Virus record (IMG/VR): IMGVR_UViG_3300031785_000008
Location: 1 to 46,698 of that record
Direction: 5' to 3' (one strand)
DNA from: a virus
Length of the DNA stretch: 46,698 bases
This document shows, one piece after another, positions 1 to 46,698 of the stretch. Numbering within the stretch: position 1 is the first letter of the stretch; every line of letters starts with the position of its first letter. Under the pieces are notes generated by a model. It saw nothing but the letters and a program-made list of their open reading frames with translations. It searched no databases and had not been told where the DNA came from. The position numbers and the translations under genes were made by a program.

Positions 1-1161
1 CATCAGCAATTTTACTATTATCTATTGCTGCACTTGCATTTATGTCAGCATTAACAATAGTTCCGTCTGCAATTTCAGTAGAAGTCACAGCTCCTGCTTT
101 TATATTTGCTGTAATTATTTTATTTCTATGCTCAGTAGCAGCAAACCTACCCATATCATGTATGGCATTTAAGTCGGCTGCTCTTATTGAAGAACCGGGA
201 GCAAATACAGCAGCAGCCGTATTTACATCTGTTTCTCTATATATGTGAACGTTACCTGTACCGGCAGCAGCTTGTGCTCCAAGGGTAACAGTGGTTCCGC
301 TTACGGAGTACTCTCCACTACCGGGAGTACCTGTTGTATAAGTTTGTAAAGTTCCATCAATTCTTACTTTGATGTCACTTTCTTGTAAATATTCTATTGT
401 AATAGCGTATGAGGTGGCACCGCCATTTTTAAATTCTTCAGTTGTTTGTACCGCCATTGGTTATCCACCTTGTGTTGTTTTATTTACGCATGTTTATCAT
501 TTCATTGATAGTACCTTGCGAAGCATTATATTTCCTTTTTGTATATTCTTTTTCTTTAGCGATAAGTTCCATAACATCTTCGTCTTGGCTTATCTTTGCC
601 CAAGCTATTTTTTTAGCTTGTTTAAATATTTGTTCTATTCGTTTAACATGAGGGAATAAACTAGGGTCTAGATCATACTCACCATTTTTACGTGCCTCAT
701 TCATTTTTGCTAAAGATAATTGCATTCTTGGGTCGGCTGCTAACTTTTCAAATTTCTTAAGAAGATTTTGATCTCCCATAGCTTTTTGAAATTTTGACCT
801 GACTCCCGGTGCATCACTTAAATCTGTTCCATCAGGAGCACTATATCCTAAAGTTCTTAAATCATATCCACTATTAAAGATCAATTCTCTACCCGGTGAA
901 TAATCTAAATTAAATTGAACTGGTGATACAGCATTAAACATACGTGTTATAAAGTTCCAATCTTTTATTGGTTCACCTGTTAAGATATCAAATTTAGTAG
1001 GAAGTTCATCTTCTCCTGCTAAAAATTCAGTAGATAAGTTTCTATTTCTAATAGAACTCATAATATCAGAACCTAATTCTTTTGTATGTGGATTAAGAAC
1101 TTTACCTATTTCATTTCTAAGACTAGAAAGAGGAATAGTGTTATTCATCAAAGAAGCAAGT
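1..1161. repeat. Imperfect terminal redundancy, left arm
   Basis: This stretch covers the same genes as 45539-46698: the fibre 5' end, the fibre/gp16 spacer and the gp16 3' end. The two arms align without a break apart from a one-base indel in the spacer near 478. They are not identical: the first 60 bases carry four differences, and the gp16 part carries amino-acid changes. True T7-type terminal repeats are identical and non-coding, so this looks like the overlap of two strain variants in a circularly permuted assembly. Confidence 0.9.
2..457 (-). CDS. Tail fibre protein, N-terminal part (left-hand partial copy)
   Basis: First 152 codons of the T7 gp17-type fibre gene whose complete copy is at 43191-45995. 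The protein starts MAVQTTEEFKNGG, the conserved podoviral fibre N-terminal domain that docks the fibre to the tail. The ATG is at 457, and the reading frame runs off the left edge of the window, so the 3' end is missing. It differs from the complete copy at several bases in every short stretch compared, mostly silent. It is one arm of the imperfect terminal redundancy and not a second gene of the virus. Confidence 0.9.
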   Translation of the reverse strand, partial: MAVQTTEEFKNGGATSYAITIEYLQESDIKVRIDGTLQTYTTGTPGSGEYSVSGTTVTLGAQAAAGTGNVHIYRETDVNTAAAVFAPGSSIRAADLNAIHDMGRFAATEHRNKIITANIKAGAVTSTEIADGTIVNADINASAAIDNSKIAD

Positions 1162-4100
1162 ATTCTATTTTGTTGTCCGGGCGCACCAGAAAATAAATCA
1201 ACAAAAGATTGTAATCCTGCTAAATATGATTTACTTGTAACTGTTGAAGCTAAAGCCATAGATAATTTTAGAAATCTATCTTCTGCCCATTCTTCACCCA
1301 TTAATTCTTGGTGATCTCCTATATCTCCTACTAAAGCAAGTATTTGGTTGTAAGGTTCAAAAGCATCATAGCTAACCCATTGACCAGCTATTTTTACAGT
1401 TCTTGGTTTCCAACCAGCATCTAACCATGCTTGTCTTTTTTTTCTATCTGTTGGTCCATTACCATGTAAGTTTCCAGCTAAGAAAGATTGTCCAGCCATA
1501 AATATTGCAGCAGAACCCATAGCAAGTCTTCCTTGTTGAACAGCTTTTGCAGTCATCAAGTCTCTAGGATTATTGATACCATATTTATTTAAGTGTTCTA
1601 AGTTAGCAGAAGGTTTAGTAAATGCTATGTCGTTCCATTCTTTAACCAAGAAGTTAAATCCGGGAGTATGTTTAGCAGTTAAAGTTAAACCGTTAATACC
1701 AGTTCTTGCAAACAAGAAAAATGGTCTTGCCCATGGTGCATCATTAAAAGTACCTTCTAAATTTTTAGCAAAGCCAGATAAGTCCTGAGTTAAAGTAGCT
1801 TCTCTTTTTGTATAAGCTGCTGCTTCATCAGTTAAGTTTCCATCATTATCAAATATTTTTGCATTAAATTTATCTTCAGCATCTTTGAAAAATGCAGCGT
1901 CAAAGTTTTTAAATCCTCCTTCACCCATTTGTTCAGTTGCTTCTAAGAAAGCTTTTTCTCTAGCTCTAGCTCTACCAATTATTAATCCAAACGCGTCATC
2001 AGTAGATGCCATGATTTTAGTAGAGTAGGTAAACATATTAGTGTTGTTTGCCCATCTAGCCATATTAGCCATTCTGTAAACAAGTTTATCCATTAAACTT
2101 GCACCTCCAGAATTTTCAACCCAATGACCATACATTGCCCACTGATCGTCAGCTTTAGTTTTCTCTATGAATCTAGTTTTCATAGTAGAAATATCACCAC
2201 TCCAATAAGAGTTAAGTCTAGATTTGAATAATTCAAAAGATTCTGGTATAGCTTCACGCATAGCGTTTAAGCTTGCTAATCCAGCTCGCATAGTTACAAC
2301 GTCACCTTTCATTAGACCTCCAAGTGCCATAGACATTGGACGTGCAAATGTTGCAGAGGCTGTACCCATAACTGCTCGAACTGATGTTTTAGGTCCAGAT
2401 AAAACACTATGAGTAAAGACAGAACCTAACTCTCTAATAAGAGCACCAGTTTCTTTCTTTCCTCCTTTCCATACACCACCTTTAAGTTTGTACTTCATAA
2501 AAGCATCAAAGTCATCTAAGGTATGTATTCCTTTTGACATAGAGATTCCTTCAAAGATAGTTTTAAATAATTCATCTCCACCTTCTTCAGGAGCTATTTT
2601 CATAGCTAATCTAAAAGCATCAATACTTTGCTGTACGTTTTGATCTACAATTTCATCAATCTGATCTCTAGTAGCACGATCTCCAAGTTCTCTAAATTGT
2701 TGTGATATCTCAGCTTTTTGAATAGCTCTGATTCTTAAACCAGCTATAAGCTTTTCAATTAATTGTTGTGCTGGTCCATCTACACTTCTTAAGTCAAATA
2801 TGTCTTGCATCTCTCTACCACCGATACCAATATCTCTTATTTCTTTCATAAGAGTCCCATTAATAGTATCTATAATAGGAGCCATTTCAGCAGCTACAAA
2901 CTCATATTCTACACTACCTGTACGTTTGACACTTTCTTTATTAACCTGTGCCCAAAATTCGTCAGGAGTAAAATCAGAAGTATTCCTTCCTTCATAAACT
3001 TGTTGAGCTAATTTTGAAACTTTAGCATAATAAACTTCTTTAGGTATTCCTTGTCTTGCAGCAGTTTCGTCAAGACCTTTCAGATAACCTTCACTAACAC
3101 CTCTTTGTAAAACTTCTTTAACAACCTTTCTAGCTTCTTTAGAGCTTTTAGCTATTCTATCTATTTCTACATTAGAAGTAACAGAACCAGCAGAGCCACC
3201 TTCAGCTCCCCATCTAGTTTCTATATCATCTAAAGATTTAGTAGCAGATTCTAATGATTCAAGTGAAGTTGCATTACCTTGGTGTTGTTGTTTAATTTTA
3301 GGATTTTTATAAGCACCAAATCCGGGAAGTTCTAGTTGTTGTATTCCTTTTTCTGCAACTTGGTCTCTTACACTTTCAGCTCTAATGTCAGTAACTTGTT
3401 TTAAGTCAACTACTTCTTCTCCTCCTTTGCTATTTTTAACAATAGCTTTTCCAGAACCTTTTACTCCAGAACCTATTATATGAATAAGGTTGTCAAATAC
3501 AACTCCTAAAGCCATGCCTTCAACAACATTCTTTAGAGTTTTCATAGCAGGATGGTCATGTTCTTGTGTAGCTAGTGGAGTATCTAGCCATGCCCATCTC
3601 TGTTTTAACATTCCTGTTACGTTATCTTCTTGAGATGTTTTAGAAGTAAGGTCAAACTTTGCACCAGTAGCAGCACCTTTTATTAAATTACGTCCAGTAA
3701 GCTGTTTGGTCTTTCCTAAAAATTTAAACTTAGGAGTTACTTTTAATCTGTGTGCAGCTATTCTAGCTTTTCTTGCTGCTCTTAAAGCTTTAGGTGCATT
3801 CTTACCTACTGTCAAACCAGCTCCAACAGCTTTAGCAGCTTTAGCTCCTTTAACAGCTTTAGCTGTAGAAGCTAATTTTGCAATACTTCCTAGCTTTCCA
3901 GCTCCCGGAATAGGGGTTGCAAGAGTAGTACCAACATGGGTAACCCCTCTTACTAATCCTCCCCACCAAGTTTTTGTTTCTAAAGGATTTTCATCATCTA
4001 CAAACCAGTCATCCCACTCAGCTTTGTAACCACCTTCTTTATTTTCCCTTGCCATTTCTCCAGTAAAGAAATCAATAATTCTTTCTGGAAGAGTGATAAG

Positions 4101-4364
4101 AGAGGAAGCAGTATCTTGTACACCGGCTACTGCACCAACTACAGTATCTTTAGCGTAATCGCCAAGATTAGCTGGTCTATCTTTTTCTTCTTGAATTAAC
4201 GCTTGTTTTTTTGCTTGTTCAGCTTCTAACTCTCGTTGTTCTTTTTGTTTATTATATTCTTCTTGTACTTCTTGTGCTTCACGTTGAGCATTTAATGCTG
4301 CATTTATTTGTTCTTCCGTAAAGCCCTCATCCGTAATTTCGATATCTAAGGATTGATCCTCCAT
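480..4364 (-). CDS. gp16-like internal core / DNA ejection protein
   Basis: A 1294-aa protein in the T7 gene 16 position, directly after the gp15-like gene and before the tail fibre on the circular map. In T7-like phages this protein forms the inner core and is ejected to build the trans-envelope channel for DNA. The N-terminus is a highly charged, Gln/Glu-rich coiled coil (residues about 15-60), followed by Ala/Lys-rich amphipathic segments and long helical stretches. I see no clear lytic transglycosylase signature like the N-terminal domain of T7 gp16. The start lies 47 bases after the gp15-like stop and has a GAGG ribosome site (ACCGAGGTAAACATG). The last 227 codons occur again, as a different allele, at the right edge of the window. 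Confidence 0.85.
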   Translation of the reverse strand: MEDQSLDIEITDEGFTEEQINAALNAQREAQEVQEEYNKQKEQRELEAEQAKKQALIQEEKDRPANLGDYAKDTVVGAVAGVQDTASSLITLPERIIDFFTGEMARENKEGGYKAEWDDWFVDDENPLETKTWWGGLVRGVTHVGTTLATPIPGAGKLGSIAKLASTAKAVKGAKAAKAVGAGLTVGKNAPKALRAARKARIAAHRLKVTPKFKFLGKTKQLTGRNLIKGAATGAKFDLTSKTSQEDNVTGMLKQRWAWLDTPLATQEHDHPAMKTLKNVVEGMALGVVFDNLIHIIGSGVKGSGKAIVKNSKGGEEVVDLKQVTDIRAESVRDQVAEKGIQQLELPGFGAYKNPKIKQQHQGNATSLESLESATKSLDDIETRWGAEGGSAGSVTSNVEIDRIAKSSKEARKVVKEVLQRGVSEGYLKGLDETAARQGIPKEVYYAKVSKLAQQVYEGRNTSDFTPDEFWAQVNKESVKRTGSVEYEFVAAEMAPIIDTINGTLMKEIRDIGIGGREMQDIFDLRSVDGPAQQLIEKLIAGLRIRAIQKAEISQQFRELGDRATRDQIDEIVDQNVQQSIDAFRLAMKIAPEEGGDELFKTIFEGISMSKGIHTLDDFDAFMKYKLKGGVWKGGKKETGALIRELGSVFTHSVLSGPKTSVRAVMGTASATFARPMSMALGGLMKGDVVTMRAGLASLNAMREAIPESFELFKSRLNSYWSGDISTMKTRFIEKTKADDQWAMYGHWVENSGGASLMDKLVYRMANMARWANNTNMFTYSTKIMASTDDAFGLIIGRARAREKAFLEATEQMGEGGFKNFDAAFFKDAEDKFNAKIFDNDGNLTDEAAAYTKREATLTQDLSGFAKNLEGTFNDAPWARPFFLFARTGINGLTLTAKHTPGFNFLVKEWNDIAFTKPSANLEHLNKYGINNPRDLMTAKAVQQGRLAMGSAAIFMAGQSFLAGNLHGNGPTDRKKRQAWLDAGWKPRTVKIAGQWVSYDAFEPYNQILALVGDIGDHQELMGEEWAEDRFLKLSMALASTVTSKSYLAGLQSFVDLFSGAPGQQNRILASLMNNTIPLSSLRNEIGKVLNPHTKELGSDIMSSIRNRNLSTEFLAGEDELPTKFDILTGEPIKDWNFITRMFNAVSPVQFNLDYSPGRELIFNSGYDLRTLGYSAPDGTDLSDAPGVRSKFQKAMGDQNLLKKFEKLAADPRMQLSLAKMNEARKNGEYDLDPSLFPHVKRIEQIFKQAKKIAWAKISQDEDVMELIAKEKEYTKRKYNASQGTINEMINMRK

Positions 4365-4410
4365 GTTTACCTCGGTAAATAATAAGTGTTAAATCCAGAC
4401 ACCACCGCAG

Positions 4411-6501
4411 TTAAATGTCTTCGTTTCTTACACTCTTGTTGTTAAATAATGAATTTTCTTTTGTGACTTCTGTTCCCTCTTGCTCAAGCATCATTACACC
4501 CTGAATGACAGAATATGTATTTGGATTCTTGAATATAAGTTTGAGAATATCTTTGTCTTCAGTCATTTCTTTCGATAGGGCTGACTCATCAAAAGGTTCT
4601 TGAGTAATCAAAGCTGCTTGTGCTAGTCCAAATTTATCAGGAGGTATTCCTAATGCTCTGGCTACTTTTACATAATACTCAGGCATATCTTTGACAGACT
4701 TACTAGAGCTCTGTGCCCAAGTTAATAAATCTTTATCAGCTTGTTCGCCTGCCAATGACATTCTGTTAGTTTTCCATTGATTATTCATGCCTTGCTGTAC
4801 GCCTATGGAAACATTCTCGACTTGTTGTTTTTCGTCAGTTGTAACTGTATAATCTGCTATCTGTCCTGCTGCTACATTATCTGGATTTGCTACAAACTCG
4901 TTTACTGCTTGCATTCCCATCTTATGAGCTATATTTTCATCTTTACTTGCTGCATACGCTATTTGGTAAGCGTCATTATATTTTGCTTCAACAGTTGCTC
5001 TTAAATTTAAAAATTGATTAGATTTTATATCTGCTTGACCGTAATTAGTTTTCATTGCGGTTTGTGTTACACTATCAAACCTAGTTGCATTGTCTTTATA
5101 AGGTCCTGTGCCGGGTGTTAAATGAGATTGTTCAGATACAAGATACTTTTTATATTCATTATAAATAGCAGTACTAACGTTTCTTAAATCGTTTGGATGT
5201 AACGTATCATTCTGACTTACTAATCTGTCATTTAATATAGCTCTAGCTTGATCGTCAGGTACATATCCTTTTATTGCATTTTTAATTGAAGGAGGAACAT
5301 ATCCATATTTAACTTCAAATGCTTCTTTAAGAACATCTGCCTGTTCTTCACTTATAGGACCCATCTCTTTTAAATAAGATACATCAGCAGCAATTTTTAC
5401 TCCTTCCTCTGCTTTTTTAGCTTCGTCATATTTAATTCCTGCTACTTCTATTTGCGTTCTAAGTTGTTGGTTACTTTTTTCTATTGTTCTTTCACCACTA
5501 CGTCCTACAAATTTTTCTTCAATTAAAGCTATAGCTTGAGCTCTACTAACCTTACCATTTTCTACAAGAGAAACTAAGTTCATTCCAAATTGAGCTTCAG
5601 CCTCTGCATTAGTTGCATTACGGTTTCTAGACTTATACATCCTGATGTAGTTTTGATACATCTGTGTACCTTCTTCCAGATTACCACCAGTAATGATGGT
5701 TTCCATAGAAGTTAGAGTATTTTGTTGGAAAATATTTTTTCTTGCATTTATTCTATCCTGCAAAGCTACAGCATTGTTTGCCTTGTTATATGCAAGAACA
5801 TGAGGTCTAACTTGTTCAGCAATTAATGCTTCATTGTCAATACCTTGTAATTGATAAGCAAACTCAAACTGTATCTTTTCATTTAAAGCAGCTCTTTCAG
5901 CTTCAGTAGGTTGGTATGCGTTTAGATCTCCATTAGCAAACTTTACGGTTCTAACTGTACCATCTGGGTCAGTAACATCTATAGAAACTGTTTCTCTTGC
6001 GTTCTCTACAAATGTACCGTAGTTTAAACCTATCTTTCTTGCATACTCTTCTTGTACTGCATACTGTTCCCATTTAGATAAATCTCTAAATTCTTCTGCT
6101 GTAACAATATCACCTGATCTTTCGATAGTAGAAGCTGTCTCATGTATAGCTTCACTTTCTTCAAAAAGATCTCTCTTTTCTCCACTAAAGTGTGCTTTTA
6201 AATTATCACCAACACCATAAAGTAATATTCTATTTTTTAATGCTGCTGTCTTTTTCTTTCTATGTTCTTCTTGTTTCTTTGCAAATATATTTTCTACTGT
6301 AGAAGAAAGTTTAGATATACCCTTCCACATTTTTTCGGAATTACGTATTCTATCATCTGCATTTTTTTCTAACTCACGAAGATATCTCTCTTCGTCGTTC
6401 TGAACTTGTCTGTCTAAACGTTCTTGTTCAGGTATAACGTCTAGTATTTCTTCTGGTGTAAAGTCTCCTGAATCGACGTTATATTGAGGAATCTGTATCA
6501 T
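4411..6501 (-). CDS. gp15-like internal virion protein
   Basis: A 696-aa, mostly helical protein in the T7 gene 15 position between the gp14-like and gp16-like genes. Members of this family form the middle ring of the internal core and the periplasmic part of the ejection tunnel. The N-terminal 80 residues are rich in Glu/Arg/Lys and look like a coiled coil; the rest has no enzyme motif that I recognise. It begins two bases after the gp14-like stop, so it is part of the same late operon. The call rests on order, size and composition, not on a diagnostic motif. Confidence 0.8.
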   Translation of the reverse strand: MIQIPQYNVDSGDFTPEEILDVIPEQERLDRQVQNDEERYLRELEKNADDRIRNSEKMWKGISKLSSTVENIFAKKQEEHRKKKTAALKNRILLYGVGDNLKAHFSGEKRDLFEESEAIHETASTIERSGDIVTAEEFRDLSKWEQYAVQEEYARKIGLNYGTFVENARETVSIDVTDPDGTVRTVKFANGDLNAYQPTEAERAALNEKIQFEFAYQLQGIDNEALIAEQVRPHVLAYNKANNAVALQDRINARKNIFQQNTLTSMETIITGGNLEEGTQMYQNYIRMYKSRNRNATNAEAEAQFGMNLVSLVENGKVSRAQAIALIEEKFVGRSGERTIEKSNQQLRTQIEVAGIKYDEAKKAEEGVKIAADVSYLKEMGPISEEQADVLKEAFEVKYGYVPPSIKNAIKGYVPDDQARAILNDRLVSQNDTLHPNDLRNVSTAIYNEYKKYLVSEQSHLTPGTGPYKDNATRFDSVTQTAMKTNYGQADIKSNQFLNLRATVEAKYNDAYQIAYAASKDENIAHKMGMQAVNEFVANPDNVAAGQIADYTVTTDEKQQVENVSIGVQQGMNNQWKTNRMSLAGEQADKDLLTWAQSSSKSVKDMPEYYVKVARALGIPPDKFGLAQAALITQEPFDESALSKEMTEDKDILKLIFKNPNTYSVIQGVMMLEQEGTEVTKENSLFNNKSVRNEDI

Positions 6502-6503
6502 AA

Positions 6504-7121
6504 TTATCTCCCGGCTATACCTTCACCTACAGCGTTTGCCATACCTAACATTAGTGTTAAACCAACGTTCTGGTAAACAGGTCTTGGTGGTGCCATATCT
6601 GCTATTGGTTGAAGTGCTACTTTTCCAAAGGACTTTCTTACAGTTCCTTTTAGACGTCTTCTAACATCATCCATAGATTGTCTACCTTCGTAGTAGGATG
6701 CTGTTAAACCTCGTGTTCGCATAGCTTGTTTTAATCCTAAACCTTGAGCGTTCTGGACTAATGCTCTAGCTATACTCTTACCACGTACACCTCTTTCTGC
6801 TGCTTTTGCTATGATATCACCTTCAGCTACAAGTGTGTCCTTAAAATCTTCTTGATTTTGTATAAGGGCTACAGCTCTAGCATCATATAAGGATTTCTGA
6901 GTTCTTGAATAAGCTCGTTGAGCTGCAATATTTGCTAAATCAACTTCTTGTTCAAATTGAACTTTCTTTGTTGCGTAAGTGGCTCTTGTTTGCATCCACT
7001 TACGTTCGCGCATTTTTAATTTATGCTCGTAAATTCTTCTTTTTTCTTTGTTCGCTTGGGACGCTTGAGCTGCTGAGCCTACGGCTGAGACTGCTGGTCC
7101 GATTGCTGCTGCACTACACAC
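6504..7121 (-). CDS. gp14-like internal virion protein B
   Basis: A 205-aa protein with the typical gp14 layout. It has a small Ala/Gly-rich N-terminal segment (MCSAAAIGPAVSAVGSAAQ), then a long basic coiled coil (residues about 20-110), a GVRGKS turn with a second helical part, and a Gly/Ala hydrophobic tail. T7 gp14 crosses the outer membrane during ejection. The start overlaps the end of the upstream gp13-like gene by 8 bases, which indicates coupled translation. Confidence 0.8.
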   Translation of the reverse strand: MCSAAAIGPAVSAVGSAAQASQANKEKRRIYEHKLKMRERKWMQTRATYATKKVQFEQEVDLANIAAQRAYSRTQKSLYDARAVALIQNQEDFKDTLVAEGDIIAKAAERGVRGKSIARALVQNAQGLGLKQAMRTRGLTASYYEGRQSMDDVRRRLKGTVRKSFGKVALQPIADMAPPRPVYQNVGLTLMLGMANAVGEGIAGR

Positions 7122-7545
7122 GGCAAAATTCTATAAAGGATAAATTGTTTGGTCCATAGGGAAATCTCCTAAGAAATTTAAAACCTAAAAACCTAAGTAA
7201 CTTAATATGGACTTTGTTTCTTTCGTCAACAAAGTTCCACAGTAACTTTTCGTTTCTCGACCTCACATAACGTCTTGCTTCTCTAGCAAATGTATGTGGA
7301 AAATCTAAAATTGCTGGAGTACATAGCATCCATATTTGTCCATTTTGATGAACGCCTGCCATGCCACATATCTCGTCATTTGGATTAGTAAAATAAACTG
7401 AATCGGAAGTATGAAAACCTACGACTAATGCAGTCAAAGGGTCATGTCCATGACCTTCTTTTACTTCTGAATAATCTTCTGGTAATAAATTAGAAGCCAC
7501 ACGAAGTGCAGCTTCCAATGTTGCTGGGTGAATGTATTTACTCAT
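7114..7545 (-). CDS. gp13-like internal protein with acetyltransferase-like fold
   Basis: A 143-aa protein between tail tube B and the gp14-like gene, the place of T7 gene 13. The segment from about residue 85, FAREARRYVRS then LLWNFVDERNKVHIKLLRFLGFKF, resembles the last helices of GNAT-like phage proteins annotated as internal virion protein A. I do not see a clear acetyl-CoA loop, so catalysis is unproven. It overlaps both neighbours by 8 bases. Confidence 0.65.
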   Translation of the reverse strand: MSKYIHPATLEAALRVASNLLPEDYSEVKEGHGHDPLTALVVGFHTSDSVYFTNPNDEICGMAGVHQNGQIWMLCTPAILDFPHTFAREARRYVRSRNEKLLWNFVDERNKVHIKLLRFLGFKFLRRFPYGPNNLSFIEFCRV

Positions 7546-7696
7546 TTAAAGCACGTTGTAATTTTTCAATAGTTTCTTGCATCCAAGATTCCCAAGGGTT
7601 TCCTAGTGGTAGTTTCATACCTTTGTACATCTTGTTTTTCTTAAGCCATTGACTATAAATACGTACTTCTTGTTCGGTAAGGGTGATGTTATACAC
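7538..7696 (-). CDS. Small unknown protein, 52 aa, GTG start
   Basis: An open frame from a GTG at 7696, inside the last codons of tail tube B, to a TAA at 7538, inside the start of the gp13-like gene. The product begins VYNITLTEQEVRIYSQWLKK and ends with a charged helix, ETIEKLQRALNE. It fills the 143-base space between the two genes exactly, with 8-base overlaps on both sides, which is strong evidence that it is real in this compact genome. I do not recognise the function. It could be a tail or internal-core accessory. Confidence 0.7.
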   Translation of the reverse strand: MYNITLTEQEVRIYSQWLKKNKMYKGMKLPLGNPWESWMQETIEKLQRALNE

Positions 7697-10664
7697 GAGT
7701 ATAAAAATTGTTGTTATAAGCTCCTTCCCATGTCATATATAAAATGTTGGCTGGAGCTGGGTGTTCTGATTTAACTGTTAAGATTGCGTTTGTATTTCTA
7801 GCGTAAATAGGTACTGAATGTAATTTATTGTCTTCACGAATTGCTGCTGTGTTAGCTACATATGTATTGGCATTAGTTACTTCAAATTCTTTCGTAAATA
7901 AATTTTTACCAACTACATTTAATTCTGTTTTATATAAACCGATTGGACCAAATCCAAATTTAACTCTATGGATCATTGTATTTGCTCTGCTATCAGCTCT
8001 ATATGTTTCTCCTTCTACTCGTGTTACATAAATAGTTGGGAGAACAACTTGCATAGTAAATTGATATCCAATAAAAAATGTTTCGTTTGACCAATTACCA
8101 TCTAGTTCTAAATTAGATCCATTAATTGTTATTAAACCATATCTACCTAAGTTGTTTCCCGGGTCTTCATCATAAGCAACTAATTGATTTGTACTTTCTA
8201 GACCAAGTGGTTTAGCTTTTGTAGATTTTTTAGTTGTAGCATTATATGACCAACCACTTGTTTCCATTAAATGATCTAAATGAATCCTACTTCCTGATAT
8301 CAAAGCAGTATTAGCATCCGTCTTTATTGCATATTTAAGTAACTGATCTTTGTTACTTGAACCATTTCTAACAACTACGTATAGATTGTCATCTTGCATA
8401 CAGTGATATTGAATTTCTCCAGTCACTGTCCATTTAAACCAAGCTGCTAATTTTCTTTCTCTAATATTGTCAAAGTATCTATAACCATACAGTGTTGATG
8501 TCCCTTCTTCACTAAAAAATATAACTGAGTTTTCTCTAGAGTTAGATATAAGTTTTAAATCTTTTTCAAATAACCTAGGTACAACTGCACTTTGTTCAAT
8601 AATCTCAGGTTCACCTTCTCTTTGTAGCTGAGCCATCTCAAAGAATCTTGAGAACTTACCAGCGTTATCTAAGAACCCGATAGTAGTACCAAGAGAGATA
8701 GGATTTGTAGCAAAGTTAAAGTTGTAAGTAGAAAGAGCATTGATCTTAGCGGTGGTTGGGCTGAACACGTCACTATCTGTAGTGAGCATGAATTGTTGAT
8801 TTTTTGAAAATAGAATTAGACCTGTATTAGTTTGGATTCCGTCGTATAAAATTGCAGGGTATTCTGAACTAGCTGCTATATCTATAGGGTCACTAGCTAT
8901 AAGTTGTATAGCTGACTTAGCAAAGAAATTTGTAAAGTCTCCGGGACGAGACATAACTATATTTTCATCAGCTAATATTGCAAATCTGTTTCTAAAAAAC
9001 AGCATCTTGTTTATTTCTTTACCAACAAATGATGGTTCTGGATTAGTTACATCATCACCAACTAAAGCATCATCCCATTGTGGAGCTGAAGAAGTTACAT
9101 TACCACTAGCAGTAGTAACTGTGTAAGAAGATCCATCTAATTCAGTCAATCTAAAGTTACCGTCAGCAGTTCTTATAAGAGCTATTGGCATAGTTGACCT
9201 TTTAAGTCTTATCTTTCTTCCGGGTTTAGCACATTCTTCCCATGTACCTTCACCATCTTTATCATTATTTCCAAAGAATTTTACAAAATGATTATCTTCA
9301 TCTGCCTCACTATTTACTATTTCTATTACCATTCCATGTTTACATTGTGAAGGTAGGTCTCCTACATCATTCACTTTGCCTGCTACTACATTTAATAGTT
9401 CTCCTACAGGAGTAGAGGCGTTAAATGCTGATGATTGTTTTATATGTAATCCCGTACCAATAGTCGTTATATCACTATTAGTAAAATTACCATCAGCTAT
9501 TATTGCTGTTCTGATATCACCGAGAATACTCTCAGCAGTAATAGTTGTTTCAGTATCGAATGGTGTAGGGTTAGGTCTGACTAAAGCAAGGTTAGCTTGT
9601 ACTTTTGATTCACTGGTTGCTTCTATTTCTACTTTATAGTAAGCGTCTTTCATAAATACATAAAAGTAATCACCAGTTAGCCAGCCTTCTCCGCCATGTA
9701 ATAAGTCGTATGTAGTTGTATATCTAGCCTGATATGTAGTTGTCTGAGTATTACCAGAACCTTCTGTATAAGGAACTGACTGACCAGTTGTAGCTATACG
9801 GAAGTATAAATTTTTTCTTCCAGTTTGACTGCCTTGGTTAGATGAATTAAATATATTAACTGTGTAGCTATAGTTTGTATCTGATTCGTTTCCGTTAGCT
9901 AAAGTTCCACCAGTAGCACCGTCGTCAGTTAAGCTTGTACCAGTACTAATGCTAAATATTCGAGTACCTACATTAGGTGCAAAAGCGTCTCTACCATCAC
10001 CAGCGTTAGTACCACATCTACCATTAGGACTGTTACCTCTATCAGCATGTGTCCTCATGTAGTTGTTTGTATCACAATAGTTATTGCTATTGTTGACCAT
10101 AGTTACATTGATACGTGTAGCTGTCGTGACTGTCGAAATATTTGTGTTGTCAAAAATGTTTAACGCATACTGTTTTGCATAACTAATACTTTTTAACTCA
10201 ACAAAAATTTCTTTCCCAAAATTCGTGTCTGGTTCTGTAAGAGTATCCATCTCAACAGTTTTAGTTCTGTTGTTAAGATAAGTGAAATCATTTAGGGTTA
10301 GTGTCTGGATATCTTCATCACCTGTATGAGTCAGGTAATTACTATTTCCGATACCATCAACAACATTTTTTTCTGCACCTGTTAAACAGTCCCATATTCT
10401 GACTGTTCCATCTCTATGTATTTGTCCTATGTATTGTTCATTCTCATCTCGGTAGTAGTGAAACCATCTACCATTTAATGAAGAATTTTTTGTTCCATCA
10501 GATAAAGAAGCCACAAACTTTCCTGCTGGTCTCTTCAATAATCCTTGTGCAATATCAGGTAAAGCGTTAACCATATCTTTAACCTGACCGGGAACTTTAT
10601 ATTCATCAGGTTGTTGTGATATACCCTGAGTTAAATTTGGAATAGTTTGTGTAACGTTTGCCAT
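7689..10664 (-). CDS. Tail tubular protein B (gp12-like nozzle)
   Basis: A 991-aa protein with the typical N-terminus of the family (IPNLTQGISQQPDEYKVPGQ) and the following MVNALPDIAQGLLKRPAGKF block. Gp12 proteins form the six-bladed nozzle of the short tail. A Thr/Asn/Gly-rich insertion (residues about 150-320) makes it longer than T7 gp12 (794 aa). The later part keeps the NKMLFFRNRFAILADENIVMS region of the propeller. The start overlaps the tail tube A stop as TAATG. Confidence 0.92.
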   Translation of the reverse strand: MANVTQTIPNLTQGISQQPDEYKVPGQVKDMVNALPDIAQGLLKRPAGKFVASLSDGTKNSSLNGRWFHYYRDENEQYIGQIHRDGTVRIWDCLTGAEKNVVDGIGNSNYLTHTGDEDIQTLTLNDFTYLNNRTKTVEMDTLTEPDTNFGKEIFVELKSISYAKQYALNIFDNTNISTVTTATRINVTMVNNSNNYCDTNNYMRTHADRGNSPNGRCGTNAGDGRDAFAPNVGTRIFSISTGTSLTDDGATGGTLANGNESDTNYSYTVNIFNSSNQGSQTGRKNLYFRIATTGQSVPYTEGSGNTQTTTYQARYTTTYDLLHGGEGWLTGDYFYVFMKDAYYKVEIEATSESKVQANLALVRPNPTPFDTETTITAESILGDIRTAIIADGNFTNSDITTIGTGLHIKQSSAFNASTPVGELLNVVAGKVNDVGDLPSQCKHGMVIEIVNSEADEDNHFVKFFGNNDKDGEGTWEECAKPGRKIRLKRSTMPIALIRTADGNFRLTELDGSSYTVTTASGNVTSSAPQWDDALVGDDVTNPEPSFVGKEINKMLFFRNRFAILADENIVMSRPGDFTNFFAKSAIQLIASDPIDIAASSEYPAILYDGIQTNTGLILFSKNQQFMLTTDSDVFSPTTAKINALSTYNFNFATNPISLGTTIGFLDNAGKFSRFFEMAQLQREGEPEIIEQSAVVPRLFEKDLKLISNSRENSVIFFSEEGTSTLYGYRYFDNIRERKLAAWFKWTVTGEIQYHCMQDDNLYVVVRNGSSNKDQLLKYAIKTDANTALISGSRIHLDHLMETSGWSYNATTKKSTKAKPLGLESTNQLVAYDEDPGNNLGRYGLITINGSNLELDGNWSNETFFIGYQFTMQVVLPTIYVTRVEGETYRADSRANTMIHRVKFGFGPIGLYKTELNVVGKNLFTKEFEVTNANTYVANTAAIREDNKLHSVPIYARNTNAILTVKSEHPAPANILYMTWEGAYNNNFYTRV

Positions 10665-11281
10665 TATCTAATAAGTGCTTTGTAAGGTTGATAAGATCTA
10701 TAATTACTTTCATGTGGAAATCCAAAGAAAGTATGATCTCCTTGTTCGCAATCATATTCTTTAGCAGACGCTAGAGTTTTTGCTTCTTCTAATTGAAGCA
10801 GAGTTACTAAATCTTGATTAGAAACAACTTGAGTAGCTGCTCTAACTGAAGCTCTAGCAATTATGTAGCGTTGTATTGCTGAAGGAATATCCTCGAAGTC
10901 AAATAAATAAGTAACATCAAAATATAAATCATGCGAAAAAACATCAGTGTGTTCTACTTTATCATAAAGCTTTCCATTTCTTTTAACAACATCTCTAGTT
11001 CTGTCGTATAGTCCATCACTTACGTCGAATCGTAAATAGTTATTTGGTATTAAAAAATTACCATTACTATCAGGTGATCTAACTAGATGCTCTTCCTGAT
11101 TAAAATGCCAGCCTTCATTCTGTACATCTTTAGTTACTTCCATTAATAGGTTGTGTACTAAAGCTATTTCTGGATCTTGTAAAGCAGTAAGATTTATTGT
11201 TGTTATAGGTGATTGACCAATGCTACCCAAAATAGAGTTCACTGCGGATAGTTCGGTATCGGTGTTTAATTGAGTAGTCAT
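10664..11281 (-). CDS. Tail tubular protein A (gp11-like adaptor)
   Basis: A 205-aa protein, MTTQLNTDTELSAVNSILGS, the typical start of the gp11 adaptor that joins portal and nozzle. The open frame extends further upstream, but only through the capsid terminator and the end of the capsid gene, so the ATG at 11281 is the start. The ATG follows directly on the oligo-T run of that terminator, leaving no room for a Shine-Dalgarno sequence after the hairpin. Its stop overlaps the tail tube B start as TAATG. Confidence 0.9.
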   Translation of the reverse strand: MTTQLNTDTELSAVNSILGSIGQSPITTINLTALQDPEIALVHNLLMEVTKDVQNEGWHFNQEEHLVRSPDSNGNFLIPNNYLRFDVSDGLYDRTRDVVKRNGKLYDKVEHTDVFSHDLYFDVTYLFDFEDIPSAIQRYIIARASVRAATQVVSNQDLVTLLQLEEAKTLASAKEYDCEQGDHTFFGFPHESNYRSYQPYKALIR

Positions 11282-11307
11282 AAAAAAAAAGGGGAGCCGA
11301 AGCTCCC
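11282..11307 (-). terminator. Intrinsic terminator after the capsid gene
   Basis: Read on the minus strand this is GGGAGC-TTCG-GCTCCC, a 6-bp GC stem closed by a UUCG tetraloop, followed by C and then nine T. It lies 18 bases after the capsid stop and ends exactly at the start codon of the next gene. T7 has its only major terminator at the same place, after gene 10. Confidence 0.92.
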
Positions 11308-11324
11308 GTATAAAAAAATAAAAA

Positions 11325-12488
11325 TTAAGCGTTTGCAGGGTATGAAGTACCGAATGCTGTTGGTGCTGTTGCTCCAACATAAAGCTCAACTGCTGCTGCT
11401 GGGTTTAGGAAATCTGCCCCCATAGCCATGCGACCTAATATCACATCGCCTTGGTATACCACGGACACATCTCCAGAAGTTACCTGAACCTGTGGTCCAA
11501 TAGCTTCTACAACTCCGGCTGCCTCTTTCTGGAAAATTAATCCAGCAGATTTAGCGAAGTCTGTGCTGTTACCGTAGTTGTTGTTAAGTCCTGTAACTGA
11601 AGCTCTGCCGTCAGCAAGTGCTGTTCCGACATGTGAACCTAAGTTAGAAGGAGATGTCTCACCTGTAGTTCCGCCATAAGCTACACCATGCTTAGAAAGG
11701 AATGGGATGTTCATTGACTTGTAGATCTTGATGCCTGCAATTTCAATGATTCCATTACCTGACTGTAATGCTGAACCTTGAACGTCTCTGTTGATAAGAC
11801 CGTTAGAACCTATGTCCTGTATAAGTGCGTAGTACTGACGAGGGTTTAGTACAGCTACTCTGCCGCCACTAGAAACTCCTTTTTCGTCAAGAGCTGCTGC
11901 TGCATCATAGAAAGCATTAACTAAGTTGCCTGCGTTGTAAGCATCAGAATCATTAGTTGTTGATCCAACTCTGATCTGTGTTCCACCGGGCTCTACGAAG
12001 TTAGTCTTAGATACAGGAGAAGCCTGTCTTGCACCTTTTGCAATAGCTCTGAAGATGAGTCTGTCATACTTCTCTGCTAATGCGTATCCAATCTTCTTGG
12101 AAATCTCGCCCCTCAATTCAAAATGCGCAAGTGTTTCATCAAGCTCATACACGAAGGCTGAACTGATTAATAGGTCGTCGCATGTAATTGTTTTTTCAGC
12201 TACTGGAGGTGCTCCGTCGCTGTTACCGAGAATGCTGTTTCCGGGTGTATGGAACTCCGCAGTTGTTCTACCTGTGTAGATGAACTGAAGACTCTTTCCA
12301 TTCTTGAGTGTTCTCTTCATTACCAAGTCACGAGCAATAGACTCATGCTGGAAGCCTTTGAACATCTCACCACTGAACAGCTTTAAGTACAATGCTCTAG
12401 CGTCACCGGCACTATTTAACTGACCCTGACGAGTAAGTTGTGCCTTTAATGGAGCTTGAGCTGTCGTATATTGCGTTTGCTGTGCCAT
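11325..12488 (-). CDS. Major capsid protein (gp10-like)
   Basis: A 387-aa major head protein of the T7-like cyanophage type. It starts MAQQTQYTTAQAPLKAQL and contains the HK97-fold landmarks RALYLKLFSGEMFKGFQH, a P-loop-like EFHTPGNSILG and the C-terminal ADFLNPAAAVELYVG. It is preceded by a 186-base untranslated leader with hairpins and a tRNA-like element, and followed by a strong terminator, so its mRNA has defined ends. No Shine-Dalgarno sequence is visible before the ATG; the leader is A/T-rich there. Confidence 0.93.
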   Translation of the reverse strand: MAQQTQYTTAQAPLKAQLTRQGQLNSAGDARALYLKLFSGEMFKGFQHESIARDLVMKRTLKNGKSLQFIYTGRTTAEFHTPGNSILGNSDGAPPVAEKTITCDDLLISSAFVYELDETLAHFELRGEISKKIGYALAEKYDRLIFRAIAKGARQASPVSKTNFVEPGGTQIRVGSTTNDSDAYNAGNLVNAFYDAAAALDEKGVSSGGRVAVLNPRQYYALIQDIGSNGLINRDVQGSALQSGNGIIEIAGIKIYKSMNIPFLSKHGVAYGGTTGETSPSNLGSHVGTALADGRASVTGLNNNYGNSTDFAKSAGLIFQKEAAGVVEAIGPQVQVTSGDVSVVYQGDVILGRMAMGADFLNPAAAVELYVGATAPTAFGTSYPANA

Positions 12489-12641
12489 GATTAATGGTAA
12501 AAATTAAAGGTATATATTGTCGTTCCTAACGTTAGAATTGTTGCAGTCTTAATTGGTCTAACGTGAGACTGGCACGTTTTGTGGTCTTTTCCCACCGTCG
12601 ACGGGTAAAAGGTATCCTCCTCAGAGGGCTTTTCCCAAATT
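12489..12641 (-). promoter_or_regulatory. Capsid mRNA leader with hairpins
   Basis: Non-coding leader between the tRNA-like element and the capsid ATG. On the minus strand it holds an ACGTTAGA...TCTAACGT stem (12529-12564, 8 bp, 20-base loop) that contains the palindrome CTAACGTTAG, another 10-bp palindrome CCGTCGACGG (near 12595-12604), and a CCTC-TG-AGG mini-hairpin. A 75-aa open frame crosses it but has no family resemblance and poor context. Role inferred: mRNA stability or translation control of the most abundant virion protein. Confidence 0.5.
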
Positions 12642-12688
12642 GAATAGGGAGGAGTCGAACCTCCCCTAGGTCACCTATTTGACTATTC
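12642..12688 (-). ncRNA. tRNA acceptor/T-arm minihelix-like element 1
   Basis: Read on the minus strand: 5' GAATA (12688-12684), an 18-base insert, GGGAGG, loop TTCGACT, CCTCCC, then TATTC (12646-12642). The loop matches the tRNA T-loop consensus TTCRANY with the closing G-C pair. The GAATA/TATTC stem stacks directly on the T-stem, giving 11 continuous base pairs. The insert is far too short for D and anticodon arms, so this is not a tRNA gene. It overlaps the end of a 17-aa ORF and lies at the head of the capsid leader. RNase P minimal substrates have this shape; a processing role is an inference. Confidence 0.6.
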
Positions 12689-12728
12689 TTGTGTAAGCAA
12701 CGCCACGATATACGAAAGTAACTTTCAT
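12675..12728 (-). CDS. 17-aa micro-ORF upstream of capsid
   Basis: ATG at 12728 preceded by a good ribosome site (GGAGATAACCATG), encoding MKVTFVYRGVAYTRIVK and then TAG. The sequence resembles the start of the short cyanobacterial DUF4278 proteins (MKLTYRGVSYE-type). Few genes in this genome have so clear a Shine-Dalgarno sequence, which supports translation despite the length. It could be a leader peptide, because it ends inside the minihelix element, or a remnant of a longer DUF4278 gene. Confidence 0.5.
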   Translation of the reverse strand: MKVTFVYRGVAYTRIVK

Positions 12729-12761
12729 GGTTATCTCCATATACTAAGCCCCGTTCCATGC

Positions 12762-13205
12762 TTAGTCGTCATGCGTCCCGTGAGGGATGAACGGACGTTC
12801 TATAGATTCTGCGGTTACTGATGCAAAACTTAGAGTTACTCGTGGTGTTAGTACAACTGGAGTATGATAAATACCTTTAGGTATGTAGAGATACTCTCCC
12901 GGAACTAACGTAACCCATTCATTTTCTATAAAGTATTTCACGCTACCTATTGCTTGTATTATTAATACATCATCTTCATCTTTATGTTTCCCAAAGGTAG
13001 GACTATCAGAAGTTAATGATACATAAACGTGCATGTCACCTTCATCACTAAGCACTTCATCATATGCTTTTTGTAGTGTATTAGGTCTGTAATCGTTATG
13101 TAATACGAATGTAGTACCTAAGATTGTTGCAGTGTTACTATGAACTTCATAATTTAATTTATCAATTACATCAGCCCAACTAATCTGACTGCATATTTTG
13201 TACAT
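12762..13205 (-). CDS. Cupin / JmjC-like protein, putative Fe(II) oxygenase
   Basis: A 147-aa protein from the ATG at 13205; an in-frame GTG at 13244 would add 13 residues. The N-terminus MYKICSQISWADVIDKLNYE resembles cyanobacterial and phage cupins. The core GKHKDEDDVLIIQAIGSVKYFI, a GEYLYIPKGIYHTP turn and a final TLSFASV strand give a jelly roll with a possible HxD...H metal triad. It lies between psbA with its 42-aa partner and the capsid. Substrate unknown. A cupin without catalysis is the alternative. Confidence 0.6.
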   Translation of the reverse strand: MYKICSQISWADVIDKLNYEVHSNTATILGTTFVLHNDYRPNTLQKAYDEVLSDEGDMHVYVSLTSDSPTFGKHKDEDDVLIIQAIGSVKYFIENEWVTLVPGEYLYIPKGIYHTPVVLTPRVTLSFASVTAESIERPFIPHGTHDD

Positions 13206-13261
13206 CTTTATTATAAGTAGGTGGATACCAATGCCGTGAGACACCGGATATGATAAAGATA

Positions 13262-13390
13262 TTAGTTATCAGAGTTATCGTTGTCAGAAAGTTCTTTATC
13301 AGTTTCTTTCTTTTTTTCCTCTTCTTCATTAACTAAAAAACGGGTGACGGTTGCTCTTCCGAATCCGCCACCTTCAGATTGGTGTGACAT
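13262..13390 (-). CDS. Small acidic protein, 42 aa, coupled to psbA
   Basis: ATG at 13390 overlaps the psbA stop as TAATG. The product is [20 protein letters not shown] followed by a Glu/Lys/Asp-rich tail ending SDNDNSDN. The Gly-rich GFGRATVTRFLV block looks conserved-type, and the tail is probably disordered. Tight coupling to psbA suggests co-expression. No function can be assigned. Confidence 0.7.
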   Translation of the reverse strand: MSHQSEGGGFGRATVTRFLVNEEEEKKKETDKELSDNDNSDN

Positions 13391-14469
13391 TATCCTATTG
13401 ATGGTGCTGTTAGTGCTACCTTGGTTGACTCAGCAGAAGCTAAATCAAGAGGGAAGTTGTGAGCGTTACGCTCGTGCATTACCTCGAAGCCAAGGTTGGC
13501 TCTGTTTAATACATCTGCCCATGTTGGAATTACTTTTCCATTAACATCTACGACTGACTGGTTAAAGTTAAAACCGTTAAGGTTGAAAGCCATAGTGCAG
13601 ATTCCCATGGAGGTAAGCCATATGCCAACCACTGGGAAAGTACCAAGGAAAAAATGTAGAGCACGAGAATTATTGAAAGAAGCATATTGAAATATCAATC
13701 TCCCAAAGTACCCGTGTGCAGCGACAATATTATATGTCTCTTCATCTTGCCCAAACTTGTAGCCATAGTTCTGCGATACGTCCTCTGTCGTTTCTTTAAT
13801 AAGTGAGGAAGTAACCAGACTTCCGTGCATAGCAGCGAAAAGAGCTCCACCGAATACCCCAGCAACACCAGCCATATGGAATGGGTGCATGAGGATATTA
13901 TGCTCGGCTTGGAATACGAACATAAAGTTAAAAGTACCAGAGATACCAAGAGGCATACCATCACTGAAACTCCCCTGCCCAAAAGGGTAGACAAGAAACA
14001 CTGCTAGTGCTGCTGATACTGGAGCTGTGTATGCTACAAAGATCCAAGGTCTCATGCCAAGACGGTATGAGAGTTCCCATTGTCTTCCTGCATAAGCCAG
14101 TACTCCTATTAAGAAGTGGAAGATAATGAGCTGATAAGGTCCGCCGTTGTATAACCACTCGTCTAAAGTGCCAGCTTCCCAAATCGGGTAAAAGTGCAAT
14201 CCTATTGCGTTGGAGCTAGGGACTACTGCTCCAGATATAATGTTGTTTCCGTACAACAACGAGCCTGATACTGGCTCACGTATGCCGTCGATGTCCACTG
14301 GTGGGGCAGCGATAAAGGCGAGTATAAAACATGTAGTGGCTGCTAGTAAGCAAGGTATCATAAGGACACCAAACCATCCCACGTAGAGACGGTTCTGTGT
14401 ACTTGTGACCCACTCGCAAAACTTCTGCCAGTTGCTACTGCTTTCTCTAGTTAGTGAGATTGCAGCCAT
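13390..14469 (-). CDS. psbA: Photosystem II reaction centre protein D1
   Basis: A full-length 359-aa D1 protein. The redox and ligand residues are present: Asp61, His118, Tyr161 (Tyr[10 protein letters not shown]), Asp170, His190 ([10 protein letters not shown]), His198, and His332/Glu333/His337/Asp342/Ala344 in [14 protein letters not shown] 15-residue C-terminal extension after Ala344 is normally removed on maturation. Residue 130 is Gln (GRQWELS), the low-light D1:1 type in cyanobacteria. There is no intron or frameshift. The gene overlaps hli upstream and a 42-aa ORF downstream by TAATG. It replaces damaged host D1 in thylakoids during infection, a well-established cyanophage strategy. 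Confidence 0.98.
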
Positions 14470-14660
14470 TAAAATACACCCGGAATAATTTGACCGGTTG
14501 TTACGTAGGCTCCTAGAGCTGCTACGAAGCCAAGCATTGCTGCCCAGCCATTAAATCTTTCTGCTTCTGGTGTCATAATTGGTTGTTTAGGTAATACCTG
14601 TATAGGTGGTTCGTAAGGGTATTCGTTAGCTAATAACGTATCTAGATCTTGAGTTTTCAT
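14469..14660 (-). CDS. hli: High-light-inducible protein
   Basis: A 63-aa protein with one membrane helix carrying the chlorophyll-binding Hli motif [20 protein letters not shown] and ending [10 protein letters not shown], as in phage and marine cyanobacterial Hlips. The first 30 residues are a polar extension. Hlips protect photosystem II and bind free chlorophyll under stress. The gene is coupled by TAATG overlaps to the 45-aa gene upstream and to psbA downstream, so photosystem protection and D1 replacement are expressed together. Confidence 0.95.
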
Positions 14661-14797
14661 TAGAAGTTTCCTTTGAAAGCTTCCTCTATAGCTTTGTTTC
14701 GAGCATCAACAGCTCTTACATGTTTAGATGCAGGAGATACATTCTCCTTTTTCGTCATGTATTTTTTAATTTTTTTTAAAACTTTTTTATGTACCAT
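14660..14797 (-). CDS. Small basic protein, 45 aa
   Basis: Open frame from ATG at 14797, two bases after the scaffold stop, to a TAA overlapping the hli start. The N-terminus MVHKKVLKKIKKYMTKKENV is strongly basic, followed by SPASKHVRAVDARNKAIEEAF. An internal ATG at residue 14 is an alternative start. The tight packing supports it. Function unknown. Confidence 0.65.
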   Translation of the reverse strand: MVHKKVLKKIKKYMTKKENVSPASKHVRAVDARNKAIEEAFKGNF

Positions 14798-14799
14798 AG

Positions 14800-15594
14800 T
14801 TAAAAATTCAGATCTGAGTTGTTTAGTTTTTCTACGACGTCAGCTCTGTAAGCTGGATCATTGTCATAGCGTGGGTCTCCCATAGCTGCTACAAGCTCTG
14901 CCTGAGATCTAAATACATCTCCAGCAGAGGAGGGAGCACGTCCTTGTAGCATGCGTCCTTCATAGCCATTGGCTTCTTGGTACGCTGATTGTAATCCTTG
15001 AAAAGCAATTCCAATAGCTGCTGGATTACCAGAGTCAACTACTGAATCGAAGGCATCAATTTGTCTGTCTCCTAAATTGCTGGCAGCCCACTCAATTACT
15101 TGGTTGTAATTAGATTCACCGCCTGCTGCATTCATAACGCTATTGACTTGAGCTTCAGACATCTCCGCAGCTTGTGCTGTATTGACTTGTCCATTCTCAT
15201 ACATTTCCATATAAGCACTAACCAAATCTTGGCTACTCATTTCAGAAAACCTTTCAATAGTTTCTTCACTTAGCGTGCCATCGTTTGCATAATACTCATC
15301 TGATGCTTCGTTAATCAAACTGACCGCAGGAGCATACGGAGATACCTCTTCATCGCCTTCTTCTTCTTCTGCATATCCTTCGTCACTTTCTTCGTAGTCT
15401 GTTTCTTCTTCTTGTCCAAGTTTTTTCTGTAATGATAAGTAAGCTGACTCTAATTCTTCAGCGTTTTTATATTTACCAGCTAGTAATCCTTCTTGTTCTG
15501 CTACTAACTGTTCTCCTACCTCAAGAGAGTTTTGTTCCTCTGCGGAAAGAACCTCTGTTTCAGGAGTGTTATCATACGAATATGTTTCTGCCAT
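14800..15594 (-). CDS. Capsid assembly scaffolding protein (gp9-like)
   Basis: A 264-aa, very acidic protein between the portal and the capsid group, the place of T7 gene 9. It contains KYKNAEELESAYLSLQKKLGQ, a common scaffold motif, then an Asp/Glu stretch (about residues 65-85) and a helical C-terminal part. Such proteins guide procapsid assembly and leave before DNA packaging. The start follows the portal stop directly. Confidence 0.85.
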   Translation of the reverse strand: MAETYSYDNTPETEVLSAEEQNSLEVGEQLVAEQEGLLAGKYKNAEELESAYLSLQKKLGQEEETDYEESDEGYAEEEEGDEEVSPYAPAVSLINEASDEYYANDGTLSEETIERFSEMSSQDLVSAYMEMYENGQVNTAQAAEMSEAQVNSVMNAAGGESNYNQVIEWAASNLGDRQIDAFDSVVDSGNPAAIGIAFQGLQSAYQEANGYEGRMLQGRAPSSAGDVFRSQAELVAAMGDPRYDNDPAYRADVVEKLNNSDLNF

Positions 15595-17166
15595 TTATTG
15601 TTCTGGTGGTAGTTGTTGATCTCCTTGAGGCATCATGCCTTGTATGTTTTCGGAGTCTGCTAATTTTGAATTAGCAAATTGACCAGCTTGTTGTAAGAGT
15701 GTTTGTTGCTGTTGCATTTGCATTGCTTGTTCTTTCTCTTGAGCTAACTGTTCATTTGTCTTAACTAAATTTAAGACGTCAATACCTTGTGCAGCAGCTA
15801 AACGTTTAATTGCTTCCAAAGGATTTATAAAATTCATTAGTGCTTCTGGTCCTACTGTCTGGGCAATAGTTCCCATAAACATAGTTAATGCTTCTCTATC
15901 TTGACCTCTTCCTAAAGCATTTACACCAGCAACTATAGTTGGTCTAATAATATCTTTAGGTAATTTAGGTAATTCATTTGTTCTTTGTAAAACTAATAAA
16001 GTTCTATCTAAATAAGGTATTAGGAAAGATGTAGTTAACAAACTAAAGATTCCTCCGAGCTGTTGTTCAAGTTCCAACTGTGTAAGTCTTACTTCTTCTG
16101 CGGTTACTCGCTCTGCATTTCTCACATTCATCACTAAGAAAGCTTCAAGTAATCTTCTTTCTATAGTTTGTGACATCTGAGCAGCAGTTGAAAAATCTGC
16201 TGTCTTGCCAACTTGGACGACTTGTACGTCCTCTGCCCTACCTTGCACGATGGCTCCATTTCCAGCCTTTGCAATAGTGGCTGGTTTGGTGGTTGAAGAT
16301 GGACTGACCAGAAAGATTACCTTACTGGCAGCAGCAGCTCCTTCGACAAGAGCTTGAGATAAACCTTCTAGAGATTTGAGATCGCCAAGGAACTCTTCTA
16401 CTCTACCACGTCCGTACTGTTCTCCGTCTACCGAATTAAAGGTAAGCACGAGCCAAGGGCTTGCGTTCTTAGGAGCTGTACTACGTGAGCCCGGTATTAT
16501 CATATCTTCTACTTCTTGGTACCATACCCATCTGCCGTTATCTAGTTTCACGCACGTGTAAACTTCGACATCATCAGTATGACTACCATTTGTTTCGTCG
16601 ATACCCGTGTTGGTTTCCTTCTTTGGAAGGTCATAACCTATTACGTCTCGACTAATCAATTCCTTTGTAACTATTTCTAGGACGTTACCATTTCCATCTC
16701 TGTTAACGACATACCTACTAAGAGGATAGTTTTTAATACCATCCTTGCCCATAAACAAGAGTGCATTACCACCAACAATTAAATGTTTAAGTGCTTGGTG
16801 TATAACAACTCTGTCATTTGAAGCAGCAATATAGTCCATGACCATTCGCTCCATCTTTGATAAAGATAGCTCCAACTCTGACATTGCTTCTGGAGGTAAC
16901 TCTTCACCTAACTTGTCTTCTCGTACTTGTAGCTTAAAGAAGGTAGATTGTGGAGGTAGTATTGCAAGCATTAGTTTTGCTGCAAGTCCTACCACACACT
17001 TACTACCTACGGACTGCCACGGAATATTTAAAGTTTCGTGTGTTGGTCTTGAAGATGTGTCGTCTTGAATTAAATAAGGTAACGTGAGTTTTGAACAATC
17101 AACGGCTTTGTCTAGGAATTGTCGTCGATCTGTTACCAGTTGATTGTATCTCTCACGGGCTAACAT
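15595..17166 (-). CDS. Portal protein (gp8-like head-tail connector)
   Basis: A 523-aa podoviral portal. It shows the family start LARERYNQLVTDRRQFLDKA, the KCVVGLAAKLMLAILPP block, the clip/wing region with YGRGRVEEFLGDLKSLEGLSQ, and the NVRNAERVTAEEVRL helix typical of T7-like connectors. The C-terminal 60 residues are Gln-rich. It forms the dodecameric ring for packaging and tail attachment. The start overlaps the upstream gene stop as TAATG. Confidence 0.95.
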   Translation of the reverse strand: MLARERYNQLVTDRRQFLDKAVDCSKLTLPYLIQDDTSSRPTHETLNIPWQSVGSKCVVGLAAKLMLAILPPQSTFFKLQVREDKLGEELPPEAMSELELSLSKMERMVMDYIAASNDRVVIHQALKHLIVGGNALLFMGKDGIKNYPLSRYVVNRDGNGNVLEIVTKELISRDVIGYDLPKKETNTGIDETNGSHTDDVEVYTCVKLDNGRWVWYQEVEDMIIPGSRSTAPKNASPWLVLTFNSVDGEQYGRGRVEEFLGDLKSLEGLSQALVEGAAAASKVIFLVSPSSTTKPATIAKAGNGAIVQGRAEDVQVVQVGKTADFSTAAQMSQTIERRLLEAFLVMNVRNAERVTAEEVRLTQLELEQQLGGIFSLLTTSFLIPYLDRTLLVLQRTNELPKLPKDIIRPTIVAGVNALGRGQDREALTMFMGTIAQTVGPEALMNFINPLEAIKRLAAAQGIDVLNLVKTNEQLAQEKEQAMQMQQQQTLLQQAGQFANSKLADSENIQGMMPQGDQQLPPEQ

Positions 17167-17429
17167 TATGGGTTAAGTCCTCCAGTACCAGTTCCTCCGG
17201 TACTACCTGTATTTACTTTAGGATTTAATTTAATCCTTAATGATCCTGTACCTTTTGAGTACTGGTTTTTATTTTTATTACCACGGTCATCCTTTGCTCT
17301 CTTTACCTGTGGATTCACGTCCTTCACTATTGGATCAGGAGGTGGCGCAGTTGGCGTTGGAGGTAATGGAGGTGGTGGAGCTGGGGGTAATGGTGGTGGG
17401 GTTGGCGCGGAGCCTCCTCCTAAACACAT
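17166..17429 (-). CDS. Proline-rich small protein, 87 aa
   Basis: The product starts MCLGGGSAPTPPPLPPAPPP and continues Pro-rich to residue 34, then a basic segment and a Gly/Thr tail (STGGTGTGGLNP). A protein of this style commonly lies just before the portal in cyanophages. The role is unknown; an extended Pro-rich arm suggests a structural link or partner binding in the head. It is coupled on both sides by one-base stop/start overlaps. Confidence 0.75.
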   Translation of the reverse strand: MCLGGGSAPTPPPLPPAPPPPLPPTPTAPPPDPIVKDVNPQVKRAKDDRGNKNKNQYSKGTGSLRIKLNPKVNTGSTGGTGTGGLNP

Positions 17430-17614
17430 TAGATTTCGTCCTCTTCTATTGATTTAATAAAGTCAATTACGCTGGCTTGTCCAGCCCTATACATAATTGA
17501 TTCGATTGGTTCTTTTGGGTGAATTGGTTTCCACCCGAAGTTCTGTTCTAACTTCTTTAATAACTCATCAAGCCTATCGTTATGAAGCTTAAGAGTATTG
17601 AGGGAGATTGACAT
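17429..17614 (-). CDS. Small unknown protein, 61 aa
   Basis: The frame opens further upstream inside nrdB, but the ATG at 17614 gives a sensible protein, MSISLNTLKLHNDRLDELLK, then KKLEQNFGWKPIHPKEPIES and an acidic end. It overlaps the nrdB 3' end by 26 bases and the Pro-rich gene start by one. The amphipathic helix suggests oligomerisation. No function recognised. Confidence 0.65.
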   Translation of the reverse strand: MSISLNTLKLHNDRLDELLKKLEQNFGWKPIHPKEPIESIMYRAGQASVIDFIKSIEEDEI

Positions 17615-18302
17615 TCGAGTGTTCAAAAAATGCAGGCATTCTAGCTGCCTTGGTCTGAGAAAATTCTGGTGCTTTACCTTCGTACATAAGTCTGTCGCTA
17701 GCATCTAACCAAAATTTTTTGTCCAAATATCTATCGGAACTTTGTTTCAAGGGTTGCATAACCCAGTTAATTGTTGCCTTTCTTAGTTTGTCTAGTGACT
17801 GACTAGGCTTGAGACCTAGCTCTGTACATACCAATGAGTTAGCTGCCACATGGACTTGCTCATCTCTTGATATGTCTGCACTGACAGTTCTTAGACCGGC
17901 GTCACCACAGAATCTAAAGAATGGTAGTAATACAAAAAAGATTGCTCTCTCTGCTACTAATGCCTTTAGTATTGTATGGTCTGGATGTTGTTCCCACGCA
18001 GCACGTAGTCGCAGTGCTTCGGCTTCGGCTTTGTCATCTACGCCAAGAGCGTTGGTGATGTAGCCAAGTGCAAGATCATGTTTGATCTCGTCTTTGACGT
18101 TGCTTTCTAAAAGTGCTCTAGCAGCGTCGGGAACTTCTTTATCAAGTGCGTCTGTAATGAACTCGCCAACTGGTAACTCCATATGGCGTATTGCAAGAGC
18201 ACGGTAGATGGTTTCTTCTGCACCTTCTTTTAGTTTTCCTTTAGATGTTTGTACGGGTGTCCAAGATCTTTTCCGGGACAGTAGTTTTATGTAGGGATTC
18301 AT
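17589..18302 (-). CDS. nrdB: Class I ribonucleotide reductase small subunit
   Basis: A 237-aa ferritin-like R2 protein, shorter than cellular NrdB. Candidate metal ligands can be read in order: Glu in RHMELP, the ExxH of VKDEIKHD, Glu in VAERAIFF, and the ExxH of SRDEQVH. The residue four after the first His, where the radical Tyr sits in E. coli (Tyr122), is Leu here; a Tyr lies two residues later. The start at 18302 is preferred because its ATG overlaps the nrdA TGA (ATGA); a start three codons earlier is possible. Together with NrdA it makes dNTPs from host ribonucleotides. In related podoviruses this gene was long left hypothetical. Confidence 0.85.
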   Translation of the reverse strand: MNPYIKLLSRKRSWTPVQTSKGKLKEGAEETIYRALAIRHMELPVGEFITDALDKEVPDAARALLESNVKDEIKHDLALGYITNALGVDDKAEAEALRLRAAWEQHPDHTILKALVAERAIFFVLLPFFRFCGDAGLRTVSADISRDEQVHVAANSLVCTELGLKPSQSLDKLRKATINWVMQPLKQSSDRYLDKKFWLDASDRLMYEGKAPEFSQTKAARMPAFFEHSNVNLPQYS

Positions 18303-19705
18303 TGTTGACAATCACAAGCTATTTCGTCTGGTTTATTACTCATAATGTCTGCTAAGTATTCGTCTACAGCAGTATCATCCAGTGCTGCGTAAGCATCTGT
18401 CTTATCCTGTGTATCTCCCATAACTTGCAGGGCATAATATAGAGAAGTTTGTGGTGAGTTTAACCACTCTTCTATAAAAGCCTCATCGTAAGTCACCATG
18501 TCACTCCAAGAGTTGAAGCTATAGCCATGAAGCAATTCTGTTTTGTTTAGCATAATCATTATCTGATCTGCTACCTTTTTATAACTCTCCCATCCGACTT
18601 CAGATGCGATTTCTACATTTCCATAATTCACTTGCTCGACACCAAACTCACCTGAATCTCTATCAACTATTCTGCTGATAGGAGGTGCAATTTCTGGTGT
18701 AGCAGTAAAGCCATGAAGGTCTCTACTCCTATAAGAACAACTAGCGGTAGGTGCAATAGCAAATGCCCTTTCCATATTGTTCTCTCTTGCTATGTTAGCT
18801 GCATTTTCTATGCCCAGAAATAGTTCGCGAGCAGCTAATCCTGCGTAACCATCGTAACTCCCACCATTATTAATGGCTTCAAGAGCTTCGCCAAACTGGG
18901 CATATGTAATTTTATTGTTGGCTAAGAAGTTGGCTAAGCCAAGCATTCCTAGTCCTACCTGTCGATCATTGTCTGGTGTTAAATACTCTCCAGATTCACC
19001 AACACCTGTTTTGCCATGGAGATCGCACAGTTCCGACATACCTTTAGCGAAAGCTGGTCGGATGTCGCCGATACGACAGGCTGAAAGATTGATATGTTGT
19101 AGGAGGCATGTTCCACGTGAGGGCAGATAAACTTCCAAGCAAACATTCGATCTGATTCTGTTACCTTTTCTGTCATATTTTATTTTGTTGAGCCAAACAT
19201 CTCCTCTTGCAATTCCTCCAAGTATTGCTTCCTTTGTTTCAGGAGAGGAACTACGCCAGAGTTCTGGGGTAAGGTCAACACATCGTTTGACCCATGGGAG
19301 CTCGTGTCTTTCTGCGAACACGAACTCAAGAATATCGGGGTGATTAATATCAAGGTGTAAAACACAGGCACCGTTACGGTACGTGCCACCGCGTCTAAGT
19401 ATTTCATTTAATGTTGAGTAGATTTTTCCGAATGAGACTGGTCCTGATGCAACAAGTGAATCAGGTCCTTTATTTGTCGTTGTTCCTCGTGGTCTAAGGT
19501 CCGACAAGTGGACCGCAACTCCTGCTCCAAATCGCAGAGCATGCGACACAAATCTCCAGCTTGCTTCGATTCCATCGCTTCCTTCCATTGAATCCTGCAC
19601 GTTAAAAATTGTGCAGCTTACGGGTAGACGATTAGTAGGATTATCAATCCATTGCTGGACTCGACCAGTCCTAGCTATCCAGTTGGGTTCTATTTTCGAT
19701 TTCAT
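18299..19705 (-). CDS. nrdA: Ribonucleotide reductase large subunit (short class I type)
   Basis: A 468-aa catalytic subunit, much shorter than bacterial NrdA and without an ATP cone. Visible active-site parts are the Cys in LPVSCTIFN, the NxCxE triad in SNVCLEVYLP, the partner Cys in INLSACRIGD, and a C-terminal CDCQQ pair for re-reduction. PTASCSYRSRD matches the phosphate-binding PTAS loop. The adjacent nrdB makes this class I, although such short phage enzymes have often been called class II. The ATGA overlap with nrdB gives coupled translation. Confidence 0.88.
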   Translation of the reverse strand: MKSKIEPNWIARTGRVQQWIDNPTNRLPVSCTIFNVQDSMEGSDGIEASWRFVSHALRFGAGVAVHLSDLRPRGTTTNKGPDSLVASGPVSFGKIYSTLNEILRRGGTYRNGACVLHLDINHPDILEFVFAERHELPWVKRCVDLTPELWRSSSPETKEAILGGIARGDVWLNKIKYDRKGNRIRSNVCLEVYLPSRGTCLLQHINLSACRIGDIRPAFAKGMSELCDLHGKTGVGESGEYLTPDNDRQVGLGMLGLANFLANNKITYAQFGEALEAINNGGSYDGYAGLAARELFLGIENAANIARENNMERAFAIAPTASCSYRSRDLHGFTATPEIAPPISRIVDRDSGEFGVEQVNYGNVEIASEVGWESYKKVADQIMIMLNKTELLHGYSFNSWSDMVTYDEAFIEEWLNSPQTSLYYALQVMGDTQDKTDAYAALDDTAVDEYLADIMSNKPDEIACDCQQ

Positions 19706-19883
19706 TGAGTAAATAATGGGCAGCTTTTTTTAAATCTTTTAAGTCGTTGTCCTTATATCCAGCACGACATATATATTTGATTACATTTCCAAGGTGATAG
19801 TTCAGGGATTGATCTCTAATAAAATCCCATACTTCTATGTTCCCTCTCTGGTAGTAGTCAGGACCTTCGTTTTTTTGCTTCAT
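19671..19883 (-). CDS. DUF3310 family protein
   Basis: A 70-aa protein from the ATG at 19883; a TTG five codons earlier is also possible. It shows the complete DUF3310 pattern: PDYYQRGNIEVWDFIRDQSL, then NYHLGNVIKYICRAGYKDND and DLKKAAHYLLNEIE. The family is common in phages, often near nucleotide metabolism genes. Its biochemical role is not established as far as I know. It overlaps nrdA by 35 bases. Confidence 0.85.
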   Translation of the reverse strand: MKQKNEGPDYYQRGNIEVWDFIRDQSLNYHLGNVIKYICRAGYKDNDLKDLKKAAHYLLNEIENRTQLDS

Positions 19884-19998
19884 GTAAGAGTGGTGCAATT
19901 AAATTATTTAATTTGAAAACCTGTTCTTGTAGCCTCATGTATAGTTCCATCATTGTCTCTTTATCTATTTCATACAGAGCCAATTGGATCTCCCTCAT
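19858..19998 (-). CDS. Small helical protein, 46 aa
   Basis: The product is MREIQLALYEIDKETMMELY followed by MRLQEQVFKLNNLIAPLLHE and a basic end, a continuous amphipathic helix. The ATG at 19998 lies inside the exonuclease 3' end; a downstream ATG at 19950 with an AAAGAG site is an alternative. It overlaps the DUF3310 start. Function unknown. Confidence 0.55.
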   Translation of the reverse strand: MREIQLALYEIDKETMMELYMRLQEQVFKLNNLIAPLLHEAKKRRS

Positions 19999-20752
19999 TT
20001 CCAGATCCTGATGGAGGGTCAATTTTGTACTGTCCCAAAGGCTGCCAGAGGATTGGTTCTCTTTTTTCATGGTCGTAGTCGTTATTAGTCAAAATTCTTG
20101 CAAGTTGTGCATTAATTAGTGCATCTTGTTCAGTCAGTTCCTTTTCTATAAAAGTTTCAACGACTGCTTGCCATGTATATCCTTTTTCATTAAAGATTTT
20201 CTCTGCTTTTTTAACTCCGATACCCGGGACACCCGAGTAACCATCAGTGTTATCTCCTGCCATAGTCTGGATGAGATGCCATCTAGCTCCTTCATCTGGT
20301 GTAATCTCCACAGTTTCTTTAAAGTCGTATAGCTTTCCGGGTATCTGTCTCATGTCCTTGTCAGGAGAGACAATAATATTTCCCGGGTACTTAGTTGCAT
20401 AGATACCTAGTGCATCGTCTGCTTCAAGTGTGTCTTTGAGAATAACTTTATAATTTTTCTTTAATTCCTGTATGACACGTTTAAATCCACAGGGCTTTTT
20501 TCGTTGTCGATGACCCTTGTATTCGGGCAGAATTTTTTTCCTAAAATTTTTAGGACTTGTAAAAAACAAGATCATTTCATCGTCAAACGATCCTAGTTCA
20601 TTGCGGATTCTGTCTAAATCTCTATTTACGCATTTCATTGCATCTGAGAAGTTAGAAGTGACAACTATTACGTCATCTCCAAAATCCATTTCTGTTTCTG
20701 CTGCTGCACAGCATTTGTAGACTATATAGTCGCAATCAATTAATAATTTCAT
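19970..20752 (-). CDS. 5'-3' exonuclease (gp6-like)
   Basis: A 260-aa FEN/PIN-like nuclease. Acidic metal-site motifs are visible: LLIDCDYIVYK at the start, LEADDALG (about residue 108), IVSPDKDMRQIPG, and the helix-hairpin-helix MAGDNTDGYSGVPGIGVKKA. T7 gp6 removes RNA primers and degrades host DNA for nucleotide reuse. It begins two bases after the DNA polymerase stop, in the replication operon. Confidence 0.93.
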   Translation of the reverse strand: MKLLIDCDYIVYKCCAAAETEMDFGDDVIVVTSNFSDAMKCVNRDLDRIRNELGSFDDEMILFFTSPKNFRKKILPEYKGHRQRKKPCGFKRVIQELKKNYKVILKDTLEADDALGIYATKYPGNIIVSPDKDMRQIPGKLYDFKETVEITPDEGARWHLIQTMAGDNTDGYSGVPGIGVKKAEKIFNEKGYTWQAVVETFIEKELTEQDALINAQLARILTNNDYDHEKREPILWQPLGQYKIDPPSGSGNEGDPIGSV

Positions 20753-20754
20753 AT

Positions 20755-22086
20755 TTAATGTACGTCAGCCCATGTCAATCCTTCTTTTGCTTCTGCTGCA
20801 ATGGGACAACGTAATTGGTAATATTCTCCAGCTAATCTTGCTGAATCTTCTAATATGCTTTTTACTCCAAAAGCTTCGTATGGTCTGCACTCAAATTGCA
20901 ATTCGTCATGTACAAACGCCAATTGATGTGTGTGAAACTTGATTAGTCCAGCATTTGCTATAACCATCCATCGTTTCGCGACAATACCAGCCGAGCACTG
21001 AAGCAAATAATTTAGGGCTTTGTGTGGGCTATCGACCAGCACCCTTCTTCCGTCACATGCCAGCAAGTACCCGTTAGAAGACTTATTTGAAACCGCGTCC
21101 AATAAGTCTGAGAGTCCTTCGATCGCAGATACGAAAGCCTTTCGGATCTCGGATCCTTTTTTTCTAGCTTCCTTGGGTTGTAAAGAGTTATCATATGTCA
21201 TACCTATTTTTTCATTTCCGCCACCGTAAAGAAAGCAATAAGTTACACTTTTTACTTGTCGGCGGGTGATTCCTATTTTGTCTGCATTTACTTGATGTAT
21301 ATCATCATTTAGTAAGATATCGGCGTATCGACCTCCGTCATATCTGCCAAGGTAATGGGCGAGCATGCGAAGTTCGATTCCGCTTAAATCTGCGCCTACC
21401 ATTGTCATTCTTGGACTAGCAGTAAATAGTTCTCTAAATTCTTTATCCGCAGGGCACTGGGCTAAATTTGGTTTACGATGAGCACATCTAAATGTGTTCG
21501 TACTAACCGAACAGTGGTGGTGAATCCTACCTTTACCAGTAACAAGCCTGTTCCATGCGTTCACGCCTTCGGATATCATCCCAAGCTTTTTCTTTATTGT
21601 CAAACATTTCGCACATTGATTCGAGAAGGGAATATTTATCTCCGTCAATGTAATCTCGTCGATAATTGGTTTCCCAGTCGTGGTGGTCTTGTTCAATTTG
21701 ACTTTGAAATGAGTCTTCAGAATCCATGCTATGTGGTCTCGTGATGTTGGGTTAAATTCCTTTATTCGTTGTATTTCACATCCTTCTCTGTATCCTTGTG
21801 TTGCGTTATCTCGTTTAGGAGTGAACAACGATCCTGCAACGAAAGGGAATTGTCCTCGAAGTATTTCAATAGTTTCTTCCATCTCTCGTCGGAGAGATGA
21901 CTCAAGTTGCTGAGCTTTTTGTTCGTCAAATGTCCATCCATGTATTTCTTGTTCAGTTAAAATCTCAGCTACGCGATGCTCTAGCAAACACGCGTCATTA
22001 AGGGGCGGAAGTGTTCGCATAATTTCGTAGTAACGTTTACGTCTTGGACCATATAGTCCTGCATCTCTTGACTCCACTCTTGCCAA
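20755..22086 (-). CDS. DNA polymerase A, polymerase domain (separate frame)
   Basis: The family A polymerase domain. Motif A is GADLSGIELRMLAHYLGRYD, the O-helix region is RRQVKSVTYCFLYGGGNEKIG, and motif C is FVHDELQFECR. The frame opens at 22086, but homology to polymerases starts only near LLEHRVAEILTEQEIHGWTFD, just after an ATG at 22020 (MRTLPPLND). The exonuclease domain is in the other frame upstream (21981-22499). A single -1 shift near 21990-22010 would fuse them. It may be a real split gene, a programmed shift or a one-base error in the CCCC run. Confidence 0.85.
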   Translation of the reverse strand: MARVESRDAGLYGPRRKRYYEIMRTLPPLNDACLLEHRVAEILTEQEIHGWTFDEQKAQQLESSLRREMEETIEILRGQFPFVAGSLFTPKRDNATQGYREGCEIQRIKEFNPTSRDHIAWILKTHFKVKLNKTTTTGKPIIDEITLTEINIPFSNQCAKCLTIKKKLGMISEGVNAWNRLVTGKGRIHHHCSVSTNTFRCAHRKPNLAQCPADKEFRELFTASPRMTMVGADLSGIELRMLAHYLGRYDGGRYADILLNDDIHQVNADKIGITRRQVKSVTYCFLYGGGNEKIGMTYDNSLQPKEARKKGSEIRKAFVSAIEGLSDLLDAVSNKSSNGYLLACDGRRVLVDSPHKALNYLLQCSAGIVAKRWMVIANAGLIKFHTHQLAFVHDELQFECRPYEAFGVKSILEDSARLAGEYYQLRCPIAAEAKEGLTWADVH

Positions 22087-22499
22087 TCTGTAGTTTTGCC
22101 AAATTCACCTTTGTATTCACCAAGGCGATATCCGTAGGCTTCGAGTGAATGTCTTCCATATAGTTGTAATGGCATATGTCGCCATTGTCTTCGCTTATCT
22201 ATCTCCATTAGGTTCGGGTGATATAACCTAGATAGGATAAGAGTATCATAGATATCACCAGAATAAGGTTTGGTATTACTAAGTTTCCGAATAACTGGAA
22301 GGTCGTAGCCAATAATATTGTGCCCAGCAATGCTTGAGCTTTCCATAATCTGATTGATACCATCTTTGATCGAACCGGACTGTTCACCCCTATCGTTAAA
22401 TACACAGGTGGTTTCCGTTTCCGTATCGAAAGTTGCGATGCAATGTATCTTAGATACGTCATATAATAATCCGTTCGTTTCTATGTCAAATACCAGCAT
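21981..22499 (-). CDS. DNA polymerase A, 3'-5' exonuclease domain (separate frame)
   Basis: A 172-aa DEDD proofreading domain like the first part of T7 gp5: MLVFDIETNGLLYD (Exo I), SSIAGHNIIGYDLPVIRKL (Exo II), and DWQEWSQEMQDYMVQDVNVT (Exo III). It ends TRVC and stops after the domain is complete, while the polymerase part continues in the next frame. It may act as a separate subunit or be joined by frameshifting. The ATG overlaps the stop of the 41-aa ORF (TAATG). Confidence 0.85.
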   Translation of the reverse strand: MLVFDIETNGLLYDVSKIHCIATFDTETETTCVFNDRGEQSGSIKDGINQIMESSSIAGHNIIGYDLPVIRKLSNTKPYSGDIYDTLILSRLYHPNLMEIDKRRQWRHMPLQLYGRHSLEAYGYRLGEYKGEFGKTTDWQEWSQEMQDYMVQDVNVTTKLCEHFRPLMTRVC

Positions 22500-22624
22500 T
22501 ATTTTTTAGCTGTGTATGTTTTATCCACAAACTTGGCTTTTTTCTTTGCTTGTTTTGTGGGTGGGTTTGGTTTTTTCAGCTCAGAAGTCTGTGCTGGGAT
22601 TGAAAATTGTGTCCGTAGTTTCAT
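22499..22624 (-). CDS. Small basic protein, 41 aa
   Basis: ATG at 22624 lies inside the end of the primase-helicase gene; the TAA overlaps the polymerase ATG as TAATG. The product is MKLRTQFSIPAQTSELKKPN, then PPTKQAKKKAKFVDKTYTAKK, very Lys-rich and Pro-containing. It fills the 80-base gap and overlaps both neighbours. It could bind DNA or the replication proteins; that is only a guess. Confidence 0.6.
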   Translation of the reverse strand: MKLRTQFSIPAQTSELKKPNPPTKQAKKKAKFVDKTYTAKK

Positions 22625-24137
22625 CGTATTTACATGTTTCTTTGTTGTATTTCAATTGACATGCGACACCTACTTCTCCGGAGTATCTATTTTTTAAAAC
22701 ACGAAGTATTGTTTGATCTACAGCTTCCGTTTGTTGGTTTCTTTCGAGTCCCCAAACTTCATCCGCAAGCTGGCTTATGGCTGCACTACCTCTTAGTTGT
22801 CCAAGAGTTACACGTGCTCCTTCTTCATGGTTCTTATCTGTTTGTGTTCTACGTAGATGAGATACCAAAAATAGTTTTATACCAGTACGTTCAACTAAAC
22901 TTCGTAGCTTTGTCATAGTGGTGTCGATCATCTTGCGCTCATCTCCATCTAATCCAGAGATTAATATGCTCAAGTGGTCTAAGAATATGGTCTTTGTTTC
23001 GAGGGCAAGTGCCATATATTCAATGCGACTATAAATAATATCAGGATCAGCACTGCCGAAGTGGTCATAAAGGAAGAGATTCCAGCCTTTGAGGGTTTTA
23101 TCATAAGCTTGTTCAAGTGTGTCCTTGGAATGTTCTCCAAGATGTAATGCTTGTCCTGTAGCTACGGACATAAGTCCTAAAGCTGTTCTTCTATTTGACT
23201 CTTCTAGTGCGATATACCCGACACGTTCGTCTTGATCTAATAAGTGAGTCGCCAACTGCCTTGTCAGGGTTGATTTGCCCTGCCCTGTGCCTGCACTTAT
23301 TACTGTAAGCTCACCGTATCTAATTCCATGAGTCATCTGTTGCAACCCTGCAAATGGATACTCAAAGTCACATGGTGGACTTGGATTTGTGACTAACTCT
23401 AATAGTGATTTACCATCTACTATACCATCGGGTTGATACGGCGAAGCATTCCAGATAGCTTTCCTAATCGCCTCAGCGTCATTATTTTGTAATGCGTCAG
23501 AAGCATCCTTGTACGGGTCTGGTAAATGAGCAATCTTAACTTTCCCAGACGGTAAGAGCGCAGCCACTGCTTCCGTCGCCAGCTTACCGGCTTCGTCTTT
23601 ATCGAAGAAAAGGATAATTTCTTCATAACCTTGAAAAAGCTGTAGTTGTTTTTGTATATCCTTTTTTGCTGACGCAGCTCCATGAGGAAGTGAGATATGC
23701 GCCCAGTTGGGGTAAGCCTCCCAGCCCGATAGTGCATCAAGTTCTCCTTCGTAGACCATGATACGTTTGCCAGTAGAAGGAATAAGAGACTGACCAAAAA
23801 GAGTGTCAGTAGTATTACCTTCATACTTAAAGTCTTTTAATTTTGTTTTCGTTTTGAACCCTTGAAGTGTTCTGTCGCTGCTGTAATAAGGGAAGCGTAA
23901 AAGTTCTCCATCCCTGTAGACTTTGTAGTGTTGACAGGTTTCTTCGCTGATTCTTCTTTTTTGCAGCCTTTGGGCTGATCCTGTGAATTTGACATTGGTG
24001 GGCATATGATTGTGATTATCTTGTGTCGTTAAGTTTTGACAACTAAAACAAAATGTATTTCCGTCGCTGTATATAGCTTTCGCATCAGATGAGCCACACA
24101 CTTCGCATGGCTCGTGTCTTAAAAATTCTGCTGTCAT
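22581..24137 (-). CDS. Primase-helicase (gp4-like)
   Basis: A 518-aa bifunctional replication protein. The N-terminal zinc ribbon is CEVCGS...CFSCQN (residues about 10-35). The TOPRIM parts are YEGELDALSGWEAY and ILFFDKDEAGKLA. The helicase Walker A is SAGTGQGKSTLTRQ and Walker B is TIFLDHLSIL. A C-terminal LRGSAAISQLADEVWGLERN matches the DnaB-like core. The ATG at 24137 overlaps the endonuclease TGA (ATGA) and is preferred to an in-frame ATG three codons upstream. Confidence 0.95.
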   Translation of the reverse strand: MTAEFLRHEPCEVCGSSDAKAIYSDGNTFCFSCQNLTTQDNHNHMPTNVKFTGSAQRLQKRRISEETCQHYKVYRDGELLRFPYYSSDRTLQGFKTKTKLKDFKYEGNTTDTLFGQSLIPSTGKRIMVYEGELDALSGWEAYPNWAHISLPHGAASAKKDIQKQLQLFQGYEEIILFFDKDEAGKLATEAVAALLPSGKVKIAHLPDPYKDASDALQNNDAEAIRKAIWNASPYQPDGIVDGKSLLELVTNPSPPCDFEYPFAGLQQMTHGIRYGELTVISAGTGQGKSTLTRQLATHLLDQDERVGYIALEESNRRTALGLMSVATGQALHLGEHSKDTLEQAYDKTLKGWNLFLYDHFGSADPDIIYSRIEYMALALETKTIFLDHLSILISGLDGDERKMIDTTMTKLRSLVERTGIKLFLVSHLRRTQTDKNHEEGARVTLGQLRGSAAISQLADEVWGLERNQQTEAVDQTILRVLKNRYSGEVGVACQLKYNKETCKYDETTDTIFNPSTDF

Positions 24138-24490
24138 TTCAACCAATCAACAGGAATACAATGAGCAGCACACCATAGGATTCCATAACGCTCACACCAT
24201 TTTGCATATGTTGTTTTGCTTTTCTTGGAGATCCTTTTATATGGGTCTTGAAAAACCATTCGTAGGTCTATCTTTGGGTTATCTGTTATGACTTGTTTTA
24301 TCTTTCGCCTAGATGGTGGGTCCCAATACCCTTTGACCTCTAGGATAACTCCATTGTTTGGTAATACAAAATCAGGAGTATAGCTGTGTTGAATAGTGTA
24401 AGGATAGGACGTTTCCTCATATTCGTAGTCAACGCCCAACTCTACTAATAGATCAGCTACTTTCTCTTCAAGTCCTGATCGAAATGCCAT
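24134..24490 (-). CDS. Endonuclease I, Holliday junction resolvase (gp3-like)
   Basis: A 118-aa T7 endonuclease I family protein. It starts MAFRSGLEEKVADLL and has the nuclease motif YTPDFVLPNNGVILEVKGYW, with the Asp and the Glu-x-Lys of the active site. It resolves branched DNA and helps break down host DNA. It overlaps SSB and primase-helicase by a few bases. Confidence 0.95.
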   Translation of the reverse strand: MAFRSGLEEKVADLLVELGVDYEYEETSYPYTIQHSYTPDFVLPNNGVILEVKGYWDPPSRRKIKQVITDNPKIDLRMVFQDPYKRISKKSKTTYAKWCERYGILWCAAHCIPVDWLK

Positions 24491-25071
24491 TAGAAGTCGT
24501 CTTCTTCTACTGAACTTGGTGCTGCATCTTCAAAAGCAGGCACAACATTAGGTTCTTGTGCTTTGAATCCATCAGTGCTACCAAATAATTCGGCTGCTCC
24601 TGCTTCATCTAAGTCTCCACTGTCTACACCTACCTCTGACTGGATAGCAACTATCTGTACTCCACTCAACTTAAGTGATGTGCCATAGGTCACGCCATCT
24701 CTTAGTATGTATGGCTTCTGAGTAAATCCAAGCTTAACTTTACTGCCTGCATATACTGGTGTATCTGTGTTTGTTATTGGTGTGCCTTCAGTATCTACAA
24801 CTGGAGGTCTTTTATCATCACTCCAAGAAAACTTAATAAGATATTTACCTTTTGATACTTCCTCCCATGGAGTTGGTTTTAGTGTAGATCTCTTAGGATT
24901 CTTGAGTTTACTTTCTGCCCACTTGAGGCAGTCCTCTCTTTCAGTTTCTAGTGTGGAGATTATCTCCTCTCCAACTATTGCTTTTAATGAATAGCCAAAC
25001 TTACTTGGCTTTAACACAGCTTGATATCCCTCTAGGGTTACAGGCTCGGGTGTTACGTGTATGTTTCTCAT
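24490..25071 (-). CDS. Single-stranded DNA-binding protein (gp2.5-like)
   Basis: A 193-aa protein from the ATG at 25071 that overlaps the RNA polymerase TAA. It has an OB-fold-like core (PWEEVSKGKYLIKFSWSDDK, VYAGSKVKLGFTQKPYI) and a very acidic C-terminal tail ending SSVEEDDF, the hallmark of gp2.5 that contacts polymerase and helicase. Position between RNA polymerase and endonuclease I is as in T7. Confidence 0.88.
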   Translation of the reverse strand: MRNIHVTPEPVTLEGYQAVLKPSKFGYSLKAIVGEEIISTLETEREDCLKWAESKLKNPKRSTLKPTPWEEVSKGKYLIKFSWSDDKRPPVVDTEGTPITNTDTPVYAGSKVKLGFTQKPYILRDGVTYGTSLKLSGVQIVAIQSEVGVDSGDLDEAGAAELFGSTDGFKAQEPNVVPAFEDAAPSSVEEDDF

Positions 25072-27401
25072 TAACAAAAAAAGTATTGTGAATCAATTAC
25101 AGCTTCCGGTTTAAGGTCGCCAATAATCGGTGGTTTTTCTTCAGCTCCTATTGCTAGGGCGAAGTCGGTTAGTGGTTCATGCTCTGCGAACAGGTGCATG
25201 TAAGTTTTACGTACAAGACTAGATAGCTTGCACATATCTGTAGCTCTGCATAATACACTGTCATGTATCAATGCAATGGGAAAGTTTGTTGATGTTGTAG
25301 CTAGATGAAGTAAGCTTGCATCTAATGAATGTATTAGATTAGGTGCAGTTGCGTTCTTGTGATGATTCAGGTCAACACCTGTTTCAGCTCCAGCTATGTG
25401 TATCTCACATCTACCCATTAATTGTGTGCGTATAACAGTTGACTTATATTTCATTAACTTTTGCTTAACATTGAAACCTGATGGTGTTGTCCATCTGATT
25501 TCACTAGCTCCAGCTCTGATAGCTCGTGCTATCTCTTGTTCAATCCATTTCATTACGCTCATAGCTCCCGGAACTACCTCGTTCATGGCAGCTCGTACAG
25601 CTTTTACGCATTGTGTCAACTCTTCTTTGTCTACGTCTACGCCCTTGTCTTTGAATGCGTCCCTGATATAGGAGCGATTAGAGAAAGGCTTGGCATTGTA
25701 TGGTATGGTCATCACACAACGCTTCGTCACCTTTCTATCCCAGTGGGGTTTTAGCCGATCAGGGATTGCGTCCATGCTTTTTGCTGCAATAGTTGCATAA
25801 GCGTCTTGGGGTTTTTCACTCCCTATGACGTTTACCATACGAGCAGTGGACGCGTCCTTGGCGAGACCGGCGAGAATCTGGAGACCACTACATGTAGCGT
25901 CTACAGCTACTGGTAAGTGAGTCTCAAACTTATGTTCGTAAAACAGCTCGTACCATTCGTTACAAGCAGCCAAAAATAACCAAGGCTCGTCAGCATTTTC
26001 CCAATCAGCAATGTTACCAATAGGATCTTTCCATACTCTCTCTACTAAAGCTCTGTTCTGATAGTTGTCTATCCATTCCAGTCTTTCCTGCATGGTTGCT
26101 TTATCTAAACCATACGTTGTAGCAAGTTGGAACTTTATCCAATCCATACCCTTGGCAGTTATCTTAGCACCTTCATTAAATAAAATCAAACTTTTTCCAA
26201 AGTCTGTGTCTTGTGGTGTAAGTAAGCTAGGTATTGGGTATGCTCTACCCCGATAGTCAAAACTCCAAGGTATATAAAATACCTCATCTTCAAACTCTCG
26301 TACTACTTCCATAGTCATACGAGTTCGGCAGGACTTACGTACTTCAGCAGCCTGCAAGTTTCTAGCTATCGTTGCTTCTTTTTTCCAACTCTTCCATACC
26401 TCCTTGCTTGCCTCTTCTGGAGGTTTTGGAGGGATATCATGTTGAATGACAGGTCTAAATTTTCCTACGCTAATTCCTCTATCCTCTAACTCTCTCGCTA
26501 CCTCTACTATAAAAGGATTTAGCTTGTAAGAAACTTGTTGAATTTTGTTAATAAAGTCGTAGGTAATTTCCCCCTGTATTAACCCGTCATCGGTCTTTCT
26601 TATCAAATCATGGCAACGTGTCAAATCATTTAGATAATAACCTCCATTTTGGAGAGCGTGCCAATTACGTGGAGGGATAAGCATAGGCTTAGCAAGTGGA
26701 CTGAATAATTCAGCCATTCGCATGATGTCTGCATGTTGTTTAATTAATAATTCAGTAGGTTTAAATATAGAATATCTTTTACTACCTTTTACAATTAAAT
26801 CTCTTTCAAACCATCCTGACACTTCCATCAGGCAGTCCATAAGAAAGGTTCCAACCTTGACTTTGGTAGCTTTGTCCCAATGAATCCAAGGTGATATGTT
26901 TGTTTTGTGCATCAAAGTCTGTATGCACTTACGCTTGTACTCTGTACCTTTTGCTTGGTGCCAGTAGTTCTTTTTTAACGTAGTTAACAAGGCTGGTGCT
27001 TCCTTGTCATAGTAATCCATCTGTGATTCAGCTTCTATCGCTGCACCTATAGCTATTGCTATGGCTGTTACATAATGTTTTTTCTGTTGTGGAGAAAATA
27101 CATGGTCAAATGCAACTTTGCATGTGAGTAAAGCTTGTACTTCTGTGCTGATGGGCAGGATATGCTTGTGAAAGATGGCATAGTTTCTACCAGCTTGGTT
27201 TAAAAACTTTTCTTTTTTACTATCAATGAATGCAATGAGATCAGGCAATATTGAACTAACGCATGCTGAGCCATAAACAGTAGCACTAGCATAAGTCTTT
27301 TCCTCTAACTTCGTAGTGTTAGAACGTAGCTTATCTAGTCCCCCTTTAATTTGTTTACGCTCGTAGTTCTGCTGATCCTGTATTTGTTGTTCAGTTAGCA
27401 T
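25071..27401 (-). CDS. Single-subunit RNA polymerase (gp1-like)
   Basis: A 776-aa T7-type RNA polymerase, shorter than T7 (883 aa), mainly in the N-terminal domain. Catalytic motifs are clear: first Asp in VAVDATCSGLQILAG, the O-helix Lys in KRCVMTIPYNAKPFSN, NLIHSLDASLLHLA, and the second Asp in ALIHDSVLCR. The last residues (SQYFFC) resemble the buried aromatic foot of T7 RNAP. It transcribes middle and late genes from phage promoters. A 20-nt stretch inside the gene (26577-26596) recurs exactly at 33460-33479. Confidence 0.97.
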   Translation of the reverse strand: MLTEQQIQDQQNYERKQIKGGLDKLRSNTTKLEEKTYASATVYGSACVSSILPDLIAFIDSKKEKFLNQAGRNYAIFHKHILPISTEVQALLTCKVAFDHVFSPQQKKHYVTAIAIAIGAAIEAESQMDYYDKEAPALLTTLKKNYWHQAKGTEYKRKCIQTLMHKTNISPWIHWDKATKVKVGTFLMDCLMEVSGWFERDLIVKGSKRYSIFKPTELLIKQHADIMRMAELFSPLAKPMLIPPRNWHALQNGGYYLNDLTRCHDLIRKTDDGLIQGEITYDFINKIQQVSYKLNPFIVEVARELEDRGISVGKFRPVIQHDIPPKPPEEASKEVWKSWKKEATIARNLQAAEVRKSCRTRMTMEVVREFEDEVFYIPWSFDYRGRAYPIPSLLTPQDTDFGKSLILFNEGAKITAKGMDWIKFQLATTYGLDKATMQERLEWIDNYQNRALVERVWKDPIGNIADWENADEPWLFLAACNEWYELFYEHKFETHLPVAVDATCSGLQILAGLAKDASTARMVNVIGSEKPQDAYATIAAKSMDAIPDRLKPHWDRKVTKRCVMTIPYNAKPFSNRSYIRDAFKDKGVDVDKEELTQCVKAVRAAMNEVVPGAMSVMKWIEQEIARAIRAGASEIRWTTPSGFNVKQKLMKYKSTVIRTQLMGRCEIHIAGAETGVDLNHHKNATAPNLIHSLDASLLHLATTSTNFPIALIHDSVLCRATDMCKLSSLVRKTYMHLFAEHEPLTDFALAIGAEEKPPIIGDLKPEAVIDSQYFFC
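26577..26596 (-). repeat. 20-nt exact repeat, copy inside RNA polymerase gene
   Basis: TATTAACCCGTCATCGGTCT on the plus strand, identical to 33460-33479. With a two-base gap the identity extends to a neighbouring CCCCT. Here it encodes TDDGLI of the polymerase. On the minus strand it reads into TTAATACAGGGGGAA, which recalls the initiation end of T7-class promoters. Function unproven. Confidence 0.6.
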
Positions 27402-27412
27402 TTAGTGTAGGT

Positions 27413-27529
27413 TTAGTTGTCGTCTTTGATTTGTTCCTGCATTATAGCAATTAATTCTTCCTTGTGTGGATGGCTTTCAACAAGTAATTTTAACTGTTGA
27501 TACCTACGTTCAAATGTTTTCTTTGTCAT
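27413..27529 (-). CDS. Small protein, 38 aa, before RNA polymerase
   Basis: Open frame between the 108-aa gene, which it overlaps by 20 bases, and the RNA polymerase start 12 bases later. The product is MTKKTFERRYQQLKLLVESH, then PHKEELIAIMQEQIKDDN, an amphipathic charged helix. It fits the packed early operon. Function unknown. Confidence 0.6.
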   Translation of the reverse strand: MTKKTFERRYQQLKLLVESHPHKEELIAIMQEQIKDDN

Positions 27530-27836
27530 TGTTAAAATCGAATGGATTTGGAATTAGGTGATAAACACCCTCATCTGTTGCTAATGTTATGTGTTTATTA
27601 GTTCCTACTTCTTTCCTGAGTCTTTGCTTTGTGTGATGCTCAGTTTTGTATGTATGTTCTGTGATCTTACCTGTGTCCTTGTCTTCTATCCTGACCACAC
27701 TATGATGTGAGCTAGGTAGTTGATAACCATGTATCTTCCACTCTTTAAGCTCTTCGTATGCCATTGCAGGGAAGTAGTTAGGTGGGCATGCTTTGATAGC
27801 GTCCCAATTGTTTGGGTAGTACTTGCGTCGTTTCAT
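27510..27836 (-). CDS. Unknown early protein, 108 aa
   Basis: The product starts MKRRKYYPNNWDAIKACPPN and includes HGYQLPSSHHSVVRIEDKDTGK, which could be a small beta-rich fold. The ATG overlaps the TGA of the 50-aa gene upstream (ATGA). It is one of the early genes before RNA polymerase, where T7-like phages place host-takeover proteins. I do not recognise a family. Confidence 0.75.
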   Translation of the reverse strand: MKRRKYYPNNWDAIKACPPNYFPAMAYEELKEWKIHGYQLPSSHHSVVRIEDKDTGKITEHTYKTEHHTKQRLRKEVGTNKHITLATDEGVYHLIPNPFDFNNDKENI

Positions 27837-27985
27837 GTTCTTGATACGTTCAATAGTTTGTAATTGTGTGCTACTACCCAGTCAAGGGCATAATAAGCTG
27901 CATCCTCGTCGCTTAATGCTCGAGTGTACAGGTGTGATTTGTTTTTTGGCTGACCTTTTATACAATAGTCGATTTTGTAAATCAT
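27833..27985 (-). CDS. Small unknown early protein, 50 aa
   Basis: ATG at 27985, TGA overlapping the next ATG. The product MIYKIDYCIKGQPKNKSHLY continues TRALSDEDAAYYALDWVVAH. It has an alternating beta-strand start and a helix rich in Ala/Tyr. It is preceded by an 80-base gap with two hairpins and no Shine-Dalgarno sequence. No family recognised. Confidence 0.65.
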   Translation of the reverse strand: MIYKIDYCIKGQPKNKSHLYTRALSDEDAAYYALDWVVAHNYKLLNVSRT

Positions 27986-28065
27986 GGCAAATGTGTGTGA
28001 AAATGAAGGTACAAACGTACCGGCAACTTTTTAGAGGCACCTTGTAGGCGATTTAAACGCCATGT
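27986..28065 (-). promoter_or_regulatory. 80-base spacer with two inverted repeats
   Basis: One of few gaps in the early operon. It contains GGTAC-AAAC-GTACC (28008-28021) and GGCG-ATTTAAA-CGCC (28047-28061) with a TTTAAA core. No oligo-T follows either stem on the minus strand, so neither is a standard terminator. An RNA-processing or promoter role is possible. Confidence 0.35.
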
Positions 28066-28269
28066 TTAACAGACAAAATGTCCTTTGCACTCCCAAGTCC
28101 ATACAAATTGGTGCATATCGCCATATTCGTCCTTGACTCTAGCATCTACTATCTTTGCAATAGTAACCTTGTCTTGTGCTGTAAACAAGTCACATACGTT
28201 GATGTCCTTGGTGCGGTGGAGCTTTTTGTTAAAGTCTTCCGCTTGTTGCATGAGGTCGTTATATTCCAT
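28066..28269 (-). CDS. Unknown early protein, 67 aa
   Basis: The product is [20 protein letters not shown], then [20 protein letters not shown] and a Trp/Cys-containing end, [11 protein letters not shown]. It overlaps the aldolase stop by 11 bases. The N-terminal half is helical. No function recognised. Confidence 0.7.
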
Positions 28270-29269
28270 AGGTAGGGATAGTTAATGCTTGACCAATACA
28301 TCCAAAGGATTCATACCTTTCAAGGCATACCTTTCTCATGTACTGACGAGCTATTGAATTAAAGTGTCTTGGATCAAAGTTAGAAGGATCAGTAATCTGA
28401 GCTTCATATATTGCAGCAGTGTAAGCTAATCTTAAATCTGTATCAATGTTGATTTTACGTATACCGTTGTCAATACCTTCACGTATGGAGTCAATTGGTA
28501 CACCATAAGTTTCAGGAATCTTACCGCCATTAGTATTGATTAAATCTATGTATTGCCAAGGGACTGAACTAGCTCCGTGCATTACTAGGTGTGTATTTGG
28601 CACGGCTTCGTGTATAGCTTTTATTCTGTCTATGTCTAAAACGTCAGATGTTGGTGGTTTACTGAACTTGTAAGCTCCATGTGATGTACCGATAGCAATA
28701 GCTAGTGCGTCAACACCTGTCTTTTTTACAAAGTCAACAGCTTGATCTGGGTCAGTAAGTAACATGTCCTTGGACAGCTCACCTTCAAATCCATGTCCAT
28801 CTTCTGCTTCACCTTTCCCTGTTTCTAATGAGCCTAAGCAACCAAGCTCACCTTCAACACTAACTCCTACATCATGTGCAAATTCAACGACTCGCTTTGT
28901 TACATTTACGTTATAATCATAACTAGCTGGTGTTTTACCATCAGCCTCAAGTGAACCGTCCATCATTACCGACGTAAAGCCAGCTACGCATGCTTGTGAA
29001 CATGTTTTTGGTGAATTACCATGGTCTTGGTGCATGACTATTGGTAAGTGTGGGTATTTTTCCGCAGCAGATTTAATTAGATACATGAGATACCCATCTG
29101 CATATTTTCTCGCACCTCGTGATGCTTGCAGTATTACAGGAGAGCAAATAGTATCGGCAGCTTCCATGATAGCTTGGATTTGCTCCATGTTGTTGACATT
29201 GAAAGCAGGAATACCATAATTATTTTCAGCAGCATGATCTAACACATGCTTGAGTGGTACTAAACTCAT
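28259..29269 (-). CDS. fba: Class II fructose-1,6-bisphosphate aldolase
   Basis: A 336-aa zinc-dependent aldolase very similar in motif content to the Calvin-cycle enzyme of cyanobacteria. Visible are [20 protein letters not shown], the zinc/catalytic segment [63 protein letters not shown] and [11 protein letters not shown]. The C-terminus stops about 20 residues earlier than cyanobacterial homologues, after [14 protein letters not shown]. It joins or splits triose phosphates and fructose bisphosphate. It sits in the early block, overlapped on both sides by small phage genes, so it is phage-borne and not an assembly join. Together with TalC it could steer carbon to pentose phosphates. Confidence 0.95.
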
Positions 29270-29472
29270 AGGATTACTTCTCCTTCGGGTGATAATTGTA
29301 CAGTGTAGTCGATAGTTGGTGCACTGTCAATAGTGTCATCAAGGGAAACGTTGCCCATGATACCACTTCTTAGTGCTGCCCAGAGTTGTTGCTCTGCATC
29401 CTTGGCATCCTTAGCTTCGAGACGATAGTAGTCTCTGCATGTTTGTGTAACACGTATTTCGTATTTAGTCAT
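29266..29472 (-). CDS. Unknown early protein, 68 aa
   Basis: The product starts [20 protein letters not shown] and continues [17 protein letters not shown]. The pattern of strand, helix, strand and an acidic tail resembles small phage proteins of unknown function. The stop/start overlap with fba (ATGA) suggests coupled translation. Confidence 0.75.
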
Positions 29473-29675
29473 ACGTCACAAACCCCCGTACCGTTTGGAT
29501 AGAATGTCTCGTGAGCATCAGCAGCGTCCTTGCATTCCTGCAAGTTTTCATATTCTTCTGCTGATGTTTTCATTTGTCTGGCTAAATCAAGAATTTCTTG
29601 TTTGTCATAATTGTAGTAGCCATCTTCGCCTGCGATAATCTCGCAAAGCTGCTCGTTAAATTCAAAGATAGTCAT
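29469..29675 (-). CDS. Unknown early protein, 68 aa, acidic
   Basis: The product MTIFEFNEQLCEIIAGEDGY continues YNYDKQEILDLARQMKTSAE and ends [14 protein letters not shown]. Net charge is strongly negative, a common trait of T7 early inhibitors such as DNA mimics, but this is only an analogy. It overlaps the next gene by four bases. Confidence 0.75.
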   Translation of the reverse strand: MTIFEFNEQLCEIIAGEDGYYNYDKQEILDLARQMKTSAEEYENLQECKDAADAHETFYPNGTGVCDV

Positions 29676-29745
29676 GGTGGATGAATGATCTAGTAGTAGT
29701 AGTCTAATTGGTAAAGGTCAAGTATGTGGATATTTGTAACAATTC
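29676..29745 (-). other. Short spacer
   Basis: A 70-base gap before the 68-aa acidic gene. On the minus strand it has TTGACC followed 17 bases later by TACTAC, a weak sigma-70-like arrangement (-35 good, -10 poor), and an ACTACTACTACTAG run. No hairpin of note. Confidence 0.25.
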
Positions 29746-29853
29746 TTAATATGATGGGTCACCCTCTGGTTCTGGGTAGGTGGGTACGTCCTTGCGTTTA
29801 GTTTTAGTTGGTGTCTGCGTCCCTGCGTCCATGTGTGTGAATGATTGTGGCAT
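29746..29853 (-). CDS. Possible 35-aa polar peptide
   Basis: ATG at 29853 to TAA at 29746 gives MPQSFTHMDAGTQTPTKTKR, then KDVPTYPEPEGDPSY. It is polar, Pro/Thr-rich and probably disordered. The ATG lies in the ATGATTGTG repeat, and there is no good ribosome site. It is listed because it covers an otherwise empty stretch; it may be non-coding. Confidence 0.35.
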   Translation of the reverse strand: MPQSFTHMDAGTQTPTKTKRKDVPTYPEPEGDPSY

Positions 29854-29899
29854 GATGATTGTGTGTATGATTGTGGCGTCCTTGATTGTGATGATTGTG
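29841..29899. repeat. Five copies of a TGATTGTG motif
   Basis: ATGATTGTG occurs at 29841, 29855, 29867 and 29891, with a TTGATTGTG variant at 29882, all in direct orientation with spacings of 14, 12, 15 and 9 bases. The minus-strand form is CACAATCAT. It lies directly downstream (in transcription) of an intrinsic terminator. It could be a protein-binding array or a promoter region for the genes that follow. Confidence 0.6.
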
Positions 29900-29905
29900 T
29901 GCTTG

Positions 29906-29955
29906 TGAAAAAAATAAAAAAGCCGAAACCCCTGTCATAGCAGGGGATCTCGGGA
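29906..29955 (-). terminator. Intrinsic terminator in the early region
   Basis: On the minus strand CCCCTG-CTATGA-CAGGGG (stem 29929-29934 with 29941-29946), extended by outer CCG/CGG pairs, is followed by TTTCGGC and a long T-rich run (TTTTTTATTTTTTT). It lies about 20-30 bases after the 55-aa gene and separates the first early transcript from the rest. Confidence 0.85.
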
Positions 29956-29976
29956 TTTATTTAATTATATTTATAA

Positions 29977-30144
29977 TTAAGAATTAACTACAACTCTTGC
30001 ATATTCATAGCGGGCTGAGTTGTACCCAGCCTCCTTGTGAATTACTCGAAACCCCTTGTCTAGCAAGGCTTTATGGGTTTCGTCCGCGCGTCGTGTAGAC
30101 TCGGGTGAGCTGTCATCATAAACCATATAAATATGGTTATCCAT
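29977..30144 (-). CDS. Unknown early protein, 55 aa
   Basis: The frame opens further upstream, but the ATG at 30144 overlaps the stop of the previous gene (TAATG) and has a strong ribosome site AGGAGG close by. The product MDNHIYMVYDDSSPESTRRA continues DETHKALLDKGFRVIHKEAGYN. The strand-helix-strand pattern suggests a small alpha/beta domain. No family recognised. Confidence 0.75.
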   Translation of the reverse strand: MDNHIYMVYDDSSPESTRRADETHKALLDKGFRVIHKEAGYNSARYEYARVVVNS

Positions 30145-30839
30145 TATGCTACCTCCTGTAGTGACTGATTGACTTTTTTGGACTTGTTGCCATGTGCGAG
30201 GAATGCAACAACGCATGTACGCTTGGACTGTTGGCAAAGACCGCAGTCATTGCAGTTGGTGTCACGTGTTTGAGCTGGACATACTACGACGCGGTGACCG
30301 TCGGGTGTATGTGTGGCTACGTCCTTGCTGTTGTCTACGACAACGACAGCAGGCACGCCCTCGGCTACGCATTCGTCCGCTTGCTGCATGCTCTCGCATG
30401 AGGCGTTGATGGTAAAACCGTTGCGGTTACTGTACTTTACAGCTTCGAGGTTGTGCAAGTACTCGAGACGGTGGTGTGTGTAGGTGTAACCCTTGGCACC
30501 ACTGGATTTGTTAGCATCGACAAGAGACTTGAGCAAGTCAAGTCTGATGAGCTCACGACCATTGACGTCCTTGGTGTAACCAAGGTCGCCAGCTTGGTTG
30601 TGCCTCCATAGCTGACCGCGCTCTAACCCACTAACAAAGTTAGTGAGGTCAGACCAAGTACCACCACGTAGACCGTGGCTGACTTTTTTCCAATGCCAAG
30701 AGACCGGACCGGACTTTGCGTAGCAACCTCCGGATTGTAGGTGTGGACAAGTGCTGGGACATGATGCCTCCTCGGTTGTGGTAACTGGCATCTTGCCAGT
30801 TTTAGCATTGCTGGATTTTTTTGTGATGTGGACTAGCAT
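30144..30839 (-). CDS. Cys-rich conserved phage protein (DUF7227-like)
   Basis: A 231-aa protein with Cys clusters at both ends: SCPSTCPHLQSGGCYAKSGP (residues 27-46) and CPAQ...CNDCGLCQQSKRTCVVAF (about 189-214). In between are QLWRHNQAGDLGY and FTINASCESMQQADE. I recognise the pattern from hypothetical phage proteins of the DUF7227 type; the Cys spacing would suit iron-sulphur or zinc binding. The 30939 gene and a structured spacer precede it. The coding sequence itself holds many short perfect inverted repeats. Confidence 0.75.
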   Translation of the reverse strand: MLVHITKKSSNAKTGKMPVTTTEEASCPSTCPHLQSGGCYAKSGPVSWHWKKVSHGLRGGTWSDLTNFVSGLERGQLWRHNQAGDLGYTKDVNGRELIRLDLLKSLVDANKSSGAKGYTYTHHRLEYLHNLEAVKYSNRNGFTINASCESMQQADECVAEGVPAVVVVDNSKDVATHTPDGHRVVVCPAQTRDTNCNDCGLCQQSKRTCVVAFLAHGNKSKKVNQSLQEVA

Positions 30840-30938
30840 GACAAGATGGAAGTTAGGTGGATAATTAACCCTAAAGGGTTACGGTGTCCTTGCGGAGTTG
30901 AACCGCAAGTGAATACCCAGACACCAGTCTAGCTAAAG
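30840..30938 (-). promoter_or_regulatory. Structured spacer with three stem-loops
   Basis: Three consecutive stem-loops fill this 99-base gap: TAACCC-TAAA-GGGTTA (30866-30881), the tRNA minihelix-like element (30883-30925), and TCTAGC-TAAA-GCTAGA (30928-30943). The outer two share the loop TAAA. No T-run follows, so this does not look like termination. It probably shapes the junction between the first and second early messages. Confidence 0.5.
30883..30925 (-). ncRNA. tRNA acceptor/T-arm minihelix-like element 2
   Basis: Minus strand 5'-3': GGTGTC, a 10-base insert (TGGGTATTCA), CTTGCGG, loop TTCAACT, CCGCAAG, GACACC. The loop fits the tRNA T-loop consensus, with the closing G53-C61 pair. 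The GGTGTC/GACACC stem follows the T-stem without a gap, giving 13 stacked pairs with no mismatch. There is no space for the rest of a tRNA. The same architecture occurs upstream of the capsid gene (12642-12688). Confidence 0.65.
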
Positions 30939-31253
30939 CTAGAAAGGTAGAGCTGCCTTGCTATCGCAAGTAGCACCGACAAACTGGTAGCATAGCTTAC
31001 CAGTAGCGACAGTATTACCGTAAAGGTAATCTCTGACTCTGATAGCTTTCTGTGAAAGCTCTTGTACCCAGAAGCCAAGTGACATGTTGTCGTTAATCAA
31101 TAGATTAACAATCTTAGCTCTGCTAACGTTGGAGTACTTGTACTCATAGCCATTGGTGTAACGAAGTGTCACTGAACCCTTGAAAGGGTTAACCTGTATA
31201 GCTTCTACTGCTGTAGAAGTGCGAGGTGTTGGCTTGATTGAAACGTTGAACAT
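30939..31253 (-). CDS. KTSC-like small protein, first early gene
   Basis: A 104-aa protein MFNVSIKPTPRTSTAVEAIQ, then VNPFKGSVTLRYTNGYEYKY and SNVSRAKIVNLLI. The strand pattern around RYTNGYEYKYSNVS matches the KTSC domain style, known in small phage and bacterial proteins of unclear role. It is the first gene after the long non-coding region and so probably expressed first from a host promoter. Its coding sequence holds about ten short hairpins with perfect stems. Confidence 0.75.
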   Translation of the reverse strand: MFNVSIKPTPRTSTAVEAIQVNPFKGSVTLRYTNGYEYKYSNVSRAKIVNLLINDNMSLGFWVQELSQKAIRVRDYLYGNTVATGKLCYQFVGATCDSKAALPF

Positions 31254-31281
31254 AATCGAAAATTGTAAATTGAACAGTGAG

Positions 31282-31364
31282 TAGAGAGTTGTAGTTAAGT
31301 TATATTATCTCTCTCACCTATTCTAGGAGAGAGAATATAACATAACGTAAACAACTCTATCTAC
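31282..31364 (-). repeat. Long inverted repeat upstream of the first early gene
   Basis: GTTATATTATCTCTCTC (31299-31315) pairs with GAGAGAGAATATAAC (31327-31341), with a two-base bulge and an 11-base loop. Outside it AGAGTTGT (31285-31292) pairs with ACAACTCT (31351-31358), and GTAGA pairs with TCTAC further out. The whole could fold into a cruciform or a 5' mRNA structure just ahead of the first early gene. Confidence 0.7.
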
Positions 31365-31663
31365 ATGTCCTCATTCTAGTCGCTCTTGGCAAGTATTACA
31401 AATCATCTTAACACTTTGTAACAATGTATTATTACATAATACTTTGTTCGGGTTACCGTACTGTCTCACTGAGTCTCGACTTGGCAACAGATCGCCAGCC
31501 TCGCGCGTCACGCATGTCGCGAATGTTTAGCTCGCTCGGCTGCGCCTCGCTCCCCCACGACCAGCAGTGCTGTCTCTTGGACAGTACTACAATACTCCAA
31601 AACCCTTGGTATGACTGGGAAGGAGCGAGCGAAGCGAGCGGACTGGACTCGCATTGGACACAC

Positions 31664-31724
31664 GCCTGCGTTAATTGTTCCCGCGTGCCTGCGTTAATTG
31701 ATCGCGCCCGCGTCCGCGTTATTG
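31664..31724. repeat. Iteron-like direct repeats
   Basis: GCCTGCGTTAATTG occurs exactly at 31664-31677 and 31687-31700 (period 23), followed by a degenerate third copy GCGTTATTG at 31716-31724. Each is joined by CCCGCGT-type linkers. Direct repeats beside the genome end could bind a replication or packaging protein. Confidence 0.6.
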
Positions 31725-31772
31725 AGACCCCCTATGGGGGAGGCGTCCGTGGAGCGTCGTCTATATACCTCT

Positions 31773-32381
31773 TCAGACATTTTTGCCAAAATTTAAGGAC
31801 TTATTTGCTAAATCTATAGACAAACGAAGTTCATCAGAATGTCTTTTTTTATACTCTTCTAATTTAGAAACCCATCCTGTAATAATATATTTTCTTTCGT
31901 CTGGAGCTACTACTCCACGGTGAAAATAAGGAAAGCCTGCTGCCCAGATGTACATATCTCCTGCTATTGGTTGTGCTGTTGTGTTTAAATATATAAACTC
32001 AGTACCTCCGCCTTTTTGGATAGTGTTAAGAAAGATCATCCATGCAAATATTCTCTCTTCACCTGTGCTTTCACAATGTGCTCTGTGACAATAGTTGTTT
32101 GGTTCATATCTCATTAGTTGAGCACCTCCGTTTACTATCCAATCAGTATAGTTAGTTTTAAGTAGAGGGTATTTGTCTACATACTTTCGACATGTATCAT
32201 CAATACCCTTACGAAGATCTGGATGTTCGTAAATATTAATGTTTATTTCTATATCATCCATAGGATGCTCTGGACCTAAATGACCTTGTTCAGCTTTATG
32301 AATATTGTTATCCATCAAATCTATGTACTTTTGACATGTATTAGCAGAAAAACAACTATTTTTTAAAATAAAGTTATCCAT
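31773..32381 (-). CDS. 2OG-Fe(II) oxygenase-like protein, 202 aa
   Basis: A prolyl-4-hydroxylase-type double-stranded beta-helix. It shows NYCHRAHCESTGEERIFAW, with a possible HxE metal pair instead of HxD, then FLNTIQKGGGTEFIYLN and the distal FHRGVVAPDERKYIITGW. In the last segment Lys takes the place of the usual 2OG-binding Arg. It overlaps the talC stop by 8 bases and is the last gene before the non-coding region. Substrate unknown. Confidence 0.8.
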   Translation of the reverse strand: MDNFILKNSCFSANTCQKYIDLMDNNIHKAEQGHLGPEHPMDDIEININIYEHPDLRKGIDDTCRKYVDKYPLLKTNYTDWIVNGGAQLMRYEPNNYCHRAHCESTGEERIFAWMIFLNTIQKGGGTEFIYLNTTAQPIAGDMYIWAAGFPYFHRGVVAPDERKYIITGWVSKLEEYKKRHSDELRLSIDLANKSLNFGKNV

Positions 32382-33030
32382 TATTGTCTATCTGTCCACT
32401 GTCAATCATAAATTGGAACAGTCCTTTATCGGTTAGCACATGTTTGTACATATCGTCGAATACTTTCGGCGGTATGGTGCAAATGTGTGCTCCTGCTGCG
32501 AATGCTCTACCAACTGTTGCAGCATCTCTAATGCTTGCAGCTAATATTTTTGTATCTGTTCTGTTATGGCAAAATACTTTAGCAATATCACGTATTAAAC
32601 CAATACCATCATGTCCGTTGTCGTCTAAACGTCCAACAAACGGTGATACGTAGGTTGCTCCAGCTAATGCACAGAGTATTGCTTGACTAACACTAAACAC
32701 TAAGGTCATATTAACTCTAATACCCATAAATGAAAGGGTTTTACAAGCTTTTATGCCTTCAGGAGTGCAAGGTAGCTTAATAGTTGCTTCATGTGGGTAA
32801 AGTTTCCCATATTGAATGCCATTTAGTATTAATGTTTCCGCATCATGTCCATCTACCTCTATTGAAAGGTCTTTTATACCTATATCTTTAATTAGATCGG
32901 CATATATGTCGTCTGGATCTTTACCACTCTTCTTAATCAGCGTAGGGTTGGTGGTAATCCCTGAGATAACTCCAGAATCAAGTCTTTCGTCTATCTCTTT
33001 AATAATTGCTGTGTCTAAGAACAGCTTCAT
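32374..33030 (-). CDS. talC: Transaldolase, TalC type
   Basis: A 218-aa short-form transaldolase: MKLFLDTAIIKEIDE, GITTNPTLIKKSGKD, a catalytic Lys in EATIKLPCTPEG, VNMTLVFSVSQAILCALAGA and TYVSPFVGRLDDNG. It links glycolytic and pentose phosphate sugars and is a frequent cyanophage metabolic gene, thought to raise pentose and NADPH for dNTPs. It sits at the late end near the genome terminus, as in other T7-like cyanophages. The start overlaps the 27-aa membrane peptide gene (ATGA). Confidence 0.96.
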   Translation of the reverse strand: MKLFLDTAIIKEIDERLDSGVISGITTNPTLIKKSGKDPDDIYADLIKDIGIKDLSIEVDGHDAETLILNGIQYGKLYPHEATIKLPCTPEGIKACKTLSFMGIRVNMTLVFSVSQAILCALAGATYVSPFVGRLDDNGHDGIGLIRDIAKVFCHNRTDTKILAASIRDAATVGRAFAAGAHICTIPPKVFDDMYKHVLTDKGLFQFMIDSGQIDNNG

Positions 33031-33110
33031 CTTTTAAAAACTCCTAAACGGGTGAGGACGTACAGGGTAAGTGCCGTCCAGAATAGTATTTCTAGTCCGA
33101 TATTATTCAT
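33027..33110 (-). CDS. 27-aa single-helix membrane peptide
   Basis: ATG at 33110 with a GAAGAAG ribosome site, TGA overlapping the talC ATG. The product MNNIGLEILFWTALTLYVLT ends RLGVFKR, one hydrophobic helix with a basic C-terminal end. It overlaps the 89-aa gene by 8 bases. The size and topology would fit a small holin, a regulator or an inner-membrane anchor; unproven. Confidence 0.6.
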   Translation of the reverse strand: MNNIGLEILFWTALTLYVLTRLGVFKR

Positions 33111-33372
33111 CTTCTTCAGGAAAGTAACCAATAGAAAAGCCACCATCCTCTGTTTCTTCTACTACTGCTTTATATACTGGCTCTGATAGTTCATCCATCT
33201 TTGCGTGGTACTCATCTATTGCCATGTCAACAGTTTGTTCTGTTTTGAGATTTATCCATCTCTGCTCTAAACCAATCAACATACCTAGTATTAGGAAGTT
33301 AATGGGTGGGAAAGGAGTCTTTAAACTCTTATATAACTCTTTAAAGTGGTTAATCTTTAATTTATGTTCCAT
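33103..33372 (-). CDS. Unknown protein, 89 aa
   Basis: The product MEHKLKINHFKELYKSLKTP continues FPPINFLILGMLIGLEQRWI and ends with an acidic tail, GYFPEEDE. A weakly hydrophobic segment (residues 22-38) may be buried or membrane-touching. It is the first gene after the large terminase and behind a spacer with a promoter-like repeat. Confidence 0.7.
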   Translation of the reverse strand: MEHKLKINHFKELYKSLKTPFPPINFLILGMLIGLEQRWINLKTEQTVDMAIDEYHAKMDELSEPVYKAVVEETEDGGFSIGYFPEEDE

Positions 33373-33477
33373 ATAGGTTAGTGGTAGTAATTAGAGGTGA
33401 TATCTTTTATGGATATCCGGCTAATAGTTGTATGAGGGAGAGTCCACCCTTCTCTCCCCTATTAACCCGTCATCGGT
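33373..33477 (-). promoter_or_regulatory. Spacer with hairpin and promoter-like sequence
   Basis: A 105-base gap after the terminase. On the minus strand, directly after the terminase stop, ACCGATGACGGGTTAATA is followed by GGGGAGAG; the end resembles the T7-class promoter start TATAGGGAGA. The same bases begin a GGGAGAG...CTCTCCC hairpin (33436-33458). No T-run follows. I infer a phage promoter or processing site for the talC group. Confidence 0.45.
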
Positions 33478-33479
33478 CT
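33460..33479 (-). repeat. 20-nt exact repeat, copy after terminase
   Basis: TATTAACCCGTCATCGGTCT, identical to 26577-26596 in the RNA polymerase gene. It spans the terminase stop codon and the following spacer. Chance is an unlikely explanation for a 20-base match in 46 kb. Confidence 0.65.
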
Positions 33480-35208
33480 AAACCCAGTTGTTATATGACT
33501 TCTTACCTTCTAGTCCTCTTGCCTCTCTACGCTGATCTATATCTAGTCCTAGAACAAGGTGATTAGTAGCAGATTGAGGGTCATCAAACCAAGCTTCTAA
33601 CATATCGTCCCACTCTTCTCTTTTTCTTAACTTGATCTGTTCCCGTGCAGAAATAGATAACGCATCTACGTAGTATTTAACTGCCTGTGCTAGACAGTCA
33701 AGTCTATCGTCATGTTTAACTGCGTATTTTTCTCTACACATACGACTCATCTGGTAAAAGAGCATATAGAGGAGCCGACTCTCAGGTGCACTGTTTTTGT
33801 TTGAGCTGTAATCCCACTCAATAACCCCACGGTCAACAATAAGACGGTGCTGGTTAAGAACAGGTTCAAGCGTATCAATAATCCTGTCTTCTTTTCTGAC
33901 ATTCGCACGTACTTCGTCCACAAGGATTCTTTGTTTGGTTTGTTGTATATGTTTTTTAAAAAGTTCACTTACTATTCCGTCTCCAAAGTTAGATTCTACT
34001 ACAAGAGTTGTAGCATTGTATTTTTTACAGCCTCTTAAAATATCGAGCAAGGTCGCATCTGAATACCCGTCACGGTAGGCTCGCATCTCATGTAGGTATA
34101 GAAAGCCGTTCTTTTGGGAGAGATAACAGGCTGCCGTTTCATCGGCTCCTCTACCGGAGGGGTCGACTGAGCAGATGGTTTCTTGGTATTTGGTCCATTC
34201 CCCCTGTATTTGCATCGGAGAGTAGAAGTAGTCCCCGGGTAGACCCACTGTGGGCAGATCTTTAAGTACATTCCTTGGGTCTGAACACCATATGATGTTG
34301 TCGGGTGCAGTGTCAGGATTAACACTGGTAACAACAAGGTCAGCCATTTTGAGAGGAAACTTCTCAGCGTCTGACAGACTTGTATCCAGCATAAATTGCA
34401 ACATAAAGTTGCTACGTCCCATGGACGCTTCTCTTTCAACAAGGTCATCTTCACTAAATCTGTCATCTGTAGGTGTCCAAGGTTGTACGCCATTATCTAT
34501 ATCTTCTTGTAGTTGTGGAGCTATTTTGCCTTCGTATTGTGTATTGTTTCTGGGATATCGCGCTGTCCAAACAAATGGTCTGTAATTCCGCTCTGCCAGC
34601 TTACGATAAACAGTAAAAGTAGTCTGAGGAGTCCCGAGATACATAATACGGCTATCGTCTTTCGGCGTAAGGATTGATTCTGCTTCGGTGCAGAGTTGAA
34701 GAAGCTTTTCACGCATCAACTCCGTCATGCTGTTCCCGGGAACCTCTATGTCGTCCAGAATCATTAAGTCTGCACGACTTCCCGTTAGCTGACCAGTAAT
34801 ACCAACACTTTTGACTGATGGTGCCTGATGAGGTGAACATAGAACGTCGAAGGAAATTCTTGACCATCTCGCGTCGTCGCTCTTTGGTTGTAGGTGACTT
34901 AACCATGGTGTTTCAATAATTAGTTTCTGTAGGAAAATACTCATGTTATCAGCTCTTTCCTTAGAAGCTGATATAATCATTATTTTCTTTTCTGCGTCAT
35001 TAAACAAAGTCCACAACACAAACGCTCCAGTAATCCAACTTTTTCCGACTCCTCGGAAGGCTTGGATCTGTAAACGTTTTGGTCCGTGCTGTAAATAGTC
35101 TGCAATGGCGTATTGTGCCCTAGTTGGTGAAGGGAGATCAAGCTGGTCCCATAATGCTTGCAGAAACAGCTTGAAATCGCCCTGTAAGGACGTTAAAACG
35201 TCAGTCAT
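33478..35208 (-). CDS. Terminase large subunit (gp19-like)
   Basis: A 576-aa packaging motor. Walker A-like IQAFRGVGKSWITGAF (residues about 53-68), Walker B LMILDDIEVPGN, and the RNase H-like nuclease with TICSVDPSGRGADETAACY, LVVESNFGDG and the late acidic KHDDRLDCLAQAV. It translocates DNA into the procapsid and cuts concatemers. It starts 20 bases after the 35229 gene. Confidence 0.95.
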   Translation of the reverse strand: MTDVLTSLQGDFKLFLQALWDQLDLPSPTRAQYAIADYLQHGPKRLQIQAFRGVGKSWITGAFVLWTLFNDAEKKIMIISASKERADNMSIFLQKLIIETPWLSHLQPKSDDARWSRISFDVLCSPHQAPSVKSVGITGQLTGSRADLMILDDIEVPGNSMTELMREKLLQLCTEAESILTPKDDSRIMYLGTPQTTFTVYRKLAERNYRPFVWTARYPRNNTQYEGKIAPQLQEDIDNGVQPWTPTDDRFSEDDLVEREASMGRSNFMLQFMLDTSLSDAEKFPLKMADLVVTSVNPDTAPDNIIWCSDPRNVLKDLPTVGLPGDYFYSPMQIQGEWTKYQETICSVDPSGRGADETAACYLSQKNGFLYLHEMRAYRDGYSDATLLDILRGCKKYNATTLVVESNFGDGIVSELFKKHIQQTKQRILVDEVRANVRKEDRIIDTLEPVLNQHRLIVDRGVIEWDYSSNKNSAPESRLLYMLFYQMSRMCREKYAVKHDDRLDCLAQAVKYYVDALSISAREQIKLRKREEWDDMLEAWFDDPQSATNHLVLGLDIDQRREARGLEGKKSYNNWV

Positions 35209-35228
35209 ATAGAAATGTATATAAGTTA

Positions 35229-36122
35229 TTAATCAAAGGCATCAAGACCTCTACCGACACTCTCGTAATCACCAGTAAAGACATCTTCAGCTTTAAGTTT
35301 TTGTTTCTTAAGTGCTCCTTTCCAGTCTCTTCTAGTAACTATTTCATTAAGAGTATCATCAGTCAAGAAACTACGGATACCTCTTCTACTTGGGTCAAAG
35401 AACATTACAAGATCTTCGTATAAGTCATTAGGTATGCCAAGGGCTATTTTTTCCAAGCGGTCTAATTCACCACTAGCTTCACCCTGTGCAAAATTACCTA
35501 AAACTTTATTACCATCATCATCTATGTAATTTCTTCCCGGTTGTACAAACCTTTGAGTAATTGAATTAACAGCAGTAGCGTCATGTGGACTAACAAGGTG
35601 TCCATCTGTAGCATTGCCATCAAGTCGTCTCTGAGCTTTTACATTAGCTTTGTAATCCCTTAACTGTTTACTACGGATATTAACATACCTTGCTATTTCC
35701 TGATAATCAAACTGAGTTAATTCACTAGGATCTGTGATCTGTTTGTATCGCATGTAGTTTTGCAAAGCATTTGCGTCAGTAATGCTAGTTGCTTTTGTTG
35801 ATTTAGCTCTTTTAGCTCCAGACTTTTTTGTAGCTTTCTGAGTAGGGAACCCTATTTGACTAACGTTCTTTATCTCATTAATACTTCCTTTTTTAACTTT
35901 TGCTAGTCTTTCACTACCATCAATAAAAACTCGGTTATAACCGCTTGTGCTTTTTTTATCAGCAATATCAGAACGGATAGCATTCTTTTTTTTTAAAAAG
36001 TCTTTATCTTTGGTATTTAAATGTATAGAGCCATCTTTATGACGTTTGATTTTTAAACGATCTGCTTGAGAAATATAACCTTTTATATTAGAATGCTTTA
36101 ATACGTTCTTGATTATTGCCAT
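35229..36122 (-). CDS. Unknown protein, 297 aa
   Basis: The first half is Lys/Ser-rich and basic (IKRHKDGSIHLNTKDKDFLKK; KKSGAKRAKSTKATS). The second half has a more ordered block TDGHLVSPHDATAVNSITQR, then GNFAQGEASGELDRLEKIAL and LYEDLVMFFDPSRRG. The GHLVSPHDA part might be a nuclease-like metal site, but I cannot name a family. Position next to terminase suggests a packaging or DNA-processing role. Confidence 0.75.
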   Translation of the reverse strand: MAIIKNVLKHSNIKGYISQADRLKIKRHKDGSIHLNTKDKDFLKKKNAIRSDIADKKSTSGYNRVFIDGSERLAKVKKGSINEIKNVSQIGFPTQKATKKSGAKRAKSTKATSITDANALQNYMRYKQITDPSELTQFDYQEIARYVNIRSKQLRDYKANVKAQRRLDGNATDGHLVSPHDATAVNSITQRFVQPGRNYIDDDGNKVLGNFAQGEASGELDRLEKIALGIPNDLYEDLVMFFDPSRRGIRSFLTDDTLNEIVTRRDWKGALKKQKLKAEDVFTGDYESVGRGLDAFD

Positions 36123-36128
36123 TAGAAA

Positions 36129-36689
36129 TTAAGATTTTTTCTTTTTCTTTATTTTTAACTTTTCTGCTATTCTTTTTTTAGCTGCTGCCTGTGCTCTTTT
36201 TCTAGCTCTTTCTCTGTTTTCAGCACCACGTGCACCTACAGTACCACGTCTAGCTAAGCGTCCACCTTTTGTTTTAATAAACTTCTCGTTAAATCTTTCA
36301 CGATTAGTTTTTTTCTTTGGAGCTTCTTTTTTATTTTCTGTATTACTACCGTTAGTATTACCGTTAGTTTTAGGTTTATCTACTGTTGTAGTAGGAGTAT
36401 CAGTTTGTTGAGTATTGTCAGTCTTTTTAACTACCTTTTTCTTTTTACTATTATCTATAGTTAGATCTTTATTAATAGGACCTTTTCTTTTTTTAACGTA
36501 TGTTTCAACGTCTTTGTCAATTTTTTTGTTTTTCTGTCTTTTTGACCAAGCAGTCCATCTAGGATTTAGCTTTCTTGTTTTTTTGTTATTTCGAGGGTTT
36601 TTAACAAAAATATATTTAGGAGGTTCTTTAGAGGTAATTTTCCCTGCCTTTATATCAGATACGATTTTACTCGTGTCAAAGGATGCCAT
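36129..36689 (-). CDS. Lys-rich low-complexity protein, 186 aa
   Basis: Very basic: N-terminal MASFDTSKIVSDIKAGKITS, a central Lys/Asn/Thr-rich disordered part (about residues 70-125), and an Ala/Arg/Lys helix at the end. Such proteins may bind DNA or RNA. No domain recognised. It lies between the HNH gene and the 297-aa gene with 4-6 base gaps. Confidence 0.7.
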   Translation of the reverse strand: MASFDTSKIVSDIKAGKITSKEPPKYIFVKNPRNNKKTRKLNPRWTAWSKRQKNKKIDKDVETYVKKRKGPINKDLTIDNSKKKKVVKKTDNTQQTDTPTTTVDKPKTNGNTNGSNTENKKEAPKKKTNRERFNEKFIKTKGGRLARRGTVGARGAENRERARKRAQAAAKKRIAEKLKIKKKKKS

Positions 36690-36693
36690 GATT

Positions 36694-37023
36694 TTATTTA
36701 ATATGTTGATGAATAATTAGTTCTCGCAATGGCTGTATTCCAAATACTTTTCGCATCCATCCGAGCCAATTGCTACTACCTTTACCTTGATTACATTTCC
36801 TGCACGCGGGTACAAGATTCGATGTAATAGTTTCTCCACCTCTGCAACGAGGTTTAACATGATCGAGTGTAAGTTCTTTAAATTCATAATTTTTTCCGCA
36901 ATAAACACATGTACAATTAAAATGCTCTTTTATCGCACGCCTCCAAAGGCGTTTTGCTTCGGGGCTTGTCATGGTTATTAAATTGTGTAAGTAATGTTCT
37001 GGTTTAGGTAGTAAAGGGGTCAT
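36694..37023 (-). CDS. HNH endonuclease
   Basis: A 109-aa protein with a complete HNH domain: CVYCGKNYEFKELTLDHVKP, then RCRGGETITSNLVPACRKCN. Two CxxC pairs bind the structural zinc and the DHVKP His is catalytic. It is placed upstream of the large terminase, as the packaging-associated HNH proteins of many tailed phages. A homing enzyme is the alternative. The start overlaps the previous stop (ATGA). Confidence 0.9.
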   Translation of the reverse strand: MTPLLPKPEHYLHNLITMTSPEAKRLWRRAIKEHFNCTCVYCGKNYEFKELTLDHVKPRCRGGETITSNLVPACRKCNQGKGSSNWLGWMRKVFGIQPLRELIIHQHIK

Positions 37024-37271
37024 TTACGTATTTTGAGTCGGCTTTTTCTGTTTTTAGATGGACTTTGGAGTCTTCCTTTCGTGGTACTCCCTTCGTAGTG
37101 AGCAGCATCTTTGCCGTCACCATTCCCGTAGGTTCCAAGTTGTCTATTAAGTCGATTTGCATTAACACGTAGAGCTAATCCTTTTTTTGTTTTGTTGTAT
37201 TTTTTTTGCTGCTTAAGTCTTTGTTGCTTAGCTGCTGGGTTGGATTTGTAGTAAGAGCTAGTGCTTGCCAT
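37020..37271 (-). CDS. Small basic conserved phage protein, 83 aa
   Basis: The product has KKYNKTKKGLALRVNANRLN and then RQLGTYGNGDGKDAAHYEGS, a pattern I have seen in many small caudoviral proteins near terminase genes. It ends SPSKNRKSRLKIRK. Strongly basic; nucleic acid contact is likely but unproven. It overlaps the small terminase gene by 14 bases. Confidence 0.75.
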   Translation of the reverse strand: MASTSSYYKSNPAAKQQRLKQQKKYNKTKKGLALRVNANRLNRQLGTYGNGDGKDAAHYEGSTTKGRLQSPSKNRKSRLKIRK

Positions 37272-37500
37272 ATAGCTTTGCCTGTACTAATTCTGGATCA
37301 ACGGTTGGCATAACCTGTGCGAGTTTTGACAGAGGGTTTCCGTCATAAGCAACTCCGCTAATATCATTAGCTTTCAACCAATCGCAGGCTGCTTTTAAGT
37401 CTTGAGTAGTCGCCTCTCCAGCTTTGATGCGAGAGAGGAACTCCTTTGTAACTAGATTATGCAACTCGTTGAACTGATCTTCGGTTGCTTTTTTGTTCAT
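37258..37500 (-). CDS. Probable terminase small subunit (gp18-like)
   Basis: An 80-aa helical protein MNKKATEDQFNELHNLVTKE then FLSRIKAGEATTQDLKAACDWLKAND. This resembles the small terminases of T7-like marine phages (helix, KSGEAT turn, DL..A..FLK helix). It recognises the packaging start and hands DNA to gp19. In T7 the small terminase also precedes the large one. The ATG overlaps the previous stop (TAATG). Confidence 0.7.
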   Translation of the reverse strand: MNKKATEDQFNELHNLVTKEFLSRIKAGEATTQDLKAACDWLKANDISGVAYDGNPLSKLAQVMPTVDPELVQAKLYGKH

Positions 37501-37643
37501 TATCTTTTAGCTGTTTTAGCTGCACGTTTAAAGTTGGCAGCAGTTGGAGCTCCGGATTGTCCGGGTTTTCTCATTTTTTCTCCAGAACCTTTTTTGATTC
37601 TGAGACGTTTGGCGTGGATGTTTGCATAGAGTCCGCGTTTCAT
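37500..37643 (-). CDS. Small basic phage protein, 47 aa
   Basis: The product MKRGLYANIHAKRLRIKKGS continues GEKMRKPGQSGAPTAANFKR and ends AAKTAKR. The KRGLYANIHAKR..I..GSGEKMRKPG..GAPT pattern is widespread in small caudoviral proteins of unknown role. Both ends overlap the neighbouring genes as TAATG, so it is translated in a coupled series. Confidence 0.8.
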   Translation of the reverse strand: MKRGLYANIHAKRLRIKKGSGEKMRKPGQSGAPTAANFKRAAKTAKR

Positions 37644-37705
37644 TAGCGTTTACCTCCCTTGCCTTTCTTCATGCCACCACATGAGCCTTTGCCTTTGTGT
37701 GCCAT
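37643..37705 (-). CDS. 20-aa Gly/Lys peptide
   Basis: MAHKGKGSCGGMKKGKGGKR, with TAATG overlaps at both ends. The length is extreme, but the repeated coupling and the protein-like Gly/Lys pattern shared with the neighbours argue that it is translated. It has one Cys. Function unknown; DNA or RNA contact is plausible from charge. Confidence 0.55.
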   Translation of the reverse strand: MAHKGKGSCGGMKKGKGGKR

Positions 37706-37773
37706 TATTTTTTGCCCCCTTTCTTAGGTGGTCTTCCTTTTTTTGTACCGTAAGTACCTTTTCCGCTTGGCAT
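37705..37773 (-). CDS. 22-aa Gly/Lys/Pro peptide
   Basis: MPSGKGTYGTKKGRPPKKGG and then KK. It has the AT-hook-like core KKGRPPKK, which suggests minor-groove DNA binding. It is coupled to the 20-aa peptide by TAATG and lies two bases after the 78-aa gene. Confidence 0.55.
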   Translation of the reverse strand: MPSGKGTYGTKKGRPPKKGGKK

Positions 37774-37775
37774 AA

Positions 37776-38012
37776 TTAACATTTCCATTTACGTAATGCA
37801 AGAGCTTTTCGTGTAGGACGACCCTTGCTATCTTTCATTGGTCCTTTAACTCCGCCCATACGAGCGCAGAATGATCTCTTACGAGGACCTCCACCGGGTT
37901 GTGGTGCTTTAAGATTTGCACCAGTTGCCCTGTTGTATTTTTCTCGACCAGCTTTGGTGAGTCCGCCAGTACGACTTTTATGTTTGCCGATTTTTAGACT
38001 GACGTTTGCCAT
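37776..38012 (-). CDS. DUF6321-like small protein, 78 aa
   Basis: The product MANVSLKIGKHKSRTGGLTK continues AGREKYNRATGANLKAPQPG and GPMKDSKGRPTRKALALRKW. The GGLTKAGREKYNRATGANLK.P.P block is a common phage family usually listed as DUF6321. Basic. The ATG overlaps the 51-aa gene stop. Confidence 0.8.
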   Translation of the reverse strand: MANVSLKIGKHKSRTGGLTKAGREKYNRATGANLKAPQPGGGPRKRSFCARMGGVKGPMKDSKGRPTRKALALRKWKC

Positions 38013-38167
38013 TAGACACCTAGTCCTTTTTTGACTATAGCTAATGCTTTATCATCTAAATCATTATCTGTTTGTGCTACAAGTTTTTCTAAAAGCTCGA
38101 CTACAAAAACCTTAAATTTTGGTGACTTAAGTGCAGATAATACGAATGGTTTAAGGATTGCTAACAT
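38012..38167 (-). CDS. Small helical protein, 51 aa
   Basis: MLAILKPFVLSALKSPKFKV then FVVELLEKLVAQTDNDLDDK, a short amphipathic protein of a type often seen in the structural part of phage genomes. TAATG overlaps with the genes on both sides. Membrane association is conceivable for the first 20 residues. No known function. Confidence 0.75.
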   Translation of the reverse strand: MLAILKPFVLSALKSPKFKVFVVELLEKLVAQTDNDLDDKALAIVKKGLGV

Positions 38168-38736
38168 TATTTTTTCTTGGGTAAAAGTGATTGAATAGGT
38201 ACTACGTCAGAACAGAGGTGATATACACGTGAACCGGGTAGCAGGGTAAAGCCCTTCTGTTGAAGCTCCGCACATTTAAGTGCACGTACGAGCTCAAAAT
38301 CGAGCTTATTTTTTTGTATTTGACTTTCAGCCATGCGTTCGCATTGCTTAGTCAAGTCTCGATTAAGGGGTACCATAAAGTTTATTTGGAACCCCCAGTT
38401 TTCTGATATGACATAACCGTCCTCTGTCTGAGGTTCAGTATCGTTGCCCATATAAAATGGACTAAATGTCATTGTACTGCCATTGCAAGATATGTTGCTA
38501 CCAAAGGCTTGTCGGCTAGGAGCTCCATTATTTTGAAATTGCACTGCTTGATTTGTAACATTTCCCGTCGCGGCTGCCACGGGGTTACTATTATTATTGG
38601 TGTCTCCTTCTGCAAGTACTGGACTTACTGAGAGAATACAGACAGCGATGTAGTAGTAGAGTTTATTGTATAGTTTCTTGTGAAATCTATTTGTTCTACT
38701 AACCCTGCGCTTCTTGTTGTGGTTTCTAAATTCCAC
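38167..38736 (-). CDS. Exported conserved cyanophage protein, 189 aa
   Basis: After a basic leader there is a good signal peptide, KLYNKLYYYIAVCILSVSPV-LA, cleaved before EGDTNN. The mature part has four Cys (SNISCNG, TKQCERM, ALKCAEL, YHLCSDV) suitable for disulphides in the periplasm. The conserved-type end is DFELVRALKCAELQQKGFTL. The start is a GTG deep inside the 118-aa gene (112-base overlap); no ATG is available. It may act in the cell envelope at lysis or exclusion. Confidence 0.7.
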   Translation of the reverse strand: MEFRNHNKKRRVSRTNRFHKKLYNKLYYYIAVCILSVSPVLAEGDTNNNSNPVAAATGNVTNQAVQFQNNGAPSRQAFGSNISCNGSTMTFSPFYMGNDTEPQTEDGYVISENWGFQINFMVPLNRDLTKQCERMAESQIQKNKLDFELVRALKCAELQQKGFTLLPGSRVYHLCSDVVPIQSLLPKKK

Positions 38737-38981
38737 GGTAATGTTGTGTCAGTTACTGAGAATGTTGTACCTGTAGCTGCTAAATCGCCAGAGGCTGTAA
38801 CATTATTTCCTGACCACGTTTTCAGCTCAGCTCCGAAGACCTGACGCTGCTCTGTCTCCACTATAGTTTGAGTGGTAGTGGTCGTTGAGTTCATACTCCC
38901 TGATGTAAATTGAGGAGTGACAGTATTAGCTCTTGCTATGCTGGGTGATAGCAAAGCCAGAACTAGAAGTAGTTTCTTCAT
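38625..38981 (-). CDS. Exported Thr-rich protein, 118 aa
   Basis: Signal peptide MKKLLLVLALLSPSIARA followed by NTVTPQFTSGSMNSTTTTTQ and a Thr/Ser-rich beta-type mature part with no Cys. It is the partner of the 189-aa exported protein, whose frame overlaps its last 37 codons. Similar pairs occur in other cyanophages. Role unknown; envelope location is inferred from the signal peptide. Confidence 0.75.
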   Translation of the reverse strand: MKKLLLVLALLSPSIARANTVTPQFTSGSMNSTTTTTQTIVETEQRQVFGAELKTWSGNNVTASGDLAATGTTFSVTDTTLPWNLETTTRSAGLVEQIDFTRNYTINSTTTSLSVFSQ

Positions 38982-39286
38982 TTTTGTTCTGGTTTTTTTA
39001 CCATTGGGCAGTTTGTAGGTGTCTTGCTACCGCCATTCTTGCCAGTAGTCAATCCGAACGTTGCCAACGCGCCCGTAAATACGCTGGCTACGAAAGTGAT
39101 ATCTGAGTTACCAGATTTCTTAACCATAGGTATATCTATGTAATTCATAGTAATTATAAACCCAGACCAGACAACTACGCCTAGTCTTACTAAAGTTCCA
39201 AGAACTTCTAGCGTGTGTTCTTTTTCTTCACCTATGTCTTTTAGTTTACTAATTAAGCTTTGCTTTTTTGGCTTAACTTCTTCCAT
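38978..39286 (-). CDS. Two-helix membrane protein, holin candidate, 102 aa
   Basis: From the ATG at 39286: MEEVKPKKQSLISKLKDIGE, then two hydrophobic segments, LGTLVRLGVVVWSGFIITMNY and ITFVASVFTGALATFGLTT, and a polar tail ending KKPEQK. Size and topology (N-in, C-in) fit a class II holin. The longer frame from 39325 lies inside the upstream gene and is less likely. The call is inferred, with no family match that I can name. Confidence 0.6.
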   Translation of the reverse strand: MEEVKPKKQSLISKLKDIGEEKEHTLEVLGTLVRLGVVVWSGFIITMNYIDIPMVKKSGNSDITFVASVFTGALATFGLTTGKNGGSKTPTNCPMVKKPEQK

Positions 39287-39642
39287 GTTGTTTTTAGTAT
39301 TGGTTTTAATGCAGTAACCGCCCATTTAAAAGCTGCTGTAGCTGTAAGGGTGGCTGCTACAGAAACAACCGCAGTTGTCCCAGCCGTTACTAAAATTTCG
39401 TTTTCCGGGACAGGCATTTTAAAATCTGTAAACGGTATGTCTACTTTTCTTATACCCGTTGCTTCCGGTTCATCTGATGCCTCTGCCTCCACTCCCTCGG
39501 GAGCTTCTAAATCGCTAGGCGGTACCACCATAGGAATGTATGACGGTACGTCTGCTGTAGGTAAAGGTATAGAAATTGTTTCGTAACTTTGTATTCTAGG
39601 TATTTCTATATTAGGAAGGTATATCTGAGGTGATATCGACAT
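39253..39642 (-). CDS. Single-pass membrane protein, 129 aa
   Basis: The first 80 residues are Pro/Ile/Glu-rich and probably extended (PQIYLPNIEIPRIQSYETIS). A membrane helix follows at about residues 88-112 (LVTAGTTAVVSVAATLTATA), then a basic tail KTTWKKLSQKSKA. The topology of a large outside domain, one helix and a basic inside tail would suit a spanin-like or holin-partner role. Proteins of this layout recur in cyanophages. Function unknown. Confidence 0.65.
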   Translation of the reverse strand: MSISPQIYLPNIEIPRIQSYETISIPLPTADVPSYIPMVVPPSDLEAPEGVEAEASDEPEATGIRKVDIPFTDFKMPVPENEILVTAGTTAVVSVAATLTATAAFKWAVTALKPILKTTWKKLSQKSKA

Positions 39643-40030
39643 CGTAAGGTGCTGATGTATTAGCTGGCAGATCTCTTAATTTTTGTCTGTATGTCTTCCA
39701 TTCTGCTTGTTTTTCAGCAGACAAAGGACTGTCAGGTAATATTGTCCAATCTGATTGAGCTAATAATTCATTTCTGTATGCTCTAAGGTCATCTAGAGTA
39801 CTATCTGGTGATAAAGGTTTAGATGCGGTTTCCCACTCAGTAATCCAAGCATTATATGGTGTTATATCAGTTATTTCAGTAACAGACATATCACGTTTTT
39901 CAACAGTGCCTTTTGTGCCGTCCCATTGAACAGCCCACACATCTGATGGGAAATCTTTTAAAGGTAATCCAGAATAACCTACCCCATCTTTGCTGACTAA
40001 TTTATCGTCAGCTATTATTGTCAGTTTCAT
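39611..40030 (-). CDS. Tail fibre assembly chaperone-like protein, 139 aa
   Basis: The C-terminal region RAYRNELLAQSDWTILPDSP, then LSAEKQAEWKTYRQKLRDLP, is the typical phage tail assembly chaperone motif (Phage_tail_APC type). The N-terminal half, with VWAVQWDGTKGTVE, is a fibre-contact domain in relatives. It probably helps fold or trimerise the fibres encoded upstream. Confidence 0.85.
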   Translation of the reverse strand: MKLTIIADDKLVSKDGVGYSGLPLKDFPSDVWAVQWDGTKGTVEKRDMSVTEITDITPYNAWITEWETASKPLSPDSTLDDLRAYRNELLAQSDWTILPDSPLSAEKQAEWKTYRQKLRDLPANTSAPYDVDITSDIPS

Positions 40031-40316
40031 TTACGTCAATTAATTTTGGTTCGTCTAAGGGTTTTATAGTTGCAACAGGACCCATAATATTAAGTACTTC
40101 ATTTCTAAAACTTTCAACGGCAGCTCCTTGTTGGTTAACAATTTTTGTATTATCCATTTGAAGAAAGGGTATCCATGCAACTGCACATCCCCACTCTTCT
40201 ACTGAATCTCCTGTTTGTGGATTAACTCCAGCAATTTTGGTGTACCAAGAGCATTCTAATTTTCTACAATCTTCTCCGATTAAAGGACAGAGTTTACCTT
40301 GTTCAAGTTTTGCCAT
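40008..40316 (-). CDS. Conserved cyanophage protein, 102 aa, four Cys
   Basis: The product MAKLEQGKLCPLIGEDCRKL continues ECSWYTKIAGVNPQTGDSVE and EWGCAVAWIPFLQM, then AAVESFRNEVLN. Four Cys in the first 55 residues could bind a metal. The family is common in marine phages beside tail genes; no role known to me. Overlaps both neighbours. Confidence 0.75.
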   Translation of the reverse strand: MAKLEQGKLCPLIGEDCRKLECSWYTKIAGVNPQTGDSVEEWGCAVAWIPFLQMDNTKIVNQQGAAVESFRNEVLNIMGPVATIKPLDEPKLIDVNETDNNS

Positions 40317-40947
40317 TGTTGTTTGTTTTAGTTCTAGTGTGCATCCAACCTGTCATTAAATATTTAGTTTGTTTTGGTGGATAGCCTTGATGTACGTAAG
40401 TCCAAGTAGCTGGAAAAAATACTAATCTTCCAGCTTTTGGAGATATTTGATTACCATTATAAAATTGTGTCCAACCTTCTTCTACTGAATTAAGATACAA
40501 AATAAAAGTTAAATATCTAAGTTCATTAGTTGTCAACATAAAGTCATCATGCCAAACATATCCTTTTCCGGGTTCTGTTTTTTGTATCTGATAACCAGTA
40601 TCATACAATTCTAAATTGTCATCATGGTGTGGACCATATAAATGTCTTTCTTGTGAATTAGTAAAAAAACTAAAATTACTTTCTCTATTTAAATGGTTGT
40701 AATAATTATGATGCCCTGAACCAATTATGTCAGAAAACAATTTATCTTCTTCTTCCCAATCTTGTTGAGTACGAGATAAGTGCATATCTTTACTATTTTT
40801 AATAGCAAGATTGACACCTAAACCAGTAACACCTTGGTAATGTTCGTCGTTATCAAATTTATTAATAATTTCCTTACATCTAACTTCAGATAAAACATTA
40901 TCTTCTAAATAAATATAAGGGTCTGTTATTAAGGTGGAATCAATCAT
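40303..40947 (-). CDS. 2OG-Fe(II) oxygenase, 214 aa
   Basis: A prolyl-hydroxylase-type double-stranded beta-helix: GKGYVWHDDFMLTTNELRYL, with the WHDD metal pair, then LYLNSVEEGWTQFYNGNQIS, KAGRLVFFPATWTYVHQGYP with the distal His, and KYLMTGWMHTR. It may modify fibre or host proteins. The ATG overlaps the neighbouring oxygenase stop (TAATG). Confidence 0.85.
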   Translation of the reverse strand: MIDSTLITDPYIYLEDNVLSEVRCKEIINKFDNDEHYQGVTGLGVNLAIKNSKDMHLSRTQQDWEEEDKLFSDIIGSGHHNYYNHLNRESNFSFFTNSQERHLYGPHHDDNLELYDTGYQIQKTEPGKGYVWHDDFMLTTNELRYLTFILYLNSVEEGWTQFYNGNQISPKAGRLVFFPATWTYVHQGYPPKQTKYLMTGWMHTRTKTNNNGKT

Positions 40948-41468
40948 TAACTTAATTCAATGTGTTTTATAATTCTTATATTTCCAGCTACAACTATTCG
41001 ATTTTCATTTGAATTGTGTTGTTTTACGCGATGTGTAGCATAAGAAGGAAATACTATTAAATCTCCTTCTAGTTGTTGTGGAACTAAAGATTGTCGCTCA
41101 TCAGTAAATTCAAAACAATTTTCTACTGGTTTTAAAAAATGAACAAAAGAAAGAACAGTATCATCGCCACAATCGAAGTGATCGTGGACAGGATGATAAC
41201 TTAATTTTTTATAAACTTGTATCCAAAAAACAAAATGTATTTCTGAGGTATAAAAAAAACATTGATCTTTTGCGATCTCATCGACTCTTTCTTTATAAAA
41301 ATTATGTAAAAAATCTAAACACTCTAAATCTTTATCTTTAGCGTGATAGGTAGTTATAACTTGTTCTTTTTCTTGTGTTATACCTACTCTTAAAATATCT
41401 TTTTCAAGAGTTTGTAGTTGGGTGGGATCTAATTTCCAATTCCCGTGTATATACCAAGGGATTCTCAT
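40947..41468 (-). CDS. 2OG-Fe(II) oxygenase-like protein, 173 aa
   Basis: The fold is suggested by VYKKLSYHPVHDHFDCGDDT, with a HDHFD metal motif, LEGDLIVFPSYATHRVKQHN, with the distal His, and NRIVVAGNIRI, with the 2OG-binding Arg. It belongs to the family of putative oxygenases common near cyanophage fibre genes. It begins directly after the accessory fibre stop. Confidence 0.82.
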   Translation of the reverse strand: MRIPWYIHGNWKLDPTQLQTLEKDILRVGITQEKEQVITTYHAKDKDLECLDFLHNFYKERVDEIAKDQCFFYTSEIHFVFWIQVYKKLSYHPVHDHFDCGDDTVLSFVHFLKPVENCFEFTDERQSLVPQQLEGDLIVFPSYATHRVKQHNSNENRIVVAGNIRIIKHIELS

Positions 41469-43190
41469 TTAGTCTTTGCTTGCAATTATTACGTCTAAGT
41501 ATTCAACTTGCATATCTAAGTTATCTACAGAAATACTGTGGTTGTGAGCACTACCAGTAAAAGTAGCGTTGTGGTTGTGAGCTGTACCACTCAATGAACC
41601 GTTGTGGTTGTGTGAACTTCCACTAAATCCGTGTGAGTGACCTCCATTACCACCTGTGTTTTCTGTTCGACCAGCATCATGCCCGTTATAACTTGTGTAT
41701 CGGTAACCAGCATTTTTATATGGTCTATCTCCCTGTACGTGGCAACCACCATATTGGTTTGTGGAATGATATCCAGAGTTAGTGTTACCTCTTATGTTGT
41801 GGGAGTGAGAAGGCATCTCGTTAGAGGACAGTGTGTGACTGTTTACGTTACCACTTGTAGAAACACTAGAAATGTTTACGTTACCACCGGCTGTTGTGTT
41901 AGCCACTGAAATGTTACCGCCTTGAGTTGTGTCACCAGCGTTAGCATTAATTCCTCTGCTTCCAAAGGCAGTTGTAAATGCAACGTTACCACCGGAACCA
42001 ACAGTTCCAGATACAACTCTAAGTGATTTGTTATTTACACCACTTGTTACCTTTGTCCATCCTGTAGGAGCGTTTGTTTGCTGAAAGAGCATAACTGTTC
42101 CTGATGGAAAGGCTTGAGCGTTAGCAATACCAGTTGTTACATATGCAGTTGTTGCAACTTTTGTACTGTTGTCAGATGCAGCCTGTGTTGTTGCAACTAC
42201 ACCATTAGCTAACGTAGCAGTGCTTTTAATTTCTCCAATAGTACTTGAATTAGTGATTCCGTCTAATAATGCACCGTCACCAGCTACGTCTCTACCGTCA
42301 ACTGTTCCTGTAACTGTGATGTTTCCTGTTACGTCAACACCAGAACTAACGTCTAGGTTGCCAGTTATAGCTGTACCAGATGAGTCAACAACTAGTTTTT
42401 GAGCATTTGCAACACGCAAATCACAGCCATTATTATTAAAAACAGCGTAATTGTTATTAGGAGATGATGGCTGTTGAAAGCTAATACTATCAGAAGCTAT
42501 TTTTATACCATTAGAGGAAGTACCCTTAAAAATGTCATTATTGTTACTGGTTTGCAGGGTTATACCAGCACCAACGTCTAGGTCTCCGGGAATATCAACA
42601 TGACCATCAGAATTTACTACAAATCTATCAGCTGAATCAGTTTCAGATTTAATTCTAAAAGTACCGCCATCTCCATTTATGGAAAAATCATCATTAGTAT
42701 CTGAATCTACTAAAAATATTTTAGGAGCAACACTTGTAATTGTTATGTTATCTGTTGTTGTTAATTTTCCTGTTACGTCAACGCCCTGATTATCAACTAC
42801 TAATCTAGCTGTACCAGATCTTGTTGTAGTAATGTCTCCGTTGTTTGCTACTGCTACGTTTGATGTTCCGTTTGCAATAGTTGTACTGTCAATCGCAGTT
42901 GTTGAAGCTGCTGTAACTAGACCTTGAGCGTCAACTGTGACGATAGGAATAGCAGAGCTAGAACCATAAGCTCCAGCAGTTACTCCTGAGTTTTCTAGTT
43001 GTGTACCAAGGATAGTTCCTGCTGGTACATTACTCATGTCTTCTCTAGCTAGTGGTCTACCACCAGCTTGTGCGCCGTCATGTACGACGGCTGTATCTTT
43101 TGTGGTATCTATAGTTACTTCGCCTTCAGCACCAGTAAATGACCCGTGCTGAGTTGTAGTACCACGTCTTAATTTTAATAATTTTGCCAT
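41469..43190 (-). CDS. Accessory tail fibre / receptor-binding tip with His-rich collar domain
   Basis: A 573-aa fibre. The N-terminus MAKLLKLRRGTTTQHGSFTG is a phage attachment domain. The middle has repeated beta modules (VTGNITVTGTVDGRDVAGDG) shared with the main fibre. The C-terminal tail-collar region GTVMLFQQTNAPTGWTKVT is followed by many His-x-His pairs (MPSHSHNI, GHSHGF, SHNHNG, AHNHNA, AHNHSI), which in T4-type fibre tips bind iron. It probably meets the host surface. It follows the main fibre without a gap. Confidence 0.85.
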   Translation of the reverse strand: MAKLLKLRRGTTTQHGSFTGAEGEVTIDTTKDTAVVHDGAQAGGRPLAREDMSNVPAGTILGTQLENSGVTAGAYGSSSAIPIVTVDAQGLVTAASTTAIDSTTIANGTSNVAVANNGDITTTRSGTARLVVDNQGVDVTGKLTTTDNITITSVAPKIFLVDSDTNDDFSINGDGGTFRIKSETDSADRFVVNSDGHVDIPGDLDVGAGITLQTSNNNDIFKGTSSNGIKIASDSISFQQPSSPNNNYAVFNNNGCDLRVANAQKLVVDSSGTAITGNLDVSSGVDVTGNITVTGTVDGRDVAGDGALLDGITNSSTIGEIKSTATLANGVVATTQAASDNSTKVATTAYVTTGIANAQAFPSGTVMLFQQTNAPTGWTKVTSGVNNKSLRVVSGTVGSGGNVAFTTAFGSRGINANAGDTTQGGNISVANTTAGGNVNISSVSTSGNVNSHTLSSNEMPSHSHNIRGNTNSGYHSTNQYGGCHVQGDRPYKNAGYRYTSYNGHDAGRTENTGGNGGHSHGFSGSSHNHNGSLSGTAHNHNATFTGSAHNHSISVDNLDMQVEYLDVIIASKD

Positions 43191-45995
43191 TTAAAGTGTA
43201 CCGAAATCTATTTGTAAGTTGTCTCCTGAGATAGTTGCTACTTCAGTAAGATTTTTATCGTTGCAATCGAGATGAGAATATAATTCTGGTGTTAAGTCAT
43301 CTACTAAATTTTGGATACCAGAGTTAGATGTAATACCTAACCATGCAGATCCGTTATAGTTTTTAAGTGTTGTGTTAGCTGTATCAAACCATAAATCACC
43401 AGCACTAGGACTTCCGGGTGCAGAACTAGAAATCTTGTATTCATTTGCATATCTGTTTACGTCTGATATAGAACCAGAAACTGTGTTTATATTTGTAGCA
43501 TTAGAAACTGCTGCGTTAATGTTTGAAGCATTAGAAACCGCAGAGTTAATATTACTTGAGTTATTAGCTACAGCCGTAACGTTTGAGTTATTACCAGCGA
43601 CTGTATTGATGTTTGTAGCGTTGGAAACAACAGCATTAATATTTGAAGCGTTGCTAACAGCAGCATTAATATTAGAAGCGTTAGCTTGTACGGCGTTAAT
43701 ATTGGTTGCATTGGCTTGTACCGCATTTATATTTGTTGAATTATTTGCAACTGCGGTAACATTAGAAGCTATACCCCCAACCGTTACAACACTAGAAGCA
43801 ATATCAGCTACAGCTTTAATTGGGTCTTCTACTACAGTTATGGTGTTACCCATTCCTGAATGAGCTGTACAATAATACTGGAAAGAAGTTGGTTGTGATT
43901 CTGGTATTACAATCTGTACTTTTGCACCAGCTTGTCCTTGTGTACCAGTAACTGTAACGTTAGTAGTATATGCACTACCACCACTTTGAAAACGTAATGG
44001 ATGGGTTGCGTTAGAGGCATCACTTACATCAAATGTATATGTCCAGCCTTTGTGTAATGTAAGAGCTGGTTTATCTACACCATCAATAATAAATTTACCT
44101 GTAGCTGCTGTAACAGTGAATGTTTTTTCGTCTTCTAAAGCATCTGCAACTATATCAAGTGAACCGTTAGAACTACCTGTTGATGCAGGATCAGTTATTA
44201 ATCCGAGGTCTTCGGAATAAGTAATCGAACCTGAGACAATAGCAATATCATCAAGAACACTCTGTGCAGGGGTGATGATAGCCCAATTAGTCCCGTCATA
44301 TACCCGTAAATTATCATTGGAATTATCAAACCATAAATCACCGTCTTGTAAACTTGTTCCATCTGCTCTTTGTGTAGGCGCACTGCCTGAAATTTGATAT
44401 ATATCAGCAAAGTTATTTATATCTACTACGTTTGCACCAGCATTAACAATGTTAGTAATGTTAGAAGCAACAGTATTAACTTGAGTTGCTATAGGTACTA
44501 ATCTATGGAAACTGTATGTATGTGTTGTAGATGTTGACTCTACTAAGAAACCAAAGTTCTGTGGAATTGCTGTAGGTACACCTGTAATAGTTACAGTGTT
44601 TCCTGTTCCTGCACCATTTGCAATAGTAAGAGTCGTACCAGTAGGAGTTAATGTTGTACTTGCAGCTTGAATACTTAATATAGCTGACTGACCTGTAGCT
44701 CCTTGTGGGTTAGTTGTAGGAAAGCTAGTTTCATTAGCAATAGCTGTAAAACCACCAACCTCGTCAATAAGGTCAATAATCCTAGCATTAATAGCAGCAG
44801 TAGTAGCCACAAATGCATCAGAATTAGACCATGAAACTCCACTAGCTATAGTTTCAGAAGAGTCTTGTCTAAGGAACTTAGCTTCAGCTTCTGTTTCTGT
44901 GTAATATCTAGCATCTAATACGTTTTGACCAGCACTAGCAGAAGGGTTAAGTTCTGTTTCTGTGTAATATCTGTTATCTAATGTACCTGTTGCTATTTCA
45001 GAATTAGTTAATTTATCTGACTGTAATAGTGTTTTTATTTCAGCAGCAGTCTGATCGGCTGTAGCTGCTGTTTCTATACCAGCTAATTTAGTTTGTTCGG
45101 CATCACTAAACTCGTTAGTATCTGCATTAGCTTCGTATGCAGTTTTTATTTCTGCATTAGTCTGGTCTGCTGTAGCTCCAGCTTCAATACCATCAAGTTT
45201 TGTACCATCAGTTGATACATTTCTTCCATCAACAGTTCCACCAACAACTATGTTTCCAGTTGTTTGTACAACCTGTGAACCAAAATTAGGTGCAATTTTA
45301 GTACCAGCAATAGCTGCTGATCCGTTAATGTCAGCATCAACTATTGTTCCATCAACTATGTTGGCACTCGCTACTGTTACGTTTGTAGGTAATGAGCCAG
45401 AACTTAATTTAGTAGGAGGGACACTTGTATTAGCTAATTTTGTACCATTAATATCTGCCGAGTTACTTATGTCATCATTAACAATAGAACCATTAACAAT
45501 GTTTGCTGAGTTTACTGTTATGCCAGACTTAAGTAAGCCATCAGCAATCTTACTATTATCTATTGCTGCACTTGCGTTGATGTCAGCATTGACAATAGTG
45601 TCATCTGCAATCTCAGTAGAAGTAACTGCTCCTGCTTTAATATTTGCTGTAATTATTTTATTTCTGTGCTCAACAGCAGCAAACCTACCCATATCATGTA
45701 TGGCATTAAGATCGGCTGCTCTAATAGATGAACCAGCAGCAAATGTAGCTGCTGCTGTATTTACATCTGTTTCTCTATATATATGGACATTACCGCTACC
45801 TGATGGAGCTGCTGCTCCTAAAGTAACTGTGGTTCCACTTACGGAGTACTCACCACTACCGGGAGTACCTGTTACGTATGTTTGTAAAGTTCCACCAATT
45901 CTTACCTTGATGTCGCTTGCTTGTAAATATTCAATTGTAATGGCGTATGAGGTGGCACCACCATTTTTAAATTCTTCAGTTGTTTGTACCGCCAT
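43191..45995 (-). CDS. Tail fibre protein (gp17-like) with cupredoxin-like insert
   Basis: A 934-aa fibre with a T7 gp17 N-terminal domain (residues 1-110) for tail docking. Next come repeats of the ADINGSAAIAGTKI type (130-240) and coiled segments. A beta domain at about residues 620-725 has the blue-copper pattern: THPLRFQ, then YYCTAHSGMGN. Then come tandem NINAVxxNA repeats (about 740-840) and a C-terminal shaft. No chaperone domain is seen. The start is ATG at 45995; the same region is present as another allele at 2-457. Confidence 0.93.
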   Translation of the reverse strand: MAVQTTEEFKNGGATSYAITIEYLQASDIKVRIGGTLQTYVTGTPGSGEYSVSGTTVTLGAAAPSGSGNVHIYRETDVNTAAATFAAGSSIRAADLNAIHDMGRFAAVEHRNKIITANIKAGAVTSTEIADDTIVNADINASAAIDNSKIADGLLKSGITVNSANIVNGSIVNDDISNSADINGTKLANTSVPPTKLSSGSLPTNVTVASANIVDGTIVDADINGSAAIAGTKIAPNFGSQVVQTTGNIVVGGTVDGRNVSTDGTKLDGIEAGATADQTNAEIKTAYEANADTNEFSDAEQTKLAGIETAATADQTAAEIKTLLQSDKLTNSEIATGTLDNRYYTETELNPSASAGQNVLDARYYTETEAEAKFLRQDSSETIASGVSWSNSDAFVATTAAINARIIDLIDEVGGFTAIANETSFPTTNPQGATGQSAILSIQAASTTLTPTGTTLTIANGAGTGNTVTITGVPTAIPQNFGFLVESTSTTHTYSFHRLVPIATQVNTVASNITNIVNAGANVVDINNFADIYQISGSAPTQRADGTSLQDGDLWFDNSNDNLRVYDGTNWAIITPAQSVLDDIAIVSGSITYSEDLGLITDPASTGSSNGSLDIVADALEDEKTFTVTAATGKFIIDGVDKPALTLHKGWTYTFDVSDASNATHPLRFQSGGSAYTTNVTVTGTQGQAGAKVQIVIPESQPTSFQYYCTAHSGMGNTITVVEDPIKAVADIASSVVTVGGIASNVTAVANNSTNINAVQANATNINAVQANASNINAAVSNASNINAVVSNATNINTVAGNNSNVTAVANNSSNINSAVSNASNINAAVSNATNINTVSGSISDVNRYANEYKISSSAPGSPSAGDLWFDTANTTLKNYNGSAWLGITSNSGIQNLVDDLTPELYSHLDCNDKNLTEVATISGDNLQIDFGTL
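43480..43775 (-). repeat. Tandem coding repeats in the tail fibre
   Basis: About eleven copies of a short unit that translates as NINAVxxNAT/S (NVTAVANNSS variants) run in tandem. The unit is about 24-27 bases and A/T-rich, with GCATTAATATT-like cores. In protein it should make a repetitive fibrous shaft. Such repeats expand and contract by slippage and recombination and can change fibre length. Confidence 0.75.
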
Positions 45996-46698
45996 GGGTT
46001 ATCCACCTTGTGTATTTTATTTTCGCATGTTTATCATTTCATTGATAGTACCTTGCGAGGCATTATATTTTCTTTTTGTATATTCTTTTTCTTTAGCAAT
46101 AAGTTCCATAACATCTTCGTCTTGACTTATCTGTGCCCAAGCTATCTTTTTAGCTTGTTTAAATATTTGTTGTATTCTTTTAACATGAGGAAATAAACTA
46201 GGGTCTAGATCATACTCACCGTTTTTACGTGCCTCATTCATTTTTGCTAAAGATAATTGCATTCTTGGGTCGGCTGCTAACTTTTCAAATTTCTTAAGAA
46301 GATTTTGGTCTCCCATAGCTTTTTGAAATTTTGACCTGACTCCCGGTGCATCACTTAAATCTGTTCCATCAGGAGCACTATATCCTAAAGTTCTTAAATC
46401 ATATCCACTATTAAAGATAAATTCTCTACCCGGTGAATAATCTAAATTAAATTGAACTGGTGATATAGCATTAAACATACGTGTCATAAAGTTCCAATCT
46501 TTTATAGGCTCACCTGTTAAGATGTCAAATTTAGTAGCAAGTTGATCTTCTCCTGCTAAAAATTCAGTAGCTAAGTTTCTATTTCTAATAGAACTCATAA
46601 TATCAGAACCTAATTCTTTTGTATGTGGATTAAGAACTTTACCTATTTCATTTCTAAGACTAGAAAGAGGAATAGTGTTATTCATCAAAGAAGCAAGT
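45539..46698. repeat. Imperfect terminal redundancy, right arm
   Basis: Counterpart of 1-1161 (see that entry). It covers the fibre 5' end, the spacer and the gp16 3' part. Substitutions include S/A, E/Q, P/A, I/M, V/I and L/F in gp16, showing two alleles. Confidence 0.9.
46017..46697 (-). CDS. gp16-like internal core protein, C-terminal part (right-hand partial copy)
   Basis: The last 227 codons of the core protein gene, running off the right edge; its 5' part is represented only by the left copy at 480-4364. It ends with the same residues (GTINEMINMRK) but has at least eight amino-acid changes against the left copy (for example GEDQLATKF versus GEDELPTKF). No independent start: the frame is truncated by the window edge. 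Confidence 0.92.
   Translation of the reverse strand, partial: LASLMNNTIPLSSLRNEIGKVLNPHTKELGSDIMSSIRNRNLATEFLAGEDQLATKFDILTGEPIKDWNFMTRMFNAISPVQFNLDYSPGREFIFNSGYDLRTLGYSAPDGTDLSDAPGVRSKFQKAMGDQNLLKKFEKLAADPRMQLSLAKMNEARKNGEYDLDPSLFPHVKRIQQIFKQAKKIAWAQISQDEDVMELIAKEKEYTKRKYNASQGTINEMINMRK

Follow-up and report, generated by a model that had tools for sequence, protein, structure and literature searches.

A conserved tRNA-like element ahead of the capsid mRNA leader of marine cyanopodoviruses, a candidate processing signal for host RNase P and RNase Z

The window analyzed here is the whole 46,698-nt stretch of IMG/VR virus record IMGVR_UViG_3300031785_000008 (positions 1 to 46,698), a cyanopodovirus sequence in which the minus strand carries nearly all genes (Table 1). 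A glutamine-II riboswitch and a short ORF, which encodes the YRG peptide and has an in-frame ATG slightly further upstream, are separated from the major capsid protein gene, mcp, by a small tRNA-like element, hereafter the mini-tRNA. The TAG stop codon of the YRG ORF (12677-12675) lies inside the D-like loop of this element, which is followed by a structured leader of about 60 nt, by a further 90 nt or so up to the mcp start, and, after mcp, by a tail protein gene. The initial annotation had placed the element upstream of a capsid gene with an intrinsic terminator at its far end, and both features are present. Elsewhere, the phage carries a gene for a class II fructose-bisphosphate aldolase (28259-29269, minus strand, Pfam PF01116), and the contig ends (1-1160 and 45539-46698) are 86–96% alike, an imperfect terminal duplication that is perhaps an assembly overlap of two strains.

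Table 1. Features of the window discussed in the text, with positions counted from its first nucleotide.
Feature	Position	Strand	Details
Intrinsic terminator 3' of mcp	11283..11307	-	GGGAGCTTCGGCTCCC, stem 11307-11292, then T9
Major capsid protein gene mcp	11325-12488	-	PHROG 267/27239, major head protein
P4 hairpin	12595-12581	-	GTGG-GAAAAGA-CCAC; stem changes as pairs
P3 palindrome	12604-12595	-	CCGTCGACGG
Hairpin P2	~12627-12616	-	CCTC-TGAG-GAGG; enclosed by P1 with AUAC bulge
Leader stem P1	12636-12629/12611-12603	-	GGGAAAAG/CTTTTACCC; covarying upstream of mcp
Discriminator-like A	12641	-	unpaired
Mini-tRNA (tRNA-like element)	12642..12688	- (coding)	covarying in 82 distinct relatives
Mini-tRNA acceptor stem	12688-12684/12646-12642	-	5 bp, GAATA/TATTC
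Mini-tRNA D-like hairpin	12683-12670	-	GTCA-AATAGG-TGAC; placed as D-arm, GG in loop
Mini-tRNA T-stem	12665-12660/12652-12647	-	6 bp, GGGAGG/CCTCCC
Mini-tRNA T-loop	12659-12653	-	TTCGACT
Short ORF, YRG peptide	12675..12728	-	MKVTFVYRGVAYTRIVK*
Glutamine-II riboswitch (RF01704)	12744..12796	-	Rfam 47.9 bits, E = 1.1e-8; upstream of short ORF
160-aa cupin/JmjC-like ORF	12762-13244	-	between psbA and mcp; end overlapped by Gln-II riboswitch
psbA	13390-14469	-	
Scaffold gene	14800-15594	-	
RNA polymerase gene	25071-27401	-	
Second mini-tRNA	30883..30925	- (coding)	upstream of DUF7227 gene (30144-30839, -)

Re-reading positions 12642-12688 on the minus strand gave GAATA-GTCAAATAGGTGACCTAG-GGGAGG-TTCGACT-CCTCCC-TATTC-A, with the two stems and the T-loop described in the initial annotation. 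That description had the acceptor and T-stem right but gave no strand and overlooked the D-like hairpin. It had also pointed to a second element of the same design, which is indeed present at 30883-30925 as GGTGTC-TGGGTATTCA-CTTGCGG-TTCAACT-CCGCAAG-GACACC, built on the same plan with GGTGTC/GACACC as acceptor and TGGGTATTCA as D-like loop. The motif GGTTCRANYCC occurs twice in the window, compared to 0.15 occurrences expected, and a full descriptor (a T-arm with G53-C61, an acceptor of at least 5 bp, 11–13 bp in total, and 8–24 nt between) matched exactly these two elements, each located on the coding strand, across the 46.7 kb. Shuffled sequences gave a mean of 0.027 descriptor matches each, and none of 300 shuffles contained two. 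Neither ARAGORN nor Rfam found a canonical tRNA gene, with a four-arm cloverleaf and anticodon arm, in the window, and across the mini-tRNA and the leader helices P1-P4 no Rfam 15 family came near its gathering score, the Gln-II riboswitch being the sole match. The region of the second element folds better than chance (z = -3.39). The first element does not stand out thermodynamically when folded alone (z = -0.12), and its acceptor taken singly reaches p = 0.04; since these single-element signals are weak, the proof rests on comparison with relatives.

To make this comparison, we collected mcp upstream regions from isolates and IMG/VR contigs, amounting to at least 350 distinct sequences, so that all counts given here are samples, and a script classified the slot, the position directly before the conserved mcp leader. 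A mini-tRNA (class A) occupies the slot at no fewer than 115 loci, with at least 82 distinct elements, including those of the window phage, P-SSP7, P-GSP1, P-SSP3, S-TIP37, S-SBP1, S-CBP3, Syn5, S-TIP28, S-RIP1 and many contigs. At least 203 of the sampled loci, among them P-SSP10, S-RIP2, S-B28, S-CBP1, S-CBP4 and SS120-1, carry a different hairpin (class B; CACCTCAGAG..GGA, with the loop CACCTC[AG][AG]NG..GGA), and at least 12, the annotated isolate NATL1A-7 and 11 contigs (e.g. L213), hold a true tRNA-Gly(UCC). The class B hairpin GCACCTCAGAGTCGGAC (e.g. L046, L209, L211) replaces the mini-tRNA and is almost exclusive to cyanopodovirus capsid genes: among the loci listed, 131 of 136 distinct exact or near-exact matches to its motif lie directly 5' of an mcp. 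A host origin of this motif was rejected, as 257 Gb of cellular genomes yielded 11 matches, none titled cyanobacterial and no more than expected by chance. The script left 20 loci unclassified; several of these are plainly A or B with an odd loop, and in two (L086, L579) no leader of the mcp type was seen. In the Syn5-like phage of locus L457, a group I intron (1093-1319, Rfam 83 bits) is located within the capsid leader.

As the initial annotation had predicted, other cyanopodoviruses have covarying stems and a fixed T-loop ahead of their capsid genes. The 82 distinct class A elements contain 44 sequence variants of the acceptor, although some acceptors assigned by the script at long distance are probably wrong (e.g. 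L570). All four Watson-Crick pair types occur at each of acceptor positions 2, 3 and 4, and three occur at position 5; pairs were counted from script-parsed helices, because MAFFT, applied to mini-tRNAs and to leaders, put the 5' acceptor and the helix borders in the wrong place. The pair closing the T-stem, G53-C61, is invariant (82/82), the T-loop always reads T[T/G]C[A/G]A, pair 1-72 is G-C in 53 elements, and 78 have A or U as discriminator; none of the 82 has CCA after this base. The acceptor search looks for complements and is therefore biased, and 41% of trials with shuffled upstream sequence also produced an acceptor; the real acceptors nevertheless tend to beat their own shuffles (average p 0.11, with 56% of them no higher than 0.1). 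Within the clade of the window phage, the two strands change jointly between GAATA/TATTC and GAGTA/TACTC, the 5' strand being fixed by conserved codons.

The strongest evidence comes from a covariation between the D-region and the T-loop, which corresponds to the elbow contact of tRNA (G18-U55, G19-C56). Elements with U55 in the T-loop have a GG in the D-region (TGGT, TGGA or TAGG) in 40 cases and lack it in one, whereas those with G55 lack the GG in 36 cases and have it in five; the association is strong (Fisher p 2e-16), with the reservations that this value is uncorrected for ancestry and that the GG pattern was defined after the sequences had been inspected. On the capsid-protein tree, which only approximates the history of the elements because the modules move between phages, 12 independent pairs agree on the GG/U55 association and none disagrees (p ~0.0005). 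One near-identical pair, ATCGGTTAGGCGATCT with TTCAACT (L073) and ATCGGTTAAGCGATCT with TGCAAGT (L029), illustrates concerted change. The elbow is not universal, as roughly one in two distinct mini-tRNAs combines G55 with a D-loop that has no GG.

A length rule holds across both classes. In class A, the acceptor and T-stem together span a coaxial length of 11–13 bp, within a search that permitted 10–15 bp, in agreement with a stacked substrate of ~12 bp, and in 74 of 82 elements 13 or 14 nt separate the end of the T-loop from the TTGG of the leader. In class B, 138 of 146 have a corresponding spacing, measured from the end of the loop motif to TTGG, of 11 or 12 nt; the B stem ends after 10 bp, with position 11 mismatched in 127 of 146, and together with two inner C-G loop pairs amounts to ~12 bp, the length of a tRNA acceptor plus T-stem. 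These dimensions suggest that the B hairpin mimics the minihelix. Relatives with unpaired stems or a destroyed T-loop, which the initial annotation had named as evidence against its proposal, were not seen within the mini-tRNA class, but about 58% of classified relatives carry the B hairpin, which that annotation did not foresee and which has to be accounted for as a substitute.

The type of element in the slot (A, B or tRNA) switches at least 57 times on the capsid-protein tree (319 sequences, FastTree), or at least 55 times if A and tRNA are merged. In the group of NATL1A-7, true tRNA-Gly genes occur alongside tRNA-Gly-like forms that retain G1-C72, the 7+5 bp acceptor/T-arm, the UCC anticodon loop and U73, with a reduced D-arm, and that show compensated acceptor pairs (GCGGGTG/CGCCCGC, GCGAGTG/CACTCGC and GCGAGCG/CGCTCGC). 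All of the tRNA-Gly and tRNA-Gly-like forms in the slot end at the leader, at T|TTGGC or T|TATGGC. Those of L170, L472, L477, L502 and their relatives have a bulged anticodon stem in addition to the reduced D-arm but retain the usual glycine identity bases, and these RNAs may still be charged.

The leader that follows the slot is itself structured, and P1-P4 is conserved in about 300 mcp upstream regions. P1 begins 5 nt past the discriminator, and its covarying pairs include GGC/GCC and GGU/ACC, with CUAAG/CUUAG, CUGAG/CUCAG and UAAAG/CUUUA above them; the automatic parser performed poorly for P2, and the P1/P2 assignments are based on sequences read directly. P4 has a fixed GANAGA loop on stems that vary among GUGG/CCAC (231), GUAGG/CCUAC (17), GUCUG/CAGAC (13), GUCG/CGAC (10) and GUGUG/CACAC (4). 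P1 and P3 share the bases CC, and the two helices may be mutually exclusive. As far as Rfam 15 goes, P1-P4 is an undescribed structured RNA.

Mini-tRNAs also occur away from capsid genes, and the element is a reused device rather than a one-off. The second element of the window is kept in its closest relatives (L341-L361, L358), with acceptors GCGTC/GACGC, AGTGTC/GACACT and GATGT/ACATC and T-stems CTTGCGG/CCGCAAG, CTTGGG/CCCAAG and GGTCGG/CCGACC, and it is followed by a hairpin (TAACCC-TTTA-GGGTTA). P-SSP7 has mini-tRNAs at 629, 1026 and 20660, Syn5 at 2727 and 19864, and NATL1A-7 at 23743, besides its tRNA-Gly. Those at 629 and 1026 in P-SSP7, at 2727 in Syn5 and at 23743 in NATL1A-7 precede early or unknown genes, and several have a hairpin directly after them.

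RNase P recognizes the stacked acceptor/T-arm and the elbow, and CCA is thought to block RNase Z. We consider it probable that the mini-tRNA is a tRNA mimic serving as a processing signal for host RNase P and/or RNase Z, and that it sets the 5' end of the capsid mRNA. The late polycistronic transcript, carrying psbA, accessory genes, the riboswitch and peptide, and mcp, would fold the mini-tRNA just ahead of the capsid leader. Cleavage by host RNase P is predicted at the 5' edge of the element, between 12689 and 12688, and/or cleavage by RNase Z past the discriminator, which would place a new 5' end at 12640. The conserved P1/P2 stem would then head the capsid mRNA and shield its 5' end, and the intrinsic terminator 3' of mcp would form the other end. 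Exact copies of the Syn5 RNA polymerase promoter, described previously (PMC3950665), occur in Syn5 only at 4928 and 44796 and not just before mcp, and the capsid mRNA may therefore be cut from a long transcript. The RNase P ribozyme of Synechocystis cuts tRNA-like motifs in viral mRNAs (PMC5723415, PMC4565877), and the consistent lack of CCA in the 82 elements fits a cyanobacterial RNase P whose activity is independent of the 3' CCA (PMC4565877). What the sequences show is a conserved fold, the covariation of D-loop and T-loop, the length rule, replacement by a genuine tRNA gene and reuse at a second site; cleavage, the identity of the enzymes and a benefit to the capsid mRNA are inferred from these, and the covariation could instead serve another tRNA-binding partner. 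Weighing against processing, at least 203 of the 350 or more sampled relatives have the B hairpin in place of a tRNA-like fold; from its position and the length rule, we infer that this hairpin does the job of the mini-tRNA. The processing interpretation offered in the initial annotation is thus supported in part, by the covariation, the fixed length rule and the tRNA-Gly in the slot, but did not anticipate class B.

Processing may coexist with a regulatory switch suggested by the sequences upstream. The Gln-II riboswitch, also called the Downstream-peptide riboswitch, has a short conserved peptide (PMC2864571), and among the leaders tested it precedes 72 of 108 in class A, counting those with sufficient sequence, and 71 of 188 in class B. 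At several loci (L139, L152, L440, L445, L052, L223), a structured-looking stretch (ACGGTTTATGGA or ACGGTTACGGA ... GGAAA), for which Rfam named no family, lies upstream of the slot, after Gln-II or the end of the gene. Of the 82 distinct class A elements, 50 are preceded by a YRG peptide, and 46 of those contain the stop codon of the peptide, 20 in the acceptor 5' strand and 26 in the D-region. In class B, the stop precedes the hairpin at 28 loci and is situated still farther upstream at 17. The overlap in class A suggests that translation competes with folding of the mini-tRNA. It is possible, and we propose it tentatively, that glutamine acts through the riboswitch on translation of the YRG peptide; with similar caution, a ribosome at the stop codon might cover the acceptor 5' strand or the D-arm, unfolding the mimic and altering the processing or expression of mcp. 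The position of the stop inside class A elements and outside class B hairpins, together with the frequency of Gln-II before class A leaders, favors such a switch, but 32 of the 82 distinct mini-tRNAs have no YRG peptide and in four the stop is far upstream, so that coupling is not essential, and the overlap is possibly mere compact packing. A more speculative scheme, which we regard as doubtful, would have the glutamine-sensing riboswitch and leader peptide decide whether the mimic folds, so that host nitrogen status sets RNase P/Z processing and the supply of capsid mRNA, with mini-tRNA, tRNA-Gly and B hairpin as interchangeable cleavage modules.

It seems unlikely that the mini-tRNA or the B hairpin acts uncut, as a domain of a larger P1-P4 leader that recruits ribosomes, EF-Tu or a tRNA-binding protein, or that protects the mRNA. 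The strong conservation and covariation of P1-P4 itself, and the fixed position shared by two unrelated modules, are consistent with such a role. However, maturation of a real tRNA-Gly in the slot would remove it from the transcript, and the unrelated hairpins that follow mini-tRNAs elsewhere indicate no dependence on P1-P4. A decaying tRNA-gene remnant or phage attachment site with no RNA role is highly improbable: tRNA-Gly and partly altered tRNA-Gly forms do occur in the slot, and these phages carry a tRNA-derived attP, but compensatory and tertiary covariation and repeated replacement point to a maintained function. Identity with attP was itself rejected, because the mapped attP of these phages adjoins int and matches tRNA-Leu (PMC8776855), as the P-SSP7 sequence confirms, whereas mini-tRNA sequences differ and covary between phages. 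We give equally little credence to an intrinsic terminator or RNase III hairpin for the upstream psbA transcript; a pattern scan lists the mini-tRNA as terminator-like, but its tail ATTCAATTTG has no U-run, relatives continue with AATTTGGC or ATTGGC (core TTGGC), and neither device accounts for the invariant T-loop or the elbow covariation. A promoter was ruled out: the resemblance of the leader to the Syn5 RNA polymerase promoter ATTGGGCACCCGTAA is countered by the stem covariation of P1 and P4 and by the location of the Syn5 copies elsewhere, a promoter of the ATTGGGCACCCGTAA type was not found upstream of mcp, with a single chance-level match in the window at 18251, and the similarity of P3/P4 to the T7 phi10 transcript start falls with it.

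The arrangement resembles tRNA punctuation, in which tRNAs or tRNA-like folds lie between the genes of polycistronic transcripts, as in mitochondria and in bacterial operons with leader tRNAs. Here, too, folds lie between genes, cuts by RNase P and RNase Z would be expected to release mRNAs, and the slot of NATL1A-7 holds a true tRNA-Gly. Unlike tRNA punctuation, most of the phage elements have no anticodon arm, a non-tRNA hairpin often substitutes for them, and their cleavage is a prediction. The mascRNA of MALAT1 likewise folds as a shortened tRNA within a longer transcript, and its action is attributed to RNase P and RNase Z (PMC5723415 cites Wilusz 2008); the mini-tRNA differs in its phage and bacterial setting and its location upstream of a capsid gene, and has no sequence relation to mascRNA. 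In T7, gene 10 is preceded by a promoter, and the RNase III hairpins are located at other sites. The element occupies the same genomic place, upstream of a T7-like capsid gene with a terminator after it, but its signal is tRNA-like. Among phage transcripts, the non-tRNA RNAs cut by RNase P include phi80 M3 RNA, P1/P7 C4 antisense RNA and T4 gene 32 mRNA (PMC11143913), to which the putative cleavage of the mini-tRNA would be similar; C4 and M3 are small RNAs, and none of the three is a tRNA mimic that is conserved, exchangeable and placed at the head of a capsid mRNA. Gln-II (RF01704) lies directly upstream here with its short conserved peptide, whereas the tRNA-like element downstream is outside the family model. 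Neither the mini-tRNA itself nor a peptide stop codon overlapping a tRNA mimic was described in the open-access literature searched. Processing elements of a tRNA-like kind and phage RNAs cut by RNase P were known before; the capsid-leader element is new to that literature.

Marine cyanopodoviruses are abundant, and their hosts are the commonest photosynthetic bacteria of the ocean. The element bears on the question of how a long late transcript yields much capsid mRNA. If the processing reading is correct, cyanopodoviruses would use host tRNA-maturation enzymes in place of T7-style RNase III sites, and the slot would offer a natural series, from real tRNA to mini-tRNA to hairpin, for defining the minimal requirements of RNase P and RNase Z. 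The overlap with the glutamine-riboswitch peptide would also make a link between nitrogen status and virion production testable in laboratory phages, namely S-TIP37, which can be engineered by recombination (PMC8776855), P-SSP7 and Syn5.

Follow-up and report, generated by a model that had tools for sequence, protein, structure and literature searches.

The predicted first transcription unit of a T7-like marine cyanophage contains a dense array of short, perfectly paired hairpins, which runs through both of its genes and the gap between them. The hairpins are far more numerous than in synonymous codon shuffles, the array has definite borders and recurs in relatives, its stems keep within a band of stability and covary, and the translation start regions are left free. 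The best explanation, to which we give an even chance, is that the first mRNA transcribed by the host polymerase is a chain of hairpins, probably limiting decay and long-range misfolding.

Hairpin excess in the window

The window is the whole stretch of viral DNA that was analysed, 46,698 nucleotides long. The earlier note had named 11 inverted repeats here with loops of 2–5 bases. All 11 are in the sequence, and ten have such loops; the repeat at 30984 (ACTGGTA...TACCAGT) has an 8-base loop. Further hairpins occur at 30866, 30928 and 31132 and, past the last gene, at 30121 and 29961, and there is an 8-bp version of the hairpin at 30525. The window contains 31 stems of at least 7 bp with loops of 2–6, of which 12 start within 30–32 kb and 19 in the remaining 44.7 kb.

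Expected numbers were obtained by synonymous codon shuffling inside each gene (400 shuffles), which preserves base composition, and 18 other genes of the window served as a comparison. Both for stems of at least 6 bp (Table 1) and for stems of at least 7 bp (4 against 0.18 expected in the DUF7227 gene, 4 against 0.40 in the phrog_7365 gene), the observed count was matched by 0 of 400 shuffles in either gene, while none of the 18 other genes showed a notable excess. Chance or base composition is ruled out as the cause, since the excess persists against shuffles that keep composition. It had been proposed that codon choice folds the early transcript into a chain of hairpins, and that a similar density in shuffled sequences, or in the rest of the genome, would speak against this. 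Neither was found, since no shuffle matched the counts and the 18 control genes are ordinary. The hairpin excess is therefore real and local, and specific to the first transcription unit. The folding energy of the array coding RNA is also below that of codon-preserving controls: whole-gene z values are mostly −2.7 to −6.5, with one of −1.4, for array genes and −1.2 to −2.9 for other genes of the window. In this whole-gene folding the sense strand has no more than a slight advantage, a point against the mRNA reading.

Genome context and anatomy of the first transcription unit

The window phage is a near relative of Prochlorococcus phage P-GSP1, which matched 57% of a 6-kb megablast query at 79% identity. 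The window has genes for a T7-type terminase (33478–35208) and a transaldolase (32374–33030) but no tRNA genes, and its GC content is 0.50 at 30–31 kb and 0.31–0.44 elsewhere. The two genes that carry the array, phrog_7365 and DUF7227, are at the left end on the minus strand. In P-SSP7 and P-SSP2 their homologues belong to the first of the early genes and follow either the genome end or the transaldolase gene.

As shown in Table 1, the unit is predicted to start near 31366 and to end near 29908 on the minus strand. The promoter scan found 18 sites, compared to 9.2 in shuffles, and hexamers resembling the predicted promoter, read by eye, are at the same place in most aligned relatives. The 5′ UTR stem-loop is kept in both sequence and structure in 16 of 18 aligned upstream regions. 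In two relatives (L134 and L137) another sequence takes its place, and this includes a stretch resembling a tRNA T-loop (GGTTCGATTCC), which ARAGORN did not call as a tRNA. The predicted terminator has a bulged stem and was not listed by consensus scanners. Within the array, no minus-strand intrinsic terminator (GC-rich stem followed by a T-run) was called, TTTT is depleted in the sense strand to 0.42–0.45 of expectation, and no Rfam match was found.

Table 1. Features of the predicted first transcription unit, in positions of the window
Feature	Position	Strand	Details
Sigma-70 type promoter (predicted), TTGTAA-17-TAGAAT	31373..31401	-	Consensus match only
Long 5′ UTR stem-loop	31281..31364	-	MFE −39.9 kcal/mol, z −5.2; starts ~2 nt past predicted transcript start
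phrog_7365 gene	30939..31253	-	E 1.8e-28; first gene of unit; densest in hairpins, 6 stems vs 1.11 expected
Hairpin, 7 bp, loop 4	31202..31219	-	
Hairpin, 7 bp, loop 2	31175..31190	-	
Hairpin, 6 bp, loop 2	31132..31145	-	
Hairpin, 7 bp, loop 4	31092..31109	-	
Hairpin, 7 bp, loop 3	31044..31060	-	
Hairpin, 6 bp, loop 5	31014..31030	-	
Hairpin, 7 bp, loop 2	30928..30943	-	End of phrog_7365
Hairpin, 7 bp, loop 2	30866..30881	-	Intergenic, ~27 nt ahead of DUF7227 start
DUF7227 gene (PF23872, phrog_2554)	30144..30839	-	Pfam E 3.9e-83; hairpin-rich CDS, 6 stems vs 0.77 expected
Hairpin, 8 bp, loop 3	30783..30801	-	In relatives, covariation of the homologous stem at Thr/Pro third positions
Hairpin, 7 bp, loop 3	30629..30645	-	
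Hairpin, 7 bp, loop 3	30569..30585	-	
Hairpin, 8 bp, loop 5	30525..30545	-	Alternative 6 bp, loop 2 at 30526-30539
Hairpin, 6 bp, loop 3	30330..30344	-	
Hairpin, 8 bp, loop 2	30121..30138	-	Directly past DUF7227 stop
Hairpin, 9 bp, loop 2, AT-only	29961..29980	-	
Intrinsic terminator (predicted), CCGAGATCCCCTG...CAGGGGTTTCGG then T-run	29908..29955	-	Read from sequence; end of unit and array

We note some further features of the window. Directly past the predicted terminator is a TGATTGTG-rich low-complexity tract (29800–29910), and directly downstream of the early unit is a gene for a class II fructose-bisphosphate aldolase (28259–29269, minus strand); the P-GSP1 record has no such gene annotated at the matching position. 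The stretch at 31480–31700 is GC-rich and probably near the genome end; it contains a direct repeat, tgcgttaattg, as well as a long inverted one (gctcgctcg...cgagcgaagcgagc). A glutamine-II riboswitch aptamer was identified at 12744–12796 on the minus strand (Rfam RF01704, 47.9 bits).

Borders of the array

The borders were located using 69 of the 72 loci that carry phrog_7365, aligned at the gene start. The density of stems of at least 7 bp is 0.0–0.9 per kb far upstream and 1.7–1.8 in the last 400 nt before the start; over the gene's first 200 nt it reaches 13.7, followed by 6.0–7.3 up to +800, 1.9–2.6 up to +1400 and 0.1 thereafter. In 40-nt bins the array begins at the start codon and ends near +1300, a drop consistent with where the terminator lies; a single upstream bin, at −200, likewise has a high value (10.1). 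The array thus extends from directly after the first start codon to the predicted terminator, and the hairpin excess is confined to these approximately 1.3 kb.

In P-SSP7 the last hairpin of the array is a GC-rich stem at 2609–2625, comparable to the terminator in the window, and only two further stems occur between it and 3.6 kb. Directly before this stem, at the array end (~2580–2605), is a stretch resembling the 3′ part of a tRNA (GGGTTCGACTCCC...CCA). The second gene of P-SSP7, which is non-homologous, has 3 stems compared to 0.37 expected (reached by 4 of 200 shuffles), and another non-homologous early gene, in P-SSP2, has 8 compared to 0.90 (0 of 200). The later genes of both phages have no excess. 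The hairpins therefore follow position in the first unit rather than gene family.

Physical signature of the stems

In the cyanophage set, enrichment over synonymous shuffles is confined to loops of 2–5 bases, with a peak at 3, and to stems from about 5 or 6 to 8 bp, with a sharp upper length near 8 bp; loops of 0, 1 and at least 6 bases are near expectation. The enriched loops include those of two bases, a size that is unusual for RNA. C-G and T-A, with the pyrimidine on the 5′ side, make up most of the closing pairs. G-C pairs per stem come to 2.58, 2.60 and 2.56 at stem lengths of 5, 6 and 7 bp, and to 2.94 at 8 bp, so that short stems are GC-rich and long stems AT-rich (Spearman −0.38, p 2e-8, from sequences that are partly non-independent), whereas in shuffled stems the GC fraction is roughly constant over lengths. 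This near-constant number of G-C pairs is as expected if selection holds stability within a band. For 230 isolated hairpins of at least 6 bp, from 13 loci, the median RNA folding energy at 22 °C is −7.2 kcal/mol.

Hairpin spacing in eight cyanophage loci was compared with random placement. In seven, the fraction of random placements that were as even was 0.000–0.051; in the window itself it was 0.335, and none of five roseophage loci was more even than random. Regular spacing was therefore rejected as a general feature.

Covariation and turnover

Codon alignments covered 52 DUF7227 and 62 phrog_7365 sequences. In them, stems reappear at identical columns although their sequences differ; for example, a pair formed by Thr and Pro third positions is T-A in 21 sequences, A-T in 16, C-G in 9 and something else in 6. 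Compensatory synonymous changes, which had been suggested as a check, are thus seen in relatives. From 46 listed stems, 20 were selected as recurrent (10 per gene, seen in at least 8 or 9 sequences). In these, the inner six pairs are all intact in 387 instances, against 53 with one defect (5 G:U, 5 A:C and 43 other), a count that is skewed to perfection because the stems were picked for recurrence; in all 46 stems the single defects comprise 24 G:U, 37 A:C and 105 other. An unbiased test, which took all stems of one reference sequence at a time for 12 references, gave a weaker result. Double changes restored the pair in a fraction of 0.25–0.48 (mean ~0.36), compared to ~0.25 for slid partners, the gain being absent for 2 of the 12 references. 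Hairpin density is better conserved than the individual positions, which turn over frequently. A conventional structured RNA with a consensus fold would keep its helices through compensatory and G:U changes; in the array, compensatory changes in recurrent stems occur together with this turnover, with weak covariation for some references and without use of G:U.

Distribution among relatives

A survey of DUF7227 genes covered 80 listed loci (21 close, L006–L026, and 59 distant, L027–L085), with a clear excess defined as one reached by no more than 1 of 100 shuffles. On this definition, 18 of the 21 closest relatives and 3 of the 59 distant ones have an excess, and around the distant genes hairpin density is raised only ~2-fold. 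DUF7227 was therefore set aside as the cause of the array, all the more as roseophage arrays occur without it. In 46 aligned sequences, seven Cys and further residues of DUF7227 are invariant; its fold is predicted with confidence (pLDDT 94.9), but neither Foldseek with this model (threshold E 0.001) nor phmmer (threshold E 1) produced a PDB match.

No clear excess was found in the early genes of T7, SP6, phiKMV, Syn5 and HTVC019P, and it was weak or absent in S-TIP37, S-SBP1, S-RIP2, S-CBP3, S-CBP4, S-RIP1 and S-SRP01. The first large early gene of pelagiphage HTVC011P, an ArdC anti-restriction gene (PF08401/PF18818; 559–1545), has 6 stems compared to 1.1 expected, but its relatives are only weakly raised (41 of 80 listed loci examined); an array in this phage is unproven.

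Roseobacter phage CRP-345 is mentioned in a paper on HMO-2011-type phages (PMC9038755). It has a different genome plan from the window phage, and its hairpins peak at the left end. Relatives of its first gene, gp01, were found at 38 loci (L252–L289), of which 30 were examined. Together these contain 287 stems compared to 35.7 expected, and in 26 of the 30 the count was reached by none of 60 shuffles. The signature is that of the cyanophages, with stems of 5–8 bp, loops of 2–5 peaking at 3, ~2.5 G-C pairs per stem, a similar trade-off between GC content and stem length, and spared start regions, and stems with one G:U are again not enriched (0.59 of expectation). The triloops favour the sense strand (GNA 28, TNC 9; 27 and 17 in the cyanophage set). 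DUF7227 is present in only 13 of the 38 loci, showing that the array is not tied to it. From the sequence comparison, the array appears to have arisen independently in this unrelated lineage. We also observe that positions 1–2100 of CRP-345 and the loci of its relatives contain even denser arrays, up to ~30 hairpins of at least 5 bp per kb.

Start codons, G:U pairs and the molecule under selection

From −15 to +15 around the start codon, stem-loop coverage is 0.00 for DUF7227 (44 distinct starts) and 0.00 for phrog_7365 (11 starts), with 0.24 in the flanks of each, and 0.05 compared to 0.28 for roseophage gp01 (16 starts). Of 12 gene-start families from the two lineages, 4 of them single sequences, 11 have less coverage at the start than in the flanks, and the twelfth has zero in both places. 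Internal in-frame ATGs are not spared (coverage 0.36–0.44). Selection on DNA would have no reason to spare start codons, and we therefore infer, with good confidence, that mRNA is the molecule under selection. For the same reason a role during DNA entry, which the earlier note had considered, is disfavoured.

In both lineages hairpins flank the open start regions at about −40 and at +20 to +50. This is what would be expected if local hairpins insulated ribosome-binding sites from long-range pairing and paced the ribosomes. However, the hairpins extend hundreds of bases from any start and fill the non-coding gap, and insulation alone would need fewer of them, so that we consider translation control an unlikely account. 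We are more doubtful that the hairpins act in nascent RNA, folding behind the host RNA polymerase to stop backtracking or R-loops while the polymerase pulls phage DNA in. The restriction of the array to the first-transcribed left-end unit, its small, fast-folding stems with short loops and the T7-like genome organisation are in keeping with such a role, but it does not predict hairpin-free start codons, the early genes of T7, SP6 and phiKMV lack the excess, and the array ends after ~1.3 kb though entry would go on.

G:U pairs were analysed for 6-bp stems in nonredundant sets of 24 and 30 genes. Perfect Watson-Crick stems are strongly enriched (138 vs 17.4 and 178 vs 23.0), while those with one G:U (26 vs 23.2 and 23 vs 17.7) or one A:C (23 vs 29.2 and 30 vs 33.2) are not. 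A slight sense-RNA bias in pooled G:U versus A:C counts (77 vs 40 in the region; 121 vs 94 in the control) was discarded, being absent in nonredundant and alignment-based tests. Real and shuffled genes are told apart better by local DNA energies, or by local energies without G:U, than by RNA energies that allow G:U. These results could indicate that selection acts on single-stranded DNA, or on both strands, such as displaced or unreplicated DNA of the left end; the slightly better fit of DNA energies, the preference for triloops and 2-base loops with C-G closing pairs, and the strand-symmetric loop composition in the cyanophage set would agree. We nevertheless consider this improbable, given that start codons are spared and internal ATGs are not, that the array boundaries match the predicted transcript, and that the roseophage triloops favour the sense strand. 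It is very improbable that selection is absent and that templated mutation (quasi-palindrome correction) keeps perfecting inverted repeats in this region, as the nearly all-or-none stems might suggest, since it should act genome-wide, yet control genes are at shuffled expectation, and it explains neither the spared start codons nor the sharp upper length nor the recurrence in an unrelated lineage.

The absence of G:U cannot be fully explained under the mRNA reading, and might point to a not yet known reader or a two-strand requirement. The latter is possible: P-SSP7 transcripts are described as almost completely covered by antisense RNAs, and host RNase E as rising during infection, in a 2022 paper that cites other work for both (PMC9692554).

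Discussion

We propose that the mRNA of the first unit would open with one long stem-loop, continue with small perfect Watson-Crick hairpins over both genes and the gap, and end at the terminator, while ribosome-binding and start-codon regions would stay free of hairpin pairing. Selection would act on the folded transcript, holding each hairpin in a stability band and maintaining density while positions turn over. Fast local folding may leave this first message, made by host RNA polymerase, few single-stranded stretches for host ribonucleases, and may limit long-range misfolding over start sites, so that the first proteins are made reliably. That the benefit is protection combined with an open start region is a tentative proposal. 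An RNase E-like motif, written RNWTT, is no rarer in the array than in other genes of the same phages, and its depletion was dropped as an array feature because control genes are equally depleted; support for the ribonuclease idea is therefore indirect.

Some features have parallels in known systems. In the RNA coliphages MS2, Qbeta and GA, codon choice likewise favours folding of the coding RNA: by the same count, in pooled data with dinucleotide shuffles, perfect short stems are enriched 4.3-fold, those with G:U 2.05-fold and those with A:C 2.2-fold. The array differs in being limited to one 1.3-kb transcript of a double-stranded DNA phage, with 10- to 22-fold enrichment, only short loops, and little or no tolerance of G:U or A:C. 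RNA viruses also have genome-scale ordered RNA structure, which pervades the whole genome, whereas the excess here covers ~1.3 kb. Early mRNAs of T7 are processed by RNase III, and the T7 early genes are at the left end, as here, but like those of SP6 and phiKMV they have no hairpin excess. The 5′ stem-loop could, by its size, be an RNase III site and is the only candidate for T7-type processing. Bacterial mRNAs such as ompA have stabilising 5′ stem-loops; a long 5′ stem-loop is likewise predicted here, followed by a chain of small coding-region hairpins. The promoters of the N4 virion RNA polymerase are DNA hairpins with 3-base loops, similar in stem and loop size to those of the array. The array hairpins, in contrast, have heterogeneous stems and loops, occur many per gene inside coding sequence and avoid start codons, and no N4-type conserved hairpin sequence ahead of transcription starts was found among them.

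A full-text literature search, covering mostly titles and abstract starts with subscription papers largely outside it, found no account of hairpin arrays in early genes of cyanophages or roseophages, which does not prove that none exists. We regard the array as an extreme and bounded form of selection on coding-RNA structure. The same pattern is seen in an unrelated group of marine phages, which suggests that viruses have a so far undescribed means of shaping the first message they make. It is conceivable, though we hold it with less than even confidence, that unrelated marine phages independently shaped their first host-transcribed message into a series of short hairpins, tuned in stability, built from Watson-Crick pairs only and leaving the start sites open, an undescribed strategy of RNA architecture.

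In coding regions, selection for mRNA structure normally shows up as no more than a weak statistical signal; here it can be read by eye and has sharp borders. The array leaves ribosome start sites free and is found in two unrelated lineages of phages that have members in culture, which makes it a clean system for asking what coding-region hairpins do in decay, transcription and translation, with relevance to the first minutes of infection in abundant marine bacteria.

Follow-up and report, generated by a model that had tools for sequence, protein, structure and literature searches.

Conserved mini-tRNA elements between genes of T7-like cyanophages: candidate punctuation of phage mRNA by host tRNA-processing enzymes

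The nature of a small tRNA-like element lying between two early genes of a virus genome was analysed. The DNA under study (IMG/VR record IMGVR_UViG_3300031785_000008, 46,698 nucleotides, called the window throughout) is that of a T7-like cyanophage (Autographiviridae) having its genes on the minus strand, and the isolates nearest to it are P-GSP1, P-SSP2, P-SSP3 and P-SSP7. The question raised by the locus is whether the element is a captured or decaying piece of a tRNA, or a structure which the phage keeps for its own messages. The features are summarized in Table 1. On the same strand, positions 31773-32381 encode a protein matching PHROGs for 2OG-Fe(II) oxygenase, which adjoins transaldolase (32374-33030).

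Table 1. Features of the early locus and of the capsid slot in the window
Feature	Positions	Strand	Description
Upstream early gene	30939..31253	minus	104 aa, phrog_7365, function unknown
Upstream hairpin	30928..30943	minus	TCTAGC-TTTA-GCTAGA; includes the stop codon of the 104-aa gene
Mini-tRNA (early element)	30883..30925	minus (transcribed)	sequence, fold, conservation with compensatory changes
Acceptor-like stem	30925-30920 with 30888-30883	minus	6 bp, GGTGTC with GACACC
Insert	30919-30910	minus	10 nt, TGGGTATTCA
T-arm	30909-30889	minus	7 bp, loop TTCAACT; CTTGCGG-TTCAACT-CCGCAAG
Downstream hairpin	30866..30881	minus	TAACCC-TTTA-GGGTTA
Downstream early gene	30144..30839	minus	231 aa, phrog_2554, function unknown
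Glutamine-II (downstream-peptide) riboswitch aptamer	12744..12796	minus	Rfam RF01704, 47.9 bits
17-aa 'downstream peptide' ORF	12675..12728	minus	MKVTFVYRGVAYTRIVK; read by eye
Second element, hairpin-insert form	12642..12688	minus	upstream of the major capsid gene; scanner
Major capsid gene	11325..12488	minus	phrog_27239 / phrog_267

The fold of the early element was computed. The MFE structure of the 43-mer was the stacked fold of 6 and 7 base pairs (-17.1 kcal/mol, z -3.0; equalled by 3 of 200 shuffles), which holds 13 Watson-Crick pairs, or 14 when a flanking U.G is counted. The 13 stacked pairs, the T-loop and the 10-base insert given in the preliminary description are thereby confirmed by sequence and fold. 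The T-loop fits the consensus TTCRANY and is G-C closed on the stacked stem (GG-TTCAACT-CC), and together with the stacked fold it supports the claimed likeness to a tRNA minihelix. The 13 bp correspond to the stacked acceptor/T-arm helix of about 12 bp of an RNase P substrate, and an unpaired 10-nt insert stands where the anticodon arm and D-arm of a tRNA would be. The MFE of the 121-nt context (z -3.7) retained the T-arm and both flanking hairpins, with the acceptor partly open. The spacing from the stop codon (30939-30941) is 13 nt and not 14 as first described; the two hairpins said to have TAAA loops do flank the element, their loops reading TTTA on the transcribed strand. A reading of the element as a terminator was rejected, being without a T-run 3' of the element. 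The Syn5 RNA polymerase promoter was likewise rejected as an explanation of the downstream hairpin; in Syn5 the promoter consensus matched at two positions, 4929 and 44797, both away from the elements.

Conservation was analysed in an IMG/VR set of 72 loci anchored on the phrog_7365 gene, 68 of which had enough downstream sequence. A T-arm was found within about 330 nt downstream of the gene in 57 of these 68 and on the opposite strand in none; the 11 loci without it were L090 and the ten most divergent ones (L148-L157). An acceptor of at least 5 bp accompanied 43 of 45 distinct T-arms, compared to 23% of shuffled controls. When 26 distinct elements having a 10-nt insert were aligned, pairing held in 94% of cells (0 of 500 shuffles as high; 38-47% for slid versions of the alignment), a percentage that is partly circular as the set was chosen by a scanner demanding pairing, the compensatory changes being less so. 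Changes on both sides occurred at 7 of the 14 pairs, in both stems, and G-U pairs were present. The P-GSP1 element stands at the same place, with an acceptor differing on both sides at two pairs. The length of the stack varied between 11 and 14 bp, with one of 16 and one of 10, rather than being a strict 12. A MAFFT alignment of 20 diverse minimal elements misaligned the acceptor and was left out of the counts. Of 46 distinct relatives, 41 had a hairpin upstream of the early element, against 4.8 in the control; a hairpin 0-6 nt downstream accompanied 33 of 46 distinct early elements, against 3.4 in the control. The compensatory changes in both stems and the retention among the anchored loci indicate selection on the structure. 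The structure is thus kept in close relatives, P-GSP1 included, where its absence had been named beforehand as the result that would count against it.

Across the whole window the strict stem scanner found two mini-tRNA elements, both on the minus strand, the second being that at 12642-12688. Its acceptor is GAATAG/CTATTC and its T-arm GGAGG-TTCGACT-CCTCC, the insert has 18 nt versus 10 nt in the early element, and the acceptor is absent from its own MFE. The same slot is filled in P-GSP1, P-SSP7, P-SSP2, P-SSP3 and IMG/VR contigs. By the test used for the early class, a strong downstream hairpin was scarce in capsid-slot elements (1 of 27, control 1.8). In the window the Glutamine-II riboswitch comes first, then the 17-aa peptide ORF, which at its end runs into the 5' side of the mini-tRNA, and then the phage capsid gene. 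The capsid 5' leader lying 3' of the slot element appeared by eye to be conserved and structured (for example loci L185, L211 and L233), in the order TTGGC-N4-GCC, a small hairpin, ATACC and a GCCGTC hairpin.

The capsid slot was further analysed in 80 capsid-anchored loci, 70 of them with enough upstream sequence. A mini-tRNA was present in 32 of the 70 and an unrelated hairpin, with CACCTCAGAG as the start of its loop, in 30; none had both, and 8 had neither, a mini-tRNA with a loop variant or mismatch being seen by eye in 7 of the 8. The alternative hairpin has a near-invariant 15-nt loop, CACCUCAGAGUCGGA, on a variable stem of usually 5-10 bp, and a capsid homologue lies directly downstream of it in all 77 testable IMG/VR contigs. 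Its carriers include the loci L174, L180 and L182 and the genomes of S-RIP2, S-CBP1, 9515-10a, NATL2A-133, SS120-1 and S-SRP01. An Rfam scan of five loci with this hairpin gave no match, and it is possibly a new, undescribed phage RNA motif.

The wider occurrence of the elements was analysed in 15 T7-like cyanophage genomes using the strict scanner (T-stem and acceptor of at least 5 bp each, T-loop pattern, G-C closing pair). The scan gave 24 matches, all 24 on the transcribed strand, the chance rate from Markov controls being 0.067 per genome for both strands. The matches recur in two kinds of place: in early-gene gaps, and ahead of the capsid gene at a distance of about 150-200 nt. Most of them lie in gaps or slightly overlap annotated gene ends; three are located within, or extend across, short ORFs predicted in P-SSP2 and P-SSP3, and the single match of P60, inside the tail-fibre gene, is probably due to chance. 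The strict scan found no element in S-CBP1, SS120-1 and S-SRP01 and none in T7 and CRP-125, and HTVC019P showed one match at threshold and an apparent tRNA, by our reading, opposite to the gene strand. A relaxed scan of the 15 genomes gave 39 matches (37 transcribed, 2 opposite strand) with a control of 17.5, and due to this high background the strict scanner was relied on. Likely or plausible members seen by the relaxed scan only are P-SSP2 8801-8838, P-SSP3 43662-43699, S-TIP37 986-1033 and 1441-1486, and Syn5 2699-2746; hairpins downstream of these members were noted by eye in all four genomes.

Searching with R1, a covariance model of the early class, recovered P-GSP1, the window and NATL2A-133 (E 7.8e-7) and missed the capsid-slot class, so a single sequence family was rejected as a description of the mini-tRNAs. 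This result is in accordance with the claim that the two elements of the window are unrelated in sequence, the element at 12642 being missed as a homologue. Both do lie on the transcribed strand, as had been stated, and in gaps or at gene ends, and the plan recurs at the same places in relatives. The single architecture proposed for the two stands as a shared plan, which in fact is a range running from inserts of 8-12 nt over hairpin inserts (P-SSP7, S-RIP2, 9515-10a) to full tRNAs in the same positions, the predicted folds grading from a cloverleaf by way of a three-way form to the minimal stack. In three contigs (L145-L147) ARAGORN identified tRNA-Asp, placed 63-64 nt beyond the phrog_7365 gene, and in NATL1A-7 it identified tRNA-Gly(TCC) ahead of the capsid gene, where this tRNA is annotated too; the element of L193 was judged tRNA-like by eye. 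ARAGORN calls of tRNA-Arg in L113 and L128 overlap mini elements and a gene end and were taken as artefacts. The short inserts (8-12 nt) contained GG in 37 of 38 cases versus 22.9 expected by shuffling, these sequences being related. CCA directly 3' of the element was found in 0 of 90 distinct elements, as suits the tRNA-like 3' side of an RNase Z substrate. ARAGORN gave no tRNA in the window, Rfam gave no match at E<=10 for 30700-31100, and Rfam release 15 run on the window gave only the Glutamine-II riboswitch, elsewhere, so that the mini-tRNAs match no curated family. Such elements were not found described in the open-licence literature searched, and the available parts of PMC4919913, PMC10989914, PMC12197685, PMC11221534, PMC2864571, PMC4810235 and PMC11143913 do not describe them; in that of PMC2864571, which covers the downstream-peptide riboswitch, the terms 'tRNA-like' and 'T-loop' do not occur.

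The favoured reading, which we consider rather likely, is that the element is a mini-tRNA punctuating the polycistronic phage mRNA, with predicted excision by host RNase P on the 5' side and RNase Z on the 3' side. As the tRNA shape persists at these places in relatives, in some of them with a complete tRNA, the tRNA-trimming enzymes of the host probably cut the phage messages. The occurrence of full tRNA and minimal stack in the same slots likewise suggests recognition by tRNA-processing enzymes as their common feature. According to the available part of PMC11221534, RNase P contacts the acceptor and T-stems, and the rest of the tRNA is dispensable for binding; any RNA presenting the acceptor/T-stem stack can be cleaved by it, as the available part of PMC4919913 states. 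The acceptor/T-arm stack with the consensus T-loop would then be the feature recognised by host RNase P, and the GG of the insert could substitute for G18G19 of the D-loop. By cutting 5' of the acceptor, RNase P would free the upstream mRNA with a hairpin-capped 3' end. On the 3' side the cut would be made by RNase Z, an enzyme suited to precursors in which CCA is not encoded, and the downstream mRNA would be freed with a 5' hairpin. The flanking hairpins of the early elements would protect the new mRNA ends, the capsid-slot element may set the capsid mRNA apart from the riboswitch/peptide leader, and the excised piece would be a short RNA of some 43-45 nt. From the observed structure, conservation, strand and place, the flanking hairpins of the early class and the exchange with full tRNAs, we infer cutting by RNase P and RNase Z here and stabilisation of the ends. 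One Prochlorococcus genome, which may not be that of the phage's host, has RNase Z and an RNase P RNA of class A, and encodes CCA in 1 of the 30 tRNAs compared, with which the lack of CCA in the elements agrees.

Several points stand against this mechanism. The stack length is variable, and the acceptor is missing from the MFE in the capsid slot or partly open for the early element in its 121-nt context. The capsid class lacks a strong downstream hairpin, and there are element-free genomes and divergent loci. Bacterial RNase P often favours an RCCA 3' end, which is absent from these elements; the cyanobacterial enzyme may be less dependent on RCCA. A broader version, in which transcripts are cut at exchangeable modules, is put forward tentatively and is on balance doubtful. 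The full tRNA, the tRNA with one spare hairpin and the minimal elbow would then form a series reduced to the needs of RNase P and RNase Z, and the unrelated 15-nt-loop hairpin that replaces them before the capsid gene may either mark a processing site or cleave itself.

The alternative readings were weighed on the same evidence. Capture of a host tRNA 3' end as an attachment site, raised in the preliminary description, has in its favour the T-arm likeness and the integrase carried by related phages such as P-SSP7. Of 151 Prochlorococcus genomes, however, none contained the 21-nt T-arm when up to 3 mismatches were allowed, and the longest exact match of the element to the 30 tRNAs compared from one Prochlorococcus genome was 8 nt, so that the comparison with host tRNA genes yielded no long identity. 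A search for tyrosine integrase (PF00589) in the window gave no match, in agreement with the earlier remark that no integrase is visible, and several copies of the element occur per genome. This reading is already refuted for Prochlorococcus and is given practically no credence. The full tRNAs in the same slots of some relatives make descent from tRNA plausible and would also suit functionless, decaying phage tRNA genes, but the compensatory changes in both stems, with none of the 500 shuffles equally paired, and the retained T-arms disfavour decay; it was rejected on the covariation and is hardly credible. Nested inverted repeats acting at the DNA level, as a protein site, promoter or origin, would covary too. 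They would not account for a tRNA-like, strand-specific loop with every strict match on the transcribed strand, nor for G-U pairs and a sequence that is not one conserved motif, and such a repeat is very improbable.

The remaining two readings keep a role for the RNA. A structural cap that stays uncut, in which a stable RNA would block exonucleases or RNase E and the tRNA likeness would be secondary, would agree with the hairpins on both sides and with the induction of host RNase E during infection by the related phage P-SSP7 (available part of PMC10989914). It leaves the consensus T-loop, the insert GG and the exchange with full tRNAs unexplained, as any stable hairpin would suffice, and is regarded as unlikely. 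A trans-acting small RNA mimicking tRNA, for example a decoy for T-arm enzymes or for a tRNA-binding factor, is supported by the conserved T-loop and strand and by the RNA that the predicted excision would set free. The sequence varies widely among the phages while the place and flanking hairpins are kept, which indicates a role in cis, and a trans-acting function is thus considered quite improbable.

The punctuation reading was compared with known systems. The minihelix substrates of RNase P (acceptor and T stem-loop, such as pATSer) consist of the same stack and T-loop and little else; these are laboratory constructs, whereas the phage element is a natural, conserved mRNA element with no RCCA and an insert of 8-20 nt. 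The tRNA punctuation of mitochondrial transcripts likewise uses tRNA-shaped elements between genes to mark cutting sites for RNase P and RNase Z; unlike there, the elements described here are mostly reduced tRNAs in a DNA phage, and the cutting is predicted. The early mRNA of T7 is processed by RNase III at sites between early genes, a position shared in this T7-like phage, but the structure and the presumed enzyme differ, and T7 itself holds no mini-tRNA by the scanner. Phage C4 antisense RNA, phage M3 RNA and polycistronic E. coli mRNAs are non-tRNA substrates of RNase P (available part of PMC11143913), phage or mRNA targets of the kind proposed here; no sequence or family relation of these to the mini-tRNAs, and no Rfam match, was found.

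If the punctuation reading is true, a widespread marine phage group organises its gene expression by tRNA-like punctuation, which is best known from mitochondria. It would explain how mRNA ends are set in hosts where related infection raises RNase E. The elements would further be a naturally occurring set of reduced RNase P substrates, with which the minimal tRNA needed by RNase P in vivo would become directly testable.
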